Positions 1 through 64,000 of a stretch of DNA of 64,000 nt are shown piece by piece. Each line of letters begins with the position of its first letter. Positions within the stretch are counted from its first letter, which is position 1. The notes beneath the pieces were generated by a model, which ran no database searches, was not told the DNA's origin, and worked only from the letters and a program-made list of their open reading frames with translations. Made by a program: the position numbers and the translations under genes. Origin of the DNA: Clostridium beijerinckii (GTDB taxonomy: Bacteria; Bacillota; Clostridia; Clostridiales; Clostridiaceae); contig NZ_CP144906.1 in NCBI RefSeq assembly GCF_036699995.1, forward strand, positions 3,607,001-3,671,000, written 5' to 3'.

Positions 1-127
1 AATGAAGTCGCTATTATTTTACTTAAATTTTTCATTTCCACTTACCTCAATTTCATTTTTTATTTATACATAATAATTTACTATTATGTATTAGATTATA
101 GTGTTACACAACACTTATTATAACATT

Positions 128-325
128 ACTTACAAAATATTACACACACTATGCGTGTATCGCTCTCTATTTTTAGGCCTTTTATTCTAATGTAGAAGGT
201 AACACATTACACTGAACTATAATTTTTTAGCTTTTATTATTCCTTTATTTTTATAAAATACTTTAAACCATTTGAATCACTTAATATAATTACTAATATA
301 TTTAGTTGCAGTACACATATATGCT
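128..325 (-). pseudogene. IS1595-type transposase remnant (C-terminal part), copy 1
   Basis: Read on the minus strand, this stretch aligns with the cleaner transposase fragment at 19887-20123. It still spells a recognisable ATKYISNYIK segment followed by an in-frame stop and FKW, where the other copy has ATKYLSNYVKWFKW. Stops and frame drift show that it is dead. It lies in a roughly 440-bp segment (about 90-530) that is repeated with substitutions at 2444-2866. The family call rests on the GVATKYL..Y..WF pattern typical of ISXO2/IS1595 transposase C-termini. Confidence 0.6.
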
Positions 326-390
326 CTGATATCATCTAAAATTTTGTGCCTCCAACAAAGTGATTTAGACATTCTAATATCAACTATCAT

Positions 391-447
391 GCCAAAATAA
401 AAATACCAACTTTTCTTAAATTGAAATGTTGGTATTTTTATTTTGGC
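391..447. terminator. Long A/T-rich hairpin inside the repeat unit downstream of the 97-aa gene
   Basis: A 20-base arm beginning GCCAAAATAAAAATACC pairs with its exact reverse complement around a 17-base loop. The same structure with a few changes sits at 2725-2781. It could terminate transcription in either direction; it belongs to the dispersed unit that ends at about 530 and is not gene-specific. Confidence 0.55.
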
Positions 448-622
448 TGTGTTTTAATATTATGTTGAAATATAGTTTGAAAAAATTATAGCTTAGATTG
501 TCCACCTATAATACTTAATATAAGAACATTGTGTCTTATGTCTAAATCATTCAAAAAAACATTGCAACTTCTAGATGATCATGCAATATTTCAATTTAGT
601 CTTTACTTGTATTAATTGTTAC

Positions 623-916
623 TCATTGCCTATTACGATTTAGTTTTGCTGGCAATGCCCAAACAAAAAGAGCTGTGGCAGGTCCAAAAACAAAAAAGCC
701 ATCAATCAAAAATCTGTATTCTCTTGCAATATTTAAACCATCTACGACTAAAGAACCAACAATACTAAATAAAAAAGCAATTATAACCAAACAAACTCTT
801 CTGCTTATTTTACCACGTATAAATTTTTCTATATTTACTTTTAAACAGATATTAAAACATATTAAAAAGGATATTACATATGTTGCAAGTGCTAAAAAAT
901 AATAATAACTTTTCAT
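623..916 (-). CDS. Small three-helix membrane protein, unknown
   Basis: A 97-residue hydrophobic protein. Three membrane segments can be read at about residues 4-24, 41-61 and 70-89, with a short basic stretch (KFIRGKISRR) between the first two that suggests a cytoplasmic loop. The start is supported by GAGGAAG about 10 bases upstream of the ATG. I do not recognise a family. It is followed downstream by the repeat unit with the 391-447 hairpin, and it lies in a cluster of small minus-strand genes bounded by transposase remnants at 128-325 and about 2497-2650, so it may be a passenger gene of a decayed element (inference). Confidence 0.6.
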   Translation of the reverse strand: MKSYYYFLALATYVISFLICFNICLKVNIEKFIRGKISRRVCLVIIAFLFSIVGSLVVDGLNIAREYRFLIDGFFVFGPATALFVWALPAKLNRNRQ

Positions 917-1192
917 AAAAATAATCTTCCTCTCAATAAATAAAATAAATTAATAACATCTCATCCTAATTATAACATTTTTCCCAAATACTAAAATCTA
1001 CGTTTTTTACTTACTACCTCATAATTTACTATCACGTTTTATTTTAGCATTGGGTAACAAAAAAATATCACAAATTCATACTGAATAATGTGATATTTCA
1101 ATCTACTATTTATTTTTCCTATGTATACTGAAAGAAAACTGTGAATTAACTCAATCACACATTATTCTCGTTCATAGAACTATATTCCTAAA

Positions 1193-1651
1193 TTACTTAT
1201 TTGGCTCAGAATCCCATCCATTTAACTTACTATTTCCATTAAAAATAAGTTTCTGCTCACTTAAATAATATACATCTTCATCTGGATAATATGCCATATC
1301 GCCTTCTTCTTTAGTACCAACATCCAATATTTCCAATGTTTCATTCCCGGTATTTATGAATTGATGTGCTATATTTTTTCCTGCAGTTTTAGCAATAAAG
1401 TCTCCCTTTTTTATTAAATATTCTTTACCATCCATCCTCAGAGTTCCACATCCACTAATAATCATAAAAAATTCTTCTTGTTTTGTGTGGCTGTGATATT
1501 TAGCGCTTTTAGCTCCTGGTAATATTCTGTCAATATTTATATAAATTTTCTCACTACCAGCTGCTTTACCCAAATATGAAGTATTAGCTTTTCCTAGAAA
1601 ATCTATTGTGTATTCATTAGGCAAATTATTAAGGTTTAATATATTAACCAT
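1193..1651 (-). CDS. Cupin-domain protein
   Basis: A 152-residue single-domain cupin. The conserved double-stranded beta-helix motifs are visible: HSHTKQEEFFMIISGCG (about residues 54-70), containing the two metal-type histidines and a glutamate, and GDFIAKTAGKNIAHQFIN with a later histidine (about 87-104). Such proteins bind a divalent metal and act as small isomerases, dioxygenases or sugar-binding regulators; the substrate cannot be told. The ATG at 1651 has AAAGGAG upstream at a longish 12-base spacing. No clear operon partner: the 204-aa membrane gene upstream is separated by about 140 bp. Confidence 0.75.
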   Translation of the reverse strand: MVNILNLNNLPNEYTIDFLGKANTSYLGKAAGSEKIYINIDRILPGAKSAKYHSHTKQEEFFMIISGCGTLRMDGKEYLIKKGDFIAKTAGKNIAHQFINTGNETLEILDVGTKEEGDMAYYPDEDVYYLSEQKLIFNGNSKLNGWDSEPNK

Positions 1652-1793
1652 AATTCAAAACATCTCCTTTACTTTTAATATATTTAATATGATATTATTA
1701 TCCTTGAAATATTATATCAAATCTAGCTTTATTTTCTTTAAAAACATCTTTTTTCACTTACTACCACGTCAAATCTACAGATTATATATGATG

Positions 1794-2408
1794 TTATTCC
1801 ATGGAAGTAATATCATATCTTATTTCTACTACTTTATCTTCTGCATTCCAAAATTCAATTGTTACTTTTTTCTCATGATCTACATATCCAATTACTGGCG
1901 AGCTAGGCATTTGTTCCTCAGTCCTTTTATAATAGTTAGTCCCATAAGCATTAATCACATCATCGACTGAGCTCCCTAACCTAATACCTTTACTTGTCTT
2001 CATATTACTGTTGGTTTCACTGTTAATAATAACTCTAATAATTTGTCTCTGTTTATTTGTAGCAATTTCTAAACCATCACTTAGTTTATAGTAGTTAAAT
2101 AGTGCATTATCAATTTTTTCAAGATTTGTCCCGTATTTTTGTATAAATTCCTTACTATCAATACTCTCATACATTTGAATGCCATCTATATTTTCTTGGC
2201 CAAGAGTCGTTGTTTTGGTAAACATAAAGCTGCTTGACCTTTGGAAATATTTATAAGCACCAAATATAATACAGCAAATTAAGAGTAAAATAGTAATAAT
2301 AATTTTAAATATCTTCTTTATTGAGAATTTTTTCTTTATAAATCCTAAAGTAAGAACTGTGGATGTTAACAAAAATATACTTATTATAATTCCGATAATA
2401 CTCAACAT
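1794..2408 (-). CDS. Two-helix membrane protein with extracytoplasmic domain, unknown
   Basis: A 204-residue protein with membrane segments at about residues 1-24 and 34-52 and a soluble C-terminal domain of about 150 residues. That domain contains SKGIRLGSSVDDVINAYG, a pattern seen in several small surface or lipoprotein domains of Firmicutes whose function is not established. The start has AAGGAG six bases upstream. It begins 36 bp from the edge of the repeated segment that carries transposase remnant copy 2, so it could be a passenger of an IS1595-type element (inference). No enzyme motif was recognised. Confidence 0.6.
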   Translation of the reverse strand: MLSIIGIIISIFLLTSTVLTLGFIKKKFSIKKIFKIIITILLLICCIIFGAYKYFQRSSSFMFTKTTTLGQENIDGIQMYESIDSKEFIQKYGTNLEKIDNALFNYYKLSDGLEIATNKQRQIIRVIINSETNSNMKTSKGIRLGSSVDDVINAYGTNYYKRTEEQMPSSPVIGYVDHEKKVTIEFWNAEDKVVEIRYDITSME

Positions 2409-2443
2409 TGATTCTCCTTATTATTACATATTTGCACTTGTTC

Positions 2444-2866
2444 ATTAGATTATAGTGCTACACAACACTTATTACAACACCACTCGCAAAATATCACATA
2501 TCCTATACATTCATTGGCTCTCTATTTTTAAGTCTTTTATTCTGCTATATGACTGTGCTAAATTGCTTTGAACTATAAAGCTTTTAGCCTTTATTATCTC
2601 TCTATCTGTATCAAATATTTTAATCCATTTGAACCACATACCAACACCCATATACGCTTCTGATATCATCTAAAATTTTGTGCCTCCAACAAAGTGATTT
2701 AGACATTCTAATATCAACTATCATGCAAAAATAAAAATACCAACTTTTCTTAAACTGAAATATTGGTATCTTTATTTTGGCTGCGTTTTAATGTGATTTT
2801 GAAGTATAGCCTGAAAAAATTATAAGTGAGATTGTCCACCTATAAAACTCAATGTAGGAATATTAC
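2444..2866. repeat. Copy 2 of the dispersed 440-bp unit, with IS1595-type transposase remnant (about 2497-2650, minus)
   Basis: This segment matches 90-530 along most of its length, including the stretch CATCTAAAATTTTGTGCC and the hairpin at 2725-2781. On the minus strand it reads in frame as a C-terminal transposase fragment (WFKWIKIFDTDREIIKAKSF, then IVQSNLAQSY), clearly homologous to 19887-20123. The N-terminal two thirds of the transposase is missing. The unit ends 16 bp from the stop codon of the DUF3267 gene. Confidence 0.6.
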
Positions 2867-2881
2867 GTTCATAATCCTAAA

Positions 2882-3499
2882 TTACTTAAAATATGTTTCA
2901 AATCCATTATTAACAATATATGAACCCTTTGGAACTTGAATTGCTACTAAACATATATTCAGACAGTCAACACATGAACCCATTGCATTTAATAAACACA
3001 GAAATATAGTGAATCCATTTAACCATCCGAAAAAATTCAGAATAAAAGGTAATACAACTGACAGCAAAATGAAAGGCATAATAGAAATAATTAAAAATCT
3101 GCTCTTTTTGACTTTTTCAGTAGTGTAAACAAATCCGAAAAAGCCATTTATCCCCCAATATATTTGACTTGATTTAAATACATTAGGTATAAAACAAGCA
3201 TGAAGAAATTCATGTATAGTCATAAAGATGAAAATTGCAACAACGTATATAAGAGTAAATAAATTTACTGTGAAATTAATACTAAAGCCATGCCCACTAC
3301 TGCTAAAAATTTCTTTCAATTGTGGATATAAATAATAGTAAATAGCAATAGATATAATCCCATTTATAAGCATAAAAGGCACTGATAGTAACATTGCTAT
3401 CCCAAAATTAGAGGGCTCTTTTAGTTTTGTCCATCCCTCTGATATTAGCTTAATACTAACTTCCTTATCTGCAGAAGGTATTTTCTTTAAATATCTCAT
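2882..3499 (-). CDS. DUF3267 family membrane metalloprotease-like protein
   Basis: A 205-residue membrane protein with four or five hydrophobic segments and the zinc-protease motif HEFLH (H96, E97, H100) inside a membrane helix, as in site-2-protease-like and DUF3267 proteins. A possible third ligand is the aspartate in NAMGSCVDCLN (about residue 178). The family is widespread in Firmicutes and its substrates are unknown. The cysteine pair flanking that aspartate (CVDC) is unusual. The ATG at 3499 lacks a strong ribosome site in the bases I can see. The gene is followed directly by repeat copy 2, which makes it another possible passenger gene. Confidence 0.7.
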   Translation of the reverse strand: MRYLKKIPSADKEVSIKLISEGWTKLKEPSNFGIAMLLSVPFMLINGIISIAIYYYLYPQLKEIFSSSGHGFSINFTVNLFTLIYVVAIFIFMTIHEFLHACFIPNVFKSSQIYWGINGFFGFVYTTEKVKKSRFLIISIMPFILLSVVLPFILNFFGWLNGFTIFLCLLNAMGSCVDCLNICLVAIQVPKGSYIVNNGFETYFK

Positions 3500-3605
3500 T
3501 AATTAAAATCCTTTCATCAAAACATAATTGATTTTTATTGCATAATCCTTTTTTAGTCAAGTTACTGCATAAAGCTAGATTTATATAAAAAAATATACTT
3601 CAACT

Positions 3606-3857
3606 AAAAAGTAGAACCATTTTTATGCAGCAGGCATTTGAAAATGAGCTGTTAAAAGTTATTAATTGTAGATTGTTCCACTAACGCTTGTGAAGTGATA
3701 GTCCAAAATTTTCTTTTGGGTTCTTGAACTTCCTAAGCGAATGTAATGAGTCGAGCTTCCCTAGGAAATTGGGAGCAAGCATTAGTGATGCAACCTGCAA
3801 TTTAGTACTTTCAGCAAAATTTTCATAGTCCTGCAAAATAACAATGTTTCTACTTTT
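3606..3857 (-). repeat. Long-hairpin element, family B, copy 0 (with tip extension)
   Basis: The left arm (GTAGAACCATTTTTATGCAG, then GCATTTGAAAATGAGCTG) and right arm (AATTTTCATAGTCCTGCAAAATAACAATG) form a long imperfect inverted repeat equivalent to those at 10745-11029 and 50752-50995. Between the arms lies the extension module with small stem-loops (CCAAAATTTTCTTTTGG; CTTCCTAAGCGAATG..) found also in copies at 9884, 34285 and 61435. It ends about 13 bp past the hydF stop codon, so it would be transcribed with hydF. Confidence 0.7.
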
Positions 3858-3869
3858 AATAAGTTTTAT

Positions 3870-5108
3870 TTAATTAAAATCTCCATCATATATTGCTTTT
3901 GCCATTGGGAAAGGTTCAAGTGCTCTTTCTAGAATTCCTTGAACGTATCCTATTAATACTCCATAATTTACGATTGGGATTTCATATTTAACTGCATTAC
4001 CAATTCTTGAAAGCATAGCAGCTCTATTTAACATGCATCCTCCACAATGAATGATAAGTTTGTATTTCTTAACATCATCAGTAAAGGAATTTCCAGAAGA
4101 ATATTCAAAATTAATTTGTTTCCCTGTCATTTGACGTACCCATCTTGGTATTTTAACTGTTCCAATATCGTCACATTGTCTGTGATGAGTGCATCCTTCT
4201 GAGATTAATACATAATCACCATCTTCTAAACTTTCTACTGCTTTAGCTCCTTTTACAAGCTCCATAAGATCTCCCTTATATCTTGCTTGCAATATTGAAA
4301 ATGATGTAAGCATAATATCTTTAGGCGTATCTGCTGATGCCTTTAAGAAAACTTGTGAATCTGTTATAACAAGTTTAGGTTTTTTCTTTAAATTTTCAAG
4401 AGTTTCTCTTAGCTCATGCTCTTTTGTTACAATAGCTATAGCATCACTTTCAATTATGTCTCTTATTGTTTGCTGCTGAGGAAGGATTAATCTTCCTTTA
4501 GGTGCTGCCTTATCAATAGGTGTAACAAGAACAACTAAGTCTCCTGGGCTTATAAGGTCTCCAACTAATTTAAATTTATCTTCATTATCTGGTATTACAC
4601 TTATAATTTTTTGCTTAAGCTCATCTATTCCATTTTTATTTAATGCAGAAACTGAAACAACAGTAGTTCCAATTGTCTTTTCTATCTCAGCTAATTCTTC
4701 TTTTTCTATGCTTTTCTTATCTGCCTTATTAAAAATACAAATTGTAGGTATCTTCTTTTCCTTTATTTGATCTATTATTGATCTATCATTTTCAGTAACT
4801 CCAACAGTAGCATCTACCACTACTAATGCAACATCTGTTTTTGATAAAACTTCAATAGTTTTCTTTTTTCTTGACTCACCTAATTCACTTTCATCGTCAA
4901 GTCCTGCTGTATCAATAATCATACAAGGTCCTATCGGAAGAATTTCTATAGCTTTATAAACAGGGTCTGTAGTTGTCCCCTTAACATCAGAAACAATTGA
5001 AATTTCTTGATTTGTAAGTGCATTTATAATACTTGATTTTCCAGCGTTTGTCATACCAAATAGAGCAATATGTACTCTTTCTCCAGACGGTGTTGTATTT
5101 AAACTCAT
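3870..5108 (-). CDS. hydF: [FeFe]-hydrogenase maturation GTPase HydF
   Basis: HydF is the scaffold on which the [2Fe] subcluster of [FeFe]-hydrogenase is finished before transfer to HydA, working with the radical-SAM enzymes HydE and HydG. The 412-residue length is typical. The N-terminal TrmE-like GTPase shows a P-loop (GMTNAGKS, residues 18-25), a switch with GTTTDP (45-50), DTAG (66-69) and NKAD (127-130). The C-terminal cluster-binding signature is complete: C306-x-H308 and H354-C355-GG-C358. The start ATG has AAGGAG upstream. The gene is divergent from DUF2164-aspA. HydE and HydG are not in the window. Identification is secure. Confidence 0.97.
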   Translation of the reverse strand: MSLNTTPSGERVHIALFGMTNAGKSSIINALTNQEISIVSDVKGTTTDPVYKAIEILPIGPCMIIDTAGLDDESELGESRKKKTIEVLSKTDVALVVVDATVGVTENDRSIIDQIKEKKIPTICIFNKADKKSIEKEELAEIEKTIGTTVVSVSALNKNGIDELKQKIISVIPDNEDKFKLVGDLISPGDLVVLVTPIDKAAPKGRLILPQQQTIRDIIESDAIAIVTKEHELRETLENLKKKPKLVITDSQVFLKASADTPKDIMLTSFSILQARYKGDLMELVKGAKAVESLEDGDYVLISEGCTHHRQCDDIGTVKIPRWVRQMTGKQINFEYSSGNSFTDDVKKYKLIIHCGGCMLNRAAMLSRIGNAVKYEIPIVNYGVLIGYVQGILERALEPFPMAKAIYDGDFN

Positions 5109-5395
5109 ATTATTTCTCCTTTGAATTAATTTTAATTACTCAAAAATATTTTTTTAAGTTGCCTATTCTATTATAATATAAAATATAAATATATACATTG
5201 CAAAATAATTCTTTATTTAAGGCACAATCAAAAAAATAATGGATCAGTATGTTTGTAGATTTCGCGTCATACTGTGCTAATAAATTTAGCTAATGGACTT
5301 GTTATGAACTTAATTTACTTTTTTGACTTATGCTAAATATTCAGCGCATTTTTTAAACTATTATTTTAGTTCATGTGCCTAATGCGGAGGTTAAG

Positions 5396-5632
5396 ATGAA
5401 AGATAAAGATAAAATTAAATTAACTAAAGAAAAACGTGAAGATATGATTTCTTCAATAAAAGAATATTTTTATAATGAGAGAGGAGAAGAATTAGGCGAT
5501 TTAGCGTCAAGCCAGATATTAAACTTTATCATAGATGAATTAGCATTAGAATTTTATAATCAAGGCGTCTATGATTCTTATAAATACATGACTAGAAGTA
5601 TTGATGATTTATTATCAGTACAAAAATATTAA
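5396..5632 (+). CDS. DUF2164 family protein
   Basis: A 78-residue soluble protein, helical and rich in Lys/Glu. The pattern KREDMISSIKEYFYNERGEE followed by LGDLASSQILNFIIDEL and YNQGVYDSYKYM matches the DUF2164 family of short bacterial proteins of unknown function. I choose the ATG at 5396 because GGAGG (5386-5390) sits five bases before it; an in-frame GTG at 5375 lies upstream of that site. It ends 12 bases before the TTG start of aspA, so the two are almost certainly co-transcribed. An imperfect hairpin (CAGTATG...CATACTG, 5246-5275) lies in the leader. Confidence 0.8.
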   Translation: MKDKDKIKLTKEKREDMISSIKEYFYNERGEELGDLASSQILNFIIDELALEFYNQGVYDSYKYMTRSIDDLLSVQKY

Positions 5633-5644
5633 GGAGTGTTCATT

Positions 5645-7042
5645 TTGGATTATAGATTAGAACAAGATGTATTAGGTGAAAGAAATATTGATAATTCTAC
5701 ATATAGTGGGATAAATACAGCAAGAGCTTTGGAGAATTTTGATTTAAACAGCAAAAGTATAAATTTAAATTTAATACGAGAAATTGCACTTATAAAAAAA
5801 GCTGCTGCTATGACAAATAAAACATTAAAGTTTCTTGAACCCGAAAAAGCCGATGCAATAATAAAAGCAAGCGAAGAAGTTATAGACGGAAAATTTGATG
5901 ATGAATTTAAACTAAGTGCATTTCAAGGTGGAGCTGGTACATCTACTAACATGAATGTAAATGAAGTTATCGCTAACAGAGCTATTGAATTGTTAGGTGG
6001 AGTTAAAGGAGACTACAATTTAGTTCATCCTCTTAACCATGTTAATATGTCCCAATCAACTAATGATGTTTACCCTTCTGCCCTTAGAATTGCGGCAATT
6101 AGATTGATAAGAAAATTAAGTGATTCTTTATCAAGTTTGCAAGAAGCTCTTCAAATTAAGGAGAATGAATTTTCAGATATAATAAAGCTTGGAAGAACTC
6201 AGTTAATGGATGCACTTCCAATGACTGCTGGGCAAAGCTTTGGAGCATATTCTAAAGCTATCGAAAGAGATAGATGGAGAATATACAAAGTGGAAGAAAG
6301 ATTAAGACAGATAAACCTTGGTGGCACTGCTATAGGTACAGGTTTAAATGCTACAAATAAATATGTATTTATGATGACAGATATTATCCAAAACCTTACT
6401 GGTCTTGGAATAGCAAGGTCTGATTACCCTATGGACATTACACAAAACTGTGATATATTCGTAGAAACTTCTGGACTTTTAAAATCGTGCAGCGTAAATC
6501 TTCTTAAGATTTCAAATGATTTGAGGCTCCTTAATTCTGGCCCTCGTGGTGGAATAGGAGAAGTAATTCTTCCTAAGATGCAGGCAGGCTCAACAATTAT
6601 GCCAGGAAAAGTTAATCCTGTTATCCCAGAGATGGTTGCTCAAGTAAGCTTAAGAGTTATTTCTAATGACAGCGCCATAACTATGGCAAGTTCTATGGGA
6701 CAATTAGAACTAAACGCTTTTACTCCACTTATAGCAGAATGTCTACTTGAATCCCTAGAACTTCTTGAAAGAAGCGTCACACTTTTTAAAGATAAATGCA
6801 TAAATGACCTAAAAATGGATGAGGATAGATGTTTAGAAAACCTAGAAAATTCCTTAGTTTCCGCAACATCCTTAGTTCCTCACCTAGGTTATGATAAAGC
6901 CAGCTTAATATCAAAAAAAGCCTTAGCAACTGGAAAGACCATAAGAGAGATTCTTCTAGAAGAACAAATATTACCTGAAGATATCATTGATAAAATATTA
7001 TCTCCAACTGAATTAATAAGAACCCATATCCCAGGAAAATAA
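5645..7042 (+). CDS. aspA: Aspartate ammonia-lyase (aspartase)
   Basis: Converts L-aspartate to fumarate and ammonia. The 465-residue length fits the class II fumarase/aspartase superfamily. The superfamily signature GSTIMPGKVNPV is present, as are HPLNHVNMSQSTND and GRTQLMDALPMT, the substrate-binding regions. I choose the TTG at 5645 because AAGGAG (5631-5636) lies eight bases upstream; a GTG at 5636 would overlap that site. Argininosuccinate lyase and fumarase share the fold, but the NMSQSTNDVYPSALR and DALPMTAGQ contexts favour aspartase. Its position beside hydF recurs in some anaerobic Firmicutes; an ammonia-supply link is an inference. A family A hairpin element follows the stop codon. 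Confidence 0.92.
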   Translation: MDYRLEQDVLGERNIDNSTYSGINTARALENFDLNSKSINLNLIREIALIKKAAAMTNKTLKFLEPEKADAIIKASEEVIDGKFDDEFKLSAFQGGAGTSTNMNVNEVIANRAIELLGGVKGDYNLVHPLNHVNMSQSTNDVYPSALRIAAIRLIRKLSDSLSSLQEALQIKENEFSDIIKLGRTQLMDALPMTAGQSFGAYSKAIERDRWRIYKVEERLRQINLGGTAIGTGLNATNKYVFMMTDIIQNLTGLGIARSDYPMDITQNCDIFVETSGLLKSCSVNLLKISNDLRLLNSGPRGGIGEVILPKMQAGSTIMPGKVNPVIPEMVAQVSLRVISNDSAITMASSMGQLELNAFTPLIAECLLESLELLERSVTLFKDKCINDLKMDEDRCLENLENSLVSATSLVPHLGYDKASLISKKALATGKTIREILLEEQILPEDIIDKILSPTELIRTHIPGK

Positions 7043-7049
7043 AACAAAT

Positions 7050-7362
7050 TATAGATATCCAACTTAAAAATTCGACTTACTAAGCGAATATATTTACAAA
7101 GCTGCTACGTATTTAAGTTCGTATCTTCACTAGAAATCATAAATATATTTGTGTAGAAAACATTTGAAAATGAGCTGTTAAAGGTTCTTAGCTGTAGGTT
7201 GTTCCATTTTAGCTTGTCAAACTGAAAGTTGGAGCATGCTAAAGTGGATACAACCTGCTGCTTAGAACCTTCAGCGATATTTTCATAGCTTTTCGGAATC
7301 AAAATATTTATGATTTCGGTAAGTTACCACTTAAATTTAATTTTAAAGTTAGATATATAGAT
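7050..7362 (-). repeat. Long-hairpin element, family A, copy 1
   Basis: Ends TATAGATATCCAAC (7050) and GTTAGATATATAG (7348-7360) are roughly inverted. Inside, imperfect arms of about 85 bases (ATCATAAATATATTTGTG... and ...CAAAATATTTATGAT) face each other with a short tip and no extension module. The arms contain AAAATGAGCTGTTAAAGG and its counterpart CCTTCAGCGATATTTT. The open reading frame inside it simply reads through both arms and lacks a ribosome site. Confidence 0.75.
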
Positions 7363-7403
7363 GTGCCCTTTAAAGTATATTTTTACTCTAAAGGGCACAC
7401 TTT
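7363..7403 (+). terminator. Hairpin terminator between convergent aspA and the cortex-lytic gene
   Basis: GTGCCCTTTAAAGTA and its partner TCTAAAGGGCAC form a strong stem followed by TTTTATTTTA on the plus strand, so it should end aspA transcripts and possibly also the convergent minus-strand gene. Confidence 0.7.
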
Positions 7404-7407
7404 TATT

Positions 7408-8964
7408 TTAATAATAAAATCTTGGAATATTCCTTTCATCATCAAATCCAGGTATAACCGGTGGTCTAAATTCATTCTTTCTAAAGCTTCTGCTTGATTC
7501 AGTTGTATTAAGCTCTGCAAGTTTTGTTACTCCAACATAAATATCTGATATCCTATACCATGTTGCATAATCCACTACTCCTGTTTGAGGTAATGTAAAT
7601 ATTTGTTGAAATGTTTTAACTGCTGCAGCTGTCTTTGGTCCATATTTTCCATCTTCAGCTATCTTAGGAATGAGCGGATAATTTCTTGCTATTCTGTTTA
7701 ACTGACCTTGAATTGCTCTTACAGCTGGTCCAGATGACCCAAGTGTTAATTCTCTTCCTGGGTATGACATTGGTATTCCTGCAACCTTCTCAGCTGTTGT
7801 TAATTCAATATTATTGCCATAGTAACGCGTTAATATATCATATGGTCCAAGACCTTGGCGTGATAATTCCTGACTTCCCCATTGACTTAACCAGTTAGGG
7901 CAAGTAACGCTCTTTCCATCGCAATATTGTGCAAAAAGTGGCTGCTTCTTTCCAACTCTTCTTATATATGTTGAGAAAATTTCATCTACAATTTCACTTA
8001 TGTTATCATAAATATTTCTACCATAATTAAATGCTTGATCATAAGCTGTAGAACTTGTAATATCGAAATTTTTTCCCTTACCTCTATACCATTCAGTAAA
8101 GATTCTGTTTAATGTGAATGATACAATACAAAAAACATTCGCTCTTATGGCTGATTCTGTCCAAGTTGAATATATTTCGCATGAAGCAACATTTTTAATA
8201 TAATCTTTAAATGGCACCTTATAATTTGGTGCTGATGGATCATTTGGACCACCTTGATGAACAATGACAAATTCAGGAACTACAGGCTGTGGTAATACAA
8301 CCCCTGAAGTTGGCGGTGGTAATGGCTTATCTTCTGCCTCTGGTATCTTAGGAGGAAAATTTCCATTCAAAGTATTTGGCAGTATTTCTATAACTTCTTG
8401 TCTCATAGGGCCTCTGCCTAAATTAGTTTCTAAATTACATATCTGATATGCAATTTCTGTAGGAAATACTTGGCATCCTCTTATTATTATAGGATTAAAC
8501 CCTTCCCTCTCAACAGTTATATCGTATAAACTGTAAGGTATTTGATTACTATTAGGATTTAAGGAATATTCCAATGGTGGTGCTGGTAGTTCTATAATAT
8601 CAGTTAATCCAACTACATTAGTAATTAACTCAATAGTTCTGTCATTACCTAAAGTAGATTGTCCTCTTACTGTTATTCTAGCTCTATCTACTGGAATATA
8701 ATCGTTTCCTCTGAAACATTGTATCTTCAAGCCACCTATTTTGGGTGTAGCACTTCCAGTGCTTGGTGTTGTTCCAGTATTTGCTGGGGCATTTCCTGTA
8801 ATGTTTCCTGCACCTAATGTAGCACCTCCAGTACTTGGTGTTGTGACATTCCCATTAGCACTTCCTGTAGCGCCTCCTGCACTTAAAGTGGCACCTCCAG
8901 CTGTATTTGGTATCATATTTTCGCCAGTACTACCTGTAACATTTCCACTACTTATATTCTCCAT
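7408..8964 (-). CDS. SleC-like spore cortex-lytic enzyme precursor
   Basis: A 518-residue protein resembling the SleC pre-pro-enzymes that degrade cortex peptidoglycan during clostridial germination. A central region from about residue 230 (PEFVIVHQGGPNDPSAPNYK, PFKDYIKNVASCEIYSTW, SAIRANVFCIVSFTLNRI, EWYRGKGKNFDITSS) has the SleC core pattern, and residues 408-471 form a type 1 peptidoglycan-binding domain (LGSSGPAVRAIQGQLNRI, DGKYGPKTAAAVKTFQ). The first 75 residues are a Gly/Thr/Ala/Ser/Asn-rich repeat tract (GGATL, GGATG, TPSTG) with no classical signal peptide. Upstream prepeptide processing by a Csp-type protease is expected from the family. AGGAATG-type ribosome site precedes the ATG. 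Family assignment is good; the exact enzyme activity is inferred. Confidence 0.75.
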   Translation of the reverse strand: MENISSGNVTGSTGENMIPNTAGGATLSAGGATGSANGNVTTPSTGGATLGAGNITGNAPANTGTTPSTGSATPKIGGLKIQCFRGNDYIPVDRARITVRGQSTLGNDRTIELITNVVGLTDIIELPAPPLEYSLNPNSNQIPYSLYDITVEREGFNPIIIRGCQVFPTEIAYQICNLETNLGRGPMRQEVIEILPNTLNGNFPPKIPEAEDKPLPPPTSGVVLPQPVVPEFVIVHQGGPNDPSAPNYKVPFKDYIKNVASCEIYSTWTESAIRANVFCIVSFTLNRIFTEWYRGKGKNFDITSSTAYDQAFNYGRNIYDNISEIVDEIFSTYIRRVGKKQPLFAQYCDGKSVTCPNWLSQWGSQELSRQGLGPYDILTRYYGNNIELTTAEKVAGIPMSYPGRELTLGSSGPAVRAIQGQLNRIARNYPLIPKIAEDGKYGPKTAAAVKTFQQIFTLPQTGVVDYATWYRISDIYVGVTKLAELNTTESSRSFRKNEFRPPVIPGFDDERNIPRFYY

Positions 8965-9149
8965 AACATTCCTCTTTCTATTTTTTCAAGATATTATATT
9001 TAACAAATGCAATATTTATTACTAAAAACTATAATTATGGTTAATAATTATTTACTGAAAGTGCATAATATTTATGTACTCTTAATATCTTTTTATGTGA
9101 AACCTTTAATGCAGAATTTTATATTCCAGATTAATTTAATTGAACTTAT

Positions 9150-9235
9150 ATAGGACACGAAGGCTATGAATAAATGAAACTTTCTTCAAGACAAAACGGT
9201 AGTGTTGGTAGAAAAACCATACAAAATATCCAATG
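9150..9235 (+). pseudogene. Fragment of an alpha/beta SASP gene
   Basis: The stretch AAACTTTCTTCAAGACAAAA followed by CGGTAGTGTTGG encodes LSSRQNGSVG, the hallmark C-terminal segment of the three intact SASP genes here (14518, 29209, 43440). The preceding GGCTATGAATAAATG corresponds to their DYENQDKGN region but with bases lost, and the following bases diverge after SVG. There is no start codon or intact frame. It is a decayed fourth SASP gene on the opposite strand to the others. Confidence 0.65.
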
Positions 9236-9298
9236 AATCTTTGGTCCATTATTATCTTTCATATGCCTGAAACAAATTTTAGGAGGTGTATTTTTAAT

Positions 9299-9874
9299 AT
9301 GATGACACACAAACTAGATGCAAAAGACACGCTCAAGATAGAAAATGAAAAGAGAAGAAAAATATTGCCACCTGAACAGACACTTATTAATCTTGATCTG
9401 CAGACTGGAGATGTAATGGCTGATATAGGCTGCGGCATTGGATATTTTACTATTCCCGCCTCTAAAATTGTAGGGAAAAACGGTAAGATATTAGCACTTG
9501 ATATATCAGATGAAATGCTGCAAGATGTTGAAGAAAAAATAATTGAAAATGATATATCGAATGTTGAGACTATTTTAACAGAAGAAAATTACTTAAAATT
9601 AGAAAGCAATTCAGTCACATTTGCTTTTGCAAGTAATATAATTCATGAAGTCGAAGAAAAAGAGAGATTTTTAAATGAAATAAAAAGAATAATATGCCCA
9701 GAAGGGAAAATTGCTATACTTGAATGGGAAAAGATTGATAGTGATTTTGGACCGCCTATTGAACGTAGATTAGACAGGATGGATTTAATAAAACTATTAG
9801 ATGAACTTAATTTTTCAACCATATCAACTATAGATATTGGCGAAGACTTCTACGGAATAATCGCCCAAAAATAA
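9299..9874 (+). CDS. Class I SAM-dependent methyltransferase
   Basis: A soluble Rossmann-fold methyltransferase of 191 residues if it starts at 9299. Motif I is VMADIGCGIGYFTIPA (SAM-binding GxGxG-type loop); the acidic end of strand 2 is LALDISDEML; motif IV region is FASNIIHEVEEKERFL. This is the UbiE/COQ5-like Methyltransf_11 type; the substrate is unknown. AGGAGG lies 12 bases before the ATG at 9299, which is long but there is no better in-frame start; upstream in-frame codons extend to 9233 but run through the ribosome site. It sits between a SASP gene fragment and a family A hairpin element. No operon partner. Confidence 0.8.
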   Translation: MMTHKLDAKDTLKIENEKRRKILPPEQTLINLDLQTGDVMADIGCGIGYFTIPASKIVGKNGKILALDISDEMLQDVEEKIIENDISNVETILTEENYLKLESNSVTFAFASNIIHEVEEKERFLNEIKRIICPEGKIAILEWEKIDSDFGPPIERRLDRMDLIKLLDELNFSTISTIDIGEDFYGIIAQK

Positions 9875-9883
9875 ATCAATTTC

Positions 9884-10645
9884 TATTGATATCCAACTTT
9901 AAAACTACATTTATGTGATATCTTACCGAAATCATAAATATTTTGATTCCGAAAAGCTATGAAAATATCGCTGAAGGTTCTAAGCCGCAGGTTGTATCCA
10001 CTTTAGCATGCTCCAACATTCCTAGGGAAGCTCGACTCATTACATTCGCTGAGGAAGTTCGAGAACCCAAAATAAAATTTTGGACTCTCACTTCACATGC
10101 TGAAATGGAACAACCATTAGCGGAAACTCGACTCACGTTCGTTCGCTGAGTAAGCGATTCTCACCAAATCAAAGATTTGGGTTCTCTGCTTAAGAACCTT
10201 TAGCAGCTCATTTTCAAATGTTTTCTCCACAAATATATTTATGATTTCTAGTGAAGATATAAACTTTTGTTCCAGTTTCTAGGTAATTCTTATGGGTGAT
10301 TCTAAGGCTATAAAGTTCCACCCAAGATGCTGGCCTCAAAGGCTAGCTCTCACAGGGAAATTTCTGCTTACCAAATGTAAAATTTGAAGCATCACTTTTC
10401 GATTCTCACTTTTTGAACTAGCACATTTGGAATAGTTCAAAGGAAACTCGACTCACTTCGTTCACTGAGTAATTTCAATTGACCAAATCATAGATTTGGA
10501 ATTTCAATTAAGAATCACCCCCATCAAAATTACCAATGAAACATTCCATATTATGACCCTTGTGGTTACAAAAGTATATCACTCATTTCTGATTGAAGAA
10601 TATTTCATAGTCCAAGTATAGTTTATGATTGTCTTATATATATAT
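9884..10645. repeat. Composite of two hairpin elements: family A copy 2 joined to family C copy 1
   Basis: 9884-10258 is a family A element in forward orientation with the extension module (CTCGACTCATTACATTCGCTG and CCCAAAATAAAATTTTGG) and further CTCGACTCACGTTCG repeats. At about 10260 it passes without an intervening end directly into a reversed family C element (GTTCCAGTTTCTAGGTAATT ... TGAAACATTCCATATTATG). The two normal inner termini are missing, so this is a chimera and not two neighbouring insertions. No gene was found in this 1.2-kb gap other than the Spo0E-like gene at its far end. Confidence 0.7.
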
Positions 10646-10744
10646 TTTTATAGATATCTAAACCAAGAAATTGACATATAAACAAGCTAACTCATGTAAA
10701 TCGAAGAACTAATCAAATGCATAAGTAAAATTATTAAATTGTGT

Positions 10745-11029
10745 CTATATGGATAAACAATTTAAGAACTTCATTTATACTTTACAATAAATACAATACT
10801 AGAAAGCAGAAACATTTTTATGCAGCAGGCATTGAAAATAAGCTGTTAAAAGCTCTTAATTGTAGGTTGTTCCATTAATGCTTGTCACAATGAAATTGGG
10901 AGCAAGCATTAATGGTGAAACCTGCAATTTAGCGCTTTCAGCGAAATTTTCATAGTCCTGTGAAATAACAATGTTTCTACTTTCGGTGGATTATATCATA
11001 AATCTAAATTTAACGTTGTTTATCTATAT
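10745..11029 (-). repeat. Long-hairpin element, family B, copy 1
   Basis: Ends TATATGGATAAACAA (10747) and TTGTTTATCTATATC (11016-11030) are inverted repeats. Arms AGCAGAAACATTTTTATGCA and TAACAATGTTTCTACTTTC pair imperfectly over about 85 bases, with the tip CACAATGAAATTGGGAG. This is the compact form without the extension module and gives the clearest view of family B boundaries. Confidence 0.75.
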
Positions 11030-11032
11030 CAC

Positions 11033-11070
11033 AAAAAAAGAGCTCCTCTTTAAAGAACTCTTTTTTATCT
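11033..11070 (-). terminator. Terminator of the Spo0E-like gene
   Basis: AAAAAAGAGCTCC..TCTTTAAAGAACTCTTTTTT forms a stem with T-tract on the minus strand, 12 bp beyond the stop codon of the Spo0E-like gene. Confidence 0.65.
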
Positions 11071-11081
11071 AGATCTCTAAT

Positions 11082-11246
11082 CTAGCTTAATTGAATTAAA
11101 TGGCTATACTCGTCCAAAATAGAATCTAATCGGTCGCTTGCAACAATTACCTCAGGATCGAACAAATCAACTTTTTCCTTTATTATATTTAGCAGGTTTT
11201 GTTCCATCTCATAAATTTCACTATCTATTTTGTTTATAGAATCCAT
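11082..11246 (-). CDS. Spo0E-like aspartyl-phosphate phosphatase
   Basis: A 54-residue gene. The protein starts MDSINKIDSEIYEMEQNL and contains ASDRLDSILDEYSHLI, which fits the Spo0E family signature SxxLDxLIxxY. Spo0E proteins are small two-helix hairpins that dephosphorylate Spo0A~P and so hold back sporulation; the family also includes YnzD and YisI. The ATG at 11246 has AAAGGAG eight bases upstream, and a terminator follows the stop. The length and helix-loop-helix layout are normal for the family. Family B element B1 lies immediately downstream. Confidence 0.8.
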   Translation of the reverse strand: MDSINKIDSEIYEMEQNLLNIIKEKVDLFDPEVIVASDRLDSILDEYSHLIQLS

Positions 11247-11688
11247 AATTAATTCTCCTTTATTTATTAATATATTTAAGAAGTCTTTCTATTTTATCAG
11301 ATAAACCAGTAGGTTATATTGCCAAAGTTGTTGCATAAGGAGGGTTTGCTTGTATTTTCTACTGGTTTATTTTAATTTTTTTTGACACTAATATATTAAC
11401 CGTAAATGGCACTTATACTCTTTAAAAATATTAGAAAAAATAGTATTAATATAACATGTTGCCTACGTTTAGCCAGTTTTTAATATAATATGAAAAAGAA
11501 AATCTAGCTTATATCTTAAAAATAACTGATTATAAGTACCCATTAATAAATTCAAGCAATATATCCTAAAAACCTCTATTTTTACTAATTATAACTTGAA
11601 TATATATTACAATGTTTCATAAACTACTCTTGATACGAGATTCAAACTTATTAAATTGCACCCCCGGCCGTTATTCTTCTCTTTTACC
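11247..11688. other. Intergenic region; contains a stretch like the SASP upstream block but no SASP gene
   Basis: No gene was recognised. At about 11389-11470 the sequence CTAATATATTAACCGTAAAT and the following AAAAATATTAGAAAAAATAGTA resemble the block that precedes each intact SASP gene (for example 14763-14825), read on the minus strand. No SASP coding region follows it, so this may be an orphan forespore-type promoter or the scar of a lost gene. Confidence 0.35.
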
Positions 11689-11718
11689 AGCCCCTTATTA
11701 ATTAAGGGGCTATTTTTA
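11689..11718 (+). terminator. Rho-independent terminator or attenuator ahead of the 54-aa gene
   Basis: AGCCCCTTATTAATTAAGGGGCT is a perfect 11-bp stem-loop followed by ATTTTTATT. No coding sequence ends just upstream on the plus strand, so it could end a short RNA or act as an attenuator for the small gene at 11827. Confidence 0.65.
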
Positions 11719-11826
11719 TTAAATTATATATTTTAAATTATAGAATTGTTGTACCTAATTTTGAATATTTTATTCATTTGAGGGCAAGCTATTTTCATAT
11801 TAATTTTTGTGAAAAGGAGAATTTTA

Positions 11827-11991
11827 ATGAACAAAATGCTATTTCAAACTCGTAGAGAAAGAATTATATCATTTATTAAACTACTAAATAAAGATCTTGA
11901 TTTAAGTTTTACTGAAAAGGAAATCGAAGATGATACTTTCACAGATATGCCTAAAAAGAATAATGTTATCCCATTTAAAAGAGTTGAGTAA
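11827..11991 (+). CDS. Small basic/acidic protein, unknown
   Basis: A 54-residue protein if read from the ATG at 11827, chosen because AGGAG lies about seven bases upstream (an in-frame GTG at 11809 overlaps that site). The N-terminal half is basic and helical (TRRERIISFIKLLNKDL) and the C-terminal half acidic, ending NNVIPFKRVE. No family recognised. The strong ribosome site and codon use typical of the neighbourhood make it plausible as a real gene; it stands alone. Confidence 0.5.
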   Translation: MNKMLFQTRRERIISFIKLLNKDLDLSFTEKEIEDDTFTDMPKKNNVIPFKRVE

Positions 11992-12277
11992 CTTTGATTA
12001 AACACTTAATTGTAAATAAACATCTCAATATAGATTCCAAATAATATAGTTCATTATCTAGAAAAGTATTTGGTTTATATTACGTGATAGTTTAAGATAG
12101 ACTTTATGACTAAAACTTCTATAACTTTTAGAACTTATAACTTATATATTACAATTGAGATTCTACGTTTTGTCTTAATTGAGCTTTGGCTTACTAAAGT
12201 TTTAAATGTAGGCTTATAATCGCAACATATATAATGTATCTATATTTATTGAAGTAGTCCAAGATATCTAAGTATAA

Positions 12278-12349
12278 TAAGCAAAAAAGAGTGCCAATTG
12301 TTGTTTGTTATATGCTAAAAAACTTAACAACATAATACTCACTCTTTTT
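12278..12349 (-). terminator. Terminator of the MBL-fold gene
   Basis: AAAAAAGAGTG and CACTCTTTTTT pair across an inner stem (TTGTTGTTTGTTA / TTAACAACA). It lies 8 bp after the stop codon of the gene at 12357. Confidence 0.6.
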
Positions 12350-12356
12350 TAATTTA

Positions 12357-13049
12357 TTAAAGAAATATTTTATTACGATAATCTTCTGAACATTTCATTT
12401 CCTTTAATCGTTCTATCACCGAACTGTCTCCCCAAAAATGCATTGGAAACACTTTATCTGTATCAGTGTTTTTCATGAAATAATCAAATCCTAAGTAAAA
12501 TTCTTCTCCTTGTCTAGGGTCTAAAACTACAAATGCAGCATCAAAATGTCTATTCTTGATTTTATTAATTTCTTCTTCAAATCGTTCTCTTGCACTTTCA
12601 TTATCCTTTTGATCTCTTCCATTCCACCACCATAGATTTAGATCTCCTGCATGATAGATTGTTTTATCTTCTGCTGTTACAATAAATGCTACGCCCTCAT
12701 CTGTGGAATTTAAGGTCTCTATTTTCAAACCTGATATTTCAAGAGTTTTATTAATATCTATAAATTCTATTTTTTCATAAATATCATCATCAACACCATG
12801 AGTATTAAAAAATTTTCTACCAAATTTCTTCTTGATATCTTTTGAAAAAATGTACACAACATTTGGATATTTATTTAATAACTGAAAAATATCTATATTA
12901 AAATGGTCATGGTGATTATGACTTGAAAACACGTATATTGTCTTTTCTGGATCAAAATCTGGAAGCTGACCTTTAAAATAATCAAATATTAAAACCACTT
13001 TATCAAGTTCAACTGAAAAACAGCTATGTTCAACATATGTAATATTCAT
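12357..13049 (-). CDS. MBL-fold metal-dependent hydrolase (UlaG-like)
   Basis: A metallo-beta-lactamase-fold hydrolase of 230 residues. The metal-binding motif HNHHDHFN (HxHxDH) lies near residue 45, HAGDLNLWWW is the third ligand region, and MHFWGD near the C-terminus supplies the last histidine. The arrangement resembles UlaG-type lactonases and related small hydrolases that act on phosphorylated or cyclic metabolites; the substrate is unknown. The ATG at 13049 is chosen because AAAGGA lies eight bases upstream; two in-frame ATGs at 13058 and 13055 are too close to it. Single-gene unit with its own terminator. Confidence 0.8.
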   Translation of the reverse strand: MNITYVEHSCFSVELDKVVLIFDYFKGQLPDFDPEKTIYVFSSHNHHDHFNIDIFQLLNKYPNVVYIFSKDIKKKFGRKFFNTHGVDDDIYEKIEFIDINKTLEISGLKIETLNSTDEGVAFIVTAEDKTIYHAGDLNLWWWNGRDQKDNESARERFEEEINKIKNRHFDAAFVVLDPRQGEEFYLGFDYFMKNTDTDKVFPMHFWGDSSVIERLKEMKCSEDYRNKIFL

Positions 13050-13204
13050 TTGCATCATCCTTTTTTATAAATTTCATCTCATGCTCTACATCCACAAGAG
13101 TAATCTTCACCAATTTAACTTAAATAATAAATTCTTTAAGACAGCAAAATCACTGGCGAATATATTTTATTTTTTACTCTCTATCAAACCTTAACTTACT
13201 AATC

Positions 13205-13930
13205 TTAACTAAATTCTATCATAACAACTATAAATATAAAAAACAAAACTGCTAATCCAGTAACCAATACCTTTGCTTTAAGCATTGAATAAAGTATTTT
13301 GCAAAACTCTTCTTTTAGAAATTTAGAAAATACACTTATTTTTTCTTTGTAGCTTATATAAAGAAGTATCAGTAATATAGCGATTAAAACTGCTATTAAT
13401 AGATACCATTTTGATATTTCATTATATTTATTCCAGTTTGCTCCAAGAACCCTTCCCAATGATATAAATGTAGTAGTCCATATTAATGCGCCTAAATATG
13501 CACTAACTGAAAACTTTTTATATGATACCTTAGTCATACCAGAAAAGTAGCCTGTAATATGCCTTATTCCTGGAATAAAATATGCTACAATCAACAATAT
13601 ACCACCATATTTTTGATACCATGTTGAAATCTTATCCATCCTATTTTTATTTAGATGAATATAGCATCCATATTTCTCAATTAATTTTATTTCTAATGCC
13701 CTGCCAATGAAATATGATATAGTAATACCTATTATAGCCCCACTTGTAGCCACTATAATACTGAGCAGGTAACTCATTTTATTCATATAAACAACATATC
13801 CACAATAAGTCATTAGTGCTTCACCAGGCAAAGGAAATGCTATTAATTCTAACACTAAACTTATAAGCACTGCTATATATCCGTAATGATTAAACAATTC
13901 TATAACATGATCCAATACTCTCACTTCCAC
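13205..13930 (-). CDS. DedA family membrane protein
   Basis: A 241-residue DedA/VTT-domain protein with about five membrane segments. Family hallmarks: ELIAFPLPGEALM near residues 27-39 (the conserved E..xPxPGE re-entrant loop), GRALEIKLIEKYG, and FIPGIRHITGYFSGMTKVSYKKF near residues 118-140 with the conserved R and G. DedA proteins are linked to membrane homeostasis and lipid-carrier or phospholipid scrambling. Start codon is uncertain: a GTG at 13930 or an in-frame TTG slightly downstream. No operon partner. Confidence 0.85.
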   Translation of the reverse strand: MEVRVLDHVIELFNHYGYIAVLISLVLELIAFPLPGEALMTYCGYVVYMNKMSYLLSIIVATSGAIIGITISYFIGRALEIKLIEKYGCYIHLNKNRMDKISTWYQKYGGILLIVAYFIPGIRHITGYFSGMTKVSYKKFSVSAYLGALIWTTTFISLGRVLGANWNKYNEISKWYLLIAVLIAILLILLYISYKEKISVFSKFLKEEFCKILYSMLKAKVLVTGLAVLFFIFIVVMIEFS

Positions 13931-14092
13931 GGCTTAATAATTTTCTGCATACTTCCTTAACAAATAAATCTTATGCTAATTATCTATATTTTATAAAGCG
14001 TTGCAAGCAAATATGATTTATTGGAATTAACGCATTTATTATATTACTAATTATAACCTCTTTTCATTTATTTTGCATAGTTTATAGATAAA

Positions 14093-14372
14093 CCAATTAT
14101 ACGATAGATTTATATTATGAAATATATCCCAACTAGAAATAAGAATTATGCTTTTGTGAAATGTTTCATTAGGAATTTGATGGCTCTGATTCTTAGATTA
14201 AAAGTTGTTCCAAGTATGCTAGTTCAAAGCTCGCCTTTGAGGCTAGCATGTTGGATGCAACTTGTAATCTTAGAATCATCCATCATAATTTCCTTAGAAA
14301 CTGGAACAACAGCATAATTCTTATTTCGGTGAGATATACGCATAAGTATAGACTATAGGTGGTTTATCTATA
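14093..14372 (+). repeat. Long-hairpin element, family C, copy 2 (compact form)
   Basis: Ends TATAGATAAACCAATTATA (14093) and GGTGGTTTATCTATA (14358-14372) are inverted repeats. Arms AATAAGAATTATGCTTTTG and CAGCATAATTCTTATTTC pair, and the pairing continues imperfectly through GGAATTTGATGG / CATCATAATTTCC to the tip at GCTAGTTCAAAGCTCGCC / TTGAGGCTAGC. This copy is the clearest family C element. Confidence 0.75.
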
Positions 14373-14403
14373 ATCATTTAGCATATATGCCTTTAAAAAT
14401 TAT

Positions 14404-14453
14404 AAAAAGCCAACAGAACAAATATAACAATGTTATAGTGCTCTGCTGGCTTT
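14404..14453 (-). terminator. Terminator of SASP gene 1
   Basis: AAAAAGCCAACAGA and TCTGCTGGCTTTTT form the stem; a closely similar sequence lies after the SASP gene at 43440 (43328-43376) and a weaker version at about 30008-30057. Confidence 0.65.
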
Positions 14454-14517
14454 TTAACCGCAAGGGGATAGCTATTATATTGCGAAGAAATGGCTTTCTA
14501 TTATTTTATGTTACTAA

Positions 14518-14727
14518 TTACTTTAAACCTTGTTCGTAGCTTTCAATCATGTGTTTAACCATGTATCCGCCAACGTATCCATTTTGTCTTGAAGATAAAT
14601 TTCCTTTATCTTGATTTTCGTAATCATTTAATCCTACTTCTGAAGCAACCTCAGTTTTTAATCTGTTTAATCCTTGTTTTGCTTCTGGTACTAATGTTCT
14701 GTTTCTTCCACTATTGTTTGATGACAT
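14518..14727 (-). CDS. Alpha/beta-type small acid-soluble spore protein
   Basis: SASPs coat and protect DNA in the dormant spore and are cut by the germination protease GPR at outgrowth. The 69-residue protein has the conserved opening NNSGRNRTLVPEAKQGLNRL, the GPR site KTEVASEVGL, and GNLSSRQNGYVGGYMVKHMI near the end. I choose the ATG at 14727 (MSSNNSGRN) because GGAGG lies nine bases upstream and the paralogue at 43440 starts at the same place; an ATG six bases earlier is too close to it. The upstream block at about 14763-14825 is conserved before the other two SASP genes and probably holds a forespore (sigma-G) promoter. Confidence 0.95.
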   Translation of the reverse strand: MSSNNSGRNRTLVPEAKQGLNRLKTEVASEVGLNDYENQDKGNLSSRQNGYVGGYMVKHMIESYEQGLK

Positions 14728-14844
14728 ATACATCTACCTCCCTTAATTAATATTTTGTTTGCAGTAATATATTAACCAGTATGATAAATTATAATCTATA
14801 AAAATATTAACAAAAGTAGTACAGATAGCTTGTATTAGATAACT

Positions 14845-15474
14845 TTAGATAATCTTATGTTTTACTTTGAATCCTTTACCATCATTTATGATATTTATCC
14901 CTAAAATATCAGTAAATTGCTTAAGACTTTTCATATTATTTATGAATTTAATATTTTTTCTATCAATCACTTTTTCGATTACTTCTATTATATCTTTTTT
15001 CTGAGCAGAACTTAGTGTCATATAATTACTTAGGCACTCTCTATTAATATAAGTCAAAGTAGTCCATGCCTGCTCCTCTGATATACTATTTATATCCATT
15101 AACACCCACGTAAAATCTTTTCTTCTACTATTTTCAGGATATGCCTCTTTAAAGAACTCTATAAAATGATTTATTGGCTTTGGATCTTTTTCTTTAACAT
15201 ACTTTCCAAGTTGTGATTTTAAAGCATTCTTTAAGTACATTATTGTATTAGGTTTTATGGAATCCTTTAAACTATCAATTTTAGCGTAGATATAATTATA
15301 TGTATCTGTAATCTGTTCCTCACTTGCATTTCCCTTTTTTAATGCCTTTGTTAAATCAATGTATTCTAAGATACTTTTTTTAGAGCCAAGTTCTTTATTG
15401 TATAACTTTTCCCAAATTTCATGTGCAGTTAGACCTTCAAATTTATCGTTAACTAATGTTTCATCTTTATCCAT
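14845..15474 (-). CDS. Hypothetical helical protein
   Basis: A 209-residue soluble protein, predicted mostly alpha-helical, with no signal peptide or membrane segment. Recurrent features are charged helices (AHEIWEKLYNKELGSKKSI, NALKSQLGKYVKEKDPKPIN) and a C-terminal basic patch (GKGFKVKHKII). I do not recognise a family. It lies immediately upstream of the SASP promoter block on the same strand, but the block and a separate ribosome site (AGAGAGGAT) suggest independent transcription. Confidence 0.55.
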   Translation of the reverse strand: MDKDETLVNDKFEGLTAHEIWEKLYNKELGSKKSILEYIDLTKALKKGNASEEQITDTYNYIYAKIDSLKDSIKPNTIMYLKNALKSQLGKYVKEKDPKPINHFIEFFKEAYPENSRRKDFTWVLMDINSISEEQAWTTLTYINRECLSNYMTLSSAQKKDIIEVIEKVIDRKNIKFINNMKSLKQFTDILGINIINDGKGFKVKHKII

Positions 15475-15606
15475 ATATGATCCTCTCTCTTTTAAATATA
15501 CTAACTTTTATATCTTAACATAGTTTCTACAACTTATTTAAAATAACATTATTATAATACAGTATTTATAACAGAATTCCTATAGAATATATTTTATATA
15601 CGAAAA

Positions 15607-15651
15607 AATACTCAAGGCAAAATATATATAAATATTTCACCTTGAGCATTT
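15607..15651 (-). terminator. Terminator of the YitT-family gene
   Basis: TACTCAAGGC and its partner CACCTTGAGCA form a stem around an A/T loop; on the minus strand it is followed by a T tract (complement of GAAAAAATA). It lies about 30 bp after the stop codon. Confidence 0.65.
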
Positions 15652-15681
15652 AAATTTCTATTATTAATCATTTTTTATAAA

Positions 15682-16554
15682 TTACGTTGTAGACACCTCT
15701 AAATTGTCATATGCACGATTTAGCGTATATCCTCTTCCCCCAACTTCCCTAACGTCTGACACTGTTATAAAAGCGCTATAATCAATTTTATTAACAATAT
15801 TTTTTACTTTTTGCAGCTTTTCAGCTGGAATAACTGTGCTGATAGCTTTTGCTTCAACTTTTGAGTATCCTTTTTCTGCATGCAATAAAGTTACTCCTGT
15901 ATCTGCCTCTGAGATAATAGCCTTTTTTATTTCATCATAATGATCACTCATAATAACTACTTGTATCATTTCTTTTCCAAAAGTTAAAGTCTTATTTAAC
16001 ATAAAATAAGTTAAAAATACAACAACCAGGCCATACAATACATTAGTAACACTTGAAAATGTAATTTGCAAAGTTAAGATGCACAAATCAATTACATTTA
16101 AAGTGATATGAACTGGAGTATTAAATTTTTTATTTATTATAATTCCTATAATATCAATTCCACCAGATGATGCATTTGCTTTTAATATAAGTCCTGCTCC
16201 TATTCCTATTAAACATCCTGCAAGGACACATGATAATAATATATCATTGCAATAATTATGCAGATTTTCATGCTTTTCAAAAAAGTCCAAAAGAATAGGA
16301 AATAAAAATGTTGATACTAAAGTAGATAAAGCAAATTTCTTTCCTAAAAAAAATAATGCCGATAAAAATAATGCAATGCTTATAATGTACACAACTATTG
16401 TCAAGCTTGCCCCAGTAAAATTATTTATCACTCTTCCTAATCCTGTAACTCCACCAACAATAATATTATTCTCTAATATTAATGTGCTAATAGCAAAAGC
16501 TATTAATATATTTCCTAGAAGAATGTAAATTAAACTATTGATTTTTCCTTTCAT
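15682..16554 (-). CDS. YitT family membrane protein (DUF2179)
   Basis: A 290-residue protein with five or six membrane segments over residues 1-175 and a C-terminal DUF2179 domain (VIMSDHYDEIKKAIISEADTG, then LLHAEKGYSKVEAKAISTVI and INKIDYSAFITVSDVREVGG). Such proteins are common in Firmicutes; their transport substrate is not firmly known. The start at 16554 is chosen because GGGGTGAT precedes it; the frame extends 11 codons upstream to 16587, but that stretch includes the insertion-sequence end. The 1804-bp IS is inserted 22 bp upstream of this ATG, just ahead of the ribosome site, so the native promoter has been displaced. Confidence 0.85.
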   Translation of the reverse strand: MKGKINSLIYILLGNILIAFAISTLILENNIIVGGVTGLGRVINNFTGASLTIVVYIISIALFLSALFFLGKKFALSTLVSTFLFPILLDFFEKHENLHNYCNDILLSCVLAGCLIGIGAGLILKANASSGGIDIIGIIINKKFNTPVHITLNVIDLCILTLQITFSSVTNVLYGLVVVFLTYFMLNKTLTFGKEMIQVVIMSDHYDEIKKAIISEADTGVTLLHAEKGYSKVEAKAISTVIPAEKLQKVKNIVNKIDYSAFITVSDVREVGGRGYTLNRAYDNLEVSTT

Positions 16555-16726
16555 ATTATCACCCCAAGACACAGAAGGTACTGTCAAAGTTTTTTATCTA
16601 ACTAAGGCAGCAACCCTTTAATTTTTCTTATTTTTTATATAAATAACTTGCCACCCCCAAAAAGTTAAGATATTTTATACTTGCAAAACAAAAACACTGA
16701 ACTAAAAAAGGAGGCAAGCTATTACC

Positions 16727-18160
16727 ATGATTAATAAGTTTCTTCTTGAAACTGTAATTTATCTTATTGAAATTATAAAGTATCTCATGACTTTGCTGGT
16801 TGGCAAAAACTTGCTTAAAAGCATTTCGGACGAACCTGTTAAGAAAGAATACCGAAAGCTTCAAGTAGATGATCAACCAATCTTTGATGTTCCCGAAAAA
16901 CTTAACTATAAGCTTCTAATAGCTGAATATGAGTTTAAGCACGGCAAAGAATTTGCTCCTGTGAAACCTCGCAAAAACAAAGCGTTAGCTCCTAAGGATG
17001 TTATCTGTCCTAAGTGTGGTGCTCCACATACCTATCTTTACGATAATAACGGAGGCCGAGGACAATATCTTTGCAAAGTCTGTGATACCACATTCAATCC
17101 TAAAAATTACTATCAGAAATCCATAGTGTTAAGATGTCCTCACTGCAGTAAAACACTTGAAAGAATCAAGGCGCGTAAGGATTTCTACGTTTATAAGTGT
17201 AAGAATGATAATTGCTCTTTTTACCAAAATAATCTTAAATCAATGACAAAATCTGAAAAACAAGATTTTAAGAAGAATCCTGGTAAGTTCAAAGTTAGAT
17301 ACATATTTAGAGATTTCACTTTTGACTTTAAGCCACTTTCTAAAGAAAGTCCGGTAAAATCAAAGGTTTCTCTTCCAAACATTATGATTTCTTCTTACAC
17401 CTTAGGACTCATTCTAACTTACTACGTTAACTACGGTTTATCTTCCAGAAAGACAGCTGCATTGCTTAAAGATATTCATGATATTAAAATATCTCATCAA
17501 GCAATTTTAAACTATGTTAATGCCGTTTCAATTGTAGTTAAGCCATTTATAGATAACTACGATTATAAACTTTCTGACTCTTTCTGCGGCGATGAAACCT
17601 ACATAAAAGTTAACGGTAAGTGGAACTATATTTTCTTCTTTTTTGATGCTGTTAAAAAGATTATTCTATCTTACAGAGTATCACCACATAGAGATACCGA
17701 AACGGCTGTAAAAGCCATCGATGATGTTCTAAGTAAGTTAAAAGAAATACCTGAAGATCTTAATCTTATAACTGATGGTAACCCTATATATCTTCTTGCA
17801 CAGCACTTCTTTGCAAGCCATAGTATAAAATTCGATGTTACTCAAGTTATAGGCTTAACCAATAAAGATGAAGTTTCAAAAGAATATAGGCCATTGAAGC
17901 AAATTATTGAACGTCTTAACCGAACCTTTAAAGGCAATTATAGAGCTACTACTGGCTTCGGAAGTCCTAACGGGTCGGTTGCATTTGTAACTATGTTTGT
18001 GGCATACTTTAACTTTCTAAGACCACATTCTGCCCTTGAAGGCAAAACTCCTGTAATCCTTGAAGAGTTAGAGTCAATGTCCAACATGCCTACTAGATGG
18101 TGCAAATTTATTGAACTATCTCAAGACTTTGTTCTAAATAACTGTACAATAACTGCCTAA
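16727..18160 (+). CDS. DDE transposase with N-terminal zinc ribbons (IS6/IS240-like catalytic domain)
   Basis: A 477-residue transposase. Residues 94-119 (CPKC...CKVC) and 137-163 (CPHC...CKNDNC) form two zinc-binding ribbons likely to bind DNA. Residues 219-265 look like a helix-turn-helix region (YGLSSRKTAALLKDIHDI). The catalytic core has D289 in GDETYIKVNGKWNYI, the HRD motif SPHRDTETA (319-327), D350 in ITDGNP and E395 in IIERLNRTFKG, ending with FNFLRPHSALEGKTP, an arrangement typical of the IS240/rve-type DDE fold. Start at 16727 follows AAAGGAGG. The length (IS6 enzymes are about 230 residues) and the double zinc ribbon set it apart. Apparently intact and probably active. Confidence 0.92.
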   Translation: MINKFLLETVIYLIEIIKYLMTLLVGKNLLKSISDEPVKKEYRKLQVDDQPIFDVPEKLNYKLLIAEYEFKHGKEFAPVKPRKNKALAPKDVICPKCGAPHTYLYDNNGGRGQYLCKVCDTTFNPKNYYQKSIVLRCPHCSKTLERIKARKDFYVYKCKNDNCSFYQNNLKSMTKSEKQDFKKNPGKFKVRYIFRDFTFDFKPLSKESPVKSKVSLPNIMISSYTLGLILTYYVNYGLSSRKTAALLKDIHDIKISHQAILNYVNAVSIVVKPFIDNYDYKLSDSFCGDETYIKVNGKWNYIFFFFDAVKKIILSYRVSPHRDTETAVKAIDDVLSKLKEIPEDLNLITDGNPIYLLAQHFFASHSIKFDVTQVIGLTNKDEVSKEYRPLKQIIERLNRTFKGNYRATTGFGSPNGSVAFVTMFVAYFNFLRPHSALEGKTPVILEELESMSNMPTRWCKFIELSQDFVLNNCTITA

Positions 18161-18183
18161 TGATCTAAAGCAGTTGGTGAAAC

Positions 18184-18313
18184 GCACCCTTGACACGCCC
18201 ACAAAGATAAATGGTAAAATATCTCAATAGGCGGGTCTATTAGTCATGTTCAAAATTATCATTCACCCGTCCTTAACTGCCTAAGACCATTTATCTTTAG
18301 GTGTGTCAAGGGC
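18184..18313. other. Large hairpin in the 3' untranslated part of the IS (copy 1)
   Basis: Arm ACCCTTGACACGCCC-ACAAAGATAAATGGT (18186-18215) pairs with ACCATTTATCTTT-AGGTGTGTCAAGGG (18286-18312), about 28 bp with few mismatches. An inner stem GGCGGGT / ACCCGTC lies in the loop. It sits between the transposase stop and the right end in both IS copies and may be a terminator, a block to read-through from outside, or a transposition signal. Confidence 0.7.
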
Positions 18314-18398
18314 AACTAGCAAACATAATTTAACATTAAATGGTAGTTGGATTGATTTTTCATATATTTTTTACACTACCCACAGAATACCATAATAC

Positions 18399-18428
18399 TT
18401 GAAACAAAAATGTAATCTATGTTACAAT
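18399..18428 (+). promoter_or_regulatory. Promoter and Crp/Fnr-type palindrome ahead of the Crp/Fnr gene
   Basis: TTGAAA (18399-18404), an 18-base spacer and TACAAT (18423-18428) make a good vegetative promoter. The palindrome TGTAATCTATGTTACA (18411-18426; TGTAA-N6-TTACA) lies over the spacer and -10 box, an arrangement expected for autorepression by a Crp/Fnr-type regulator, whose gene starts 23 bp further on. IS copy 1 is inserted 18 bp before the -35 box, so this promoter was spared. Confidence 0.65.
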
Positions 18429-18450
18429 CTCATAAAAGAAGGTGAAAAAT

Positions 18451-19098
18451 TTGGATAAAATAAAAATTCCAGAAGAATTATATTATTATTTTGAAAAAGT
18501 TGGAAAATCATTAACATATAATAAGAATGATATTATCTATATGCAAGATGATAACGCAACCCATTTATACTTAATAAAGGCTGGCCGAGTGAGAGTATAT
18601 TCTTCTTCAAAAGACGGTAGTGAAATTACAATAGAGATAGTTGAAAAAGGTAGAATATTTGGTGAATCATCTTTCATTCAAAGTTCAAAACAGCCTACTA
18701 CAGTAAGTGCAGTTAATGATGTTGAATTGATTTCTTGTTCATTAGAAGATCTATATCCTTACCTAACTCAATCAAAAGAATTGATGATTCTACTTTTTCA
18801 GTTACTTTCAAATACATGTAATCATCTTTCAAGTCTGCTTAACCAAGCTTACTTTTATAATCGTTATGAAAAGGTAGCTAATTTTTTGCTGCAACAGACA
18901 GCTGTTCCTAATAAAGATAAAAATATAAGCGAAGATTGCATTCCCTATTCTCATGAAGAAATTGCTTCTTGCATTGGCCTAAATAGAGTTACAACCACTA
19001 AGATACTAAACTACTTTAGCAAACTAGGATATATTAAACTAAAATATAAAAAAGTAATAATACTAGAAAGAGAAGCTTTAATTAAATATGTAGAGTAG
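18451..19098 (+). CDS. Crp/Fnr family transcriptional regulator
   Basis: A 215-residue regulator with an N-terminal cyclic-nucleotide-binding-type beta barrel (about 10-120; GRVRVYSSSKDGSEITIEIV, GRIFGESSFIQ) and a C-terminal winged helix (about 150-215; YSHEEIASCIGLNRVTTTKIL). The effector pocket lacks the full cAMP-type signature, and the N-terminal cysteine cluster of FNR is absent, so the signal is unknown. I choose TTG at 18451, as AAGGTG lies six bases upstream; a GTG at 18442 would overlap that site. The operator-like palindrome upstream suggests autoregulation. Confidence 0.85.
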   Translation: MDKIKIPEELYYYFEKVGKSLTYNKNDIIYMQDDNATHLYLIKAGRVRVYSSSKDGSEITIEIVEKGRIFGESSFIQSSKQPTTVSAVNDVELISCSLEDLYPYLTQSKELMILLFQLLSNTCNHLSSLLNQAYFYNRYEKVANFLLQQTAVPNKDKNISEDCIPYSHEEIASCIGLNRVTTTKILNYFSKLGYIKLKYKKVIILEREALIKYVE

Positions 19099-19120
19099 AA
19101 GGCTAGAATTATCTTAAAAA

Positions 19121-19203
19121 TAGGCTATGCTTTAATATAATGTTGAAATATAGCCTATAAAAATTATAAGTGGGATTTCCCACCTACAATACTTAATATA
19201 TAT
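19121..19203. repeat. Dispersed repeat unit (third copy of the right part of the 440-bp unit)
   Basis: The stretch GCTTTAATATAATGTTGAAA through TTTCCCACCTACAATACTTAATA matches 450-525 and 2786-2866. As at those two sites, it lies directly downstream of a minus-strand gene, here the GNAT gene at 19234. It may be the outer end of an IS1595-type element. Confidence 0.55.
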
Positions 19204-19233
19204 GAAAATTATGAAATATTTATATATATGTCT

Positions 19234-19779
19234 TTAAAGTGTAATTTTAAATATTTTTCCTTTCCTATGAAATAAATTATTATCACTATAACTTGAATAT
19301 TCTCCTACTTCTATACCCAAACGATTATACATAGAAAATACCTTGGGATGACTTGATTTTAAATAAATTGCTTTATAATGTTTAGATTTATAATATTGTA
19401 TTATGTTCTTCAACCACATTTCTCCATTTCCTCTGCCTTCTTGGGCTATATGAAAATAGTTGAATATCAAAATGTCTTTATCCTCTTCGTTTATCTGTAT
19501 AGGTTCTTTAAAAAACGTCTTATAATCAAGAATGCCACTACTAACAAGAGCAACACCTAAACATTTTTCGTCTTTCTTCATAATATGAAAATCCATATTC
19601 ATATTTTCATTGCTTTTTACATTCTCAATTAATTTACAACAATGATAAACTTCATTATAATCATCCCACTCATTTTCCGCTTTAAACAGTAAATTTTGTA
19701 TTATTGGTGCAAGATATTCGCTTTTAAATTCACTTGAAACTCCAAAATTAATACCATTAGTTTTGCTAATAATCTTCAT
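19234..19779 (-). CDS. GNAT-type N-acetyltransferase-like protein
   Basis: A 181-residue protein with an acetyl-CoA-binding pattern: IFNYFHIAQEGRGNGEMWLKN (about residues 102-122) is the beta4-alpha3 motif with R/QxxGxG/A character, and HYKAIYLKSSHPKVFSMYNRLGIEV (about 133-157) is the C-terminal GNAT segment. Substrate unknown. AAAGGAGG precedes the ATG at 19779. It is bounded by the repeat unit at 19121-19203 downstream and a transposase remnant at 19887-20123 upstream, which fits a passenger gene in a decayed IS1595-type element; such elements are known to carry acetyltransferase genes. Confidence 0.75.
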   Translation of the reverse strand: MKIISKTNGINFGVSSEFKSEYLAPIIQNLLFKAENEWDDYNEVYHCCKLIENVKSNENMNMDFHIMKKDEKCLGVALVSSGILDYKTFFKEPIQINEEDKDILIFNYFHIAQEGRGNGEMWLKNIIQYYKSKHYKAIYLKSSHPKVFSMYNRLGIEVGEYSSYSDNNLFHRKGKIFKITL

Positions 19780-19886
19780 TAACGAACCTCCTTTTTAAAT
19801 GATGCTCTTAATTAATTGCTATTGCTTACTTGATTATAGTTTTTTATAATACTTATTATAACATAACTTACAAAATACCACATATG

Positions 19887-20123
19887 CTATACATACATTG
19901 GCTTTCTATTTTTTAAATCTCTTACTTTGCAATATGAATGTGCTACATTACTTTGAACTATAAAGTTTTTAGCCTTTATTATCTCTTTATCTGCATCAAA
20001 TATTTGAAGCCATTTGAACCACTTAACATAGTTACTTAGGTATTTTGTTGCAACACCATTGAACCTGTTAATCCATTTTTTTAAATTGCCATGGAGAGCA
20101 TTAATAAGTTGAATATAAATCAA
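19887..20123 (-). pseudogene. IS1595/ISXO2-type transposase, C-terminal fragment
   Basis: A 78-codon open stretch reads INALHGNLKKWINRFNGVAT then KYLSNYVKWFKWLQ, the diagnostic C-terminal end of ISXO2-like (IS1595 family) DDE transposases. The catalytic N-terminal portion is absent. It is the best preserved of three such fragments in the window (others at 128-325 and about 2497-2650), all on the minus strand and all near small cargo-like genes. Confidence 0.75.
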
Positions 20124-20405
20124 CGTATCCCTTACCTAAAAATGTGCTTATACAATCAAGAAGATAATATCTTGATTAGTAACAATTGAAAATGGGCTAT
20201 GGACAATTTGAGAGTGGAATTTCCTTTAGAATCCTCCATTATTATTTTAAAGTATACTATTTCATATCTACCATGAAACAAAAAAAGAATGTAGTAGATT
20301 TGTTCTACACAAATCTAGCTACATACCCGAATATTGTGGTATATAGATTCTTTCATAATTACAAAACAATAAAAATCTAACTTACTATACTGTAAATGTA
20401 TAACA
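20124..20405. other. Intergenic; no gene recognised
   Basis: An A/T-rich gap next to the transposase remnant. AAGATAATATCTTGATTAG at about 20160 resembles AATCAAGATATTATCTTTT at about 32007 in inverted sense. Nothing else can be supported. Confidence 0.4.
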
Positions 20406-20783
20406 TTACTCCTTTCTCATGCCTGCAAATCTCTCATTCCACTCTTCGATCTCTATTCTTTTATACAAATTGTCATTCACATAAATTGCTACTTCATCAT
20501 GATTCGAATCTTCTATCTCTTCCTCAATAAAAAATGGCATCACTATAGGAATGCAATACTCCCCTTCTTCTTCAGACTTACGCCCCATTTTAATAAAAAG
20601 TTCTGCTACGCCTGGATCTTTTATATGCACAATATTGCCTGGATACGTACCAACTATTTTAACTTCATCACATGGCGTTGACATCTCACCTGTAACAAAT
20701 ATATAAATTATTCCGTCTCTTCTATATGCAGTAGCTTTTTCTAATGCCCTCATCATTGTTCTGTATGGACTTATATCAAACAT
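20406..20783 (-). CDS. Conserved-looking hypothetical protein
   Basis: A 125-residue soluble acidic protein if read from the ATG at 20783, which has GGAG seven bases upstream (an in-frame TTG at 20795 lies within that ribosome site). It opens MFDISPYRTMMRALEKATAY and continues with alternating beta-strand-like segments (DGIIYIFVTGEM, VAELFIKMGRKSEEEGEYCIP). No signal peptide, membrane segment or enzymatic motif was seen, and I do not recognise a family. It lies downstream of the ferritin-like gene on the same strand, but the hairpin at 20865-20900 separates them. Confidence 0.55.
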   Translation of the reverse strand: MFDISPYRTMMRALEKATAYRRDGIIYIFVTGEMSTPCDEVKIVGTYPGNIVHIKDPGVAELFIKMGRKSEEEGEYCIPIVMPFFIEEEIEDSNHDEVAIYVNDNLYKRIEIEEWNERFAGMRKE

Positions 20784-20864
20784 ATCTTTCTCCAAAGAAT
20801 TTATTAATAATTTATATTATGAATATGAATCTTAATAGGTACTTATCATGAATATTTCTTAATA

Positions 20865-20900
20865 AAATACCACAACATTCATGAGTGTTGCGGTATTAAA
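20865..20900 (-). terminator. Terminator of the ferritin-like gene
   Basis: AATACCACAACATTCATGAGTG.. folds back as AATACCACAACA-TTCATGAG-TGTTGCGGTATT with an adjoining A/T tract. It lies 7 bp after the stop codon of the gene at 20907. Confidence 0.7.
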
Positions 20901-20906
20901 AAATAT

Positions 20907-21695
20907 TTAAAGGTTATCTAAATCATTAAAATATCTGCTCATTTTGCTCATAGCTAATTTCTTTGAATCTCCTGATTTTCGCCACTCTTCAACCTGTTCC
21001 ATGGCTTCATTAGGATTCTTTCCTAAGCCAACAAGTACACCTGATAATATAAATTCTTGATACAAATGCTCAGAGTTAACCCCTTCTTTTGATTCTGTTA
21101 AAGCGCGATTAACTAGTGGCGAAATGTAGCTAACCCAATCATCTGGAGTAAGATCATTTGTGTTATCTATATTTTCTGTAATAACTGTGTCTTCTCTCAT
21201 TAAGCTTCTATTCATAGATTCATTATTTCCAATACTATTTAATGTAAATAGATAATTGTATTTTGAAGCATGCTTTAATTCGTCTGTAATTATATCAAAT
21301 AATACATCCCTGTAAACTCCTTCAGGAAGTCCTCTCCTAATAGCTCTATATCTTTCTACTGCTGCTAGCTCTCCAAATAAAGCTTTCTTGATACCTTCTA
21401 AATATGATTCAGGGACTTCAAAATCTTCTTCATCCTCCATTGTAGCATCCATATCACCTGTAAAATCTTCATAGATCCCTCTAAACAACATATTATGTCT
21501 TCGTTCATCATCTCTGATAGATGATATTATTTCTTTCTCTTCATTTGTTGGCGCTTCACTAATAAGATAATCATAAAACAATTCATCTTCTCTTTCTCCT
21601 TGAATTGCTTTTTTTGCCCCCTGAATTGCTATCTGTAATTGATCATCATTGTTCATCTGATCATTATTACTCATTTGATTATTATTGTTTTCCAT
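20907..21695 (-). CDS. Ferritin-like (diiron) domain protein
   Basis: A 262-residue protein with an Asn/Gln/Asp-rich start (about 1-20) and two helical pairs that carry ferritin-like ligands: GEREDELFYDYLISEA with IRDDERRHNMLF (ExxH-type), and ALFGELAAVERYRAIRR with ITDELKHASKYNYL (ExxH-type). This fits the rubrerythrin/ferritin-like superfamily, members of which act in oxidative defence or in spores. A C-terminal helical segment (about 180-262; ALTESKEGVNSEHLYQEFIL) is of unknown role. Starts with a weak ribosome site (AGGAGAATCAATAAT at some distance). Single gene with a terminator. Confidence 0.75.
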   Translation of the reverse strand: MENNNNQMSNNDQMNNDDQLQIAIQGAKKAIQGEREDELFYDYLISEAPTNEEKEIISSIRDDERRHNMLFRGIYEDFTGDMDATMEDEEDFEVPESYLEGIKKALFGELAAVERYRAIRRGLPEGVYRDVLFDIITDELKHASKYNYLFTLNSIGNNESMNRSLMREDTVITENIDNTNDLTPDDWVSYISPLVNRALTESKEGVNSEHLYQEFILSGVLVGLGKNPNEAMEQVEEWRKSGDSKKLAMSKMSRYFNDLDNL

Positions 21696-21973
21696 AAAAT
21701 ATTATTGATTCTCCTACAAATAATTAACTCACTTTCATTGTATTAATTTATAATTCATTTGTGCATTAAGATTAATAATTCCCTAGCTATGCCAATAATA
21801 TAAATTATCTCAATTCATGATACTTATCACCCACATTTCCTTGTTGTACTCGCAGTCAATAAAAGTTACTTTAAAAAACAAGATTTATATATAAACCTAT
21901 TTTGAAATATAATTCAGTTTAATATTATGGTATAATTTGGCTTACACAACTTGTATATTAGGAGTTATTATTT

Positions 21974-22417
21974 ATGAGAAATAAAAAGAAATTTTCAATA
22001 TTGCTTTTTTCAATTTTATTAATATTGGCTTTAGGAACAGGATATTACTTATATCATAAACCTGGAACTTTGAATAGTTTTTTATTAAATAATTATAACA
22101 AAGAAAATATTGAACAAATAGAGATTAGAAGTACACTTTCGAGACAAGATAGGTCAATTAAAGACAAGGATAAAATAACTGAAATTTTAGCTAATATTTC
22201 CAACATAAAATTAGTTCGACATTATGGTAGTACAGCAAATAAAACAAAGGGTTCTATTTATATTTTCATTTATGATAAAAGCAGGATTACTACCGAGATT
22301 ATCATACAGGGGAAAGAATATATTAATATTATCAATGACTATGATAACTCAAATAAAGAGTATAAAATCATTGATAATAGCTTAGATTTAGATTATATAA
22401 ATAGATTAATTTCATAA
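21974..22417 (+). CDS. Membrane-anchored extracytoplasmic protein, unknown
   Basis: A 147-residue protein with an N-terminal basic stretch and one membrane helix (KKFSILLFSILLILALGTGYYL, about residues 5-26) that may be an uncleaved signal anchor, followed by a small extracytoplasmic domain rich in beta-strand-like segments (GSIYIFIYDKSRITTEIIIQ). The start follows AGGAG by nine bases. I do not recognise a family. Downstream, a structured region with two nested hairpins (22433-22514) separates it from the convergent oxidoreductase gene. Confidence 0.6.
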   Translation: MRNKKKFSILLFSILLILALGTGYYLYHKPGTLNSFLLNNYNKENIEQIEIRSTLSRQDRSIKDKDKITEILANISNIKLVRHYGSTANKTKGSIYIFIYDKSRITTEIIIQGKEYINIINDYDNSNKEYKIIDNSLDLDYINRLIS

Positions 22418-22432
22418 AAAATCAGCATCATG

Positions 22433-22514
22433 CAGCAGCTGACTTATATTACTATCTGATAAAAAACCAGGCATACATTGGTCTAAGATTAGTATGCCTG
22501 ATACATAAGCTGCT
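22433..22514. terminator. Nested hairpin terminator region between convergent genes
   Basis: Outer arms GCAGCAGCTGACTTA and TAAGCTGCTG enclose an inner stem CAGGCATAC / GTATGCCTG. It lies between the 3' ends of the 147-aa gene and the oxidoreductase gene and could serve both. Confidence 0.55.
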
Positions 22515-22539
22515 GTGCTATCCTATTACAAAATTCAAA

Positions 22540-23541
22540 TTAACTTTCTGTTTCTGTAAAATCATCTACTGGGAATATTACTCCACCTTTATGCCTAGCA
22601 ATTGTTTGAACTTCACTAACTATCAAGCTATGGTCTAGCATTTTATAACATCTTTCTAAATCATTATTTTTGACAGCATCTGAAAATTCAATGAACTCAT
22701 TAACCATACGGTGCTCATAATTATTTTCATTTACTTCTGAGCTAGTTCCATCATTCATAAGCAATTCAAATCTCTTACAAACATTGGCTGGAGTGTCTTG
22801 ATATATGCAGCCTTTATCTCCTTGAATATTATTTGCTATAGGTGCCTTACAATCTTTTGCACCAACACAAACACATTTAAATTTTCCATAATCTAAGATT
22901 AATACACCTGATGTATCTATTCCCCTCTCAATATTTGGATAATACTCAACATTTTCTGGTTTACCAAATAAACCTACTACATAATGAATGTTATAAATAT
23001 TCAAATCCATCAATGCGCCACCAGAGAATTTAGGATCAAAAGCAGGCAATACCTTCCCCTCTTTAAAGCTGTTATATCTGCTAGAGTATTGAGAATAATT
23101 ACACTGAACAATCTTTATATTTCCTAAAGTTGGAAGCAGTTCTTTTATCTTTTTATAGTTTGGGAAATATTGATTAGTTATAGCCTCAAATAAGAATAAT
23201 TTCTTTTTCCTAGCTAAATCACTTAAAATTAATGATTCCTTATATGTTGATGTAAATGGCTTTTCAACTATAACATTTTTATCAGCATCCAATGCTTTTT
23301 TAGCAAATTCAAAATGTAAATTATTTGGTACACCAATATAAATTATATCTAAATCACTATTTAGTAGTTCATCATAATCACAAAAAACCTTCTTAATCCC
23401 ATACTTATCTTTCAATTCATTCAATGCATCTTCACTTCTTGGAGTTCCGCAAATAGCCTCTAATTCTATATCTTTCAAAAGATGACTAATTGAAAGAAAA
23501 TCCTTTACTATCATCCCAGCTCCAACAATTCCTAATTTCAT
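22540..23541 (-). CDS. Gfo/Idh/MocA family oxidoreductase
   Basis: A 333-residue NAD(P)-dependent oxidoreductase. The N-terminal Rossmann motif is KLGIVGAGMIVKDFLSI, and the family motif EKPFTST (about residue 92-98) carries the catalytic-type lysine. The C-terminal domain includes SGGALMDLNIYNIHYVVGLFG, which matches the dehydratase/dehydrogenase lobe. Substrates in this family are mostly sugars, inositols or related alcohols; none can be named here. AAGGGAGG precedes the ATG. It is a single-gene unit between a convergent gene and a divergent spacing region. Confidence 0.85.
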   Translation of the reverse strand: MKLGIVGAGMIVKDFLSISHLLKDIELEAICGTPRSEDALNELKDKYGIKKVFCDYDELLNSDLDIIYIGVPNNLHFEFAKKALDADKNVIVEKPFTSTYKESLILSDLARKKKLFLFEAITNQYFPNYKKIKELLPTLGNIKIVQCNYSQYSSRYNSFKEGKVLPAFDPKFSGGALMDLNIYNIHYVVGLFGKPENVEYYPNIERGIDTSGVLILDYGKFKCVCVGAKDCKAPIANNIQGDKGCIYQDTPANVCKRFELLMNDGTSSEVNENNYEHRMVNEFIEFSDAVKNNDLERCYKMLDHSLIVSEVQTIARHKGGVIFPVDDFTETES

Positions 23542-23794
23542 ATTAATTCCTCCCTTTTACTATTGATATCTCTTTAGTAACCTTATCATTAGATACCTAA
23601 TATGCTTAACTAAACTTAATTTTCTTTTTAGTTTTTGCTTATTTACTAAGATATATTTCCTCTAATAATTGACTTAAATTCCTTTATTCGTTAGATATCA
23701 TAGTTACTTTTAATAGCATTATAACCTATAAATTTAATTTAATCATCCCAAATCAAACCAATTAATAAAATTCAAAGTTATTATTTTCTTATCA

Positions 23795-24475
23795 TTATAG
23801 TATTTGAAGTAATTCCTTTAACGAATGTATTTCATAGTTTGGAGATATTGATGATTCATTTACTGTTCCCTCCTTGCAAAGCCAACAAGTATCAATTCCA
23901 GCGATATTTCCTCCCTTAATATCTGATGTGATAGAATCTCCAATAATTAATGTTTCTGCCTGATTGAACCCCTTAATATGATCCTTGACGTAGTTAAAAA
24001 ATTCAATTGCCGGCTTATTAGCACCTATATATTCTGATATAAAACAGTCTTTAAAGTACTGTGAAATTCCAGCACCATCTATTCTTGAATGCTGGGTCTT
24101 GGCAATTCCATTAGTGATAATATATAAAGTATACTTTTCATGCAGTTTACTCAAAACCTCATGGACATCTGGCATTAATTGCACTCCTTGATTTAAATAC
24201 GATCTATAGGTCTTCTCCCACTCTCCACCATCTATACTCTTCCCATACTTAGACATTAACTTAGAAAATCTTGTATTTAATACTTCATCTACTTTAATCT
24301 TCCCCAGTTCAATATCAGCCCACATGCCTTGATTCATTTTTTTATAAACTTCATACAATTCTTCTGAATATATTTCACCCTTATCTCTAATTAAACTCTT
24401 AAACGATTCTTCTTCATTTGCATCGAAATCAAGTAATGTATTATCAACATCAAATAACAACGTATGGTATTTCAT
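23795..24475 (-). CDS. HAD hydrolase, YjjG/YfnB-type nucleotidase
   Basis: A 226-residue haloacid-dehalogenase-fold phosphatase. Motif I is FDVDNTLLDFD (D9, D11), motif II ITNGIAKTQHSR, motif III lysine in GANKPAIEFF, motif IV GDSITSDIKGG. Length and the FDVDNTLLDF plus ITNG..QHSR pattern match YjjG-type nucleoside monophosphatases that clear non-canonical pyrimidine nucleotides. GGGAGCGG precedes the ATG at 24475. The start codon lies 22 bp from the edge of a family A hairpin element, so the element occupies the promoter side of the gene. Confidence 0.82.
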   Translation of the reverse strand: MKYHTLLFDVDNTLLDFDANEEESFKSLIRDKGEIYSEELYEVYKKMNQGMWADIELGKIKVDEVLNTRFSKLMSKYGKSIDGGEWEKTYRSYLNQGVQLMPDVHEVLSKLHEKYTLYIITNGIAKTQHSRIDGAGISQYFKDCFISEYIGANKPAIEFFNYVKDHIKGFNQAETLIIGDSITSDIKGGNIAGIDTCWLCKEGTVNESSISPNYEIHSLKELLQIL

Positions 24476-24497
24476 TTCATACCGCTCCCTTCCCTTT

Positions 24498-24800
24498 TAT
24501 AGATATCCAACTCTAAAACTGAATTTATGTAGTAACTTACCGAAATCATAAATATTTTGATTCCGAAAAGCTATGAAAATATCGCTGAAGGTTCTAAGCA
24601 GCAGGTTGTATCCACTTTAGCATGCTCCAACTTTCAGTTTGACAAGCTAAAATGGAACAACCTACAACTAAGAACCTTTAACAGCTCATTTTCAAATGTT
24701 TTCTCCACAAATATATTTATGATTTCTAGTGAAGATACAAACTTTAAATATCAGCAACTTTGTAAATATGTTCATCTAATTTGTAAATTGTTTATCTATA
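24498..24800 (+). repeat. Long-hairpin element, family A, copy 3 (compact reference copy)
   Basis: Ends TATAGATATCCAAC (24498) and TTGTTTATCTATA (24788-24800). Arms of about 85 bases: ATCATAAATATTTTGATTCC.. with GAAGGTTCTAAGCAGCAGG face ..CTAAGAACCTTTAACAGCTC and TATTTATGAT. The tip is only AACTTTCAGTTTGACAAG. Pairing is roughly 70-75 percent by eye. Because no extension is present, this copy shows the basic architecture best. Confidence 0.78.
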
Positions 24801-24955
24801 TGGATAAACAATATATAACTTAGACTTATACAACATTTACCCGAAAGTATAAATCAAATTTTCAATGAGGTATCTATATAGATAAACCAATTATAATATA
24901 TAATTTGGTCAATTGAAATTACTAAGTGACGAAGTGAGTCGACTTTCCTTCTCTA
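24797..24955. repeat. Two decayed hairpin elements abutting copy A3
   Basis: 24797-24879 begins ATGGATAAACAATA and ends GGTATCTATA: the two outer ends of an element with the hairpin deleted. 24880-24955 begins TATAGATAAACCAATTATAA and continues with ATTTGGTCAATTGAAATTAC and the GAAGTGAGTCGA module, an internal part of family C, with the arms lost. The end of A3 and the start of the next unit form a perfect palindrome ATTGTTTATC-TATA-GGATAAACAAT-like junction. Confidence 0.6.
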
Positions 24956-25167
24956 TTTATATAGCTTAACTATTTTTAATCATTTTATTAAAATCTATTG
25001 CGCCTATAAAAAGAGTATTATCTAGACCTCTACTAAATTCACACTCATCTTACCAATTTCAAATATAAAAATAATGCCAAAAAATATTGCAAGATTATTC
25101 TTGTTTGTTTACATATATGGTAATATAATACATTTAAATGCAAATACATTGCAACAAGGAGATTTAT

Positions 25168-26778
25168 ATGAAAACAAAAATAGAAATAATACTAGGATTC
25201 TTAGAGTCTGGAAAAACTAACTTTATAAATTCTATGATTAAAAATTGCGATTTACAAAATGAAACTATTGTTGTCATCCAAGATGAATTTGGACAAAGCA
25301 AAATAAAGAATGAATTTATAAATTCAAATGAAAATATGAATATTATAAACATTGAAAATACTTCTAATGAAGAAATTAATGAAAAATATATAAACAAAAT
25401 TTTAGAAATATATTCTCCCCATAGAATATTTATTGAAGTTAATGGTATGAAAAATTCCAACTCTATAATTAATATGTTTAATAATAAAAATTTAAGAAAG
25501 TTATGCAGAATTGACGACATCGTAACCTTAATTGATACGAAAAAGTTCTTCATTTATTTCAGAAATATGAAAAGTATGTTAAGTACTCAAATCTATAATA
25601 GCAAGACAATAATATTAAACAATATAAATAATATCAACAAAAAAGACTTCTTAAATATTCAGAATCAAATAAAAAGAATTAATGAAACTGCTAATTTATT
25701 AGAGCATGCGCCTTCATTAAATATTAAAGAAATACATCAAGACGAATATAGAGAAATTAGTAGCCATAGTTTTTCTGCAATTAAAACCATGTTTTACATG
25801 AGCCTTCTAATATTATCATTTACGTGTTTTGCTGCATTATCTATTACCGATAGTAGTGGGTATTCATACTATTTGGACAAGTTTAAAAATTTTTACACTG
25901 TATTTATTAGCATATTAATTCAAGGTATCCCATTTATCTTAGTTGGAAGTTTTGTATCTGCAATAATACAAATTTGCATCCCAAAGGATACATTTATCAA
26001 ATTTTTTCCAAGAAATATATTCTTGTCATGTGTTATTGCAGCTCTTGCAGGCTTACTCTTCCCAATATGTGATTGTGGAACTATTCCTATTGTTAAGGGA
26101 CTCATAAAGAAAAAAGTTCCTATAGCTGCTAGTATTACTTTCATGTTATCTGCCCCAATAGTAAATCCAATAGCTATAATTTCAACGATATATGCCTTTC
26201 AAGGTATGAAAGCGGTTGTAATTTATAGGATTGTTGCAGGCATAATAATCTCTATTCTAGTTGGTTTAATTATGCATTTTCTAACTAGGAAAGACGATGA
26301 TATATTAAATATAAATAATGATGGACTAAGTTGCGAATGCGGTTTTTGTAATGATGACTATGATTATTCAAGGAATAAGCCGCAAAAAATCAGAGCAGTA
26401 TTTATTCACACTGGCGATGAATTTTTTAATATAGGAAAGTTTATGATTATTGGTACATTTTTATCTAGCATTTTTCAAAATATAGTATCTGCCGGTACCA
26501 ACATTCCAATTTTGAGCGGTAATATAAGCCCCTTAATTGCAATGATATTATTGTCTTTTGTGCTTTCAGTTTGTTCAACATCAGATGCATTCATTGCTAA
26601 AGGATTTTTAAAACAATTCTCAGTTAACTCTGTAATGGGCTTTTTAGTTGTTGGCCCTATGCTTGATATAAAAAATACAATCATGATTTTTGGAAACTTC
26701 AAAAGAAAATTTGCCATAAAACTAATATTTTTTATTATTGTAGTATCATTTAGTATTCTTATTAACCTTAGACTATAG
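25168..26778 (+). CDS. Fusion of a COG0523/CobW-like GTPase domain with an ArsP_1/DUF318-type permease
   Basis: A 536-residue protein. Residues 1-190 form a P-loop domain with Walker A GFLESGKT (10-17) in the context typical of COG0523 metal-chaperone GTPases (IIxGFLxSGKT), but the CxCC metal motif and a clear NKxD are missing. Residues 205-536 form a permease with eight or more membrane segments, FPICDCGTIPIVKGL (298-312) and SAPIVNP (328-334), plus a cytoplasmic loop with CECGFC (389-394). ATG at 25168 follows AAGGAG. Its partner TIGR03943 gene lies downstream at 27413. The pair probably handles a metal such as zinc (inference). Its stop codon TAG lies in the end of hairpin element A4. Confidence 0.8.
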   Translation: MKTKIEIILGFLESGKTNFINSMIKNCDLQNETIVVIQDEFGQSKIKNEFINSNENMNIINIENTSNEEINEKYINKILEIYSPHRIFIEVNGMKNSNSIINMFNNKNLRKLCRIDDIVTLIDTKKFFIYFRNMKSMLSTQIYNSKTIILNNINNINKKDFLNIQNQIKRINETANLLEHAPSLNIKEIHQDEYREISSHSFSAIKTMFYMSLLILSFTCFAALSITDSSGYSYYLDKFKNFYTVFISILIQGIPFILVGSFVSAIIQICIPKDTFIKFFPRNIFLSCVIAALAGLLFPICDCGTIPIVKGLIKKKVPIAASITFMLSAPIVNPIAIISTIYAFQGMKAVVIYRIVAGIIISILVGLIMHFLTRKDDDILNINNDGLSCECGFCNDDYDYSRNKPQKIRAVFIHTGDEFFNIGKFMIIGTFLSSIFQNIVSAGTNIPILSGNISPLIAMILLSFVLSVCSTSDAFIAKGFLKQFSVNSVMGFLVVGPMLDIKNTIMIFGNFKRKFAIKLIFFIIVVSFSILINLRL

Positions 26779-27090
26779 ATAAACCAACTTAGACCTGAAC
26801 TTATGCATATAGCTCACCGAAATCATAAATATTTTGTTCCGAAAAGCTATGAAAATATCACTGAAGGTTCTAAGCAGCAGGTTGCATCCACTTTAGCATG
26901 CTCCAACTTTCAGTTTGACAAGCTAAAATGGAACAACCTACAGCTAAGAACCTTTAACAGCTCATTTTCAAATGTTTTCTCCACAAATATATTTATGATT
27001 TCTAGTGAAGATATGAGCTTAAAGTCTTAGCAACTTTGTAAATATGTTCATCTAATAAGTCCAATTCTTGAATTAGATCTATATAACCAC
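26774..27090 (+). repeat. Long-hairpin element, family A, copy 4
   Basis: Begins TATAGATAAACCAACTTAGA at 26774; right part runs through TTTCTAGTGAAGATATGAGC to about 27090 (GATCTATATAACC). Compact form without extension. Its left end overlaps the last codons of the permease gene (stop TAG at 26776-26778), and it fills the gap between the permease and the TIGR03943 gene, so it would be in the middle of that operon's mRNA. Confidence 0.75.
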
Positions 27091-27254
27091 CAATTAATCC
27101 AAGACTCTATTGTTTACTCAGCAATGAGAAGAATTCTAGTAATAATGGCATATATTTAATAGAAGGTGTGTACAGATCATTGACCTAGATTCAATATATT
27201 AGTAAAAAATGTGTCCATAATATTAACCTAAGTCCACAGATCTATGCCATATTA

Positions 27255-27326
27255 GAATATAAGAATATAAGAATATAAGAATATAAGAATATAAGAATAT
27301 AAGAATATAAGAATATAAGAATATAA
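27255..27326. repeat. Tandem octanucleotide repeat (GAATATAA)x9
   Basis: Nine perfect copies of GAATATAA followed by a partial tenth. It lies 87 bp before the TIGR03943 start codon. The unit length (8) is not a multiple of 3 but the array is intergenic, so copy-number change would alter promoter or leader spacing and not a reading frame. Confidence 0.95.
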
Positions 27327-27412
27327 GAATATAGCAATTTTAGAATATCCTCTTATCTTAGGCAATATATTTTATCTTAAAATACTCTTTAATTTGATAT
27401 GGAGATGAAGAT

Positions 27413-28231
27413 ATGAAAAAAATTAATGCGGAAGTAGTTGCAAAAATATTAATACTATTAGGATTTTCAATATTCTATTTAAAAATTATTGTAAGTAATG
27501 AAATTCTAAAATATGTACATCCAAGAATTATCCCCTTTGCAATCTTTGGAATGATTTCAATGTTCATAATTACCTTATTTCTAATTTCAGATGTCTTTTA
27601 TAATGATAGAAAAAAATTTAAAATTAAGAATCACTTTATCTTTATTTTTCCTTTGATTATGATACTTTTTATGCAAAGTACTAGCGCAAATTCTGCCACT
27701 AAAGGCATTGATACAAATGGAAAGCTTAACGAATCATCATCTACTAACAGCTCTTCCAATAATTCAAATAACAACTTGCCTTCCCTTAACTCAACATATG
27801 AATTGTATAGTGGAAAATCTGAAAGTGATGGTCAAGGTCAAGTAGATAAGATTCAGCTAAATATTGTGAATAATATTATAGAAGTAAACATTAATAACTT
27901 TGTATCTTCTCTTGATGAGATTTTAGGAAACCCTAAAAAATATGAAGGAAAGGAAATAGAGATTTCAGGATTTGTATATAGAGATAAAGATTTAAAAGAA
28001 AATCAATTTATAATTGCACGATTTATGATGGTGTGTTGTGCTGCTGATCTTCAAGTTGCAGGAATTGAATGTTCTAGCAGTGATTCAGGTTCCTATGATA
28101 ATGGTACGTGGGTAAAAATAAAGGGCAAAATTAAAATTAATACTTCTGAAGATGGAATAGATCCAGTTATAGCTGTTGAAATTATAGAAAAAGATCCTGC
28201 TCCTGACACTTCTTATGTTTATCCATTTTAA
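27413..28231 (+). CDS. TIGR03943 family protein (partner of the CDCG permease)
   Basis: A 272-residue protein with an N-terminal pair of membrane helices (about 8-28 and 37-60, possibly a third at 78-93) and a soluble C-terminal domain. The C-terminal motif RFMMVCCAADLQVAG (about 205-219) is the hallmark of the TIGR03943/DUF1980 family, whose genes usually sit next to a DUF318-type permease, as here. The central segment (about 105-135) is Ser/Asn-rich. ATG at 27413 is preceded by GGAGATG. A role as membrane partner of the permease in metal handling is inferred from the pairing. Confidence 0.85.
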   Translation: MKKINAEVVAKILILLGFSIFYLKIIVSNEILKYVHPRIIPFAIFGMISMFIITLFLISDVFYNDRKKFKIKNHFIFIFPLIMILFMQSTSANSATKGIDTNGKLNESSSTNSSSNNSNNNLPSLNSTYELYSGKSESDGQGQVDKIQLNIVNNIIEVNINNFVSSLDEILGNPKKYEGKEIEISGFVYRDKDLKENQFIIARFMMVCCAADLQVAGIECSSSDSGSYDNGTWVKIKGKIKINTSEDGIDPVIAVEIIEKDPAPDTSYVYPF

Positions 28232-28292
28232 AATATATGCTTATATAATTTTCACTCAACATAATTTCTATAAAAAAAATTATAATGAATAT

Positions 28293-28338
28293 AAAATAAG
28301 AATAATCTAACATAGAAAGTTAGGTTATTCTTATTTTA
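28293..28338. terminator. Bidirectional terminator between convergent genes
   Basis: AAAATAAGAATAATCTAA and TTAGGTTATTCTTATTTTA pair around CATAGAAAG. It lies between the TIGR03943 gene (plus) and the cell-wall-binding protein gene (minus), with suitable A and T tracts for both. Confidence 0.75.
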
Positions 28339-28343
28339 TAGCT

Positions 28344-29081
28344 CTAAAACATTGATGTCACATTTCCAGTAAATTTATCTACATAATACCATCCGCCAGT
28401 TGTTATATATTCTCCTGATGTATCATAGCAATGAATTACATAAGAGTTAGACTCATCATGATCATATTCAATTTTACTTGGAACATATTTTCCATTCGCT
28501 AGAAGATAATCTTTTACTTTCTCTACAGCTTCAATCGTTGAAATCTGAGTATTAGTGTTATTTATAGTAATATTAGAATTAAGCAGTGTTGTAATTCCTT
28601 GTTTTATTTTATATACATTTCCATTAGAAGAATCATAGTAATATTCACTAATATTGTTTCCCACTTGATCTTCTGCAGAGAATTTATATAAACTCTTATC
28701 ACTTAATCCTATTTGATTAATGAATCCCTTATTCTCATATTTAATAGTTCCAGAATCATTATAAATATTGATTATATCATACATAACCTGAATATCATTT
28801 GGAACAACAGTAGTAGTCTTAGATTCTTCCCAAGCTCCACTATCATTTAGATAATACCATTTATTATTATCATTAATCCAGCCTGTTTCCATTATTCCAT
28901 TACTATCAAAATAATACCAGTTACCATCAATTTTATCCCATCCAACTGAGTAAGCTTCTCCTTTAGTAAATTGCCATCCTTGACTGTTTTGTTTCCAATA
29001 TGCATTAGCCATAGTAGAATTAGTAATTTGTATTGACAAGATAGTTAAGATTACTAAGGACAACTTTTTCACTTTATTCAT
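28344..29081 (-). CDS. Secreted protein with cell-wall-binding repeats
   Basis: A 245-residue secreted protein. Signal peptide: KKLSLVILTILSIQITNSTMANA, cleavage likely after ANA. Three choline-binding-type repeats follow (WQFTKGEAYSVGWDKI, GNWYYFDSNGIMETGWI, NKWYYLNDSGAWEES; about 30-90), and a C-terminal domain (about 95-245) with YYYDSSNGNVYKI and GGWYYVDKFTGNVTSMF that has PepSY-like character. It should bind the cell surface. ATG at 29081 is chosen because GGGAGG lies seven bases upstream; an ATG six bases earlier is too close. The repeat type is the same as in the lysozyme at 32107. Confidence 0.8.
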   Translation of the reverse strand: MNKVKKLSLVILTILSIQITNSTMANAYWKQNSQGWQFTKGEAYSVGWDKIDGNWYYFDSNGIMETGWINDNNKWYYLNDSGAWEESKTTTVVPNDIQVMYDIINIYNDSGTIKYENKGFINQIGLSDKSLYKFSAEDQVGNNISEYYYDSSNGNVYKIKQGITTLLNSNITINNTNTQISTIEAVEKVKDYLLANGKYVPSKIEYDHDESNSYVIHCYDTSGEYITTGGWYYVDKFTGNVTSMF

Positions 29082-29165
29082 TGCCATTCCTCCCTACACA
29101 TATTACTATTACACCTTTTACCATGTGATGTCAATAATGCTAGTAGAATATAATAACTCTTAAAA

Positions 29166-29199
29166 AAGCAAAGCACTAAGAATCTTCTTAGTGCTTTAC
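29166..29199 (-). terminator. Terminator of SASP gene 2
   Basis: AAAGCACTAAGAA and TTCTTAGTGCTTT form a perfect stem, with a T tract on the minus strand. It ends 10 bp from the SASP stop codon. Confidence 0.8.
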
Positions 29200-29208
29200 T
29201 TTTATTTA

Positions 29209-29415
29209 TTATAGTCCTTGTTCGTAGCTTTCTATCATTCTTTTTACCATTTCTCCACCAACGCTACCGTTTTGTCTTGAAGAAAGGTTTCCTTTATCCA
29301 TGCTTTCATAATTGCTTAATCCAACTTCTGAAGCAACCTCTGTTTTTAATCTGTTTAATCCTTGTTTTGCTTCTGGTACTAATGTTCTGTTTCTTCCACT
29401 ATTGTTTGAAGCCAT
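29209..29415 (-). CDS. Alpha/beta-type small acid-soluble spore protein
   Basis: A 68-residue SASP that starts MASNNSGRNRTLVPEAKQGL and carries the GPR cleavage segment KTEVASEVGL and GNLSSRQNGSVGGEMVKRMI. It differs from the copy at 14518 at positions after the protease site (SNYESMDKG) and ends in GL without the final lysine. GGAGG precedes the ATG. The region from about 29450 to 29525 contains the same upstream block as the other SASP genes, the likely site of a forespore (sigma-G) promoter. Confidence 0.95.
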   Translation of the reverse strand: MASNNSGRNRTLVPEAKQGLNRLKTEVASEVGLSNYESMDKGNLSSRQNGSVGGEMVKRMIESYEQGL

Positions 29416-29548
29416 ATGAATCTACCTCCCTTAATTTTTAATTTTGTTTGGCAGTAATATCTTAACCACTATCACAAAATATAACCTATAAAAATGTTAA
29501 CAGAAGTAGTACAGATAGCTTGTATTAGTTAATTTTAGATATTCCTCC

Positions 29549-29938
29549 TTAAACTATAACATCATATTTATTTTTAATAAGTGCTTTCATAGCATCATCC
29601 ACATCTTTTTCCTTAACAAGGATATAATCAGTATCATAAGTGGAAATTGCAAATATGCTTATTCCGCTTTTCGCTAAAATCGTACTAATTGATGAAAGAA
29701 TTCCTACTAAAGAAAAGTCCAATTGACCTTCAACCTTTAAAATTCTCCATTCTTTTTCGCATTTAACTTCATTAGGGATATCTTTTTCAAGGCATACTAT
29801 TGATAATTCATCAAATGTTTTTGTTATAGAAAGAAAATCACTGTTTTTTATCCATCCAGGAATTGATTCATTGTTATTTAACCTGCACACTCCATATTTT
29901 TCTTCTAATAATCTAATAGTTAATATTTTTTCCGACAT
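29549..29938 (-). CDS. ACT-domain protein
   Basis: A 129-residue soluble protein made of two ACT-type modules: an N-terminal one (about 1-62, including LSIVCLEKDIP) and a C-terminal ACT domain (about 65-129; FSLVGILSSISTILAKSGIS and IFAISTYDTDYILVKEKDVD). This matches the small ACT_7-type (lin2189-like, CASTOR-like) regulators that bind amino acids. The partner protein or ligand is unknown. Begins with ATG at 29938 preceded by GGATG. No operon partner; it lies just upstream of the SASP promoter block on the same strand. Confidence 0.8.
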   Translation of the reverse strand: MSEKILTIRLLEEKYGVCRLNNNESIPGWIKNSDFLSITKTFDELSIVCLEKDIPNEVKCEKEWRILKVEGQLDFSLVGILSSISTILAKSGISIFAISTYDTDYILVKEKDVDDAMKALIKNKYDVIV

Positions 29939-30378
29939 ATCTTTCTTTCATCCTTTCTTATCATTTCTAAAACGCCTTATTTATCGCAAATTTATAGTTT
30001 AAAATATACAAAAAGAAAAAAGCCAATAGAAATATTATTAAAATACCTCTCAGGCTTTTATCCTTTCATGAATACAATTAACTTTAAAGTTTATCTTAGA
30101 ACTGCTAATCATATTGAACTATTGAGTCAAAAAACAATTCAGCCTTAATTATTAAATGTTAAAATTATTCATATATTTTAACATAATGTAAAATTTGGAT
30201 CAACATCACATATTATTATAGATATCATGATTGCGAATTTTAATCTATGATTGCACTAAGCTAAGTGTTTATTTATTCCTAAAATGTATAGGATACATTG
30301 GAATCTGAATACTTTCTTATTCAAAAAAATCACATTAACTTTAATTCTCTTTAACTACCCATAGTTTCAATATGATAG
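29939..30378. other. Intergenic; no gene recognised
   Basis: A/T-rich gap. AAAAAAGCCAATAGAAATA with TACCTCTCAGGCTTTT (about 30008-30057) forms a hairpin related to the SASP 1 and SASP 3 terminators. Nothing else is supported. Confidence 0.4.
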
Positions 30379-31017
30379 CTAATTATTAGGTAATACTGAA
30401 ATTGGAAATACACGTTTCTTTATTTTATATGCAAGATCAAGTTTAGTATCATCGTCTATTTGACTCAATTTATAATTCCATACTCTTGTATTTTCATCTA
30501 CATCTTCTTCTGCATTGCAACCTATAATATTTCCTGGCACTTCAACCTCATTAATAAATTTTATATTTTTAATATAACTATATATTTTTTCGTCATCAGT
30601 ATTATTTTTAATTAAGTTATCTATTGCAGATTTATTGAATTTTACATCAATTGTGTATACATCATCTTTTCCTTTTGTTCTTTTTAAATCAGTCATTGTT
30701 GCTAATCCACTTGAATTTATTTTTTCCTCTAATTCCTTAATATCTTTAAACTCATACGTAATTTCTTCAATATTCATATTATCTTTAAAATACTTATTAA
30801 AATTATATCCATTTTCTTTGGCCCATTCATGATCAATCACATCATTTTTTAATTTTGTTGATATAAAATCATCATATACAACTTGCAGTTTTACAATACC
30901 TGACCCATTTTCATTTATTACAGTTGAACTTCTTAAATCTATATCTCTACATCCAAGTAACATAATACCTAAGATTAATATAAGTGAATTAAAAATTGTT
31001 CTTTTCATTTTACTCAT
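30379..31017 (-). CDS. Putative lipoprotein
   Basis: A 212-residue lipoprotein. The signal peptide RTIFNSLILILGIMLLGC has a lipobox ending LLGC, with the cysteine near residue 22. The mature part (about 190 residues) alternates beta strands and helices (SSTVINENGSGIVKLQVVYD, ELEEKINSSGLATMTDLKRT); it resembles the DUF3153-like group of surface lipoproteins, but I cannot assign it firmly. ATG at 31017 is chosen because AGGAGGAG lies upstream; an in-frame start seven codons earlier falls before that site. Orphan gene. Confidence 0.7.
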   Translation of the reverse strand: MSKMKRTIFNSLILILGIMLLGCRDIDLRSSTVINENGSGIVKLQVVYDDFISTKLKNDVIDHEWAKENGYNFNKYFKDNMNIEEITYEFKDIKELEEKINSSGLATMTDLKRTKGKDDVYTIDVKFNKSAIDNLIKNNTDDEKIYSYIKNIKFINEVEVPGNIIGCNAEEDVDENTRVWNYKLSQIDDDTKLDLAYKIKKRVFPISVLPNN

Positions 31018-31235
31018 TAGTTCTCCTCCTAGATGCATATTTTTCTATACTACTATAGTACCCAAAGATAGATTGTATATGCATAACGACATTACGCTTA
31101 CCCACAATTCCATACAAGCTCAAGCCATCCCCCTAACTCTTTATTTTAAGGCATTCTAGCTAATTTCAGGTTCAAATTTATACTCACTTTGAACATAAAA
31201 ATATTATCCAAATTAAATTACTTTTAAAAATAATA

Positions 31236-31273
31236 AAGGGTAGTTAACGAACTAAAATCGCACACTACCCTTC
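31236..31273 (-). terminator. Terminator of small gene X1
   Basis: AAAGGGTAGT and ACTACCCTT flank a 19-base loop; T-rich on the minus strand side. It lies 6 bp after the X1 stop codon. Confidence 0.6.
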
Positions 31274-31278
31274 ATAAA

Positions 31279-31449
31279 CTATTTCGTATGTAGGAACTTT
31301 TCATAACTCTCTATTTTATCCTCTCTGTTGGTATTCTTTATCCAATTATTATATTCCAAGATAACTTTTTCTATTGTTGTTAAGTTTAATTTATTATTTC
31401 TTTTTCTTTTCATTTCTGCATACATATTAATTTTAATTATATTTCCCAT
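31279..31449 (-). CDS. Small protein family X, copy 1 (56 aa)
   Basis: A 56-residue protein beginning MGNIIKINMYAEMKRKR and ending REDKIESYEKFLHTK. It is clearly homologous, end to end and with identical length, to the products at 56146-56316 and 56959-57129: all share MGN, an N-terminal basic segment, Y-N-x-W-(L/I)-K and RED(K/R)IE-x-YE-x-FL. GGAGG lies eight bases before the ATG. Two helices are likely. Function unknown. Here it is 2.4 kb downstream of the family Y gene at 33841, with holin and lysozyme genes between them, unlike the tight Y-X pairs at 56-57.5 kb. Confidence 0.75.
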   Translation of the reverse strand: MGNIIKINMYAEMKRKRNNKLNLTTIEKVILEYNNWIKNTNREDKIESYEKFLHTK

Positions 31450-31570
31450 TTCACTGCCCTCCTTTCTATATAATATAACTTTGATATTAATTTTGTGTGT
31501 ACAAAAATATTAAGAAATAGTTAAAATTAATTGTGACTTTTACCGTAGATAATTTTAAAAACGCTCTTTG

Positions 31571-31982
31571 TATAGATACAACAACTACAGCCTATACTTA
31601 TGCGTATGCCTCACCGAAATGAATAATATACTTTTGTTCCAGTTTCTAGGTAATTCTAACGGGTGATTCTAAGGCTATAAAGTTGCACCCAAAGTGCTAG
31701 CCTCAAAGAACAAGCGCTCACAGAGAAAGTTCGAAGAACGAAATATAAAATGCTCATAGAGAAAGTTCTGCTTACCAAATGTAAAATTTGGAGCATCACT
31801 TTTCGATTCTCACTTTTTGAACTAGCACATTTGGAACAACTTATAGCCAAAGAATCACATCCATCATAATTACCAATGAAACATTCCATATTATGACCCT
31901 TGTGGTTACAAAAGTATATTACTCATTTCTAGTTAAGATATATCTCATAGTATAAATCTAACTTATAATTGAATTATCTATA
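31571..31982 (-). repeat. Long-hairpin element, family C, copy 3 (variant tip)
   Basis: Reverse orientation: begins with CACCGAAATGAATAATATAC-type arm (31611), runs through GTTCCAGTTTCTAGGTAATT and GGTGATTCTAAGGCTATAAAG, a modified tip with AAAGTTCGAAGAACGAAAT and GCTTACCAAATGTAAAATTTGG, then the return arm with TGAAACATTCCATATTATG and ends near TTGAATTATCTATA. A second TTGGTTTATCTAT end lies at about 32052-32065. Fills the gap between X1 and the lysozyme gene. Confidence 0.7.
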
Positions 31983-32106
31983 CTCACCACTTATATCTTG
32001 TTACTAATCAAGATATTATCTTTTATTTACAAATTATAAATCAAGCTATTGGTTGGTTTATCTATCGCTCCCTATGCTCAAAATCCCATTATTATACCTG
32101 TTCAAG

Positions 32107-33141
32107 TTAACTTAACTTTGTAGCATGTCCATTCTCATCAAAGCGATATCCGTATATATCTATATTGGTAATCAACTCACCAGTAGAATAAGTTAGATAA
32201 TCGTATCCATCTATATTAAACCATCCAGTAACCATGGCTCCATCTGTTTCAAAGTAGTACCAGTTACCATTTATTTTTTGCCATCCTGTCTTCATTGAGC
32301 CATCACTAGGGTCTCCAAGATAATACCACTTATTATTTTTCAATAACCATCCTGATTTCATTGATCCATCATCTGAATTTCCTAGATAATACCAATAATC
32401 TCCACTCAACTTCCAATCATAAAGCATCCAACCTTCACTATCAAATAGATACCACTTTCCATTTATTTTTTCCCATCCATTCTTAGTATAACTTCCATCA
32501 GTGTGCCTATACCACCACTTATTATCCTGTATAATCCATTGTCCTGGTTTAGTAACATTACTTATTAAAACTCCATCAGTAAATGAATCTATGTCACAAT
32601 CTTCACTTACCCCATTTACTCTGCCAGTTTCCGTATATTGATGCCCTACCCTATTGGTAAAGAAATTTGATGGCAAATTCCAAGGATCATTGTTATAATT
32701 GGCCTCCCAGAAAGGCATATCCTGTATAACTGATTTTGCATTAGTAAGATAACTTATAAAACTTGTATAACTATAAATGCCTAATGGAATAGACGTTAGC
32801 TGGCCAAATGCGGTAACAAATCTTATAACATAATCTGCAAGTCCGCTAAAGTTAGTTTCTACATCCATCATAGGCACTAGATCCCAATTATAGTCTTTTA
32901 TCTTATTATAAAAATTCTGGGCTTGCGCTTCTGGTGTACTTGTCCCAACTAAAAAATGATATGCTCCCACTTTTAAGTTATTATTTTTGCATCTACTATA
33001 AAATTGTTCCATTTTACTATCTCTAAATGTTGCCCCTTCTGTTGCCTTTAAATAAACATATTGAACTCCATCTCCTGCAACAGCTCCGAAATCTATATTT
33101 CCATTGTTATTTGATACATCTATACCTTTTATATACCCCAT
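32107..33141 (-). CDS. GH25 lysozyme (phage-type endolysin) with cell-wall-binding repeats
   Basis: A 344-residue muramidase that cuts the MurNAc-GlcNAc bond of peptidoglycan. The GH25 catalytic domain covers about 1-195: GIDVSNNNG with D8 and VPMMDVETN with D93 and E95 are the catalytic acidic residues. From about 200 to 344 there are five or six choline-binding-type repeats (WYLFDSEGWMLYDWKL, DYWYYLGNSDDGSMKSGW, NKWYYLGDPSDGSMKTGW, NWYYFETDGAMVTGWF). There is no signal peptide, so export depends on the holin encoded just upstream (33239). AAGGGAG precedes the ATG. The pair is a phage lysis cassette without other phage genes nearby. Confidence 0.92.
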   Translation of the reverse strand: MGYIKGIDVSNNNGNIDFGAVAGDGVQYVYLKATEGATFRDSKMEQFYSRCKNNNLKVGAYHFLVGTSTPEAQAQNFYNKIKDYNWDLVPMMDVETNFSGLADYVIRFVTAFGQLTSIPLGIYSYTSFISYLTNAKSVIQDMPFWEANYNNDPWNLPSNFFTNRVGHQYTETGRVNGVSEDCDIDSFTDGVLISNVTKPGQWIIQDNKWWYRHTDGSYTKNGWEKINGKWYLFDSEGWMLYDWKLSGDYWYYLGNSDDGSMKSGWLLKNNKWYYLGDPSDGSMKTGWQKINGNWYYFETDGAMVTGWFNIDGYDYLTYSTGELITNIDIYGYRFDENGHATKLS

Positions 33142-33175
33142 AATTCATACTCCCTTTCGATTTTCATATTTATAA

Positions 33176-33200
33176 AGAGTAACCCAAAAGGGTTACTCTC
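33176..33200 (-). terminator. Short hairpin between holin and lysozyme genes
   Basis: AGAGTAACCC and GGGTTACTCT form a perfect 10-bp stem with loop AAAAG. It lies between the holin stop codon and the lysozyme ribosome site and may attenuate the second gene. Confidence 0.6.
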
Positions 33201-33238
33201 AAATATTCAGTTACTATTGCTTCATTAACTTATTGCTT

Positions 33239-33496
33239 TTATTTATTTTCTTTAGAATCTGAAGCTTGGACAGTTTCTGCTTCATCATTTGTAGTTTGGT
33301 CGCTTAAACCTGGTGTACTAGTATCAACTATAATTCCTAACATTGTTAAGATTGTCAAAATAGTATTAACAATTTCTGTATAGTTATCAGGAATTATATT
33401 TAATCCTAACTGTTGTACTAATAATGCTATAGCACTGGCCATTGCAACCCAAAAAGCTTTGTTTTTTAATCTTGCTTGAAGATCAATACCTAACAT
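33239..33496 (-). CDS. Phage holin, phi-LC3-type
   Basis: An 85-residue protein with the holin_1 layout: a short polar start (MLGIDLQARLKNKAFW), hydrophobic segments VAMASAIALLVQQLGL and IVNTILTILTMLGIIVDTST, then PGLSDQ, a motif typical of phi-LC3-family holins, and a charged C-terminus. Holins form membrane lesions that let endolysin reach the wall. ATG at 33496 is chosen since GAGGTG lies nine bases upstream (a GTG at 33508 overlaps it). It precedes the GH25 lysozyme by 98 bp on the same strand. Confidence 0.85.
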   Translation of the reverse strand: MLGIDLQARLKNKAFWVAMASAIALLVQQLGLNIIPDNYTEIVNTILTILTMLGIIVDTSTPGLSDQTTNDEAETVQASDSKENK

Positions 33497-33767
33497 ACCT
33501 ATCTTCACCTCTCTTCTTTTATATATACATAATATGAATTAAAACTCTTAATGGCGACTTAAAATTGAACTAACAGTACGAATTCTATTTTATAAGTGGT
33601 ACTATCACTCATTACTTTAATACCTCTTAGAATATATATGTTTAAAAATATATTATGAATGCCATTTTTAGAATCTATTTAAAATTTCAATCTAAGTAAT
33701 ACCTTAAATTTATGTTAAAGTTATTTATTTAAAGAAGAGGCAATGTAATATAAAACTCAAATAAAAA

Positions 33768-33812
33768 TAGAGATAATATTTTACTAAGCATAGAAATACT
33801 ATCTCTACTTTC
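33768..33812 (-). terminator. Terminator of gene Y1 (ATAGAGATA-type hairpin)
   Basis: AAAAATAGAGATAATATTTT and AAATACTATCTCTA pair. The same stem is found at 53258-53305 and 53531-53575. Confidence 0.6.
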
Positions 33813-33840
33813 AGCTGAACTAATTTTATTGTGATTTATT

Positions 33841-34101
33841 TTATAATATACACTCAATGCTTGTTATCTTTGCTTTTCCCGTAAGCGGTTTATAAATCAT
33901 CACTTTGGAAATACCTTGTCCATTATGTGCTGCAACCTTTGACTTACATATAAAACAATAATTTGTTCCGTTTACGCTCTGAGTAGCTAAGATTTTAGGT
34001 TCATACTCAACACCAATTAATTCACTCAATGCTGTCTTAAGCACATTTATATCATCATCTGTTATGTTATTGTGAACTTTCCATCCTCTTGATATCTTCA
34101 T
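33841..34101 (-). CDS. Small protein family Y, copy 1, with a cystatin-like QxVxG motif
   Basis: An 86-residue soluble protein: an N-terminal helix (DDDINVLKTALSELIGV, about 15-31) followed by what look like four beta strands. Residues 41-48, QSVNGTNY, match the stefin/cystatin loop pattern QxVxG-TNY, and the strand after it (CFICKSKV) and MIYKPLTGKAKITSIE fit that fold. Paralogues at 56535, 57248 and 60112 keep the helix and a YYFICKVK strand but have lost the QxVxG. GAGGAG precedes the ATG. A protease-inhibitor role is only a hypothesis from the motif. The gene lies upstream of the holin gene. Confidence 0.7.
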   Translation of the reverse strand: MKISRGWKVHNNITDDDINVLKTALSELIGVEYEPKILATQSVNGTNYCFICKSKVAAHNGQGISKVMIYKPLTGKAKITSIECIL

Positions 34102-34284
34102 AGAATTCTCCTCTCATTTATATCCCCTTAAATTTTGGAAAACGATTATATAACATTCGATTTACTATAGCATATTCATATTATTCGAATTTTTTAACTA
34201 ATTTCCAAAAGAAAATTTAGAAGTGCAGCAAATTTGCTTTAAAAAATAAAATATAGAAAATCAATTGTAATATGCATTGGTGAT

Positions 34285-34600
34285 TATAGATATCCGACTT
34301 CAAATCTAGATTTATGTGATAACTTACCGAAATCATAAATATTTTGATTCCGAAAAGCTATGAAAATATCGCTGAAGGTTCTAAGCAGCAGGTTGTATCC
34401 ACTTTAGCATGCTCCAACTTTCATAAGGAAGCTCGACTCATTACATTCGCTGAGGAAGTTCGAGAACCCAAAATAAAATTTTGGACTCTCACTTCACAAG
34501 CTAAAATGGAACAACCTATTGCTAAGAACCTTTAACAGCTCATTTTCAAATGTTTTCTACACAAATATATTTATGATTTCAGGTGAAGATATGGATTTAT
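34285..34600 (+). repeat. Long-hairpin element, family A, copy 5 (with tip extension)
   Basis: Starts TATAGATATCCGACTTC at 34285. The arms match those of copy 3, but the tip carries the extension module (AAGCTCGACTCATTACATTC with GCTGAGGAAGTTCGAG, and CCCAAAATAAAATTTTGG). The right arm ends near TATTTATGATTTCAGGTGAA; the far end is worn. Confidence 0.75.
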
Positions 34601-34623
34601 GTGGTGATAGAACTAAATAATAA

Positions 34624-34658
34624 AAAGAAGTGTTCCAAATATATGAAACACTTCTCTT
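34624..34658 (-). terminator. Terminator of the 51-aa gene
   Basis: AGAAGTGTT and AACACTTCT form a stem around CCAAATATATGA; followed by T-rich sequence on the minus strand. It lies 32 bp after the stop codon at 34690. Confidence 0.65.
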
Positions 34659-34689
34659 TAACTATTCTATTTAATTAATAAAAAACTCT

Positions 34690-34845
34690 CTAACGCTGTA
34701 AATTTACTTTCCTCATAACATCTTTCATAGTTTGAGCTCCATATTTATTAATAAGATCTTTAACTATTGCTCTATGAAATTCCTTTATAGTTTTTTCCTT
34801 CAATTCATTATCACAAATAGAATTGTAATCAACTTTATTATTCAT
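34690..34845 (-). CDS. Small hypothetical protein (51 aa)
   Basis: A 51-residue protein beginning MNNKVDYNSICDNELKEK and ending KDVMRKVNLQR. The strong ribosome site AGGAG at eight bases and the terminator after it support a real gene. It is helical, basic at the C-terminus, with one cysteine. I do not recognise it. It lies between family A element A5 and the GH1 gene, on the same strand as both neighbours' genes but as a separate unit. Confidence 0.6.
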   Translation of the reverse strand: MNNKVDYNSICDNELKEKTIKEFHRAIVKDLINKYGAQTMKDVMRKVNLQR

Positions 34846-35015
34846 ATTTTTCTCTCCTTTTGACTTATATTCATAATGTGCATAATAAATAATATTTTAT
34901 ACATACTTTATTTAAAAATATTTCATGAACGCTATGAAATACGCTTTAAAGTTAAAAGGAGAGCTTTAATAGCTATTATCTATAAGAATCTCTTTTCTAA
35001 AATATAAAGTGCTTT

Positions 35016-36482
<1,467 letters not shown>

Positions 36483-36532
36483 TTAAAAATATTATAAAAA
36501 TAAAACTTCTTTTCGTTGTGACAGTAACTTTA

Positions 36533-37933
36533 TTAATTTTGTGATACAGTAATAGTTTGAGATACCGTAATAGGTTTCATTCCTGTTTGAGATTTCGTTT
36601 CTTTATTTAATTGCTGGTCAGAGAGCCATTCCATAAGCGTTGTTACTTTTCCATTTATTATTGCTGAACATTGGTTATTATATACGTATATCCATGACCA
36701 ATGACCCATATATTCATATGGTGTTCCATCTGCTTTCTTATATAGACCTGTAGTATCAATTACATTATCAAAAAATGAAAAATGAACATTTGTATCACCG
36801 GCTTGCACTAAACGATTATAAGTTGGAACTACATAATCAGCCGGAGGTACTGTTGCATCTGTTTTAGCTGCTGTAAACCAAATTGGCACTTTCTTAAACG
36901 CTTCAATATCTTTATCAGTAATCAATGTATCCTTTAGCGCCTCACAAGTTGGGAACGCTGCTGCAAAATAATCAGCATAATCACGTATCATAAGCATTGT
37001 CATATAGCCACCATTGGAGTCTCCACCTATATAAATTCTATTTGTGTCAATATTACTATTCTTTGAGACATAATCTTTGATTAATGACATAAGCGCTTTT
37101 TCATACTTTGAGCTTCCATCTCCAAAACCAGTAAATCCATCCATCCAAAAAGTTGGTGCCTGAGGTGCTAAAATATATGCACCATTAAAATATGCTTGTA
37201 TGTCTTTTGATGCAAAATTTACAGCTTTATTCCCTGATATAGGTAAAAGCCCATCTGTTCCGCCTTCTCCAATACCGTGTAACCAAATAATTAATGGCTT
37301 TTTACTATAATCATTTTCTGGTGTATAGCTTGCATATTTTAGAGTAACGTTATCATAAGTTGCACTTCCAATTTTAAAATCATCAACAAGCTTTTTAGTT
37401 CCACCCGCAAATTTATTTATAACTAAACCAGAAATTTTGCCTGAATCCGTAACAATATCATTCTTCTGCTTAATTGTAAAATCACAATTAACCCAGCCAT
37501 TAAGATTAGTAGTTAAATTATAGTTGATTGGCGAAGTTAAAGATACATCAGGTCCAACTTCCAAATCAAAAGTAATATAATTCCCTTTGCTTTGAATACT
37601 TCCAATATCGTCAGAAACATATGAGTTTTTAATCTTGCAATTTCCTTCTGCTTCTCCTAATATAGGTGAATTTGCTCTATTCTCAGTCCTTAATACATGC
37701 ACTTCGAATGTATCCTTAGTAATTGCTGATTGTGGTATTGTTTCACCTAAATCAACAATTATTTTTGTGATTGCAGGTCCCCAATCAAATACCTCTGTAG
37801 TAGTACGATAAGATGGTTCCTGATTCTTATTATTATCAGCTGCAAAAGCACCAACATGAGGTGTACTTATCATAGTTACTGCCATAATAACTGACATAAT
37901 GATTTTTCCATGCTTACTAATTATTTTTTTCAT
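36533..37933 (-). CDS. Secreted alpha/beta-hydrolase (feruloyl esterase/peptidase-like)
   Basis: A 466-residue secreted protein. Signal peptide KIIMSVIMAVTMISTPHVGAFA. About 50-190 is a beta-rich N-terminal domain; about 200-440 is an alpha/beta-hydrolase of the prolyl-oligopeptidase/esterase type: oxyanion region LIIWLHGIGEGG, nucleophile in YIGGDSNGGYM (GxSxG variant GDSNG), acid in AAKTDATVPP and histidine in MGHWSW. Substrate is probably a plant-derived ester or polymer (inference from the beta-glucoside neighbourhood). RBS GGGGGGAG lies just before the ATG, and IS copy 2 is inserted 23 bp upstream of the ATG, removing native upstream control. Confidence 0.8.
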   Translation of the reverse strand: MKKIISKHGKIIMSVIMAVTMISTPHVGAFAADNNKNQEPSYRTTTEVFDWGPAITKIIVDLGETIPQSAITKDTFEVHVLRTENRANSPILGEAEGNCKIKNSYVSDDIGSIQSKGNYITFDLEVGPDVSLTSPINYNLTTNLNGWVNCDFTIKQKNDIVTDSGKISGLVINKFAGGTKKLVDDFKIGSATYDNVTLKYASYTPENDYSKKPLIIWLHGIGEGGTDGLLPISGNKAVNFASKDIQAYFNGAYILAPQAPTFWMDGFTGFGDGSSKYEKALMSLIKDYVSKNSNIDTNRIYIGGDSNGGYMTMLMIRDYADYFAAAFPTCEALKDTLITDKDIEAFKKVPIWFTAAKTDATVPPADYVVPTYNRLVQAGDTNVHFSFFDNVIDTTGLYKKADGTPYEYMGHWSWIYVYNNQCSAIINGKVTTLMEWLSDQQLNKETKSQTGMKPITVSQTITVSQN

Positions 37934-38106
37934 TTAACTCCCCCCTGATTTATCATGGTACTGTCAAAGTTTTTTATCTAACTAAGGCAGCAACCCTTTA
38001 ATTTTTCTTATTTTTTATATAAATAACTTGCCACCCCCAAAAAGTTAAGATATTTTATACTTGCAAAACAAAAACACTGAACTAAAAAAGGAGGCAAGCT
38101 ATTACC

Positions 38107-39540
38107 ATGATTAATAAGTTTCTTCTTGAAACTGTAATTTATCTTATTGAAATTATAAAGTATCTCATGACTTTGCTGGTTGGCAAAAACTTGCTTAAAA
38201 GCATTTCGGACGAACCTGTTAAGAAAGAATACCGAAAGCTTCAAGTAGATGATCAACCAATCTTTGATGTTCCCGAAAAACTTAACTATAAGCTTCTAAT
38301 AGCTGAATATGAGTTTAAGCACGGCAAAGAATTTGCTCCTGTGAAACCTCGCAAAAACAAAGCGTTAGCTCCTAAGGATGTTATCTGTCCTAAGTGTGGT
38401 GCTCCACATACCTATCTTTACGATAATAACGGAGGCCGAGGACAATATCTTTGCAAAGTCTGTGATACCACATTCAATCCTAAAAATTACTATCAGAAAT
38501 CCATAGTGTTAAGATGTCCTCACTGCAGTAAAACACTTGAAAGAATCAAGGCGCGTAAGGATTTCTACGTTTATAAGTGTAAGAATGATAATTGCTCTTT
38601 TTACCAAAATAATCTTAAATCAATGACAAAATCTGAAAAACAAGATTTTAAGAAGAATCCTGGTAAGTTCAAAGTTAGATACATATTTAGAGATTTCACT
38701 TTTGACTTTAAGCCACTTTCTAAAGAAAGTCCGGTAAAATCAAAGGTTTCTCTTCCAAACATTATGATTTCTTCTTACACCTTAGGACTCATTCTAACTT
38801 ACTACGTTAACTACGGTTTATCTTCCAGAAAGACAGCTGCATTGCTTAAAGATATTCATGATATTAAAATATCTCATCAAGCAATTTTAAACTATGTTAA
38901 TGCCGTTTCAATTGTAGTTAAGCCATTTATAGATAACTACGATTATAAACTTTCTGACTCTTTCTGCGGCGATGAAACCTACATAAAAGTTAACGGTAAG
39001 TGGAACTATATTTTCTTCTTTTTTGATGCTGTTAAAAAGATTATTCTATCTTACAGAGTATCACCACATAGAGATACCGAAACGGCTGTAAAAGCCATCG
39101 ATGATGTTCTAAGTAAGTTAAAAGAAATACCTGAAGATCTTAATCTTATAACTGATGGTAACCCTATATATCTTCTTGCACAGCACTTCTTTGCAAGCCA
39201 TAGTATAAAATTCGATGTTACTCAAGTTATAGGCTTAACCAATAAAGATGAAGTTTCAAAAGAATATAGGCCATTGAAGCAAATTATTGAACGTCTTAAC
39301 CGAACCTTTAAAGGCAATTATAGAGCTACTACTGGCTTCGGAAGTCCTAACGGGTCGGTTGCATTTGTAACTATGTTTGTGGCATACTTTAACTTTCTAA
39401 GACCACATTCTGCCCTTGAAGGCAAAACTCCTGTAATCCTTGAAGAGTTAGAGTCAATGTCCAACATGCCTACTAGATGGTGCAAATTTATTGAACTATC
39501 TCAAGACTTTGTTCTAAATAACTGTACAATAACTGCCTAA
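38107..39540 (+). CDS. DDE transposase with N-terminal zinc ribbons, second copy
   Basis: Identical in sequence to the 477-residue product at 16727-18160: two zinc ribbons (C94/C97/C116/C119 and C137/C140/C158/C163), a helix-turn-helix region around 235-262, and the catalytic triad D289, D350, E395 with HRD at 320-322. The frame is open and the ribosome site AAAGGAGG is intact, so this copy should also be functional. The transposase is convergent with bglF and divergent from the esterase gene. Confidence 0.92.
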   Translation: MINKFLLETVIYLIEIIKYLMTLLVGKNLLKSISDEPVKKEYRKLQVDDQPIFDVPEKLNYKLLIAEYEFKHGKEFAPVKPRKNKALAPKDVICPKCGAPHTYLYDNNGGRGQYLCKVCDTTFNPKNYYQKSIVLRCPHCSKTLERIKARKDFYVYKCKNDNCSFYQNNLKSMTKSEKQDFKKNPGKFKVRYIFRDFTFDFKPLSKESPVKSKVSLPNIMISSYTLGLILTYYVNYGLSSRKTAALLKDIHDIKISHQAILNYVNAVSIVVKPFIDNYDYKLSDSFCGDETYIKVNGKWNYIFFFFDAVKKIILSYRVSPHRDTETAVKAIDDVLSKLKEIPEDLNLITDGNPIYLLAQHFFASHSIKFDVTQVIGLTNKDEVSKEYRPLKQIIERLNRTFKGNYRATTGFGSPNGSVAFVTMFVAYFNFLRPHSALEGKTPVILEELESMSNMPTRWCKFIELSQDFVLNNCTITA

Positions 39541-39563
39541 TGATCTAAAGCAGTTGGTGAAAC

Positions 39564-39693
39564 GCACCCTTGACACGCCCACAAAGATAAATGGTAAAAT
39601 ATCTCAATAGGCGGGTCTATTAGTCATGTTCAAAATTATCATTCACCCGTCCTTAACTGCCTAAGACCATTTATCTTTAGGTGTGTCAAGGGC
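39564..39693. other. Large hairpin in the 3' untranslated part of the IS (copy 2)
   Basis: Same arms and inner stem as 18184-18313. Here it would also be met by transcripts from bglF (opposite strand) running toward the esterase gene. Confidence 0.7.
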
Positions 39694-39773
39694 AACTAGC
39701 AAACATAATTTAACATTAAATGGTAGTTGGATTGATTTTTCATATATTTTTTACACTACCTTTATCATATTTT

Positions 39774-39815
39774 AATATACTGGGCATTACATTTATTATA
39801 GACTAATCCCCAGCA
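39774..39815 (-). terminator. Probable terminator after bglF
   Basis: AATATACTGGG and CCCCAGCATATT form a stem with a loop of about 21 bases. It lies between the bglF stop codon and the IS right end. Confidence 0.5.
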
Positions 39816-39839
39816 TATTTTAAATTATTCTCCAATATC

Positions 39840-41768
<1,929 letters not shown>

Positions 41769-41771
41769 TTA

Positions 41772-41850
41772 TAAAAAAACGAGACCAGATATGGATAGAT
41801 ATATCTTTTCTATCCATATTTGGTCTCGCCTGCTTTACCAGTAACAATCC
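41772..41850 (-). promoter_or_regulatory. RAT antiterminator and overlapping terminator ahead of bglF
   Basis: On the minus strand GGATTGTTACTGG..AAAGCAGG (41828-41850) continues into CGAGACC, a textbook RAT sequence for BglG/LicT regulators. It overlaps the 5' arm of a terminator: GGCGAGACCAAATATGG pairs with CCATATCTGGTCTCG, then TTTTTTT (41772-41779). LicT binding to the RAT should block the terminator when sugar is present. Confidence 0.92.
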
Positions 41851-41870
41851 AATACTTTTATTATTTTAAT

Positions 41871-42701
41871 TTATCTTTGAGTCACACGCTGGATGTGTAT
41901 CGTTAGGTATAATTGCTCTTCATCAGATAATTCTTTTTCTAAATACTTCTGTATTTTAAGCATACACTCATATGCTTTTTTATATTTAGTTTTAACTTGC
42001 TTTAATAAAAAATCATCCTCTTCCTTTTCCATCTTTTCGTTTTTACTTAATCGTTGAAAAAAGAATCTTAAATGTGTAACAAACCTTTCATAGTTAAGAG
42101 ATTTTTCATTAAGTGCAATATTGTAAGTGTACTTAATTATATTTAATATATCCTGTATCATTTTTGTTTGATGAGCAATGTCTTCGACTTTATTACTCGA
42201 ATTATTAGTCTGGGCATTTATTAAATGAAGAGCTATGTTTCCTGCTTCATCTTCTGGTAATTTTTTATTAGTTTCACTCTGGATTAGATCTAATGCTTTT
42301 AATCCAATTTCAAATTCTTTAGGATAAAACTTTTTAATCTCCCAGATTAATGCATTTGGACGATTTAATCCTTCATCAAATAATTTTAATGCATAACTAA
42401 TATGATCAGTTAAAGTAATATATATATAATCATTTAGTTCAACACTTAGCATATTCTTGGCGTATTCAATAATATCATAACATAGTGATACATGTTCAGT
42501 AGGAATATCTTCTAATAATAATTTAAATTTCTCTGAGGCATCTTTTTGTTTTAGTATAAAAGTTTTTTCGATTAGATTTTCATCTACTTGATCTCCTACA
42601 CTTTTCTTAAAGCCAACTCCACGCCCCATAATAACAATCTCTTGCTTACTTAAGTCTTTGGCTAAAATAGCATTATTATTAAATATCTTTTTTATTATCA
42701 T
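41871..42701 (-). CDS. licT: BglG/LicT-family transcriptional antiterminator
   Basis: A 276-residue antiterminator. Residues 1-55 form the RNA-binding CAT domain (KIFNNNAILAKDLSKQEIVIMGRGVGF), followed by PRD1 (about 65-170) and PRD2 (about 171-276), each with conserved histidines (DHISYALKLF and NIALHLINAQ in PRD1; RFVTHLRFFFQRL and YLTIHIQRV in PRD2). PTS phosphorylation of these domains sets its activity. It should act on the two RAT sites at 41822-41850 and 42794-42823. The ATG at 42701 has a G-rich site (GGGGGATAGGA) upstream. It leads the bgl gene set. Confidence 0.93.
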   Translation of the reverse strand: MIIKKIFNNNAILAKDLSKQEIVIMGRGVGFKKSVGDQVDENLIEKTFILKQKDASEKFKLLLEDIPTEHVSLCYDIIEYAKNMLSVELNDYIYITLTDHISYALKLFDEGLNRPNALIWEIKKFYPKEFEIGLKALDLIQSETNKKLPEDEAGNIALHLINAQTNNSSNKVEDIAHQTKMIQDILNIIKYTYNIALNEKSLNYERFVTHLRFFFQRLSKNEKMEKEEDDFLLKQVKTKYKKAYECMLKIQKYLEKELSDEEQLYLTIHIQRVTQR

Positions 42702-42740
42702 TCCTATCCCCCAATCAAAGTTTATGATAAATTAGAATAT

Positions 42741-42823
42741 AAAAACCCCAATTAATCAAAAGAGACTAAGCAATATCTCTTCTCATTAATTAAGGTTTCG
42801 CCTGATCTAGTCAGTAACAATCC
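42741..42823 (-). promoter_or_regulatory. RAT antiterminator and terminator ahead of licT
   Basis: Minus strand GGATTGTTACTGACTAGATC then AGGCGAAACC is a RAT (42794-42823), overlapping a terminator in which AAACCTTAATTAATGAG pairs with TTGATTAATTGGGGTTTTT (42741-42798). licT is thus autoregulated by antitermination. Confidence 0.9.
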
Positions 42824-42854
42824 TAATATTTTGTAATCGTTTATCCATATTTTT

Positions 42855-42883
42855 ATAATAACTTCTTTACTATTAAATGTCAA
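42855..42883 (-). promoter_or_regulatory. Promoter of the licT-bglF transcript
   Basis: On the minus strand TTGACA (42878-42883), a 17-base spacer and TATTAT (42855-42860) form a strong vegetative promoter 32 bp upstream of the RAT. Confidence 0.8.
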
Positions 42884-42954
42884 GAATTTTGTTATTATTT
42901 TCATCAGAAAAATTATAATCAGCTGTTAATCTTAAGATTTTTTAGCATCTATCT

Positions 42955-43040
42955 TTTAAGTCCACGTAAAAAATCTGCACATCCGAAATGGCAGCTATTC
43001 TGCATATAAGAACATTTTATGCAAGCTAATATATTTTCTT
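42955..43040. repeat. Partial long-hairpin element, family E
   Basis: AAATCTGCACATCCGAAATG then GCAGCTATTCTGCATATAAG and GAACATTTTATGCAAGC match the right-hand part of the element at 57850-58052, without the insert found there. The remaining 42840-43439 gap holds this, the shorter copy at 43150-43245 and no recognised gene. Confidence 0.6.
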
Positions 43041-43149
43041 TTTTATTCTCTCTCAAAGCATAGACTTTTGAATCAGTTTTTTATAATTTATATTCATAAG
43101 TGGCAAACTATCTACAAATTTAGCATGAATATAAATTTCTAGAGAAGAA

Positions 43150-43245
43150 CAAAATCGCAGGCGACTGTGGAGCCGGAGATTTTTTCACGCATCTGCCTTT
43201 TCGAACGTATGTGAGAAAAATTTGGCAGGCGAATAAGATTTCTTT
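43150..43245. repeat. Short long-hairpin element, family E
   Basis: Between CGCAGGCGACTG and GGCAGGCGAATA lies the hairpin TTTTTTCACGCATCTG / GTATGTGAGAAAAA. It shares these parts with 57850-58052 but lacks the outer paired insert and the right-hand segment. Confidence 0.6.
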
Positions 43246-43327
43246 TTTATTTTTTTGATACAAAAACTAGTCAATCAACTTTTTTAAGTTATCCACGGAC
43301 TTTATTAAAATATAAATTCCTAAAAAA

Positions 43328-43376
43328 TAAAAAAGCCAGTAGAACATTTAATCTAAAATGTTCTACCAGCCTTACT
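43328..43376 (-). terminator. Terminator of SASP gene 3
   Basis: AAAAAGCCAGTAGAACATTT and AAATGTTCTACCAGCCTTA pair almost perfectly; similar to the terminator of SASP gene 1. Confidence 0.75.
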
Positions 43377-43439
43377 TAACCGCAAATTGAGATTTACAGT
43401 TTTTTAAAGAAAACTTTTTTCTACGTTCTTAGTTCTTAA

Positions 43440-43649
43440 TTACTTTAAACCTTGTTCGTAGCTTTCAATCATGTGTTTAACCATGAAACCGCCAACGCTT
43501 CCGTTTTGTCTTGAAGAAAGGTTTCCTTTATCTTGATTTTCATAGTCTTGTAATCCAATTTCTGAAGCAACCTCAGTTTTTAATCTGTTTAACCCTTGTT
43601 TTGCTTCTGGTATTAATGTTCTGTTTCTTCCACTATTGTTTGAAGACAT
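43440..43649 (-). CDS. Alpha/beta-type small acid-soluble spore protein
   Basis: A 69-residue SASP starting MSSNNSGRNRTLIPEAKQGL, with the GPR cleavage segment KTEVASEIGL and GNLSSRQNGSVGGFMVKHMI. Ends ESYEQGLK like the copy at 14518. GGAGG precedes the ATG at nine bases. The upstream block (about 43683-43745; GGTTAATATATTACTGCC on the minus strand) is shared with the other two SASP genes and is the likely location of a forespore (sigma-G) promoter. Confident family call; which paralogue of which named SASP it is cannot be told. Confidence 0.95.
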   Translation of the reverse strand: MSSNNSGRNRTLIPEAKQGLNRLKTEVASEIGLQDYENQDKGNLSSRQNGSVGGFMVKHMIESYEQGLK

Positions 43650-43800
43650 ATATATCTACCTCCCTTAAATTAATATAAATTTTGCTTGGCAGTAATATAT
43701 TAACCATTATGATGAATTATAACCTATAAAAATATTAACAAAAGTAGCATCATAAATTATAATTAGAAAAAACTTTCAATACCTTGTACTAAAATTCATA

Positions 43801-43832
43801 AAAAAAGTAGCAATCTACGATTACTACTTTTT
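43801..43832 (-). terminator. Terminator of the amino-acid permease gene
   Basis: AAAAAGTAG and CTACTTTTT flank CAATCTACGATTA; 14 bp after the permease stop codon. Confidence 0.7.
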
Positions 43833-43845
43833 AATGTATTATAAA

Positions 43846-45252
43846 TTATACAGCCTTGTCTGAATTTTCTTGATTGCTTTCATTTTGAAGTGCACTATGC
43901 TTTCTTCCGTAAACAAAATACACTATTAAACCTATAGCAAGCCATACTAAGAATCCAATCCAAGTTATTAATTTTAATCCGCATAATAAAACTATACAGC
44001 ATATTATTGATATCAATGGAGTAAATGGTACTCCTGGAGTTTTAAAGATTCTTTTGAAATCTGGCATAGTTTTTCTAAGCACTATAACTGCAAGAGATAC
44101 AGAAATGAAACTTAATAATGTTCCTGTACTTAAAAATTCTACAATAATATCTAATGGTAAAAATCCTGCTATTATTGCTGCTATAGTTCCAGTTATTATA
44201 GTTGAAATGTGTGGAGTTTTATGTGTTGGATGTACTTTTGAAAATAATTTTGGTAAAAGTCCATCTCTTGACATAACCATGAATACTCTAACTTGGCCAT
44301 AAAGTACAACCATCATAGTAGAAACCATTCCAAGTATAGCTCCAGTTCCAACTAACGCTGCTCCCCAGTTTATACCAACTCTAGCTAGGGCTCCAGGCAC
44401 TGCATTTTCTGAAATTATTTCATTATAAGGTACCATTCCAGTAAGAACAACTGCAACGGAAACATAAAGCAAAGTAACTGCTATTAAACAAATTATAAGT
44501 CCAAGTGGTATATCCTTTTTAGGATTTTCAGCTTCTTCTGCTGCTGTAGATATTGCATCAAATCCTATAAATGAGAAGAAGATAGTAGCTGTTGCTGCAA
44601 AAATCCCCTTAAATCCAAATGGTACAAAAGGTTGATAGTTAGATGGATTTATGTGTGATACTCCAAGAACTATAAATATAAGAATTATAGCTATTTTTAT
44701 TCCAACAATTAAATTGTTAACTCTAGCGCTCTCCTTCATACCATAATATAATATGTAGGTTATCACTGCAATTATTAATACTGCTGGTAGATCAACTATT
44801 CCGCCTTTACTTGGTGACGTTATCAAAGCTTGTGGAAGTGTTACACCTACTGATTTTAATATTCCAATAAAGGTTCCTGACCAACCTGATGCAACCGCAC
44901 TACATGCAACTAAATATTCTGCAGTAAGGCACCATCCAATTATCATAGCTACTATTTCACCAAATACTATGTATGAATAAGAATATGTACTTCCCGCAAC
45001 TGGAAACATAGTTGAAAGTTCACAATAACACAATGCACAAAGTCCAGCTACTATACCTGCTAAAATAAATGAAATAATTACAGCTGGTCCAGCCAAATGT
45101 GCGCCTGTTCCTGTCGCAACAAAAATACCTACCCCTACTACTGCTCCAATACCGAAGGCAGCTATGTCTTTGGCTTTAAGATTTTTCTTTAAAGCTGTCT
45201 TTTGTGCCCCTTCCAACATTTTATCTAACGATTTTTTCTTAAAAATATTCAT
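43846..45252 (-). CDS. APC-family amino-acid permease
   Basis: A 468-residue permease with 12 membrane segments. The APC signature GAVVGVGIFVATGTGA (about 36-51) lies in helix 1, and FFSFIGFDAISTAAEEAENPKKDIP (about 220-244) is the loop-6/7 motif typical of cationic amino-acid transporters (CAT, YfnA-like). It exchanges or imports amino acids across the cytoplasmic membrane; substrate is unproven. The ATG at 45252 follows AGGAGG. Orphan gene between a SASP gene and the aldolase/CoA-transferase pair; an A/T-rich leader of over 300 bp lies upstream with no recognised riboswitch. Confidence 0.88.
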   Translation of the reverse strand: MNIFKKKSLDKMLEGAQKTALKKNLKAKDIAAFGIGAVVGVGIFVATGTGAHLAGPAVIISFILAGIVAGLCALCYCELSTMFPVAGSTYSYSYIVFGEIVAMIIGWCLTAEYLVACSAVASGWSGTFIGILKSVGVTLPQALITSPSKGGIVDLPAVLIIAVITYILYYGMKESARVNNLIVGIKIAIILIFIVLGVSHINPSNYQPFVPFGFKGIFAATATIFFSFIGFDAISTAAEEAENPKKDIPLGLIICLIAVTLLYVSVAVVLTGMVPYNEIISENAVPGALARVGINWGAALVGTGAILGMVSTMMVVLYGQVRVFMVMSRDGLLPKLFSKVHPTHKTPHISTIITGTIAAIIAGFLPLDIIVEFLSTGTLLSFISVSLAVIVLRKTMPDFKRIFKTPGVPFTPLISIICCIVLLCGLKLITWIGFLVWLAIGLIVYFVYGRKHSALQNESNQENSDKAV

Positions 45253-45649
45253 ATAGGTCCTCCTATTTACTTAATCCATTCGTCAAAAATCTCTTAATAA
45301 CTATATACCTCTATATAACATATTAAATATTTATCTAGAAATTTTAAAAGTACAACAAACCAATTAATATATTATCATATTTTTATAATATTAGGCAAGA
45401 CATTAACACATTAATAATTTATATATTTTTTAATTTTTCTCTTAAAAAAACAATACTTTTTAACATAATATTATGCAAAGTCCTAATATAAGGAAGAAAT
45501 TCATAAATTAACGACGAAAATCCAACAAAAAATTGCTGCATTATTTTTAATCTATGTTTCTAAATAAATTTAAATCTATAATATCCATCATTATTTTAAG
45601 CAAATATAAGAATAATATTAGTAATAAATGAAGAAATTTATTAAAAAAT
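45253..45649. other. Intergenic; no gene recognised
   Basis: Very A/T-rich leader of the permease gene. I see no T-box, riboswitch or small gene. Confidence 0.4.
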
Positions 45650-45709
45650 GCCGAACTTATATCTCTTATCACTACTATAAAACGATAAGAGACATAAGCT
45701 CGGCACTCT
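45650..45709 (-). terminator. Terminator of the CoA-transferase/aldolase operon
   Basis: TGCCGAACTTATATCTCTTATC and its partner GATAAGAGACATAAGCTCGGCA form a long stem, followed by a T tract on the minus strand, 22 bp after the aldolase stop codon. Confidence 0.85.
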
Positions 45710-45731
45710 ATAATAAGGTTGTTATAAATTT

Positions 45732-46367
45732 TTATTGACCTATAAGATACGCCATCAATTCTTCCCTTGTAAATCTTTTAGGTTCTTTAAATTGATTTAA
45801 AGTTAATGCTCTATAATAAACTTCAGCTACTTTTTCAACATATCTTCCTTTAGATAGTACATCTTCTATATCTTTACTAACAACAATTACACCATTACTT
45901 TCTAATAAGCAAGCATCACTTGTGCTTAATCTTTCTAACAAATCTTTTGCTGGATCATTAGTTTTTTCTTTTTCATAATTCGCTAAATATATATAACCGC
46001 CATAATTTGCAGCATCATAAGTTACTGGGGGAATTACTTTATTAGCTACCGCAAAAGTAGTCGCATAAACTGGGTGAATATGCATAAAAGCTTTTATATC
46101 TTTTCGAGCCTTATATATATCAAGATGCATTTGCATATCACTATTTGGTTCAACTCCGTCCATTGTTTCAACTTTATTTCCATTTAGGTCTACAACACAA
46201 ACATGCTCCTGGCGTAAATCTTCTATTTTAATTTTTGAAGGTGTTATAATTACATAACCAGAACTTTCGTCTTTAATACTAAAACTTCCGATTTTTTCTA
46301 TGCATAAGTTATATTTTTCTGCATCTTTTACAATTTTTATAAGTTTAATTTTTAAATTTTCTAACAT
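45732..46367 (-). CDS. Class II aldolase/adducin family protein lacking one metal histidine
   Basis: A 211-residue protein of the FucA/AraD fold. The zinc pair HIHPVYATTF is present, and VCVVDLNGNKVETMDG is the expected substrate-loop region. The usual third histidine, in a NHG motif near the C-terminus, is replaced: the protein reads LLESNGVIVVSKD, with asparagine at that place. Activity may be altered or the assignment to aldolase be nominal. ATG at 46367 is chosen since AAGGAG lies nine bases upstream; in-frame starts at 46397 and 46388 precede that site. The gene follows the CoA-transferase gene in one transcript. Confidence 0.75.
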   Translation of the reverse strand: MLENLKIKLIKIVKDAEKYNLCIEKIGSFSIKDESSGYVIITPSKIKIEDLRQEHVCVVDLNGNKVETMDGVEPNSDMQMHLDIYKARKDIKAFMHIHPVYATTFAVANKVIPPVTYDAANYGGYIYLANYEKEKTNDPAKDLLERLSTSDACLLESNGVIVVSKDIEDVLSKGRYVEKVAEVYYRALTLNQFKEPKRFTREELMAYLIGQ

Positions 46368-46397
46368 ACTTACACTCTCCTTCACCATAACGCTCAC

Positions 46398-47945
46398 TTA
46401 ATTTAATCCCATTACTTTATCTTCAAATATTCTAGCATCCATCAATTTAAGATCTTTATCTACTATTGGCGCAAAATCCATTGCAGCTAATATATCTTTT
46501 TCAAGATTTACTCCAGGTGCAATTTCAGTTAAATGTAATCCATCTTCTTTTAACTCAAATACAGCTCTTTCTGTTATATACATAACAGGTTGTTTTAACT
46601 TCGTTGCACGATTTCCACTAAAAGTAATCTGCTGAACAGAGTCTACAAATTTTTTATTTGATCCATCATTTATAATTTTTAATTTCCCATCTTCTATTTT
46701 TATGTCCAATCCTTTAGCTGTAAAAGTTCCACAGAAGACTACTTTCTTCGAACTTTGAGTAATGTTAATAAATCCACCACAGCCTGGCACCTTTGGTCCA
46801 AATTTACTTACATTTATATTTCCCTGCTTGTCTACTTCTGCAAGACCTAAGAATGCTATATCCAATCCGCCTCCATCGTAGAAATCAAATTGTGTTGGTT
46901 GATCATACATACATTCTGGGTTTATTGATGCTCCAAATTTATTGCCGCCTTGAGGAATCCCGCCTATAGCTCCTGGTTCTACGGTTAACGTAAAGTAATC
47001 ACATATTCCTTCTTCATTAGCAACATTTGAAATTGCTTCTGGCATTCCAATCCCGATATTCACAACTTGTCCTTTTACTAATTCCATTGCAGCTCTTCTT
47101 CCGATAATTTTTCTTTCATCTAATTTTAAAGGTGCTAATCCATCGACTACCATATTTGCCTCTCCAGTTAATGAAGGGTCATAATTGTATCCTAATATTT
47201 GAGCTTGATCTTCTTTATCTTCTGCCTCAACTATATAGTCAACATATATTCTAGGTATCTTCACAGCTCTTGGATCCAATGTTCCAAATTTAACAATCTT
47301 CTCAACCTGAACTACCACAGTTCCTCCACAATTTTTAACAGCTTGAGCTATACATGCAGCCTCAGAATAAGTAGCTTCGTGGTCCATTGTAATATTTCCT
47401 TTTTCATCTGCATATGTTCCTCTAATAAAAGCAATATCTATCTTTGGACATTTATATATTAAATTTTCTTCACCTAATATATCTATTACTTGTACTATAT
47501 CATCCTTAGTTATTGAATTTGCTTTTCCTCCCTCTACTCTAGGATCTACAAAAGTATTTAATCCAACTTTAGTTATAGTGCCAGTCTTATTACTTGCTTT
47601 ATCTCTAAACATATGACACATAACTCCTTGCGGTAAATTATATGCATATGTTTTATTATCTCTAATTAATGCGCCTATCTTAGGTGCTAAGCCAAAGTGT
47701 CCTCCTATAACTCTACCTGTTAGCCCTTCATGTGCTAAGTGATTTAATCCTTTACTTCCTCTATCACCTGATGCTGCCGCAAACATTAATGTTAGATTTC
47801 TTGGGCTATTTTCTTCTAAAAATCTTTCTTCCAAACTTTTGATTAATGATTCTGGAACTCCTAGTAATGCGAAACCTGATGTTGCCAAAACGTTATTGTC
47901 TTTTACCAAATCTGCTGCCTCTTTAGAATTAATTATTTTTACCAT
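46398..47945 (-). CDS. Family I acyl-CoA:acetate/propionate CoA-transferase
   Basis: A 515-residue fused alpha/beta CoA-transferase of the propionate CoA-transferase/YdiF type, which swaps CoA between acyl-CoA and a free acid such as acetate. N-terminal half: VLATSGFALLGVPESLIKSL. C-terminal half: catalytic glutamate in LTVEPGAIGGIPQGG, preceded by VVNIGIGMPEAISNVA. The ATG at 47945 is chosen because GGAGATGAT lies upstream; one in-frame codon set earlier (47954) is too close. It ends at the aldolase ribosome site, so the two are co-translated. Combined, the pair could process a small hydroxy or keto acid as its CoA ester (inference). Confidence 0.88.
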   Translation of the reverse strand: MVKIINSKEAADLVKDNNVLATSGFALLGVPESLIKSLEERFLEENSPRNLTLMFAAASGDRGSKGLNHLAHEGLTGRVIGGHFGLAPKIGALIRDNKTYAYNLPQGVMCHMFRDKASNKTGTITKVGLNTFVDPRVEGGKANSITKDDIVQVIDILGEENLIYKCPKIDIAFIRGTYADEKGNITMDHEATYSEAACIAQAVKNCGGTVVVQVEKIVKFGTLDPRAVKIPRIYVDYIVEAEDKEDQAQILGYNYDPSLTGEANMVVDGLAPLKLDERKIIGRRAAMELVKGQVVNIGIGMPEAISNVANEEGICDYFTLTVEPGAIGGIPQGGNKFGASINPECMYDQPTQFDFYDGGGLDIAFLGLAEVDKQGNINVSKFGPKVPGCGGFINITQSSKKVVFCGTFTAKGLDIKIEDGKLKIINDGSNKKFVDSVQQITFSGNRATKLKQPVMYITERAVFELKEDGLHLTEIAPGVNLEKDILAAMDFAPIVDKDLKLMDARIFEDKVMGLN

Positions 47946-47954
47946 AAATATCAT

Positions 47955-48420
47955 CTCCTGAAAAATATAATAGCCTTTGTTATTTTTTTATCAATTCCTC
48001 TTACCTTTATTTTAATAGCTTGTCTATTTTTTGTCAATCTAATTTTCTGACAATTCAGAATTATTTTTTAATACATTATTATTCAAAAATCTATTTTTTA
48101 TTGTTAATGTATTGATATCGCTAACATTTCTCTATTTTTCCCATATTTTTCAAGAAAATTAAAAATATAAAATTAAATCAAAATATTTATTATCTAATTA
48201 TACTTATATTTTATGAAAATAACCACATATTGGTTATTACATATTGATATTTTTTTAACTATTTTTCAATTTATTATTGATTACCAAATAACAACATTAT
48301 ATTTCACATATCGATTTAGCATATATGTTGCAATTCACAATGCACAATTCACAATTATAGCTAGAATTTTTTCAATATATATTCTCTACTAGGACCATAT
48401 AACATTAAAATTTCCCCTCT
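47955..48420. other. Intergenic; no gene recognised
   Basis: Long A/T-rich promoter-side region of the CoA-transferase operon. AATTCACAATGCACAATTC at about 48334 is a short dispersed sequence with an inverted relative at about 49893-49925. Confidence 0.4.
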
Positions 48421-48429
48421 TTAATACAG

Positions 48430-48469
48430 CAATAACTCCTTTGATTGTCTTAAAATCAAAGGAGTTATT
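48430..48469. terminator. Strong hairpin downstream of the CDF transporter gene
   Basis: AATAACTCCTTTGATT and AATCAAAGGAGTTATT form a perfect 16-bp stem. It lies 82 bp after the stop codon of the gene at 48551. Confidence 0.75.
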
Positions 48470-48550
48470 ACTTTGTTATAAAATATAAAACTTATATTGT
48501 TTTCTCTTTTGTTACAATTATGATTTATAATCAGCAATATATGTTATATA

Positions 48551-49441
48551 TTAAGTTGCTCTATTATTCATATTTTCTCTATATGGCTCTAAATGAACAA
48601 TTACATCAGCATTATTATTAAATTCCTTTCTTAACGCATCTTGAATTTCATGAGTTAACTTATGAGACTCTTCAAGACTCATCTTTGAATCTGCTAAAAC
48701 ATGCATATCTATATGCATATCTTCAATAGTTCCACGACTTCTTATTTTATGAACACCTTTTACACTTTTCTGGGACATTGTAATTTTTTTTATTGTCCCA
48801 GCTTCTACTGCAATACTATCAACTAAAATATCGCTAGCAGCTCTGAATATTTCATAGGCAGAATGAAATATAAAGATAGCAACTACAACAGAAGCAAAAC
48901 TATCTATAAGTGGCGATACTCCTAATTTTATTGCGCTAATAGCTATAATTACACCAATGGTTACAAATACATCACTTTTTGTATGCATTGAATCAGAAAT
49001 TAGAATTGTACTCTTTAACTCTAACCCCCTCTTATATTCATACTTCGTAATAAATATATTAATGCATAGTGTAACAAGCATTACAATTAGACTGATCGTT
49101 GTAATTTCTGGTCTAACTGGATGCATAAATTTATTAATTCCATCGATTATAATCTTTCCACCTATAAAAACTAACATTCCAACAATAAATAATCCTGTAA
49201 GTGTTTCATACTTCTTATGCCCATAAGGATGCCCCTCGTCAATAGGCTTGGCTGCTATTCCTACCCCAATAAGTCCAATGATATTAGATGATCCATCTGT
49301 TATTGAATGAAATCCATCCGCCACTATACTTGAACTATTTGCAAAAGTACCAATTACTATTTTTATAAAAGCTATTATTATATTTGCAAGCATAATAATC
49401 CAAAGCACTCTTTTTATTTCTTTAAAATTGTTTTTCTCCAA
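48551..49441 (-). CDS. Cation diffusion facilitator (CDF) transporter
   Basis: A 296-residue divalent-metal exporter of the CDF family. Six membrane segments in about 1-205, metal-site motifs ADGFHSITDGSSN in helix 2 (HxxxD) and SDSMHTKSDV in helix 5 (HxxxD), plus DEGHPYGHKKYETL between helices 2 and 3. C-terminal cytoplasmic domain (about 207-296) with MHIDMHVLADSKMSLEESH. Metal (zinc, iron, manganese or cobalt) not determinable. RBS GTAGGTGT precedes the ATG at 49441. Orphan gene, flanked by inverted copies of a short AATTCACAATGCACA-like sequence. Confidence 0.9.
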   Translation of the reverse strand: MEKNNFKEIKRVLWIIMLANIIIAFIKIVIGTFANSSSIVADGFHSITDGSSNIIGLIGVGIAAKPIDEGHPYGHKKYETLTGLFIVGMLVFIGGKIIIDGINKFMHPVRPEITTISLIVMLVTLCINIFITKYEYKRGLELKSTILISDSMHTKSDVFVTIGVIIAISAIKLGVSPLIDSFASVVVAIFIFHSAYEIFRAASDILVDSIAVEAGTIKKITMSQKSVKGVHKIRSRGTIEDMHIDMHVLADSKMSLEESHKLTHEIQDALRKEFNNNADVIVHLEPYRENMNNRAT

Positions 49442-50107
49442 AATTACACCTACTTTTAATTAATAAAATTTAAGTAACTATAATAAATTTGTTGATAAAT
49501 TCAACTCTAGATGACTAATACATTATTTTTTCTTTATATTACTTCTAAAAAATCTTATTCTACATCCTACTTCATCAATTATTTTAATAATAGTTTGCTT
49601 ATTAATTATCAATTGGTAATATATTTTATACTTCTATAGTATGTTATTGTTCCATATATGTTAATATATCTAGAAATATATCAAGTACTTATTATTATCA
49701 GTTGAAAATAAATTCTAATTGATAGCTCATATAGTTCATAACCTACTAGTTCAAATATTATATAAAAAGAAATACAAACAACAAAAAGGACTCAGAATCA
49801 CATTTTCCGAATCCTTTATTTCAAATTAATATATTGCAAAAATAATTTTTCATCTTAGTTCTAAAAATATTACAAGAATTTTAACCGTAATTATGAATTG
49901 TTAAATGTGCATTGTGAATTTCAATATATATAACCATTTTCGAAAATCTTTATTTCTAATATATCCAATAACCTCCACACATACCAGCCTGTACAAAAAT
50001 ATAAAATTACTTTAAAAATCTATTGCAAATAGAGTATTAATATTAATTCAAAAAAGCATTTTGTTAAATATTTTATAGAACTATATTTATGTAATTTGCT
50101 ATATTTT
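49442..50107. other. Intergenic; no gene recognised
   Basis: A 660-bp A/T-rich gap. An imperfect hairpin AAAAAGGACTCAGAA / TTCCGAATCCTTT lies at 49784-49820, and a TTAAATGTGCATTGTGAATT dispersed sequence at about 49900. No riboswitch or small gene was recognised. Confidence 0.4.
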
Positions 50108-50605
50108 TTATACTTTATCAGGTAATTCACTTCTAATTTTCTCTAAGTGCTTTGGATAATCCTGAATTACGATATCAGCCTTTATTCCAATCTTCTCTAA
50201 TGCCCCCAATGAAGATTGTACTTTATCCCAGAATTCTTCTACTGCTCTATTTACATGATTTTTCACCACTGCAGTCTCAAACTCATTATTTTCCTTTTCA
50301 ACTTTTCTCAACTGATTCATTAAAGTTATTTCATCAGAATCTATATTTTTTAATTCTACACATAATGTATTTTTTAACCCAAGTATACAAAAATCTTCAC
50401 TTAATCCATCTTCGCCTTTATTAGAAACATATGAAATCTCTTTAATAATTTTTCTTCCAGTATATCCGCTCGAGTCTTCATATTCTTGAAATACAAGAAT
50501 GTCTCTAACACTAAAATCCCTATTGTATTTTACTAATTCAAAAGTTTTACTTCCATCTCTTATCACTTTATAGTTATTAGGCGTTATTTTTAGCTCATGT
50601 ATCAT
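50108..50605 (-). CDS. DUF3850 (ASCH/PUA-like) domain protein
   Basis: A 165-residue protein. Residues 1-80 match the DUF3850 type ASCH-superfamily domain: MIHELKITPNNYKVIRDGSK, TFELVKYNRDFSVRDILVFQEYEDSSGYTGR. Such domains bind RNA or modified nucleotides and are often found in phage-derived genes. Residues 85-165 are a helical extension without an assigned family (KVEKENNEFETAVVKNHVNR). ATG at 50605 has AAGAAGATG upstream. Function unknown. Family B and C hairpin elements lie upstream. Confidence 0.75.
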   Translation of the reverse strand: MIHELKITPNNYKVIRDGSKTFELVKYNRDFSVRDILVFQEYEDSSGYTGRKIIKEISYVSNKGEDGLSEDFCILGLKNTLCVELKNIDSDEITLMNQLRKVEKENNEFETAVVKNHVNRAVEEFWDKVQSSLGALEKIGIKADIVIQDYPKHLEKIRSELPDKV

Positions 50606-50751
50606 TTAAATCATCTTCTTTCTATAGTGTATTATATTTTAAAATTTTCGACTTAAATAAATTGAGTATTTGCTCCATATAACTATTGTTTCAAAAAATA
50701 CTTCAACTATTCTTAATAAAAGTTTTTAAATTACATAATCTCTGATTAGCA

Positions 50752-50995
50752 TATAGATAATCCACCGAAAGTAGAAACATTGTTATTTCGCAGGACTATG
50801 AAAATTTCGCTGAAAGTGCTAAATTGCAGGTTGCATCACTAATGCTTGCTCCCATTTTCATTGTGACAAGCATTAGTGGAACAACCTACAATCAAGAGCT
50901 TTTAACAGCTTATTTTCAATGCCTGCTGCATAAAAATGTTTCTGCTTTCTAGCATAGTATTTATTTCATAGTATAAATCATAGCTATGTATAAGT
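50752..50995 (+). repeat. Long-hairpin element, family B, copy 2
   Basis: Begins TATAGATAATCCACCGAAAG; arms AGAAACATTGTTATTTCGC and GCATAAAAATGTTTCTGC pair imperfectly over about 85 bases, with a small tip CCCATTTTCATTGTGAC and no extension. Its right end runs straight into the left end of family C copy 4. Confidence 0.75.
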
Positions 50996-51351
50996 TATAG
51001 ATAAGCCAATTATAAGTTAGATTTATACTATGAAATATATCCCAACTAGAAATGGGTAATATATTTTTGTGGAATGTTTCATTGGTAATTTTGATGGATG
51101 TGATTCTTAATTGAAATTCCAAATCTATGATTTGGTCAATTGAAATTACTCAGTGAACGAAGTGAGTCGAGTTTCCTTTGAACTATTCCAAATGTGCTAG
51201 TTCACAGCTTGTTCTTTGAGGCTAGCACTTTGGGTGCAACTTTATAGCCTTAGAATCACCCATCAGAATTACCTAGAAACTGGAACAAAAGTATATTATT
51301 CATTTCGGCGAGTTATATGCATAAGTTCAGGTCTTAGTTGGATTATCTATA
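50996..51351 (+). repeat. Long-hairpin element, family C, copy 4 (one-arm extension)
   Basis: Ends TATAGATAAGCCAATTATAAG and TTGGATTATCTATA. The left arm carries the extra module (CCAAATCTATGATTTGG and ACTCAGTGAACGAAGTGAGT), while the right arm does not, so the hairpin is asymmetric. The right end abuts the nudC terminator at 51352. Confidence 0.75.
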
Positions 51352-51386
51352 AAAGCTGGTATTTTATAAAATACCAGCTTTTATAG
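51352..51386 (-). terminator. Terminator of nudC
   Basis: AAAGCTGGTATTTTA and TAAAATACCAGCTTT form a perfect stem followed by T on the minus strand; 16 bp after the nudC stop codon. Confidence 0.85.
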
Positions 51387-51401
51387 ATATGTTCTAATTC
51401 A

Positions 51402-52223
51402 TTACTTAACTTTTTCGATAAATTCATCTATTAATTTTCTTGCCAACGTAAACTTTTTAGGTATATTAGGGAAGTTTTCTTTTGAGAACCACTGTGCATC
51501 AACTATTTCTTTTCCATCGACCTTTATTTCTCCTGATTCATACTCTGCAAAAAATCCAACCATTAATGAATTAGGGAATGACCAAGGAGAGCTTTTATAA
51601 TATTTAATATTCTTAACCTTTATTCCAACTTCTTCAAAAACTTCTCTTTTAACTGTACTCTCTAAATTTTCTCCAGCCTCTACAAATCCTGCAATCAAAC
51701 TATACATATCATTTTTAAATCCTCCATTATGAGCAAGAAGAATTTTATCTCCTTTTATAACAGCAACTATTATAGCAGGACATATTACAGGATACATTAC
51801 ATTATTGCAGCTCGGACAAACTTTGGCCATTTCATCAATTTTATCTTCTGTTCTAGATCCACATTTTCCGCAAAATCTATGTGTTCTATCCCAATTTAAT
51901 ATTTGGTTAGCCCTTCCTGCTACTAAAAATAATTCTTCTTCTAATAGCGGTCCAATTTCATATAATGATATCAGCTCAAAATTATTTTCCAATTTAATTT
52001 CTGAAGAAACTTCTATTGCAAAGCAAAACTTATCTTCAATTTTTCCAAGAAGGAACTCTTTTTCATATTTAGCTCCTAATTTCATAATTTCATCAAAAAC
52101 AGGAATGCTTAATACGTCTCCATTTCTCTTAACTAATAAACTTCCCTTGAATATTAAAAAACATAAGTCTTCTGGTGTACTTTTTTTCACTATATTAGAT
52201 AATATATTAAAATTATTTTCCAT
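51402..52223 (-). CDS. nudC: NAD(H) pyrophosphatase / NudC-type Nudix hydrolase
   Basis: A 273-residue Nudix enzyme that splits NAD(H) (and can remove NAD caps from RNA) into NMN(H) and AMP. Zinc ribbon C118, C121, C136, C139; Nudix box at 179-200 with G-x5-E-x7-REVFEEVG; the NudC-specific motif SSPWSFPNSLM at 211-221 (SQPWPFPxS-like). Length and domain order are typical. ATG at 52223 has AAGGAA-type site. Single gene between hairpin elements and the acidic repeat protein. Confidence 0.9.
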   Translation of the reverse strand: MENNFNILSNIVKKSTPEDLCFLIFKGSLLVKRNGDVLSIPVFDEIMKLGAKYEKEFLLGKIEDKFCFAIEVSSEIKLENNFELISLYEIGPLLEEELFLVAGRANQILNWDRTHRFCGKCGSRTEDKIDEMAKVCPSCNNVMYPVICPAIIVAVIKGDKILLAHNGGFKNDMYSLIAGFVEAGENLESTVKREVFEEVGIKVKNIKYYKSSPWSFPNSLMVGFFAEYESGEIKVDGKEIVDAQWFSKENFPNIPKKFTLARKLIDEFIEKVK

Positions 52224-52407
52224 CTTAAATTAATTCCTTTCAAAACACTTTACCATTTAAAGCTAATATCTAATGTAAAGTTATAATAAATAATCTTTAT
52301 TATAACATTTAATTTAAATTAAGGTAAGCATATACATTTAATTTAAGTGAACTAAAAATAACTTATGTATCGAATAATTCAATGAAATTTGCCTTATTAA
52401 ACATACA

Positions 52408-52436
52408 AAGAGGAGCATTTTGTATAACCCCTCTTA
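52408..52436 (-). terminator. Possible terminator after the acidic repeat protein gene
   Basis: AAGAGGAG and CCCCTCTT pair around CATTTTGTATAA, downstream of the gene at 52479. Confidence 0.5.
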
Positions 52437-52478
52437 ATAAACAAACTATTATTTTATATAATAATCCTTGGCTTGATA

Positions 52479-52946
52479 TTAGTGTTTTTTACAGCAGTGA
52501 TGTTTGTGATGAGATTTACGACATTTGAAGCAGCATTTATTCTTTTTCATATACTCTATGAGTTCACGTTTTGCTCTTTCATAACCATCTCTACAGCCTT
52601 TTTTATAACCTTCATACTTTCCTTTTTCAAAACCTTCTTTGAAAACTTTTTCCATCATCTTTGGGATATAATCTTCATCTTTATCAAAGTCGCACTCTTC
52701 TTTTCCGCCTAAATCCCAATCTTCTTTTTCTGCGAATTCATACTCTTCTTTTTTGTCATATCCATAGTCTTCTTTTTTATCATATCCATAATCTTCTTTT
52801 TTATCATATTCATAATCGTCTTTTTCTTCAAATTCGCATTCTTCTTTTCCAAAGAAATCAAACTCATCCTCTAGGTCATCAAAATCAAAGTCAAGCTCAT
52901 TTTCAAAATAATAACTGTATTCTTCTTTATTATCTTTGTAATCCAT
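52479..52946 (-). CDS. Acidic repeat protein with Cys/His-rich tail, unknown
   Basis: A 155-residue protein. Residues about 20-90 are a strongly acidic, Tyr-rich repeat tract built from EYDKKEDYGYDKKEDYGYDK-type units, read in a frame where the DNA itself repeats (about 52735-52810). Residues about 100-135 are basic and helical (KGKYEGYKKGCRDGYERAKR), and the tail CCFKCRKSHHKHHCCKKH (about 138-155) is Cys/His-rich and likely to bind metal. No signal peptide. GGAGAG precedes the ATG. A spore-coat or metal-binding role is conceivable; I cannot assign a family. Confidence 0.7.
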   Translation of the reverse strand: MDYKDNKEEYSYYFENELDFDFDDLEDEFDFFGKEECEFEEKDDYEYDKKEDYGYDKKEDYGYDKKEEYEFAEKEDWDLGGKEECDFDKDEDYIPKMMEKVFKEGFEKGKYEGYKKGCRDGYERAKRELIEYMKKNKCCFKCRKSHHKHHCCKKH

Positions 52947-53594
52947 TTTTTTCTCTCCTTTGTAATTTCCATAAAATTGTTTGATTTATAGAAGCTCTAT
53001 TTATATAGCTTTTAATTTATCTACTATGCTATTAAAAATCTGATAACATTTTTTTACTAGAACTTTGTTAAAATTAACAATCACTTAGTATTATATTATG
53101 CTGATTTATAATATTTGCTATTAATTACTAAAGAAATATTCCAACTCATCTCAACTTTAACCTGAATAATAAAACTATAAAAGTTATTTGAAAAACGTAT
53201 ATTTTTCTGTACTTTGTTAATAATATTATTGAAAACATAATAACCCGACCTAAATTTAAAATAGAGATAGTATTTTAGAATTCACTAATACTATCTCTAT
53301 TTTTTATTTTAAATTTATTTATAGTAACTATAATATGTGTTGCGATTAAATTTCCGCATGGTTCGCTTTAATTGAGTTCTTAGCTTACTATGATTTTGGA
53401 TGCGAATTTATCATTACAGCATGTATATTTAATATGTAAAATTTTTATATAATAATCTCAAAAGATATGTATATTTATTTACTACCCTGTCAATAATTCT
53501 AAAGGAAAGCATTATTACTCAACCACACTTAAAAATAGAGATAGTATTTTTTAATTAATAATACTATCTCTATTATATTCCTCTAAATTAACTT
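52947..53594. other. Intergenic with two ATAGAGATAGTATT-type hairpins
   Basis: No gene recognised. Hairpin TAAAATAGAGATAGTATT / AATACTATCTCTATTTTT lies at 53258-53305 and its repeat at 53531-53575; the second lies just after the FliB-like gene and is probably its terminator. A stretch at 53335-53435 resembles 12150-12245 (CTTAATTGAG..CTTACTA). Confidence 0.5.
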
Positions 53595-54743
53595 CTAATT
53601 ATACCTTTCCAACAATTCCTTAAACACCTTATTGTGCTCTATGTCTTTGCTTAGAGATTGAATAACTCTTATAATCTGCTGTTCATTTATCTTTTCTTTG
53701 GAATTCATAGCAATTCCTATTATATAAGCTTTTATTATTTTATAAGTATTAATAAGAACTTTAATACTTTCCAAAAACTCTTCTCCTTTATTAAAAGGAA
53801 TCAAGTCTTTAAAAATCTGATTTACTAAGTAATTTTCTAGAATGTATGAATAGTCATCTATCTCATTAAAATATCTAGGATTTTCTTCTAGATACGTGCG
53901 TAAATCACTTTTATTAAAAATCCCATCTTTATATTCATTAACACATTGCTTAAGCCTAATCCCTCTTATATTTTCAAACAGATCAGCCTCAGCAATATCT
54001 ATATAAAAATCATTATTTTCTTTGAAATTCATTCCTTTTAACGACTCATAATCTATGTACTCATTATTAAAATCATCTAATAACTTCTCTATTCCATCAA
54101 AATCATTTAGTTTATATAGACTCTGAATTTTTCCATAAAAACTCTTAAGAATATTTAACCGTTCCTCTATTGAATATTCTCTCGATTGAATAATATTTAT
54201 AGATATTACTCTTATATCCCAAAAATATTGAAAAAGGCTTTCCGTCCCTTCAAAGGCTTCACTATCTATAATTCTTTTTATCTCAATATCATTCTCATTT
54301 ATTTCTTCTTCGCTCTCTATAAACTCCATTTTTTCTTTATTTAAGAACGCTTTTGTACATATTTCTATGCAAGAAGGTAATCCACTCTTTTCATAAATAT
54401 TATCAACAATATTAAATACTCTAGGATAACTTTTGCAAGTTATACAAAGATTCTTTTCTCCAAAACCACCATGTATATCACAAAGCATATTACAATTTAA
54501 AAAAGGACATCTATTACCATCTTTTAGTGCCATGAAACCATTATTAAAAAAATCGTGTTCAGCTTCATTCACAAAAAACTTTCCTTCCAATAATTCTTTA
54601 AATTCACCAGTACTATTAGTGTAATTATTATAAGTATCCTCATCTATATTTATATCCCATCCCGCACAACAAGTATCAATGCAACTTGAGTTTATGCATT
54701 TAAAGTCTTCCATATATTTGGGTAAAAAAACGTTTATTTTCAT
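53595..54743 (-). CDS. FliB-like flagellin lysine N-methylase homologue
   Basis: A 382-residue protein with the FliB-type N-terminus: PKYMEDFKCINSSCIDTCCAGW, with C16, C21, C25 and C26, then CPFLNCNMLCDIH and CITCKSYPR, in total a cysteine pattern typical of FliB and related YkgJ-like proteins. FliB methylates lysines of flagellin. The remaining 270 residues are helical and lack other recognisable motifs. There is no flagellar gene nearby, so the substrate here is open. The ATG at 54743 has no strong ribosome site in the bases upstream. Followed by an ATAGAGATA-type terminator. Confidence 0.8.
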   Translation of the reverse strand: MKINVFLPKYMEDFKCINSSCIDTCCAGWDINIDEDTYNNYTNSTGEFKELLEGKFFVNEAEHDFFNNGFMALKDGNRCPFLNCNMLCDIHGGFGEKNLCITCKSYPRVFNIVDNIYEKSGLPSCIEICTKAFLNKEKMEFIESEEEINENDIEIKRIIDSEAFEGTESLFQYFWDIRVISINIIQSREYSIEERLNILKSFYGKIQSLYKLNDFDGIEKLLDDFNNEYIDYESLKGMNFKENNDFYIDIAEADLFENIRGIRLKQCVNEYKDGIFNKSDLRTYLEENPRYFNEIDDYSYILENYLVNQIFKDLIPFNKGEEFLESIKVLINTYKIIKAYIIGIAMNSKEKINEQQIIRVIQSLSKDIEHNKVFKELLERYN

Positions 54744-55052
54744 TTACTAGCTCCAATCTTCTTACGTCCTTAAGAGTCATTTATCATATTCTAATATAGA
54801 CTTATTTATATATTTCACTTTATTTAGAGATATAATTTCAATAAGTTTATATAATGTTATTATTACTATTTCAATTTCATTATATCATACTTAATCTCGC
54901 AAATATGTACATCATAGATGAAATACTGTACTAAAATATATAAGACGAAATTTAAATCACACTCTATTATGCATAAAGTGTGATAATCAAACATCTATAA
55001 TATATATTTTAGAAGTTATTTAATGGTAAGCTTCTTTTATTGGTGTTTAAAT
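54744..55052. other. Intergenic; one hairpin, no gene recognised
   Basis: ATCACACTCTATTAT and ATAAAGTGTGAT (54956-54985) pair; likely a terminator for YmaF on the minus strand. Confidence 0.45.
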
Positions 55053-55490
55053 CTAGCAATCTTTATCTTTAGGAACGTTTGTAGGATCTTCAACTAAAGT
55101 AGTAAAATAATAATCATGATAATGTCCATCTGCACAAGCTGTTTTACCCTTTACTAAATGAATATGCTTTCCGTCTGGAAGATAAATAGCCGGACCTGTT
55201 GTATCACAAAGATCATGGTAGTGATCACAAAAAGTATCTGTACGTCCTTCTATTTTATGAACGTGTGAATTACCACATTCTATTGCAGGACCAGTCATGC
55301 CGGCAATCCGATGATTATGTCTCACACATTCATCATCTTTTGCATAATCTGTACTTGATAAATATTCATGATTATGATTCTTTATTCTATAGCTAATATC
55401 TACATAGTTACAGTTATCCTCATTTTTATCATTTTGGTTATTTTTGTAACCACAGCTGCATCTCCCGTTATTATTACAATTGTATCTCAC
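55053..55490 (-). CDS. YmaF family His-rich repeat protein
   Basis: A 145-residue soluble protein with several repeats of the HxH...T..xGxTGPAI type: YRIKNHNHEYLSSTDYA, RHNHRIAGMTGPAIECGNSH, VHKIEGRTDTFCDHYHDLCD, TTGPAIYLPDGKHIHLVKGK and GHYHDYYFTTLVEDP. The pattern is that of the YmaF family (PF12788), of unknown role; the many HxH pairs suggest metal binding. The N-terminus is Asn/Cys-rich (NCNNNGRCSCGYKNN). GGAGGAG precedes the ATG. No operon partner. Confidence 0.85.
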   Translation of the reverse strand: MRYNCNNNGRCSCGYKNNQNDKNEDNCNYVDISYRIKNHNHEYLSSTDYAKDDECVRHNHRIAGMTGPAIECGNSHVHKIEGRTDTFCDHYHDLCDTTGPAIYLPDGKHIHLVKGKTACADGHYHDYYFTTLVEDPTNVPKDKDC

Positions 55491-55759
55491 CGTAAGCTCC
55501 TCCTCCGTTATTAAAATATATATAATATTTTATGTTTGCTCGTATATTTGTGTGATTACTTAGTAACGTACCATATTTTTATTGCTTTCCTATAGTAAAT
55601 CCATCATTTCAAGTAGATTTAATTTCTATAAAGTTTTATATAAGTTAGTCATCACCATTTTTTAACACTGGATCATTAAAATTAAAATTTCCATATAAAA
55701 AATCTTTTTAAATAATCGCAAATACATCATAATATTCTAATTCTTAAAATTAAATCGAA

Positions 55760-55799
55760 ATAAAAAAGGTGGCATTGTCCATGACAATGCCACCTTTAT
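55760..55799. terminator. Perfect hairpin of unknown ownership
   Basis: AAAGGTGGCATTGTC and GACAATGCCACCTTT form a 15-bp perfect stem with loop CAT and flanking A/T tracts. It lies about 270 bp upstream of the YmaF start on one side and 350 bp from X2 on the other; no small gene was recognised beside it. Confidence 0.7.
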
Positions 55800-55934
55800 A
55801 AAATGAAGAATCTTTTATCAAATCACCTTTATAATATCACAATATCTTAAATTAGTAACTATTTTTCATAACATAAATTTTGACAAAATGTGTCACAACT
55901 CTTTCAAAAATGTAATATAAATTAAGACTAATAA

Positions 55935-56085
55935 AATAAAGATGCAGTCAAATAGTGACTGCATCCAATGGTTAAACTTGAGAGAGAGTTATTTAGGATT
56001 TGAATATATTGTGTATTTATATAATAGCATATTATTTAAAAATAGTCCATATTAATTAATAACTTTTATTGATTAATATTCTTAA
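55935..56085. repeat. Dispersed repeat G, copy 1
   Basis: Hairpin GATGCAGTCA / TGACTGCATC followed by AGGATTTGAATATATTGTG and TAATAGCATATTATTTAA then an imperfect ATATTAATT..TTGATTAATAT hairpin. A degenerate second copy lies at 59640-59785. Confidence 0.5.
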
Positions 56086-56097
56086 AATTCAAAAAAA

Positions 56098-56137
56098 TAG
56101 AGGTAAATTAAATCATACAATTTAATTTACCTCTAAT
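56098..56137 (-). terminator. Terminator of gene X2
   Basis: TAGAGGTAAATTAAAT and ATTTAATTTACCTCTA form a perfect stem 9 bp after the X2 stop codon. Confidence 0.8.
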
Positions 56138-56145
56138 AATAAATA

Positions 56146-56316
56146 TTATTGAGCTTGTAAAAATTCCTCATAGCTCTCTATTCTATCCTCTCTATTATTC
56201 TTCTTTAGCCAGTTATTATAAGTTAAAATAGTCTCTTCTAACTTGTTTATTTTTATCACTTTTCCATTCTTTTTCTTTTTTTCAGCGTATATATTGATTT
56301 TCATTAAGTTACCCAT
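56146..56316 (-). CDS. Small protein family X, copy 2 (56 aa)
   Basis: A 56-residue protein beginning MGNLMKINIYAEKKKKNGKV and ending REDRIESYEEFLQAQ. Aligned with X1 (31279) and X3 (56959) it is equal in length and shares MGN, a lysine-rich N-terminus, TYNNWLKKNNRED-type core and IExYEEFL. GGAG lies six bases before the ATG at 56316. Unknown function. It follows gene Y2 (56535) in the same direction with 218 bp between, and then its own terminator. Confidence 0.75.
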   Translation of the reverse strand: MGNLMKINIYAEKKKKNGKVIKINKLEETILTYNNWLKKNNREDRIESYEEFLQAQ

Positions 56317-56534
56317 AATAACTCCCCTTCCTTAAATATTATTTATTACTTTTTCTCTTCAAATATATATTACCACATTATTATAAAATATTCCATACTA
56401 TTTAATAATAATTATTTGTTATTTTTAAAATTATATTATATTCACTTTTTATCTAGTTCAAAAATAAATAAATAAAATACTTTAGAATTATATCTGTATA
56501 TAATTACATAGGTCTCATAAAAATTAAAATAAAT

Positions 56535-56792
56535 TTATTCTATGCCTTCAATCCTTAATAATTGAGGATTGTTATTAGAAACTCTAACATGTACTTTTGC
56601 TATCTTCATTCTCAAACTTTTTATTATTACCTTTACTTTGCATATAAAGTAATAGTCCTCGACACCATTAGTAATTACTGTGATAGGATCAAATTTGAAT
56701 CCATTTATGCCATCTAACGCATCATTTAGCATTACTTTTTCTTCTATAGAAATTTCACTTCTGATTTCCATTTTTCTATTTTCTTTTAACAT
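56535..56792 (-). CDS. Small protein family Y, copy 2
   Basis: An 85-residue soluble protein of the family represented by 33841, 57248 and 60112: N-terminal helix IEEKVMLNDALDGINGFKF, then strands including DYYFICKVKVIIKSL and KIAKVHVRVSNN, ending LLRIEGIE. The QxVxG-like segment of Y1 is replaced by TVITNGVE. I choose the ATG at 56792 by homology with Y3 (MLANDLEIRN), supported by an AAGGTG about ten bases upstream; a GTG at 56804 is a second possibility. It forms unit 1 of a tandem Y-X, Y-X array. Confidence 0.7.
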   Translation of the reverse strand: MLKENRKMEIRSEISIEEKVMLNDALDGINGFKFDPITVITNGVEDYYFICKVKVIIKSLRMKIAKVHVRVSNNNPQLLRIEGIE

Positions 56793-56923
56793 ATAAACAA
56801 ACACCTTCTCCTGTAACTATATTATTACCGGTTTTTGTCAGTTATTAATCAATTATATAAAGCTTTTCTTAATATAATATTACAAAAAAATAAAGATTCT
56901 GCTTTATTAAAAACAAAAGAGAC

Positions 56924-56955
56924 AGATTAAACTTAAAATCTAATCTACCTCTTAG
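56924..56955 (-). terminator. Terminator of gene X3
   Basis: AAAAGAGACAGATTA and TAATCTACCTCTTAG pair around AACTTAAAATC, 4 bp after the X3 stop codon. Confidence 0.65.
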
Positions 56956-56958
56956 TAA

Positions 56959-57129
56959 TTATCGAGCTCGTAAAAATTCTTCATAATTTTCAATTTTATC
57001 CTCTCTGTGCGTTACTTTTAACCAATAGTTATATTTTAAGATATTTTCTTCTAAAACTCTTAGTTTAATTTTACTATTATTATTCTTCTTAATCTCCGAA
57101 TACATAATTATCTTAATTATATTCCCCAT
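56959..57129 (-). CDS. Small protein family X, copy 3 (56 aa)
   Basis: A 56-residue protein starting MGNIIKIIMYSEIKKNNNSK and ending REDKIENYEEFLRAR, a paralogue of X1 and X2 at identical length. The core YNYWLKVTHREDKI keeps the family pattern Y-N-x-W-L-K-x3-RED. GGAGG lies eight bases before the ATG. It is preceded by Y3 on the same strand. Function unknown; two amphipathic helices likely. Confidence 0.75.
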   Translation of the reverse strand: MGNIIKIIMYSEIKKNNNSKIKLRVLEENILKYNYWLKVTHREDKIENYEEFLRAR

Positions 57130-57188
57130 ATTTACCACCTCCTTCTATATCTATAATACAATTTGAGTATATAAATTTGGGTACTAAA

Positions 57189-57224
57189 ATTTTAGGGTAT
57201 GAAGTATTTTCTCATATCCTAAAA
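57189..57224 (-). terminator. Hairpin between Y3 and X3
   Basis: ATTTTAGGGTATGA and TCATATCCTAAAAT pair closely; it lies 24 bp after the Y3 stop codon and ahead of the X3 start, so Y3 and X3 may be transcribed separately or X3 attenuated. Confidence 0.65.
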
Positions 57225-57247
57225 TAATTAATTTTCTATAATATATC

Positions 57248-57496
57248 TTATAATATTTCTTCAATAGTTAGTAAATTTATGCTTCCATCATTTTTAGTTT
57301 TAATATATATTTTGGCCATCTTCATTTGCCTATTATTCGCTTTTACTTTACATATAAAATAATAATCGCCTTTATGATTTATTATCACAAATACAGGAAC
57401 AAATTCCCATCCAACTATTTCATTTAATGCTTTTCTTAATATTCTCTTATCCTTTGCTGTAATTGTATTCCTAATCTCTAAATCATTTGCTAGCAT
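57248..57496 (-). CDS. Small protein family Y, copy 3
   Basis: An 82-residue soluble protein: MLANDLEIRNTITAKDKRIL, helix KALNEIVGWEFVP, strands FVIINHKGDYYFICKVKA and KMAKIYIKTKND, C-terminus LLTIEEIL. It shares the KAL..I.GW.F.P and YYFICKVK signatures with Y2 and Y4; Y1 is a more distant member. The ATG lies at the edge of the frame, with GAGGGTAT upstream. Role unknown; the fold resembles a helix plus beta sheet of cystatin type. Confidence 0.7.
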   Translation of the reverse strand: MLANDLEIRNTITAKDKRILRKALNEIVGWEFVPVFVIINHKGDYYFICKVKANNRQMKMAKIYIKTKNDGSINLLTIEEIL

Positions 57497-57849
57497 GCCA
57501 TATACCCTCTCTCATAAAATACGCTTATCGATATTTATATTTGTCATGAATTAAGTCAATTCCTTACGCAAACATTTTTAATAAAACGTACAATTTTTTA
57601 TCTGTGTCTTTTCCGATCTAGAAGCATCGTATATTTAATGATGAAATTCCAAAAATAAAATTAATTGTAGAGTAACCCAAATTTTTATCAAGAGAATATT
57701 AAATTATGATTCCTATATCAATTGTATATACAATAAAATTTGTTATTCTACTCTACATAATATGAAGAAGCTTTAATATATGTCACTAACAATAGGCCAT
57801 AATCATAAGTATTCTTCATTCATCATTTTTTCTTTCAAATTTTAATAAA

Positions 57850-58052
57850 AAAATCGCAGGCGACTGTGTTTAAGTTCCGTATTGTGCTTCGCACTCTTTT
57901 CATATGTGTAGATTTTTTCACGCATCTGCCTTTTCGAACGCATGTGAGAAAAATCTGCACATCAGAAATGGCAGCTATGCACCTATAAAAAGAGTAGCTA
58001 TGCTACAATACTGAACTATTCTGCATATAAGAACATTTTATGCAGGCGAATA
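57850..58052. repeat. Long-hairpin element, family E, full copy
   Basis: Begins ATCGCAGGCGACTGTG and ends TATGCAGGCGAATATGAT; central stem TTTTTTCACGCATCTGCC / GCATGTGAGAAAAATC. Two extra inserts, 57869-57910 (GTTCCGTATTGTGCTTCGC..) and 57980-58017 (..TGCTACAATACTGAACTA), are near reverse complements of each other and lie in opposite arms. Related shorter copies lie at 42955-43040 and 43150-43245. Confidence 0.65.
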
Positions 58053-58146
58053 TGATTTACTTTTTTATTCTTTTATAGTAATTAACCTTAGTAAAATATA
58101 CTACTATAAAGTTATCCACAGATTTTATTGGAATATAAATTCCTAA

Positions 58147-58183
58147 AGAATAAAAAAATAGTTAACCACAATCTCGTGGCTAA
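58147..58183 (-). terminator. Terminator of the HD-GYP gene
   Basis: TAGTTAACCACAA and GTGGCTAACTA pair around TCTC, followed by TTTTTTTATTC on the minus strand; 15 bp after the stop codon. Confidence 0.75.
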
Positions 58184-58197
58184 CTAAAATGTCTAAT

Positions 58198-59181
58198 CTA
58201 ATATACTACTTCTTCAATGAATATAGTAAGGTTATTAACTAAATCAATATATTTTATATTATCATTTTCTTTAAATGCAACTATAGGTCTTGTTGGCATA
58301 TTTATATTTTGTTTAATAACCATAGCTTCTAACCCATTACTCAACTTTACAGTTAAACCATTAGGGTAACAATAAATTGATCCTACAAAATCCTTATATA
58401 TATCGTTACTGAACCTTTGCTGGCCCATTGCTGCTAATACTTCAATTGCATGGTGTGGTAAAATAGAATCATCAGACTCTAATATATTAATATATTCATT
58501 ACAAATAGACACAATCTTTGCAAATTCATATATCTTGTCCCCTTTTAATTTTTCAGGATAACCACTGCCATCTTCATTTTCATGATGTGAACGTATGCAA
58601 GTACATAATGTTGCTGAAAAATAATTATTATTTTTTACCAATTTATACCCTTCAATAGTATGATCATCTCCATCAGAAACTATTTTACCAATATCATGTA
58701 ATATAGCTCCAATCCCTAGTTTTAAAATTTTGTCCTGACTATATTTTTTCTTGTAACCAATTATTATTGATAATAATGCTACATTCAGCGAATGAGTACA
58801 TAATTCAAGATCTTTATCATTTTTAGCTAAGTTGTTATATAAATAGGCATTTTCTGAAATATTTATATTTTCAATTATTTCTTCAACTATTTTTATCACT
58901 GGTTGTTCAGGGACATATTTTTTCCTTTTGCATTCATCAAATACATTCTTTAACTCTTTGATTGCCTTTAGCCTTAATGGTGCGTCATATATTTCTTGTA
59001 AAGTAACATCATTTATACCATCATCTATATAGATTGTATTTATACCTATTTTCTTTATTTGTTCAATATTTCTTTCATTAATTTTTGCACCTTTATTTAA
59101 ATATATCATTCCTGATTGCGTATAAATAGGAACCGCTAACTCTTTGTCCATTGCTTTTTCATTTAATATAACTAATCTCAT
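58198..59181 (-). CDS. HD-GYP domain protein (putative c-di-GMP phosphodiesterase)
   Basis: A 327-residue protein. About 1-60 is an N-terminal domain with IKKIGINTIYIDDG; about 115-280 is the HD-GYP domain: HDIGK (162-166), HTIEGY, RSHHENEDGSGYP (198-209 with the GYP). HD-GYP proteins hydrolyse c-di-GMP to GMP. The C-terminal 40 residues look like a small PilZ/DUF-type tail (GLTVKLSNGLEAMVI). The ATG at 59181 follows AGGAGAAG. No partner gene near; regulated genes unknown. Domain call is secure. Confidence 0.9.
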   Translation of the reverse strand: MRLVILNEKAMDKELAVPIYTQSGMIYLNKGAKINERNIEQIKKIGINTIYIDDGINDVTLQEIYDAPLRLKAIKELKNVFDECKRKKYVPEQPVIKIVEEIIENINISENAYLYNNLAKNDKDLELCTHSLNVALLSIIIGYKKKYSQDKILKLGIGAILHDIGKIVSDGDDHTIEGYKLVKNNNYFSATLCTCIRSHHENEDGSGYPEKLKGDKIYEFAKIVSICNEYINILESDDSILPHHAIEVLAAMGQQRFSNDIYKDFVGSIYCYPNGLTVKLSNGLEAMVIKQNINMPTRPIVAFKENDNIKYIDLVNNLTIFIEEVVY

Positions 59182-59457
59182 ACCGTTCTTCTCCTCTTCA
59201 TAAATATTTCATCTGTTTTTATACTGTTACTATAAATTATAATAAAATATACTTTATTGGTCAATTTTTTCACTTTATCCACTCTGATCTTAATAAATCA
59301 TTTTATTCCACATTTACTTAATATGTTAAGTTTTATTAAATTATTTATTGATAGAATCTTATATAGACATTTTTTTTATTTTTATTCTAATTGTTGAAAA
59401 TAGTCGTAATACAATTATGTTTTTTTGTTAATACTTTAAATAAGTGAGGTGTAGTTT

Positions 59458-59595
59458 ATGATTATATTAAGTCTAATATTTTTAATCTTTATAGGAATAA
59501 ATATATTTTGGAGTTCTGCGAAAAATAAAAATATAGATGACTATATGCAGGACATGCAAAAACAGTTGCAAGATGAGTTGAAAATAATAAAATAA
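59458..59595 (+). CDS. Small single-helix membrane protein (45 aa)
   Basis: A 45-residue protein beginning MIILSLIFLIFIGINIFW, one membrane helix from about 2 to 18, then a short hydrophilic, Gln-rich helical tail (DDYMQDMQKQLQDELKIIK) likely in the cytoplasm or forming a coiled coil. GAGGTG lies nine bases before the ATG, and a terminator follows at 59634-59664. It is the only plus-strand gene between the Crp/permease region and the end of the window apart from IS transposase. Family unknown. Confidence 0.6.
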   Translation: MIILSLIFLIFIGINIFWSSAKNKNIDDYMQDMQKQLQDELKIIK

Positions 59596-59633
59596 TAATA
59601 AAACTTAATATCGCTGTTTTAAATTGCAAAATA

Positions 59634-59664
59634 AAATGCAGCCATCATATGACTGCATTTTTTT
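59634..59664 (+). terminator. Terminator of the 45-aa membrane protein gene
   Basis: AAATGCAG and CTGCATTT form a stem around CCATCATATGA, followed by TTTTT. Confidence 0.75.
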
Positions 59665-59785
59665 ATCTATTAATTATGAGGGGTTAAGGTAAAGGGGATT
59701 TGAATATCTTTTGTATGTTTATATATTAGCACATTATCATAGAATAATCAATATTAATTGATATTTTTTATCAACTAATATATGA
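59640..59785. repeat. Dispersed repeat G, copy 2
   Basis: GGGGATTTGAATATCTTTTG, then TATATTAGCACATTATCAT and ATTAATTGATATTTTTTAT align with 55980-56080. Confidence 0.45.
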
Positions 59786-59795
59786 ATTAATACTT

Positions 59796-59940
59796 CTCAC
59801 AACGAAATTGAGAGCAATCACTAGTAGTGCACTCTGTAATTTAGCCCTTTCAGCGAAATTTTCATATCCCTGTGAAATAACAATGTTTCTCCTTTCGGTA
59901 GATTGTTTCATAAGACTAAGCTATATATTGTTTATCTATA
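59796..59940 (-). repeat. Half of a family B hairpin element, copy 3
   Basis: Holds only one arm and the tip: CACAACGAAATTGAGAGC, then TTTCAGCGAAATTTTCATA, TAACAATGTTTCTCC and the end TTGTTTATCTATA. The opposite arm is missing, so no hairpin can form. Evidence that these elements decay by loss of an arm. Confidence 0.65.
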
Positions 59941-59980
59941 TGAATATCTTTCTTTATAATTATTTCTAAGAAAATAAATA

Positions 59981-60017
59981 TAAGCAGCAATTGGACAATT
60001 CCTAATTGCTGCTTTTG
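59981..60017 (-). terminator. Terminator-like hairpin downstream of Y4
   Basis: AAGCAGCAATT and AATTGCTGCTT pair around GGACAATTCCT; about 95 bp after the Y4 stop codon. Confidence 0.6.
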
Positions 60018-60111
60018 ATAAATTATGAAAAAAGGTTTAACAATTTAATTATTAACATTTTTTTATTTTAAAAACCATTCCTATGCAACAATTTTACTTG
60101 TCGCAAAACTT

Positions 60112-60396
60112 TTATACTATTTCTTCTATTGCTAGCAATCTAGGCTTATTTCCATCTTGAACTTTAATATATATCCTTGCCATAGTCATTTGCAAATTTT
60201 CTATTATTGTTTTTACTTTACAAATAAAATAATACTCTTCTATTCCATTACTTACTACAGCTATTGGATTAAAACTCCATCCCTTTATTCCACTTATTGC
60301 TTTTTGCAATATCTTCTTATCCCTTTTTGTAACTTTATTTCTAATTTCTAATTCTTTATCATCTCTAATTTCTAGATCCTCAATTTCTTTTTCCAT
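60112..60396 (-). CDS. Small protein family Y, copy 4
   Basis: A 94-residue member of the Y family, with an N-terminal acidic repeat (EIEDLEIRDDKELEIRN) that looks like an internal duplication of the LEIR segment of Y3. Then KILQKAISGIKGWSFNPIAV, EEYYFICKVKTIIENLQMTM and ARIYIKVQDG, with ending LLAIEEIV. ATG at 60396 has AAGGGTG upstream. Stands alone, without an adjacent X gene. Confidence 0.7.
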   Translation of the reverse strand: MEKEIEDLEIRDDKELEIRNKVTKRDKKILQKAISGIKGWSFNPIAVVSNGIEEYYFICKVKTIIENLQMTMARIYIKVQDGNKPRLLAIEEIV

Positions 60397-60537
60397 GATA
60401 TAAACACCCTTTCTAATAACTATATTAATACTTATTTTTGTCAGTAGTTTGTCAAAGTTATTAACCTTTTGTAAACATCATATTACCAAAAAATGAATTA
60501 TATAGAGTTAATAAAGAATATTTTTTATATCTGCTCC

Positions 60538-61329
60538 TTACATACCCTCAAAGAATGTGAATGTTCTTCTTGATATAGGAAAATATAACTCTTGTGTATC
60601 TTCTGTAATTGTCTTAAATTCATATCCTTGCGATTTATAGTATTCTATTATTTCCGGCAACGCTTCACAAGTATTATTATTCATATCCGTACAATGTAAA
60701 AGCAATATTACTTTTGATAATTTCTCGCTTCCCTTTGTTGCCTTCCTATATAAACTATATGGAGAAAGCTTTGGATTTAATCCATCTGTATTATCCATAT
60801 TCCAGTCATATACTTTAAAATTATTATCATGTAATTTCTTTAAACATCTATTATTTAAATGCTTACTGCTTCCACCTGGAAACCTTATTATATTAGGTGA
60901 AATTCCAATAACATTATTTATCTGAATACGGCATGCAAGCATTTCTTGTATAAATTTATCTTCACTACAATAAATTTTATTAAATTTATGAGTATAAGTA
61001 TGAAGGCCTATACTGTTTCCTTCATCATAAATTCTTTTTACAACTTCTTCTCTTCCCTCAATCTGGCTTCCTATTAGAAAAAAAGTTCCTTTAACATCCT
61101 TTTCCTTCAAAATGTCTAGAACACGATCTGTAACTTTATAGCTAGGACCATCATCAAAAGTCAGATAAATTACCTTCTTCATATCATGCGAAACTTTTTT
61201 ATCCAGATCATGATTTTCACTAGTTGTTTCATTAGATGATATCGGAATAGCACTTACGTTTTTCACGCATATAAACATAACAAAAAGACCACTTAATAAA
61301 AATAAGAAATATTTTATTCTATTCTTCAA
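60538..61329 (-). CDS. Polysaccharide deacetylase (NodB domain)
   Basis: A 263-residue exported or membrane-anchored carbohydrate esterase 4. N-terminal hydrophobic segment YFLFLLSGLFVMFICVKNVSA (about 7-27). NodB motifs: TFDDGPS (57-63), HTYTH (110-114) with metal ligands, RFPGGSSKH and LLLHCTD. These enzymes remove acetyl groups from peptidoglycan or other wall sugars. The ATG at 61329 follows AGGAGGG-type sequence (CACCCTCCTTTT on the plus strand). Orphan, next to family A hairpin element A6. Confidence 0.9.
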   Translation of the reverse strand: MKNRIKYFLFLLSGLFVMFICVKNVSAIPISSNETTSENHDLDKKVSHDMKKVIYLTFDDGPSYKVTDRVLDILKEKDVKGTFFLIGSQIEGREEVVKRIYDEGNSIGLHTYTHKFNKIYCSEDKFIQEMLACRIQINNVIGISPNIIRFPGGSSKHLNNRCLKKLHDNNFKVYDWNMDNTDGLNPKLSPYSLYRKATKGSEKLSKVILLLHCTDMNNNTCEALPEIIEYYKSQGYEFKTITEDTQELYFPISRRTFTFFEGM

Positions 61330-61434
61330 TTTCTCACCCTCCTTTTATAATCCATTTTAGAATTATAATTCTCAACACTTCTTATAATTTACATATTTAA
61401 ATTTTTTATTTGTGGTAATTTTGAACATCTACTT

Positions 61435-61832
61435 TAGCGATAAACAATAACAATTCAACTTACTTGATGAACAGATTTACAAAGTTGCTAAAACCTTGAG
61501 TTCATATCTTCACTAGAAATCATAAATATATTTGTAACCACAAGGGTCATAATATGGAGAAAACATTTGAAAATGAGCTGTTAAAGGTTCTTAGCTGTAG
61601 GTTGTTCCATTTTAGCTTGTGAAGTGAGAGTCCAAAATTTCATTTTGGGTTCTCGAACTTCCTCAGCGAATGTAATGAGTCGAGCTTCCCTAGGAAAGTT
61701 GGAACATGCTAAAATGGATACAACCTGCTGCTTAGAACCTTCAGCGATATTTTCATAGCTTTTCGGAATCAAAATATTTATGATTTCGGTAAGGTATACG
61801 CATAAGTATAGATTATAGTTGAGTTATCTATA
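61435..61832 (-). repeat. Long-hairpin element, family A, copy 6 (mosaic with family C)
   Basis: Begins with TAGCGATAAACAATAAC and ends TGAGTTATCTATA. It has family A arms with the extension module (GGGTTCTCGAACTTCCTCAG, TCCAAAATTTCATTTTGG), but at 61533-61560 it holds GTAACCACAAGGGTCATAAT, which is otherwise found in family C (C1 and C3). So it is a mosaic of the two families. Confidence 0.75.
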
Positions 61833-61847
61833 GGCATAAAAATAAAC

Positions 61848-61893
61848 TAATAAATATACATCTAAACTATTGTATATTGTATTAGTTTATTAT
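61848..61893 (-). terminator. Terminator of the GNAT gene
   Basis: AATAAACTAATAAATATACA and TGTATATTGTATTAGTTTATT form a stem about 37 bp after the stop codon of the gene at 61930. Confidence 0.7.
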
Positions 61894-61929
61894 CTTATAC
61901 TATTTATATCTCTTAAACTTCAATAAAAT

Positions 61930-62400
61930 TTATAATTCCTTTATGTACCACACATCACAAGCGTAATGTTCAGTTTCAACTAAAGGTTTTTCTAATCTAA
62001 GAAATCCATTCTTTTCGTAAAATCTCTTAGCCGCCTCCATATTATCAAAAGTTTCTAAATAACATTTTTTATAATGTTCTCTCGCAAATTCTAAAGAAAG
62101 ATCCAGCAATTTCTTTGCGATACCTGAGCCTCTTGCTTCTTTTAAAGAATACATTTTTTGTAATTCACATACATCTTCAGTTCCTAACAATGGCCCTATC
62201 CCACAGCCTGCTACTATCTTGCCGTTTTCTTCAACTACCCAATATTTAGATTTTTCACCTCTATAGACTTGGTAAAAACATCCTAAGTTAGGATCAGACC
62301 AGGCACAACCTGGTTTATTAGCCCCAAATTCTATCAAACAAGTTCTTATTAAAGATTCTACTTGTTCATTATCTCTTTCCTGTATTTCTCTTATTATCAT
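61930..62400 (-). CDS. GNAT N-acetyltransferase
   Basis: A 156-residue GNAT with the Coenzyme A motif LKEARGSGIAKKLLDLSLEF (about 87-106; RxxGxG/A) and the C-terminal CYLETFDNMEAAKRFYEKNG (about 113-132). N-terminal beta1 region MIIREIQERDNEQVESLIR. Acceptor unknown. ATG at 62400 has GGGGGAAAG about five bases upstream; five further in-frame codons upstream overlap that site. Single gene. Confidence 0.88.
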   Translation of the reverse strand: MIIREIQERDNEQVESLIRTCLIEFGANKPGCAWSDPNLGCFYQVYRGEKSKYWVVEENGKIVAGCGIGPLLGTEDVCELQKMYSLKEARGSGIAKKLLDLSLEFAREHYKKCYLETFDNMEAAKRFYEKNGFLRLEKPLVETEHYACDVWYIKEL

Positions 62401-62599
62401 AAAGCTTTCCCCCACTACTAAAGTACTAGTTTAATTTTTATATAATAGGATACAATAAAATTACTTATTTATCAATATTAATTAAGAATGTTCCATTTAA
62501 TATAACAATTAAAATAAAAATGCTCCTGAAACTTTCATATTATCTATAATATTTTCCATATCAAAAGAAAAACTGTTCTTCATCTCCTCTATATTACTC

Positions 62600-63031
62600 C
62601 TATCTATAAAATTCTAATGCATTAAGTATTTTATCTGCAGCTTTATTATATTTTTTTATTCTTTCATGATCTTTTTGAGAAGGATTTTCGATTCTTGATA
62701 GATTCATATTGTCTTTTAAATCAGCTAGTTTTATCTCACATGCTAAACTATTAGTAATTATTCTTTCTATAAACCCATCGTATGTTTCATTATGCCGTCT
62801 TGTTAAAGCATCCAGTGCAGATAGTATTTCTTCTGAAAAGCCTTCATTTTTTAAATAATCTATTGTAATATCAGTATCTTCTATTACATCATGAAGCACT
62901 GCACATATCATTTCTTCTTGACTTGTCCTTGAAAGCATTAATCTAAGAGGATGAAGAATATATGGTTTACCACCTTTATCCACCTGACCTTCATGAGCTT
63001 TTGCTGCTATACGTATAGCTTTTTCTAACAT
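62600..63031 (-). CDS. HD-family hydrolase, SpoT/MESH1-like alarmone hydrolase
   Basis: A 143-residue single-domain HD protein with the (p)ppGpp-hydrolase signature: AAKAHEGQVDKGGKPYILHP (H, HP), HDVIEDTDI (HD dyad), ALTRRHNETYDGFIERI and LADLKDNMNL (KLADxxxN). This matches the small alarmone hydrolase/MESH1 or HD_4 group. In spores and stationary cells these hydrolyse ppGpp or related nucleotides; activity is inferred from motif completeness. GGAGGTGG precedes the ATG. Lies downstream of thioredoxin on the same strand, separated by the terminator at 63085-63122. Confidence 0.85.
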   Translation of the reverse strand: MLEKAIRIAAKAHEGQVDKGGKPYILHPLRLMLSRTSQEEMICAVLHDVIEDTDITIDYLKNEGFSEEILSALDALTRRHNETYDGFIERIITNSLACEIKLADLKDNMNLSRIENPSQKDHERIKKYNKAADKILNALEFYR

Positions 63032-63084
63032 ATCCCCACCTCCTTTTACTAGTCAAATTATATTTTATTCTACATTCACTGCAA

Positions 63085-63122
63085 AAAACTGCTATAAAAT
63101 TAATATCCAAAGCAGTTTTTTT
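63085..63122 (-). terminator. Terminator of the PIN-thioredoxin unit
   Basis: AAAAAACTGCT and AGCAGTTTTTTT form a stem around ATAAAATTAATATCCAA, 40 bp after the thioredoxin stop codon. Confidence 0.8.
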
Positions 63123-63162
63123 ATACTGTAATAATCTATAGAAAGTTGTATTCGCCTTTAAA

Positions 63163-63486
63163 TTAGAATATCATTTCATAATATCTCTTTACACTTGCTT
63201 CTAATTCTAGTAAATCTAAATTTCTTCCAACTCTTATGCTTTCCTTGCCTTCTATATAAAGTAGAAATATTGGCACAGAAAATACATTATATTTTGCTGC
63301 TAAATCTAAATGCTTTTCTGCATTTACTTCTCCACTCTTAATTTCAGGAAATCTTTTTAAAATATCTTCAATCTTAGTTTTAATGACTTCACACGCCCAG
63401 CAAGCTTCTCCTGTGAAATATATCGCGCTCATTCTTTTGTTTTCTATTAAATCTAATAGTTCCTTATCATTATTCAAATTGTCCAA
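63163..63486 (-). CDS. Thioredoxin-fold protein (CWAC)
   Basis: A 107-residue thioredoxin-like protein: AIYFTGEACWACEVIKTKIE (about residues 22-41) with active-site CWAC in place of the usual CGPC, then cis-proline region NVFSVPIFLLYIEGKESIRV. It should act in thiol exchange. Start TTG at 63486 has GAGGTAAATT upstream, overlapping the stop of the PIN gene. It is transcribed with the PIN gene (1-bp gap). The CWAC centre may give it an altered redox potential. Confidence 0.85.
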   Translation of the reverse strand: MDNLNNDKELLDLIENKRMSAIYFTGEACWACEVIKTKIEDILKRFPEIKSGEVNAEKHLDLAAKYNVFSVPIFLLYIEGKESIRVGRNLDLLELEASVKRYYEMIF

Positions 63487-63487
63487 C

Positions 63488-63949
63488 TTAATTTACCTCA
63501 CTATATTGCTCTTCTATCATCATATTTAATGTCATAACTTTATCCTCACCTAATATTTGATTTGCAGCATTATATAAATATTTATCTTCTGTTACTAATA
63601 TAAGATTATCATCTGAATGACACCCATATAAAAGTAACAAATCATTCTGTGATAATTTATTTATACTATTTAAATATATATTACCACTTTTAGAGTACTT
63701 TATATTTAATTTTGATGAAAATTCTTCGAGATTACTCTTATTTATTTCTATAATTGAAAATAGCAATTTACAGAATCTTTCTGATAGTACTTGTTGACCT
63801 TTGTATTGTTTCCTTTCCTTGACAACAAGCTCTTCACTCACTTCTTTTAAAATTATTATTTTCTCATCTTCTATGAGTTTATTAATAATCGAAGGATACT
63901 GTTTCCAGAGTCCTATTACAACATTAGTATCTAATAAATACTTGTTCAT
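63488..63949 (-). CDS. PIN-domain protein (VapC-like)
   Basis: A 153-residue PIN-fold protein: MNKYLLDTNVVIGLWKQYP (first acidic D7) and DDNLILVTEDKYLYNAANQI (later acidic cluster), with a helical middle, as in VapC toxins and related ribonucleases. No antitoxin gene can be seen downstream; upstream there are only 51 bp before the window edge, with GGAGGG as ribosome site, so an antitoxin there cannot be excluded. It shares a transcript with the thioredoxin-like gene. Activity as a toxin is unproven. Confidence 0.75.
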   Translation of the reverse strand: MNKYLLDTNVVIGLWKQYPSIINKLIEDEKIIILKEVSEELVVKERKQYKGQQVLSERFCKLLFSIIEINKSNLEEFSSKLNIKYSKSGNIYLNSINKLSQNDLLLLYGCHSDDNLILVTEDKYLYNAANQILGEDKVMTLNMMIEEQYSEVN

Positions 63950-64000
63950 AATTATCCCTCCCGCAATTGCTATATTATTATCCGTAATCTGTTTATATAT

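What the first reader, a model, noticed from the sequence alone, without database searches (positions are those of the whole stretch)
24498..24800. A superfamily of long imperfect hairpin elements (families A, B, C) scattered through the window
Seen: at least twelve copies (3606-3857, 7050-7362, 9884-10645 [two], 10745-11029, 14093-14372, 24498-24800, 26774-27090, 31571-31982, 34285-34600, 50752-50995, 50996-51351, 59796-59940, 61435-61832). All have outer ends like TATAGATAAACC/GGTTTATCTATA and inner arms of about 85 bases whose left and right halves are inverted but diverged, with arm motifs shared across families (GGTTGTATCC / GGTTGTTCC). They carry no transposase. Inference: non-autonomous elements or a structured RNA family that spreads and is kept foldable. 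Conserved mismatches would argue for a functional RNA.
Basis: partly seen in the sequence, partly recalled or inferred. Interest (0 to 1): 0.75.

Follow-up and report, generated by a model that had tools for sequence, protein, structure and literature searches.

The report
Hairpin jumping-DNA family in Clostridium
Short, gene-less jumping DNA pieces found in large numbers in a group of Clostridium carry one shared long hairpin that has kept its shape while its letters changed, and the same hairpin also sits inside a second, unrelated kind of jumping DNA, which suggests that the hairpin itself is being kept and passed around.

Summary
The repeats are real: 14 pieces in the window and 161 (A 61, B 63, C 37) in the window plus 99 stretches read from this 5.55 Mb Clostridium beijerinckii-group genome. 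They are MITEs. A close genome (G031) has an empty site showing a TA target duplication, and holds an IS630-family transposon with matching ends. The other half fails: the interior ~190-nt hairpin is not in the IS630 copy, 19 of 29 pairs show both-side changes, and in three families of intact copies the hairpin is better conserved than the stretches beside it (better than the very ends in A, narrowly in B, not in C). A covariance model finds it in 18 of 68 genomes of the genus and in no other genus among 225 genomes of the order. In two other species the same core sits in a different MITE with 8-bp target duplications. Against a one-strand RNA: G-U pairs (49) do not exceed A-C mismatches (61); no orientation or gene-context bias. 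At shared insertion sites two genomes carry different hairpins or segments, so modules are exchanged. Best reading: IS630-type MITEs carrying an exchangeable fold-back module. Why the fold is kept is inferred, not shown.

The parts
24498..24800 (+). family A element (MITE), both ends present; hairpin about 24541-24728, inner core 24570-24698
   Evidence: present at the same site in G031 with two extra internal modules
24799..24878 (.). 80-bp stretch with an element end on each side, read as an internally deleted copy abutting the A element through a shared TA
   Evidence: read by eye
3603..3856 (-). family C hairpin with 70-nt module in the loop, no ends; 3' of hydF
7050..7359 (-). family A element; absent from the site in G031 and G032
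9884..10267 (+). family A element with 70-nt modules in the loop and in the right arm, fused to the B piece that follows
10264..10548 (+). family B piece with 70-nt modules
10748..11029 (-). family C element, both ends; the same-site copy in G031 has a changed apical stem, changed in step on both arms, and a changed outer part on one side
14083..14372 (-). family B element, both ends; clean empty site in G031 showing TA duplication
26774..27056 (+). family A element; left outer module differs between G000 and G031 at the same site
31571..31982 (+). family B element with loop module; the same-site copy in G031 has a shorter loop module and another module in an arm
34285..34591 (+). family A element with loop module; in G031 the hairpin is absent, with GATTTATGTG direct repeats flanking it in G000
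50757..50978 (+). family C element, right end missing
50996..51351 (-). family B element with 70-nt module in an arm
59786..59941 (-). half of a family C element
61449..61832 (-). family A element with 70-nt loop module

Best explanation
These are MITEs (short non-autonomous DNA transposons) of the form TA[TAGATA...TATCTA]TA, moved in trans by an IS630 (Tc1/mariner-like) transposase. Inside the ends sits a ~190-nt imperfect hairpin module that evolves as a unit: stems change in matched pairs, while some loop and neighbouring letters (in CTAA/TTAAGA, GG-AA-CAAC, GACAAG) stay nearly fixed. Copies swap whole hairpins, outer stretches and ~20- and ~70-nt modules with each other, probably by recombination or by repair of excision gaps from other copies. 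The same core has also got into MITEs of another transposon type. I infer that the fold acts as fold-back DNA, or as RNA read from either strand, and is kept because source copies that carry it spread or persist better. Shown: insertion at TA, matching IS630 ends, covariation, module differences at shared sites, sharing between two MITE types. Inferred: that this IS630 moves them, the exchange mechanism, and the benefit of the fold.
For: Empty sites: B at 14083 and A at 7050 are absent in G031 and G032; at 14083 the flanks rejoin at a single TA. IS630 partner: L211 859-2058, two overlapping ORFs; ORF2 is over the NCBIfam IS630 cut-off, 107.3 vs 100 bits (ORF1 80, below it), and is DDE_3, E 6.6e-27; its ends match MITE A ends. 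No target duplication longer than TA in 72 script-called two-ended rows, at least one of them mis-paired. Covariation: 19 of 29 pairs with both-side changes; four of five measures reached by 0 of 500 shuffles; slides of 1-3 columns fall from 94% to 30-50% paired. Hairpin vs flanking stretches, intact copies: A (11) 0.96 vs 0.73/0.84, B (19) 0.88 vs 0.78/0.85, C (5) 0.91 vs 0.73/0.77. Module mixing: A hairpins with left module L1 (31 of 45) and L2 (10 of 45); differences at shared sites. Second carrier type: elements of mostly 224-226 bp in G005/G030, 8-bp duplications exact in 10 of 17; a sequence-only profile from other genomes' cores matches 18 of 18 such loci at E 1.8e-8 to 9.4e-6, with nothing in reversed controls.
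Against: The IS630 copy is seen only in G031 (one) and as contig-end parts in G032, with weaker relatives elsewhere; the window's own genome has none at E 1e-10 and its DDE_3 relic shows no such ends. ORF1 and ORF2 of the partner are in different frames, so its activity is unknown. One covariation measure, further pair types, is not above shuffles (143 of 500). Unpaired internal columns carry on average no more information (1.03 bits) than paired ones (1.17). The hairpin is not better conserved than the 12-nt ends in family C, and only narrowly than the left end in B. Inner-hairpin-free copies also spread, so the full hairpin is not needed to jump. No function of the hairpin was measured.
Confidence: 0.6

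Rival explanations
1. A true structured non-coding RNA family: the hairpin is transcribed from one strand and binds a protein or is processed, and the transposon ends only spread it.
For: Strong pair covariation and some near-fixed loop letters; the model scores one strand about twice as high as the other (e.g. L106 141.8 vs 60.8 bits); found in 18 of 68 genomes of the genus.
Against: At 29 pairs in 72 representatives G-U 49, A-C 61 of 2038 cells (one pair, columns 54/89, gives 15 of the A-C and one, 23/119, gives 13 of the G-U), where a one-strand RNA should favour G-U; a small tRNA control gave 8 G-U and 0 A-C (6 tRNAs). Orientation to tandem genes 24 vs 20. No Rfam match at gathering score in the window.
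Confidence: 0.15
2. A cis-acting RNA hairpin in read-through transcripts, working in either orientation as an RNase III site or stability element, as reported for Neisseria Correia/NEMIS and Yersinia ERIC.
For: Intergenic (0 of 60 pieces inside ORFs of 90 aa or more), very stable fold; precedent in reviews PMC10969869 and PMC2229807 (passages).
Against: No preference for convergent or 3'-end positions (8 convergent, 8 divergent, 44 tandem vs background 55, 56, 198). Does not by itself explain the near-fixed loop letters.
Confidence: 0.3
3. Ordinary MITEs; the paired changes come from arm-to-arm copying in quasi-palindromes and from exchange among copies, with no selection on the fold.
For: At 10748 an apical stem segment differs between two close genomes on both arms at once while the outer stems are nearly unchanged (one outer stretch differs too); differences in modules at shared sites and mixed modules point to exchange.
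Against: Arm copying should erase the mismatches, yet some are shared across families and species; neutral decay should not spare the hairpin more than the stretches beside it, although exchange among copies could.
Confidence: 0.27

Closest known systems
RUP (Streptococcus pneumoniae), proposed to be moved by IS630-Spn1
   Same: Short intergenic element, TA target, ends shared with an IS630-family transposon (PMC2229807, PMC3049150, passages only)
   Different: RUP is a simple 107-bp element; here the interior is a ~190-nt hairpin in several covarying families with exchangeable modules, its core also found in another MITE type
Correia/NEMIS (Neisseria)
   Same: TA at the termini; ~107- and ~155-bp forms differing by a 50-bp internal sequence; RNase III processing reported (passages)
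   Different: The Neisseria end sequence (recalled, not from a call) shares only TATAG; interiors were not compared by sequence here
ERIC/IRU (enterobacteria)
   Same: Small element with TA at its termini and a 7-bp end repeat (table in PMC2229807); imperfect palindrome (recalled)
   Different: Other hosts; not compared by sequence here; no transposase partner named in the passages seen
BOX (S. pneumoniae)
   Same: Modular, variable-length repeat with extensive predicted structure (passages)
   Different: BOX is built of boxA/B/C modules; here whole hairpins and outer modules are exchanged

Membership tests
MITE of an IS630-family transposon | 2-bp TA target duplication | tested here: met
   Empty site at 14083 in G031; no longer duplication in 72 rows
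MITE of an IS630-family transposon | Ends shared with an IS630 element in the same or a very close genome | tested here: met
   L211 in G031, which is 94-98% identical to the window over most aligned blocks; none in G000 itself
MITE of an IS630-family transposon | Moved by that transposase | not testable with these tools
   needs an assay
Structured RNA family | Compensatory changes above controls | tested here: met
   one of five measures not above shuffles
Structured RNA family | G-U tolerated more than A-C on the functional strand | tested here: not met
   49 vs 61 in 72 representatives; 133 vs 138 in 173 cores
Structured RNA family | Transcribed as a discrete RNA | not testable with these tools
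   no expression data
Any Rfam 15 family | Score at or above the gathering threshold | tested here: not met
   window; three elements with relaxed threshold gave only hits below gathering, mostly to microRNA hairpin models
RUP | 107-bp RUP sequence and IS630-Spn1 ends | not tested
   RUP sequence was not fetched; length and host differ

The most novel reading that the evidence does not exclude
The hairpin is itself a selfish module, a passenger of passengers: it moves between MITEs of unrelated transposon types (a TA-inserting IS630 type and an 8-bp-duplication type) by conversion or template switching, and is selected for its fold and loop letters because carriers that hold it multiply or survive better.
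Probability: 0.25. Interest if true: 0.8.

Novelty: new variant of a known kind. Interest (0 to 1): 0.6.

Why it matters
MITEs are usually explained by their ends. Here the interior folds with covariation, is better conserved than the stretches between it and the ends, and is shared by MITEs with different target duplications. If the fold helps spread or tolerance, it gives a testable case of selection on the interior of a non-autonomous element, and a reason why some bacteria hold so many long hairpins. It also bears on genome work in solvent-producing Clostridium, where these elements differ and delete between close genomes.

Tried and rejected
IS630-like genes in the window's own genome: only a decayed relic without such ends. 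TATAGATAWNCCAA sites in the genome (56): the solitary ones that I read (13 loci) were broken copies, genes or solitary ends, none an autonomous copy. Target duplication longer than TA: none. Terminator-like position: no bias in gene context; promoter and terminator scans were not run. A possible autonomous partner for the 8-bp type in G005 (L289) turned out to be a thiamine-pathway kinase gene lying between solitary ends. Relaxed Rfam scans of three elements gave only hits below gathering score, mostly to microRNA models. In the ortholog comparison (21 clusters placed) two placements, L009 and L046, look spurious and were not used; 16 of 21 were printed there; 3603 and 9884 were read; L014, L025 and L074 were not read. 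A first comparison of hairpin and ends (30 A copies, some truncated) made the ends look worse (0.64-0.69) than the check on intact copies; the report uses, and because of it I lowered the novel case from 0.28 to 0.25 and the best explanation from 0.62 to 0.60, and raised the 'ordinary MITEs' rival from 0.25 to 0.27, in this version. Paper searches showed, by titles and abstract starts, no description of these Clostridium elements (one search listed 10 of 22); this holds only for that library and those terms.

Full report
OBSERVATION. The window lies at G000:C1:3607001-3671000 of a 5.55 Mb one-contig genome. Its hydF protein is 100% identical to that of genome G031, and the window aligns to G031 at 94-98% in most aligned blocks. 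All places in the finding hold hairpin pieces; I count 14. In the window and 99 fetched stretches there are 161 pieces, A 61, B 63, C 37; 112 span the core by script, a few of them cut short by inserts. These are lower bounds: the searches scored only 40 of 169-187 candidates.

ANATOMY. In the orientation of the A copy at 24498, an element reads: end TATAGATA; a left outer stretch of ~40 nt; the hairpin from ACCGAAA to TTTCTAG; a right outer stretch of ~50-75 nt; end TATCTATA. The hairpin has an outer stem, GAAAAT/ATTTTC in A and C, then inner stems broken by internal loops. Across 28 diverse cores the letters kept best include parts of CTAA/TTAAGA, GTTG-YAY-CC opposite GG-AA-CAAC, and GACAAG. 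On average, unpaired internal columns carry 1.03 bits and paired ones 1.17, so only some loop letters stand out. Optional inserts are a ~20-nt module in the right arm and a ~70-nt module in the apical loop or an arm. By an 80-nt distance rule the ~70-nt module was standalone in 12 of 29 places in the window and the fetched G031 stretches; one of the 12 (10442) lies in the fused A/B element.

MOBILITY. At 14083 G000 has ...GCATAGTT-TA[TAGATAAACC...GGTTTATCTA]TA-ATCA...; G031 and G032 have ...GCATAGTT-TA-ATCA.... At 7050 both relatives lack the A element; G032 keeps a TA there, G031 does not. In 72 script-called two-ended rows (at least one mis-paired) there is no duplication longer than TA, and several copies abut through one shared TA. 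G031 holds an IS630-family element (L211 859-2058) with two overlapping ORFs in different frames; ORF2 exceeds the NCBIfam IS630 cut-off, ORF1 alone does not. Its right end is nearly that of MITE A and its left end is similar. G032 has contig-end parts next to the same ends; G000 has no relative of this transposase at E 1e-10. Copies without the inner hairpin have spread: three 129-bp copies, 97-98% identical, at different sites with both ends. A second deletion type shares one junction in four copies that are otherwise 49-79% alike, so repeated deletion is possible there.

FOLD UNDER CONSTRAINT. RNAalifold on 28 cores gives 29 pairs, 19 with both-side changes. Against 500 shuffles four of five measures are never reached; the fifth, further pair types, is (143 of 500). 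Sliding the partner by 1-3 columns drops pairing from 94% to 30-50%. In 72 representatives (from 173 cores kept of 175) 22 of 29 pairs have at least two Watson-Crick types each seen in two or more sequences. In copies matched end to end the mean pairwise identity is, for left end, left outer, hairpin, right outer, right end: A (11 copies) 0.75, 0.73, 0.96, 0.84, 0.87; B (19) 0.87, 0.78, 0.88, 0.85, 0.79; C (5) 0.97, 0.73, 0.91, 0.77, 0.93. So the hairpin beats the stretches beside it in all three, beats the ends in A, narrowly in B, and not in C. A looser comparison of 30 A copies, some truncated, gave 0.92-0.97 against 0.64-0.77.

RNA OR DNA. On the canonical strand G-U pairs (49) do not exceed A-C mismatches (61) in 2038 cells, nor in the full set (133 vs 138). 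Six tRNAs gave 8 G-U and 0 A-C, a small control. Of 60 pieces in the window and 457 kb of G031 none has its middle in an ORF of 90 aa or more; contexts are tandem 44, divergent 8, convergent 8, close to background (198, 56, 55); orientation to tandem genes is 24 to 20. This argues against a one-strand RNA; it does not exclude RNA acting from either strand. Against this, the model scores the two strands very differently, which shows that the asymmetry of the hairpin is kept.

EXCHANGE. At shared sites G000 and G031 differ in modules: L043 holds B in one and A plus a short B in the other; 26774 differs mainly in the left outer module; 10748 differs in an apical stem, on both arms together, and in one outer stretch; 24498 and 31571 differ in internal modules; 9884 and the hydF site also differ in hairpin type. 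Among 122 classified copies, A hairpins (45) occur with left module L1 (31) and L2 (10), and C hairpins (28) with L2 (3) and L3 (11) and with R2 (7) and R3 (10).

DISTRIBUTION AND A SECOND CARRIER. The model R1 hits 18 of 68 genomes of the genus and 18 of 225 of the order, all in one of 56 genera (stricter filters, 15 candidates scored per genome). With deeper scoring it finds 90 matches in G042, 69 in G030 and 23 in G005. In G005 and G030, of 19 loci examined 17 had both ends GGCTATGTTTTAA-like by script, 13 of them 224-226 bp long; 8-bp duplications were 8 of 8 identical in 10 and 7 of 8 in 2; the total was 106 of 136 against a shuffled mean of 64.6 and maximum of 86 (L266 and L276 look mis-paired by the script and are counted in). 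A sequence-only profile trained without these lineages matches 18 of 18 such loci at E 1.8e-8 to 9.4e-6, with no match in reversed sequence; the copies are related to each other, so this is one homology, not 18. No transposase with these ends was found. In G042 the two copies read in full are about 750-820 bp with an inverted pair of hairpins next to the ends; their target duplication was not settled.

KNOWN OR NEW. Ends, TA target and a partner IS630 place the elements with RUP-like MITEs; Correia, ERIC and BOX are further analogues (passages of PMC10969869, PMC2229807, PMC3049150). No Rfam family fits at gathering score. Five paper searches listed no account of these Clostridium elements. 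What I have not seen described there is a covarying hairpin interior that is kept better than its surroundings and is shared by MITEs with different target duplications. I rate it a new variant of a known kind.

Noticed in passing
window 10025-10189, 31716-31817, 34427-34495, 51109-51176; near an element at 24895-24948: A ~70-nt two-hairpin module (GGAAACTCGACTCA...CTGAGTAA...CCAAATC..GATTTGG) sits in loops and arms of the elements and, in G031, also far from any of them; it looks like a separate small mobile repeat.
   Followed up: partly
window 14510-14854, 29198-29544, 43432-43782: Three intergenic repeats of about 345 bp, 74-92% identical to the reference copies, with no sign of the hairpin families.
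   Followed up: no
window 325-530, 2659-2864, 19123-19200: Another repeat family, 82-91% identical to the reference copies.
   Followed up: no
window 16577-18160 and 37957-39540: Two 477-aa ORFs at 16727 and 38107 lie in a repeat whose reported 300 bp are 100% identical; probably a recent insertion sequence.
   Followed up: no
window 27249-27336: Tandem array of an 8-bp unit (ATATAAGA) after the element at 26774.
   Followed up: no
window 5220-5598: About 380 bp between hydF and its neighbour is absent in G031.
   Followed up: partly
G044 (HydF 90% identical to the window's): A 6.1 Mb relative with no model hit at E 1e-3, although several genomes about as close have dozens.
   Followed up: no
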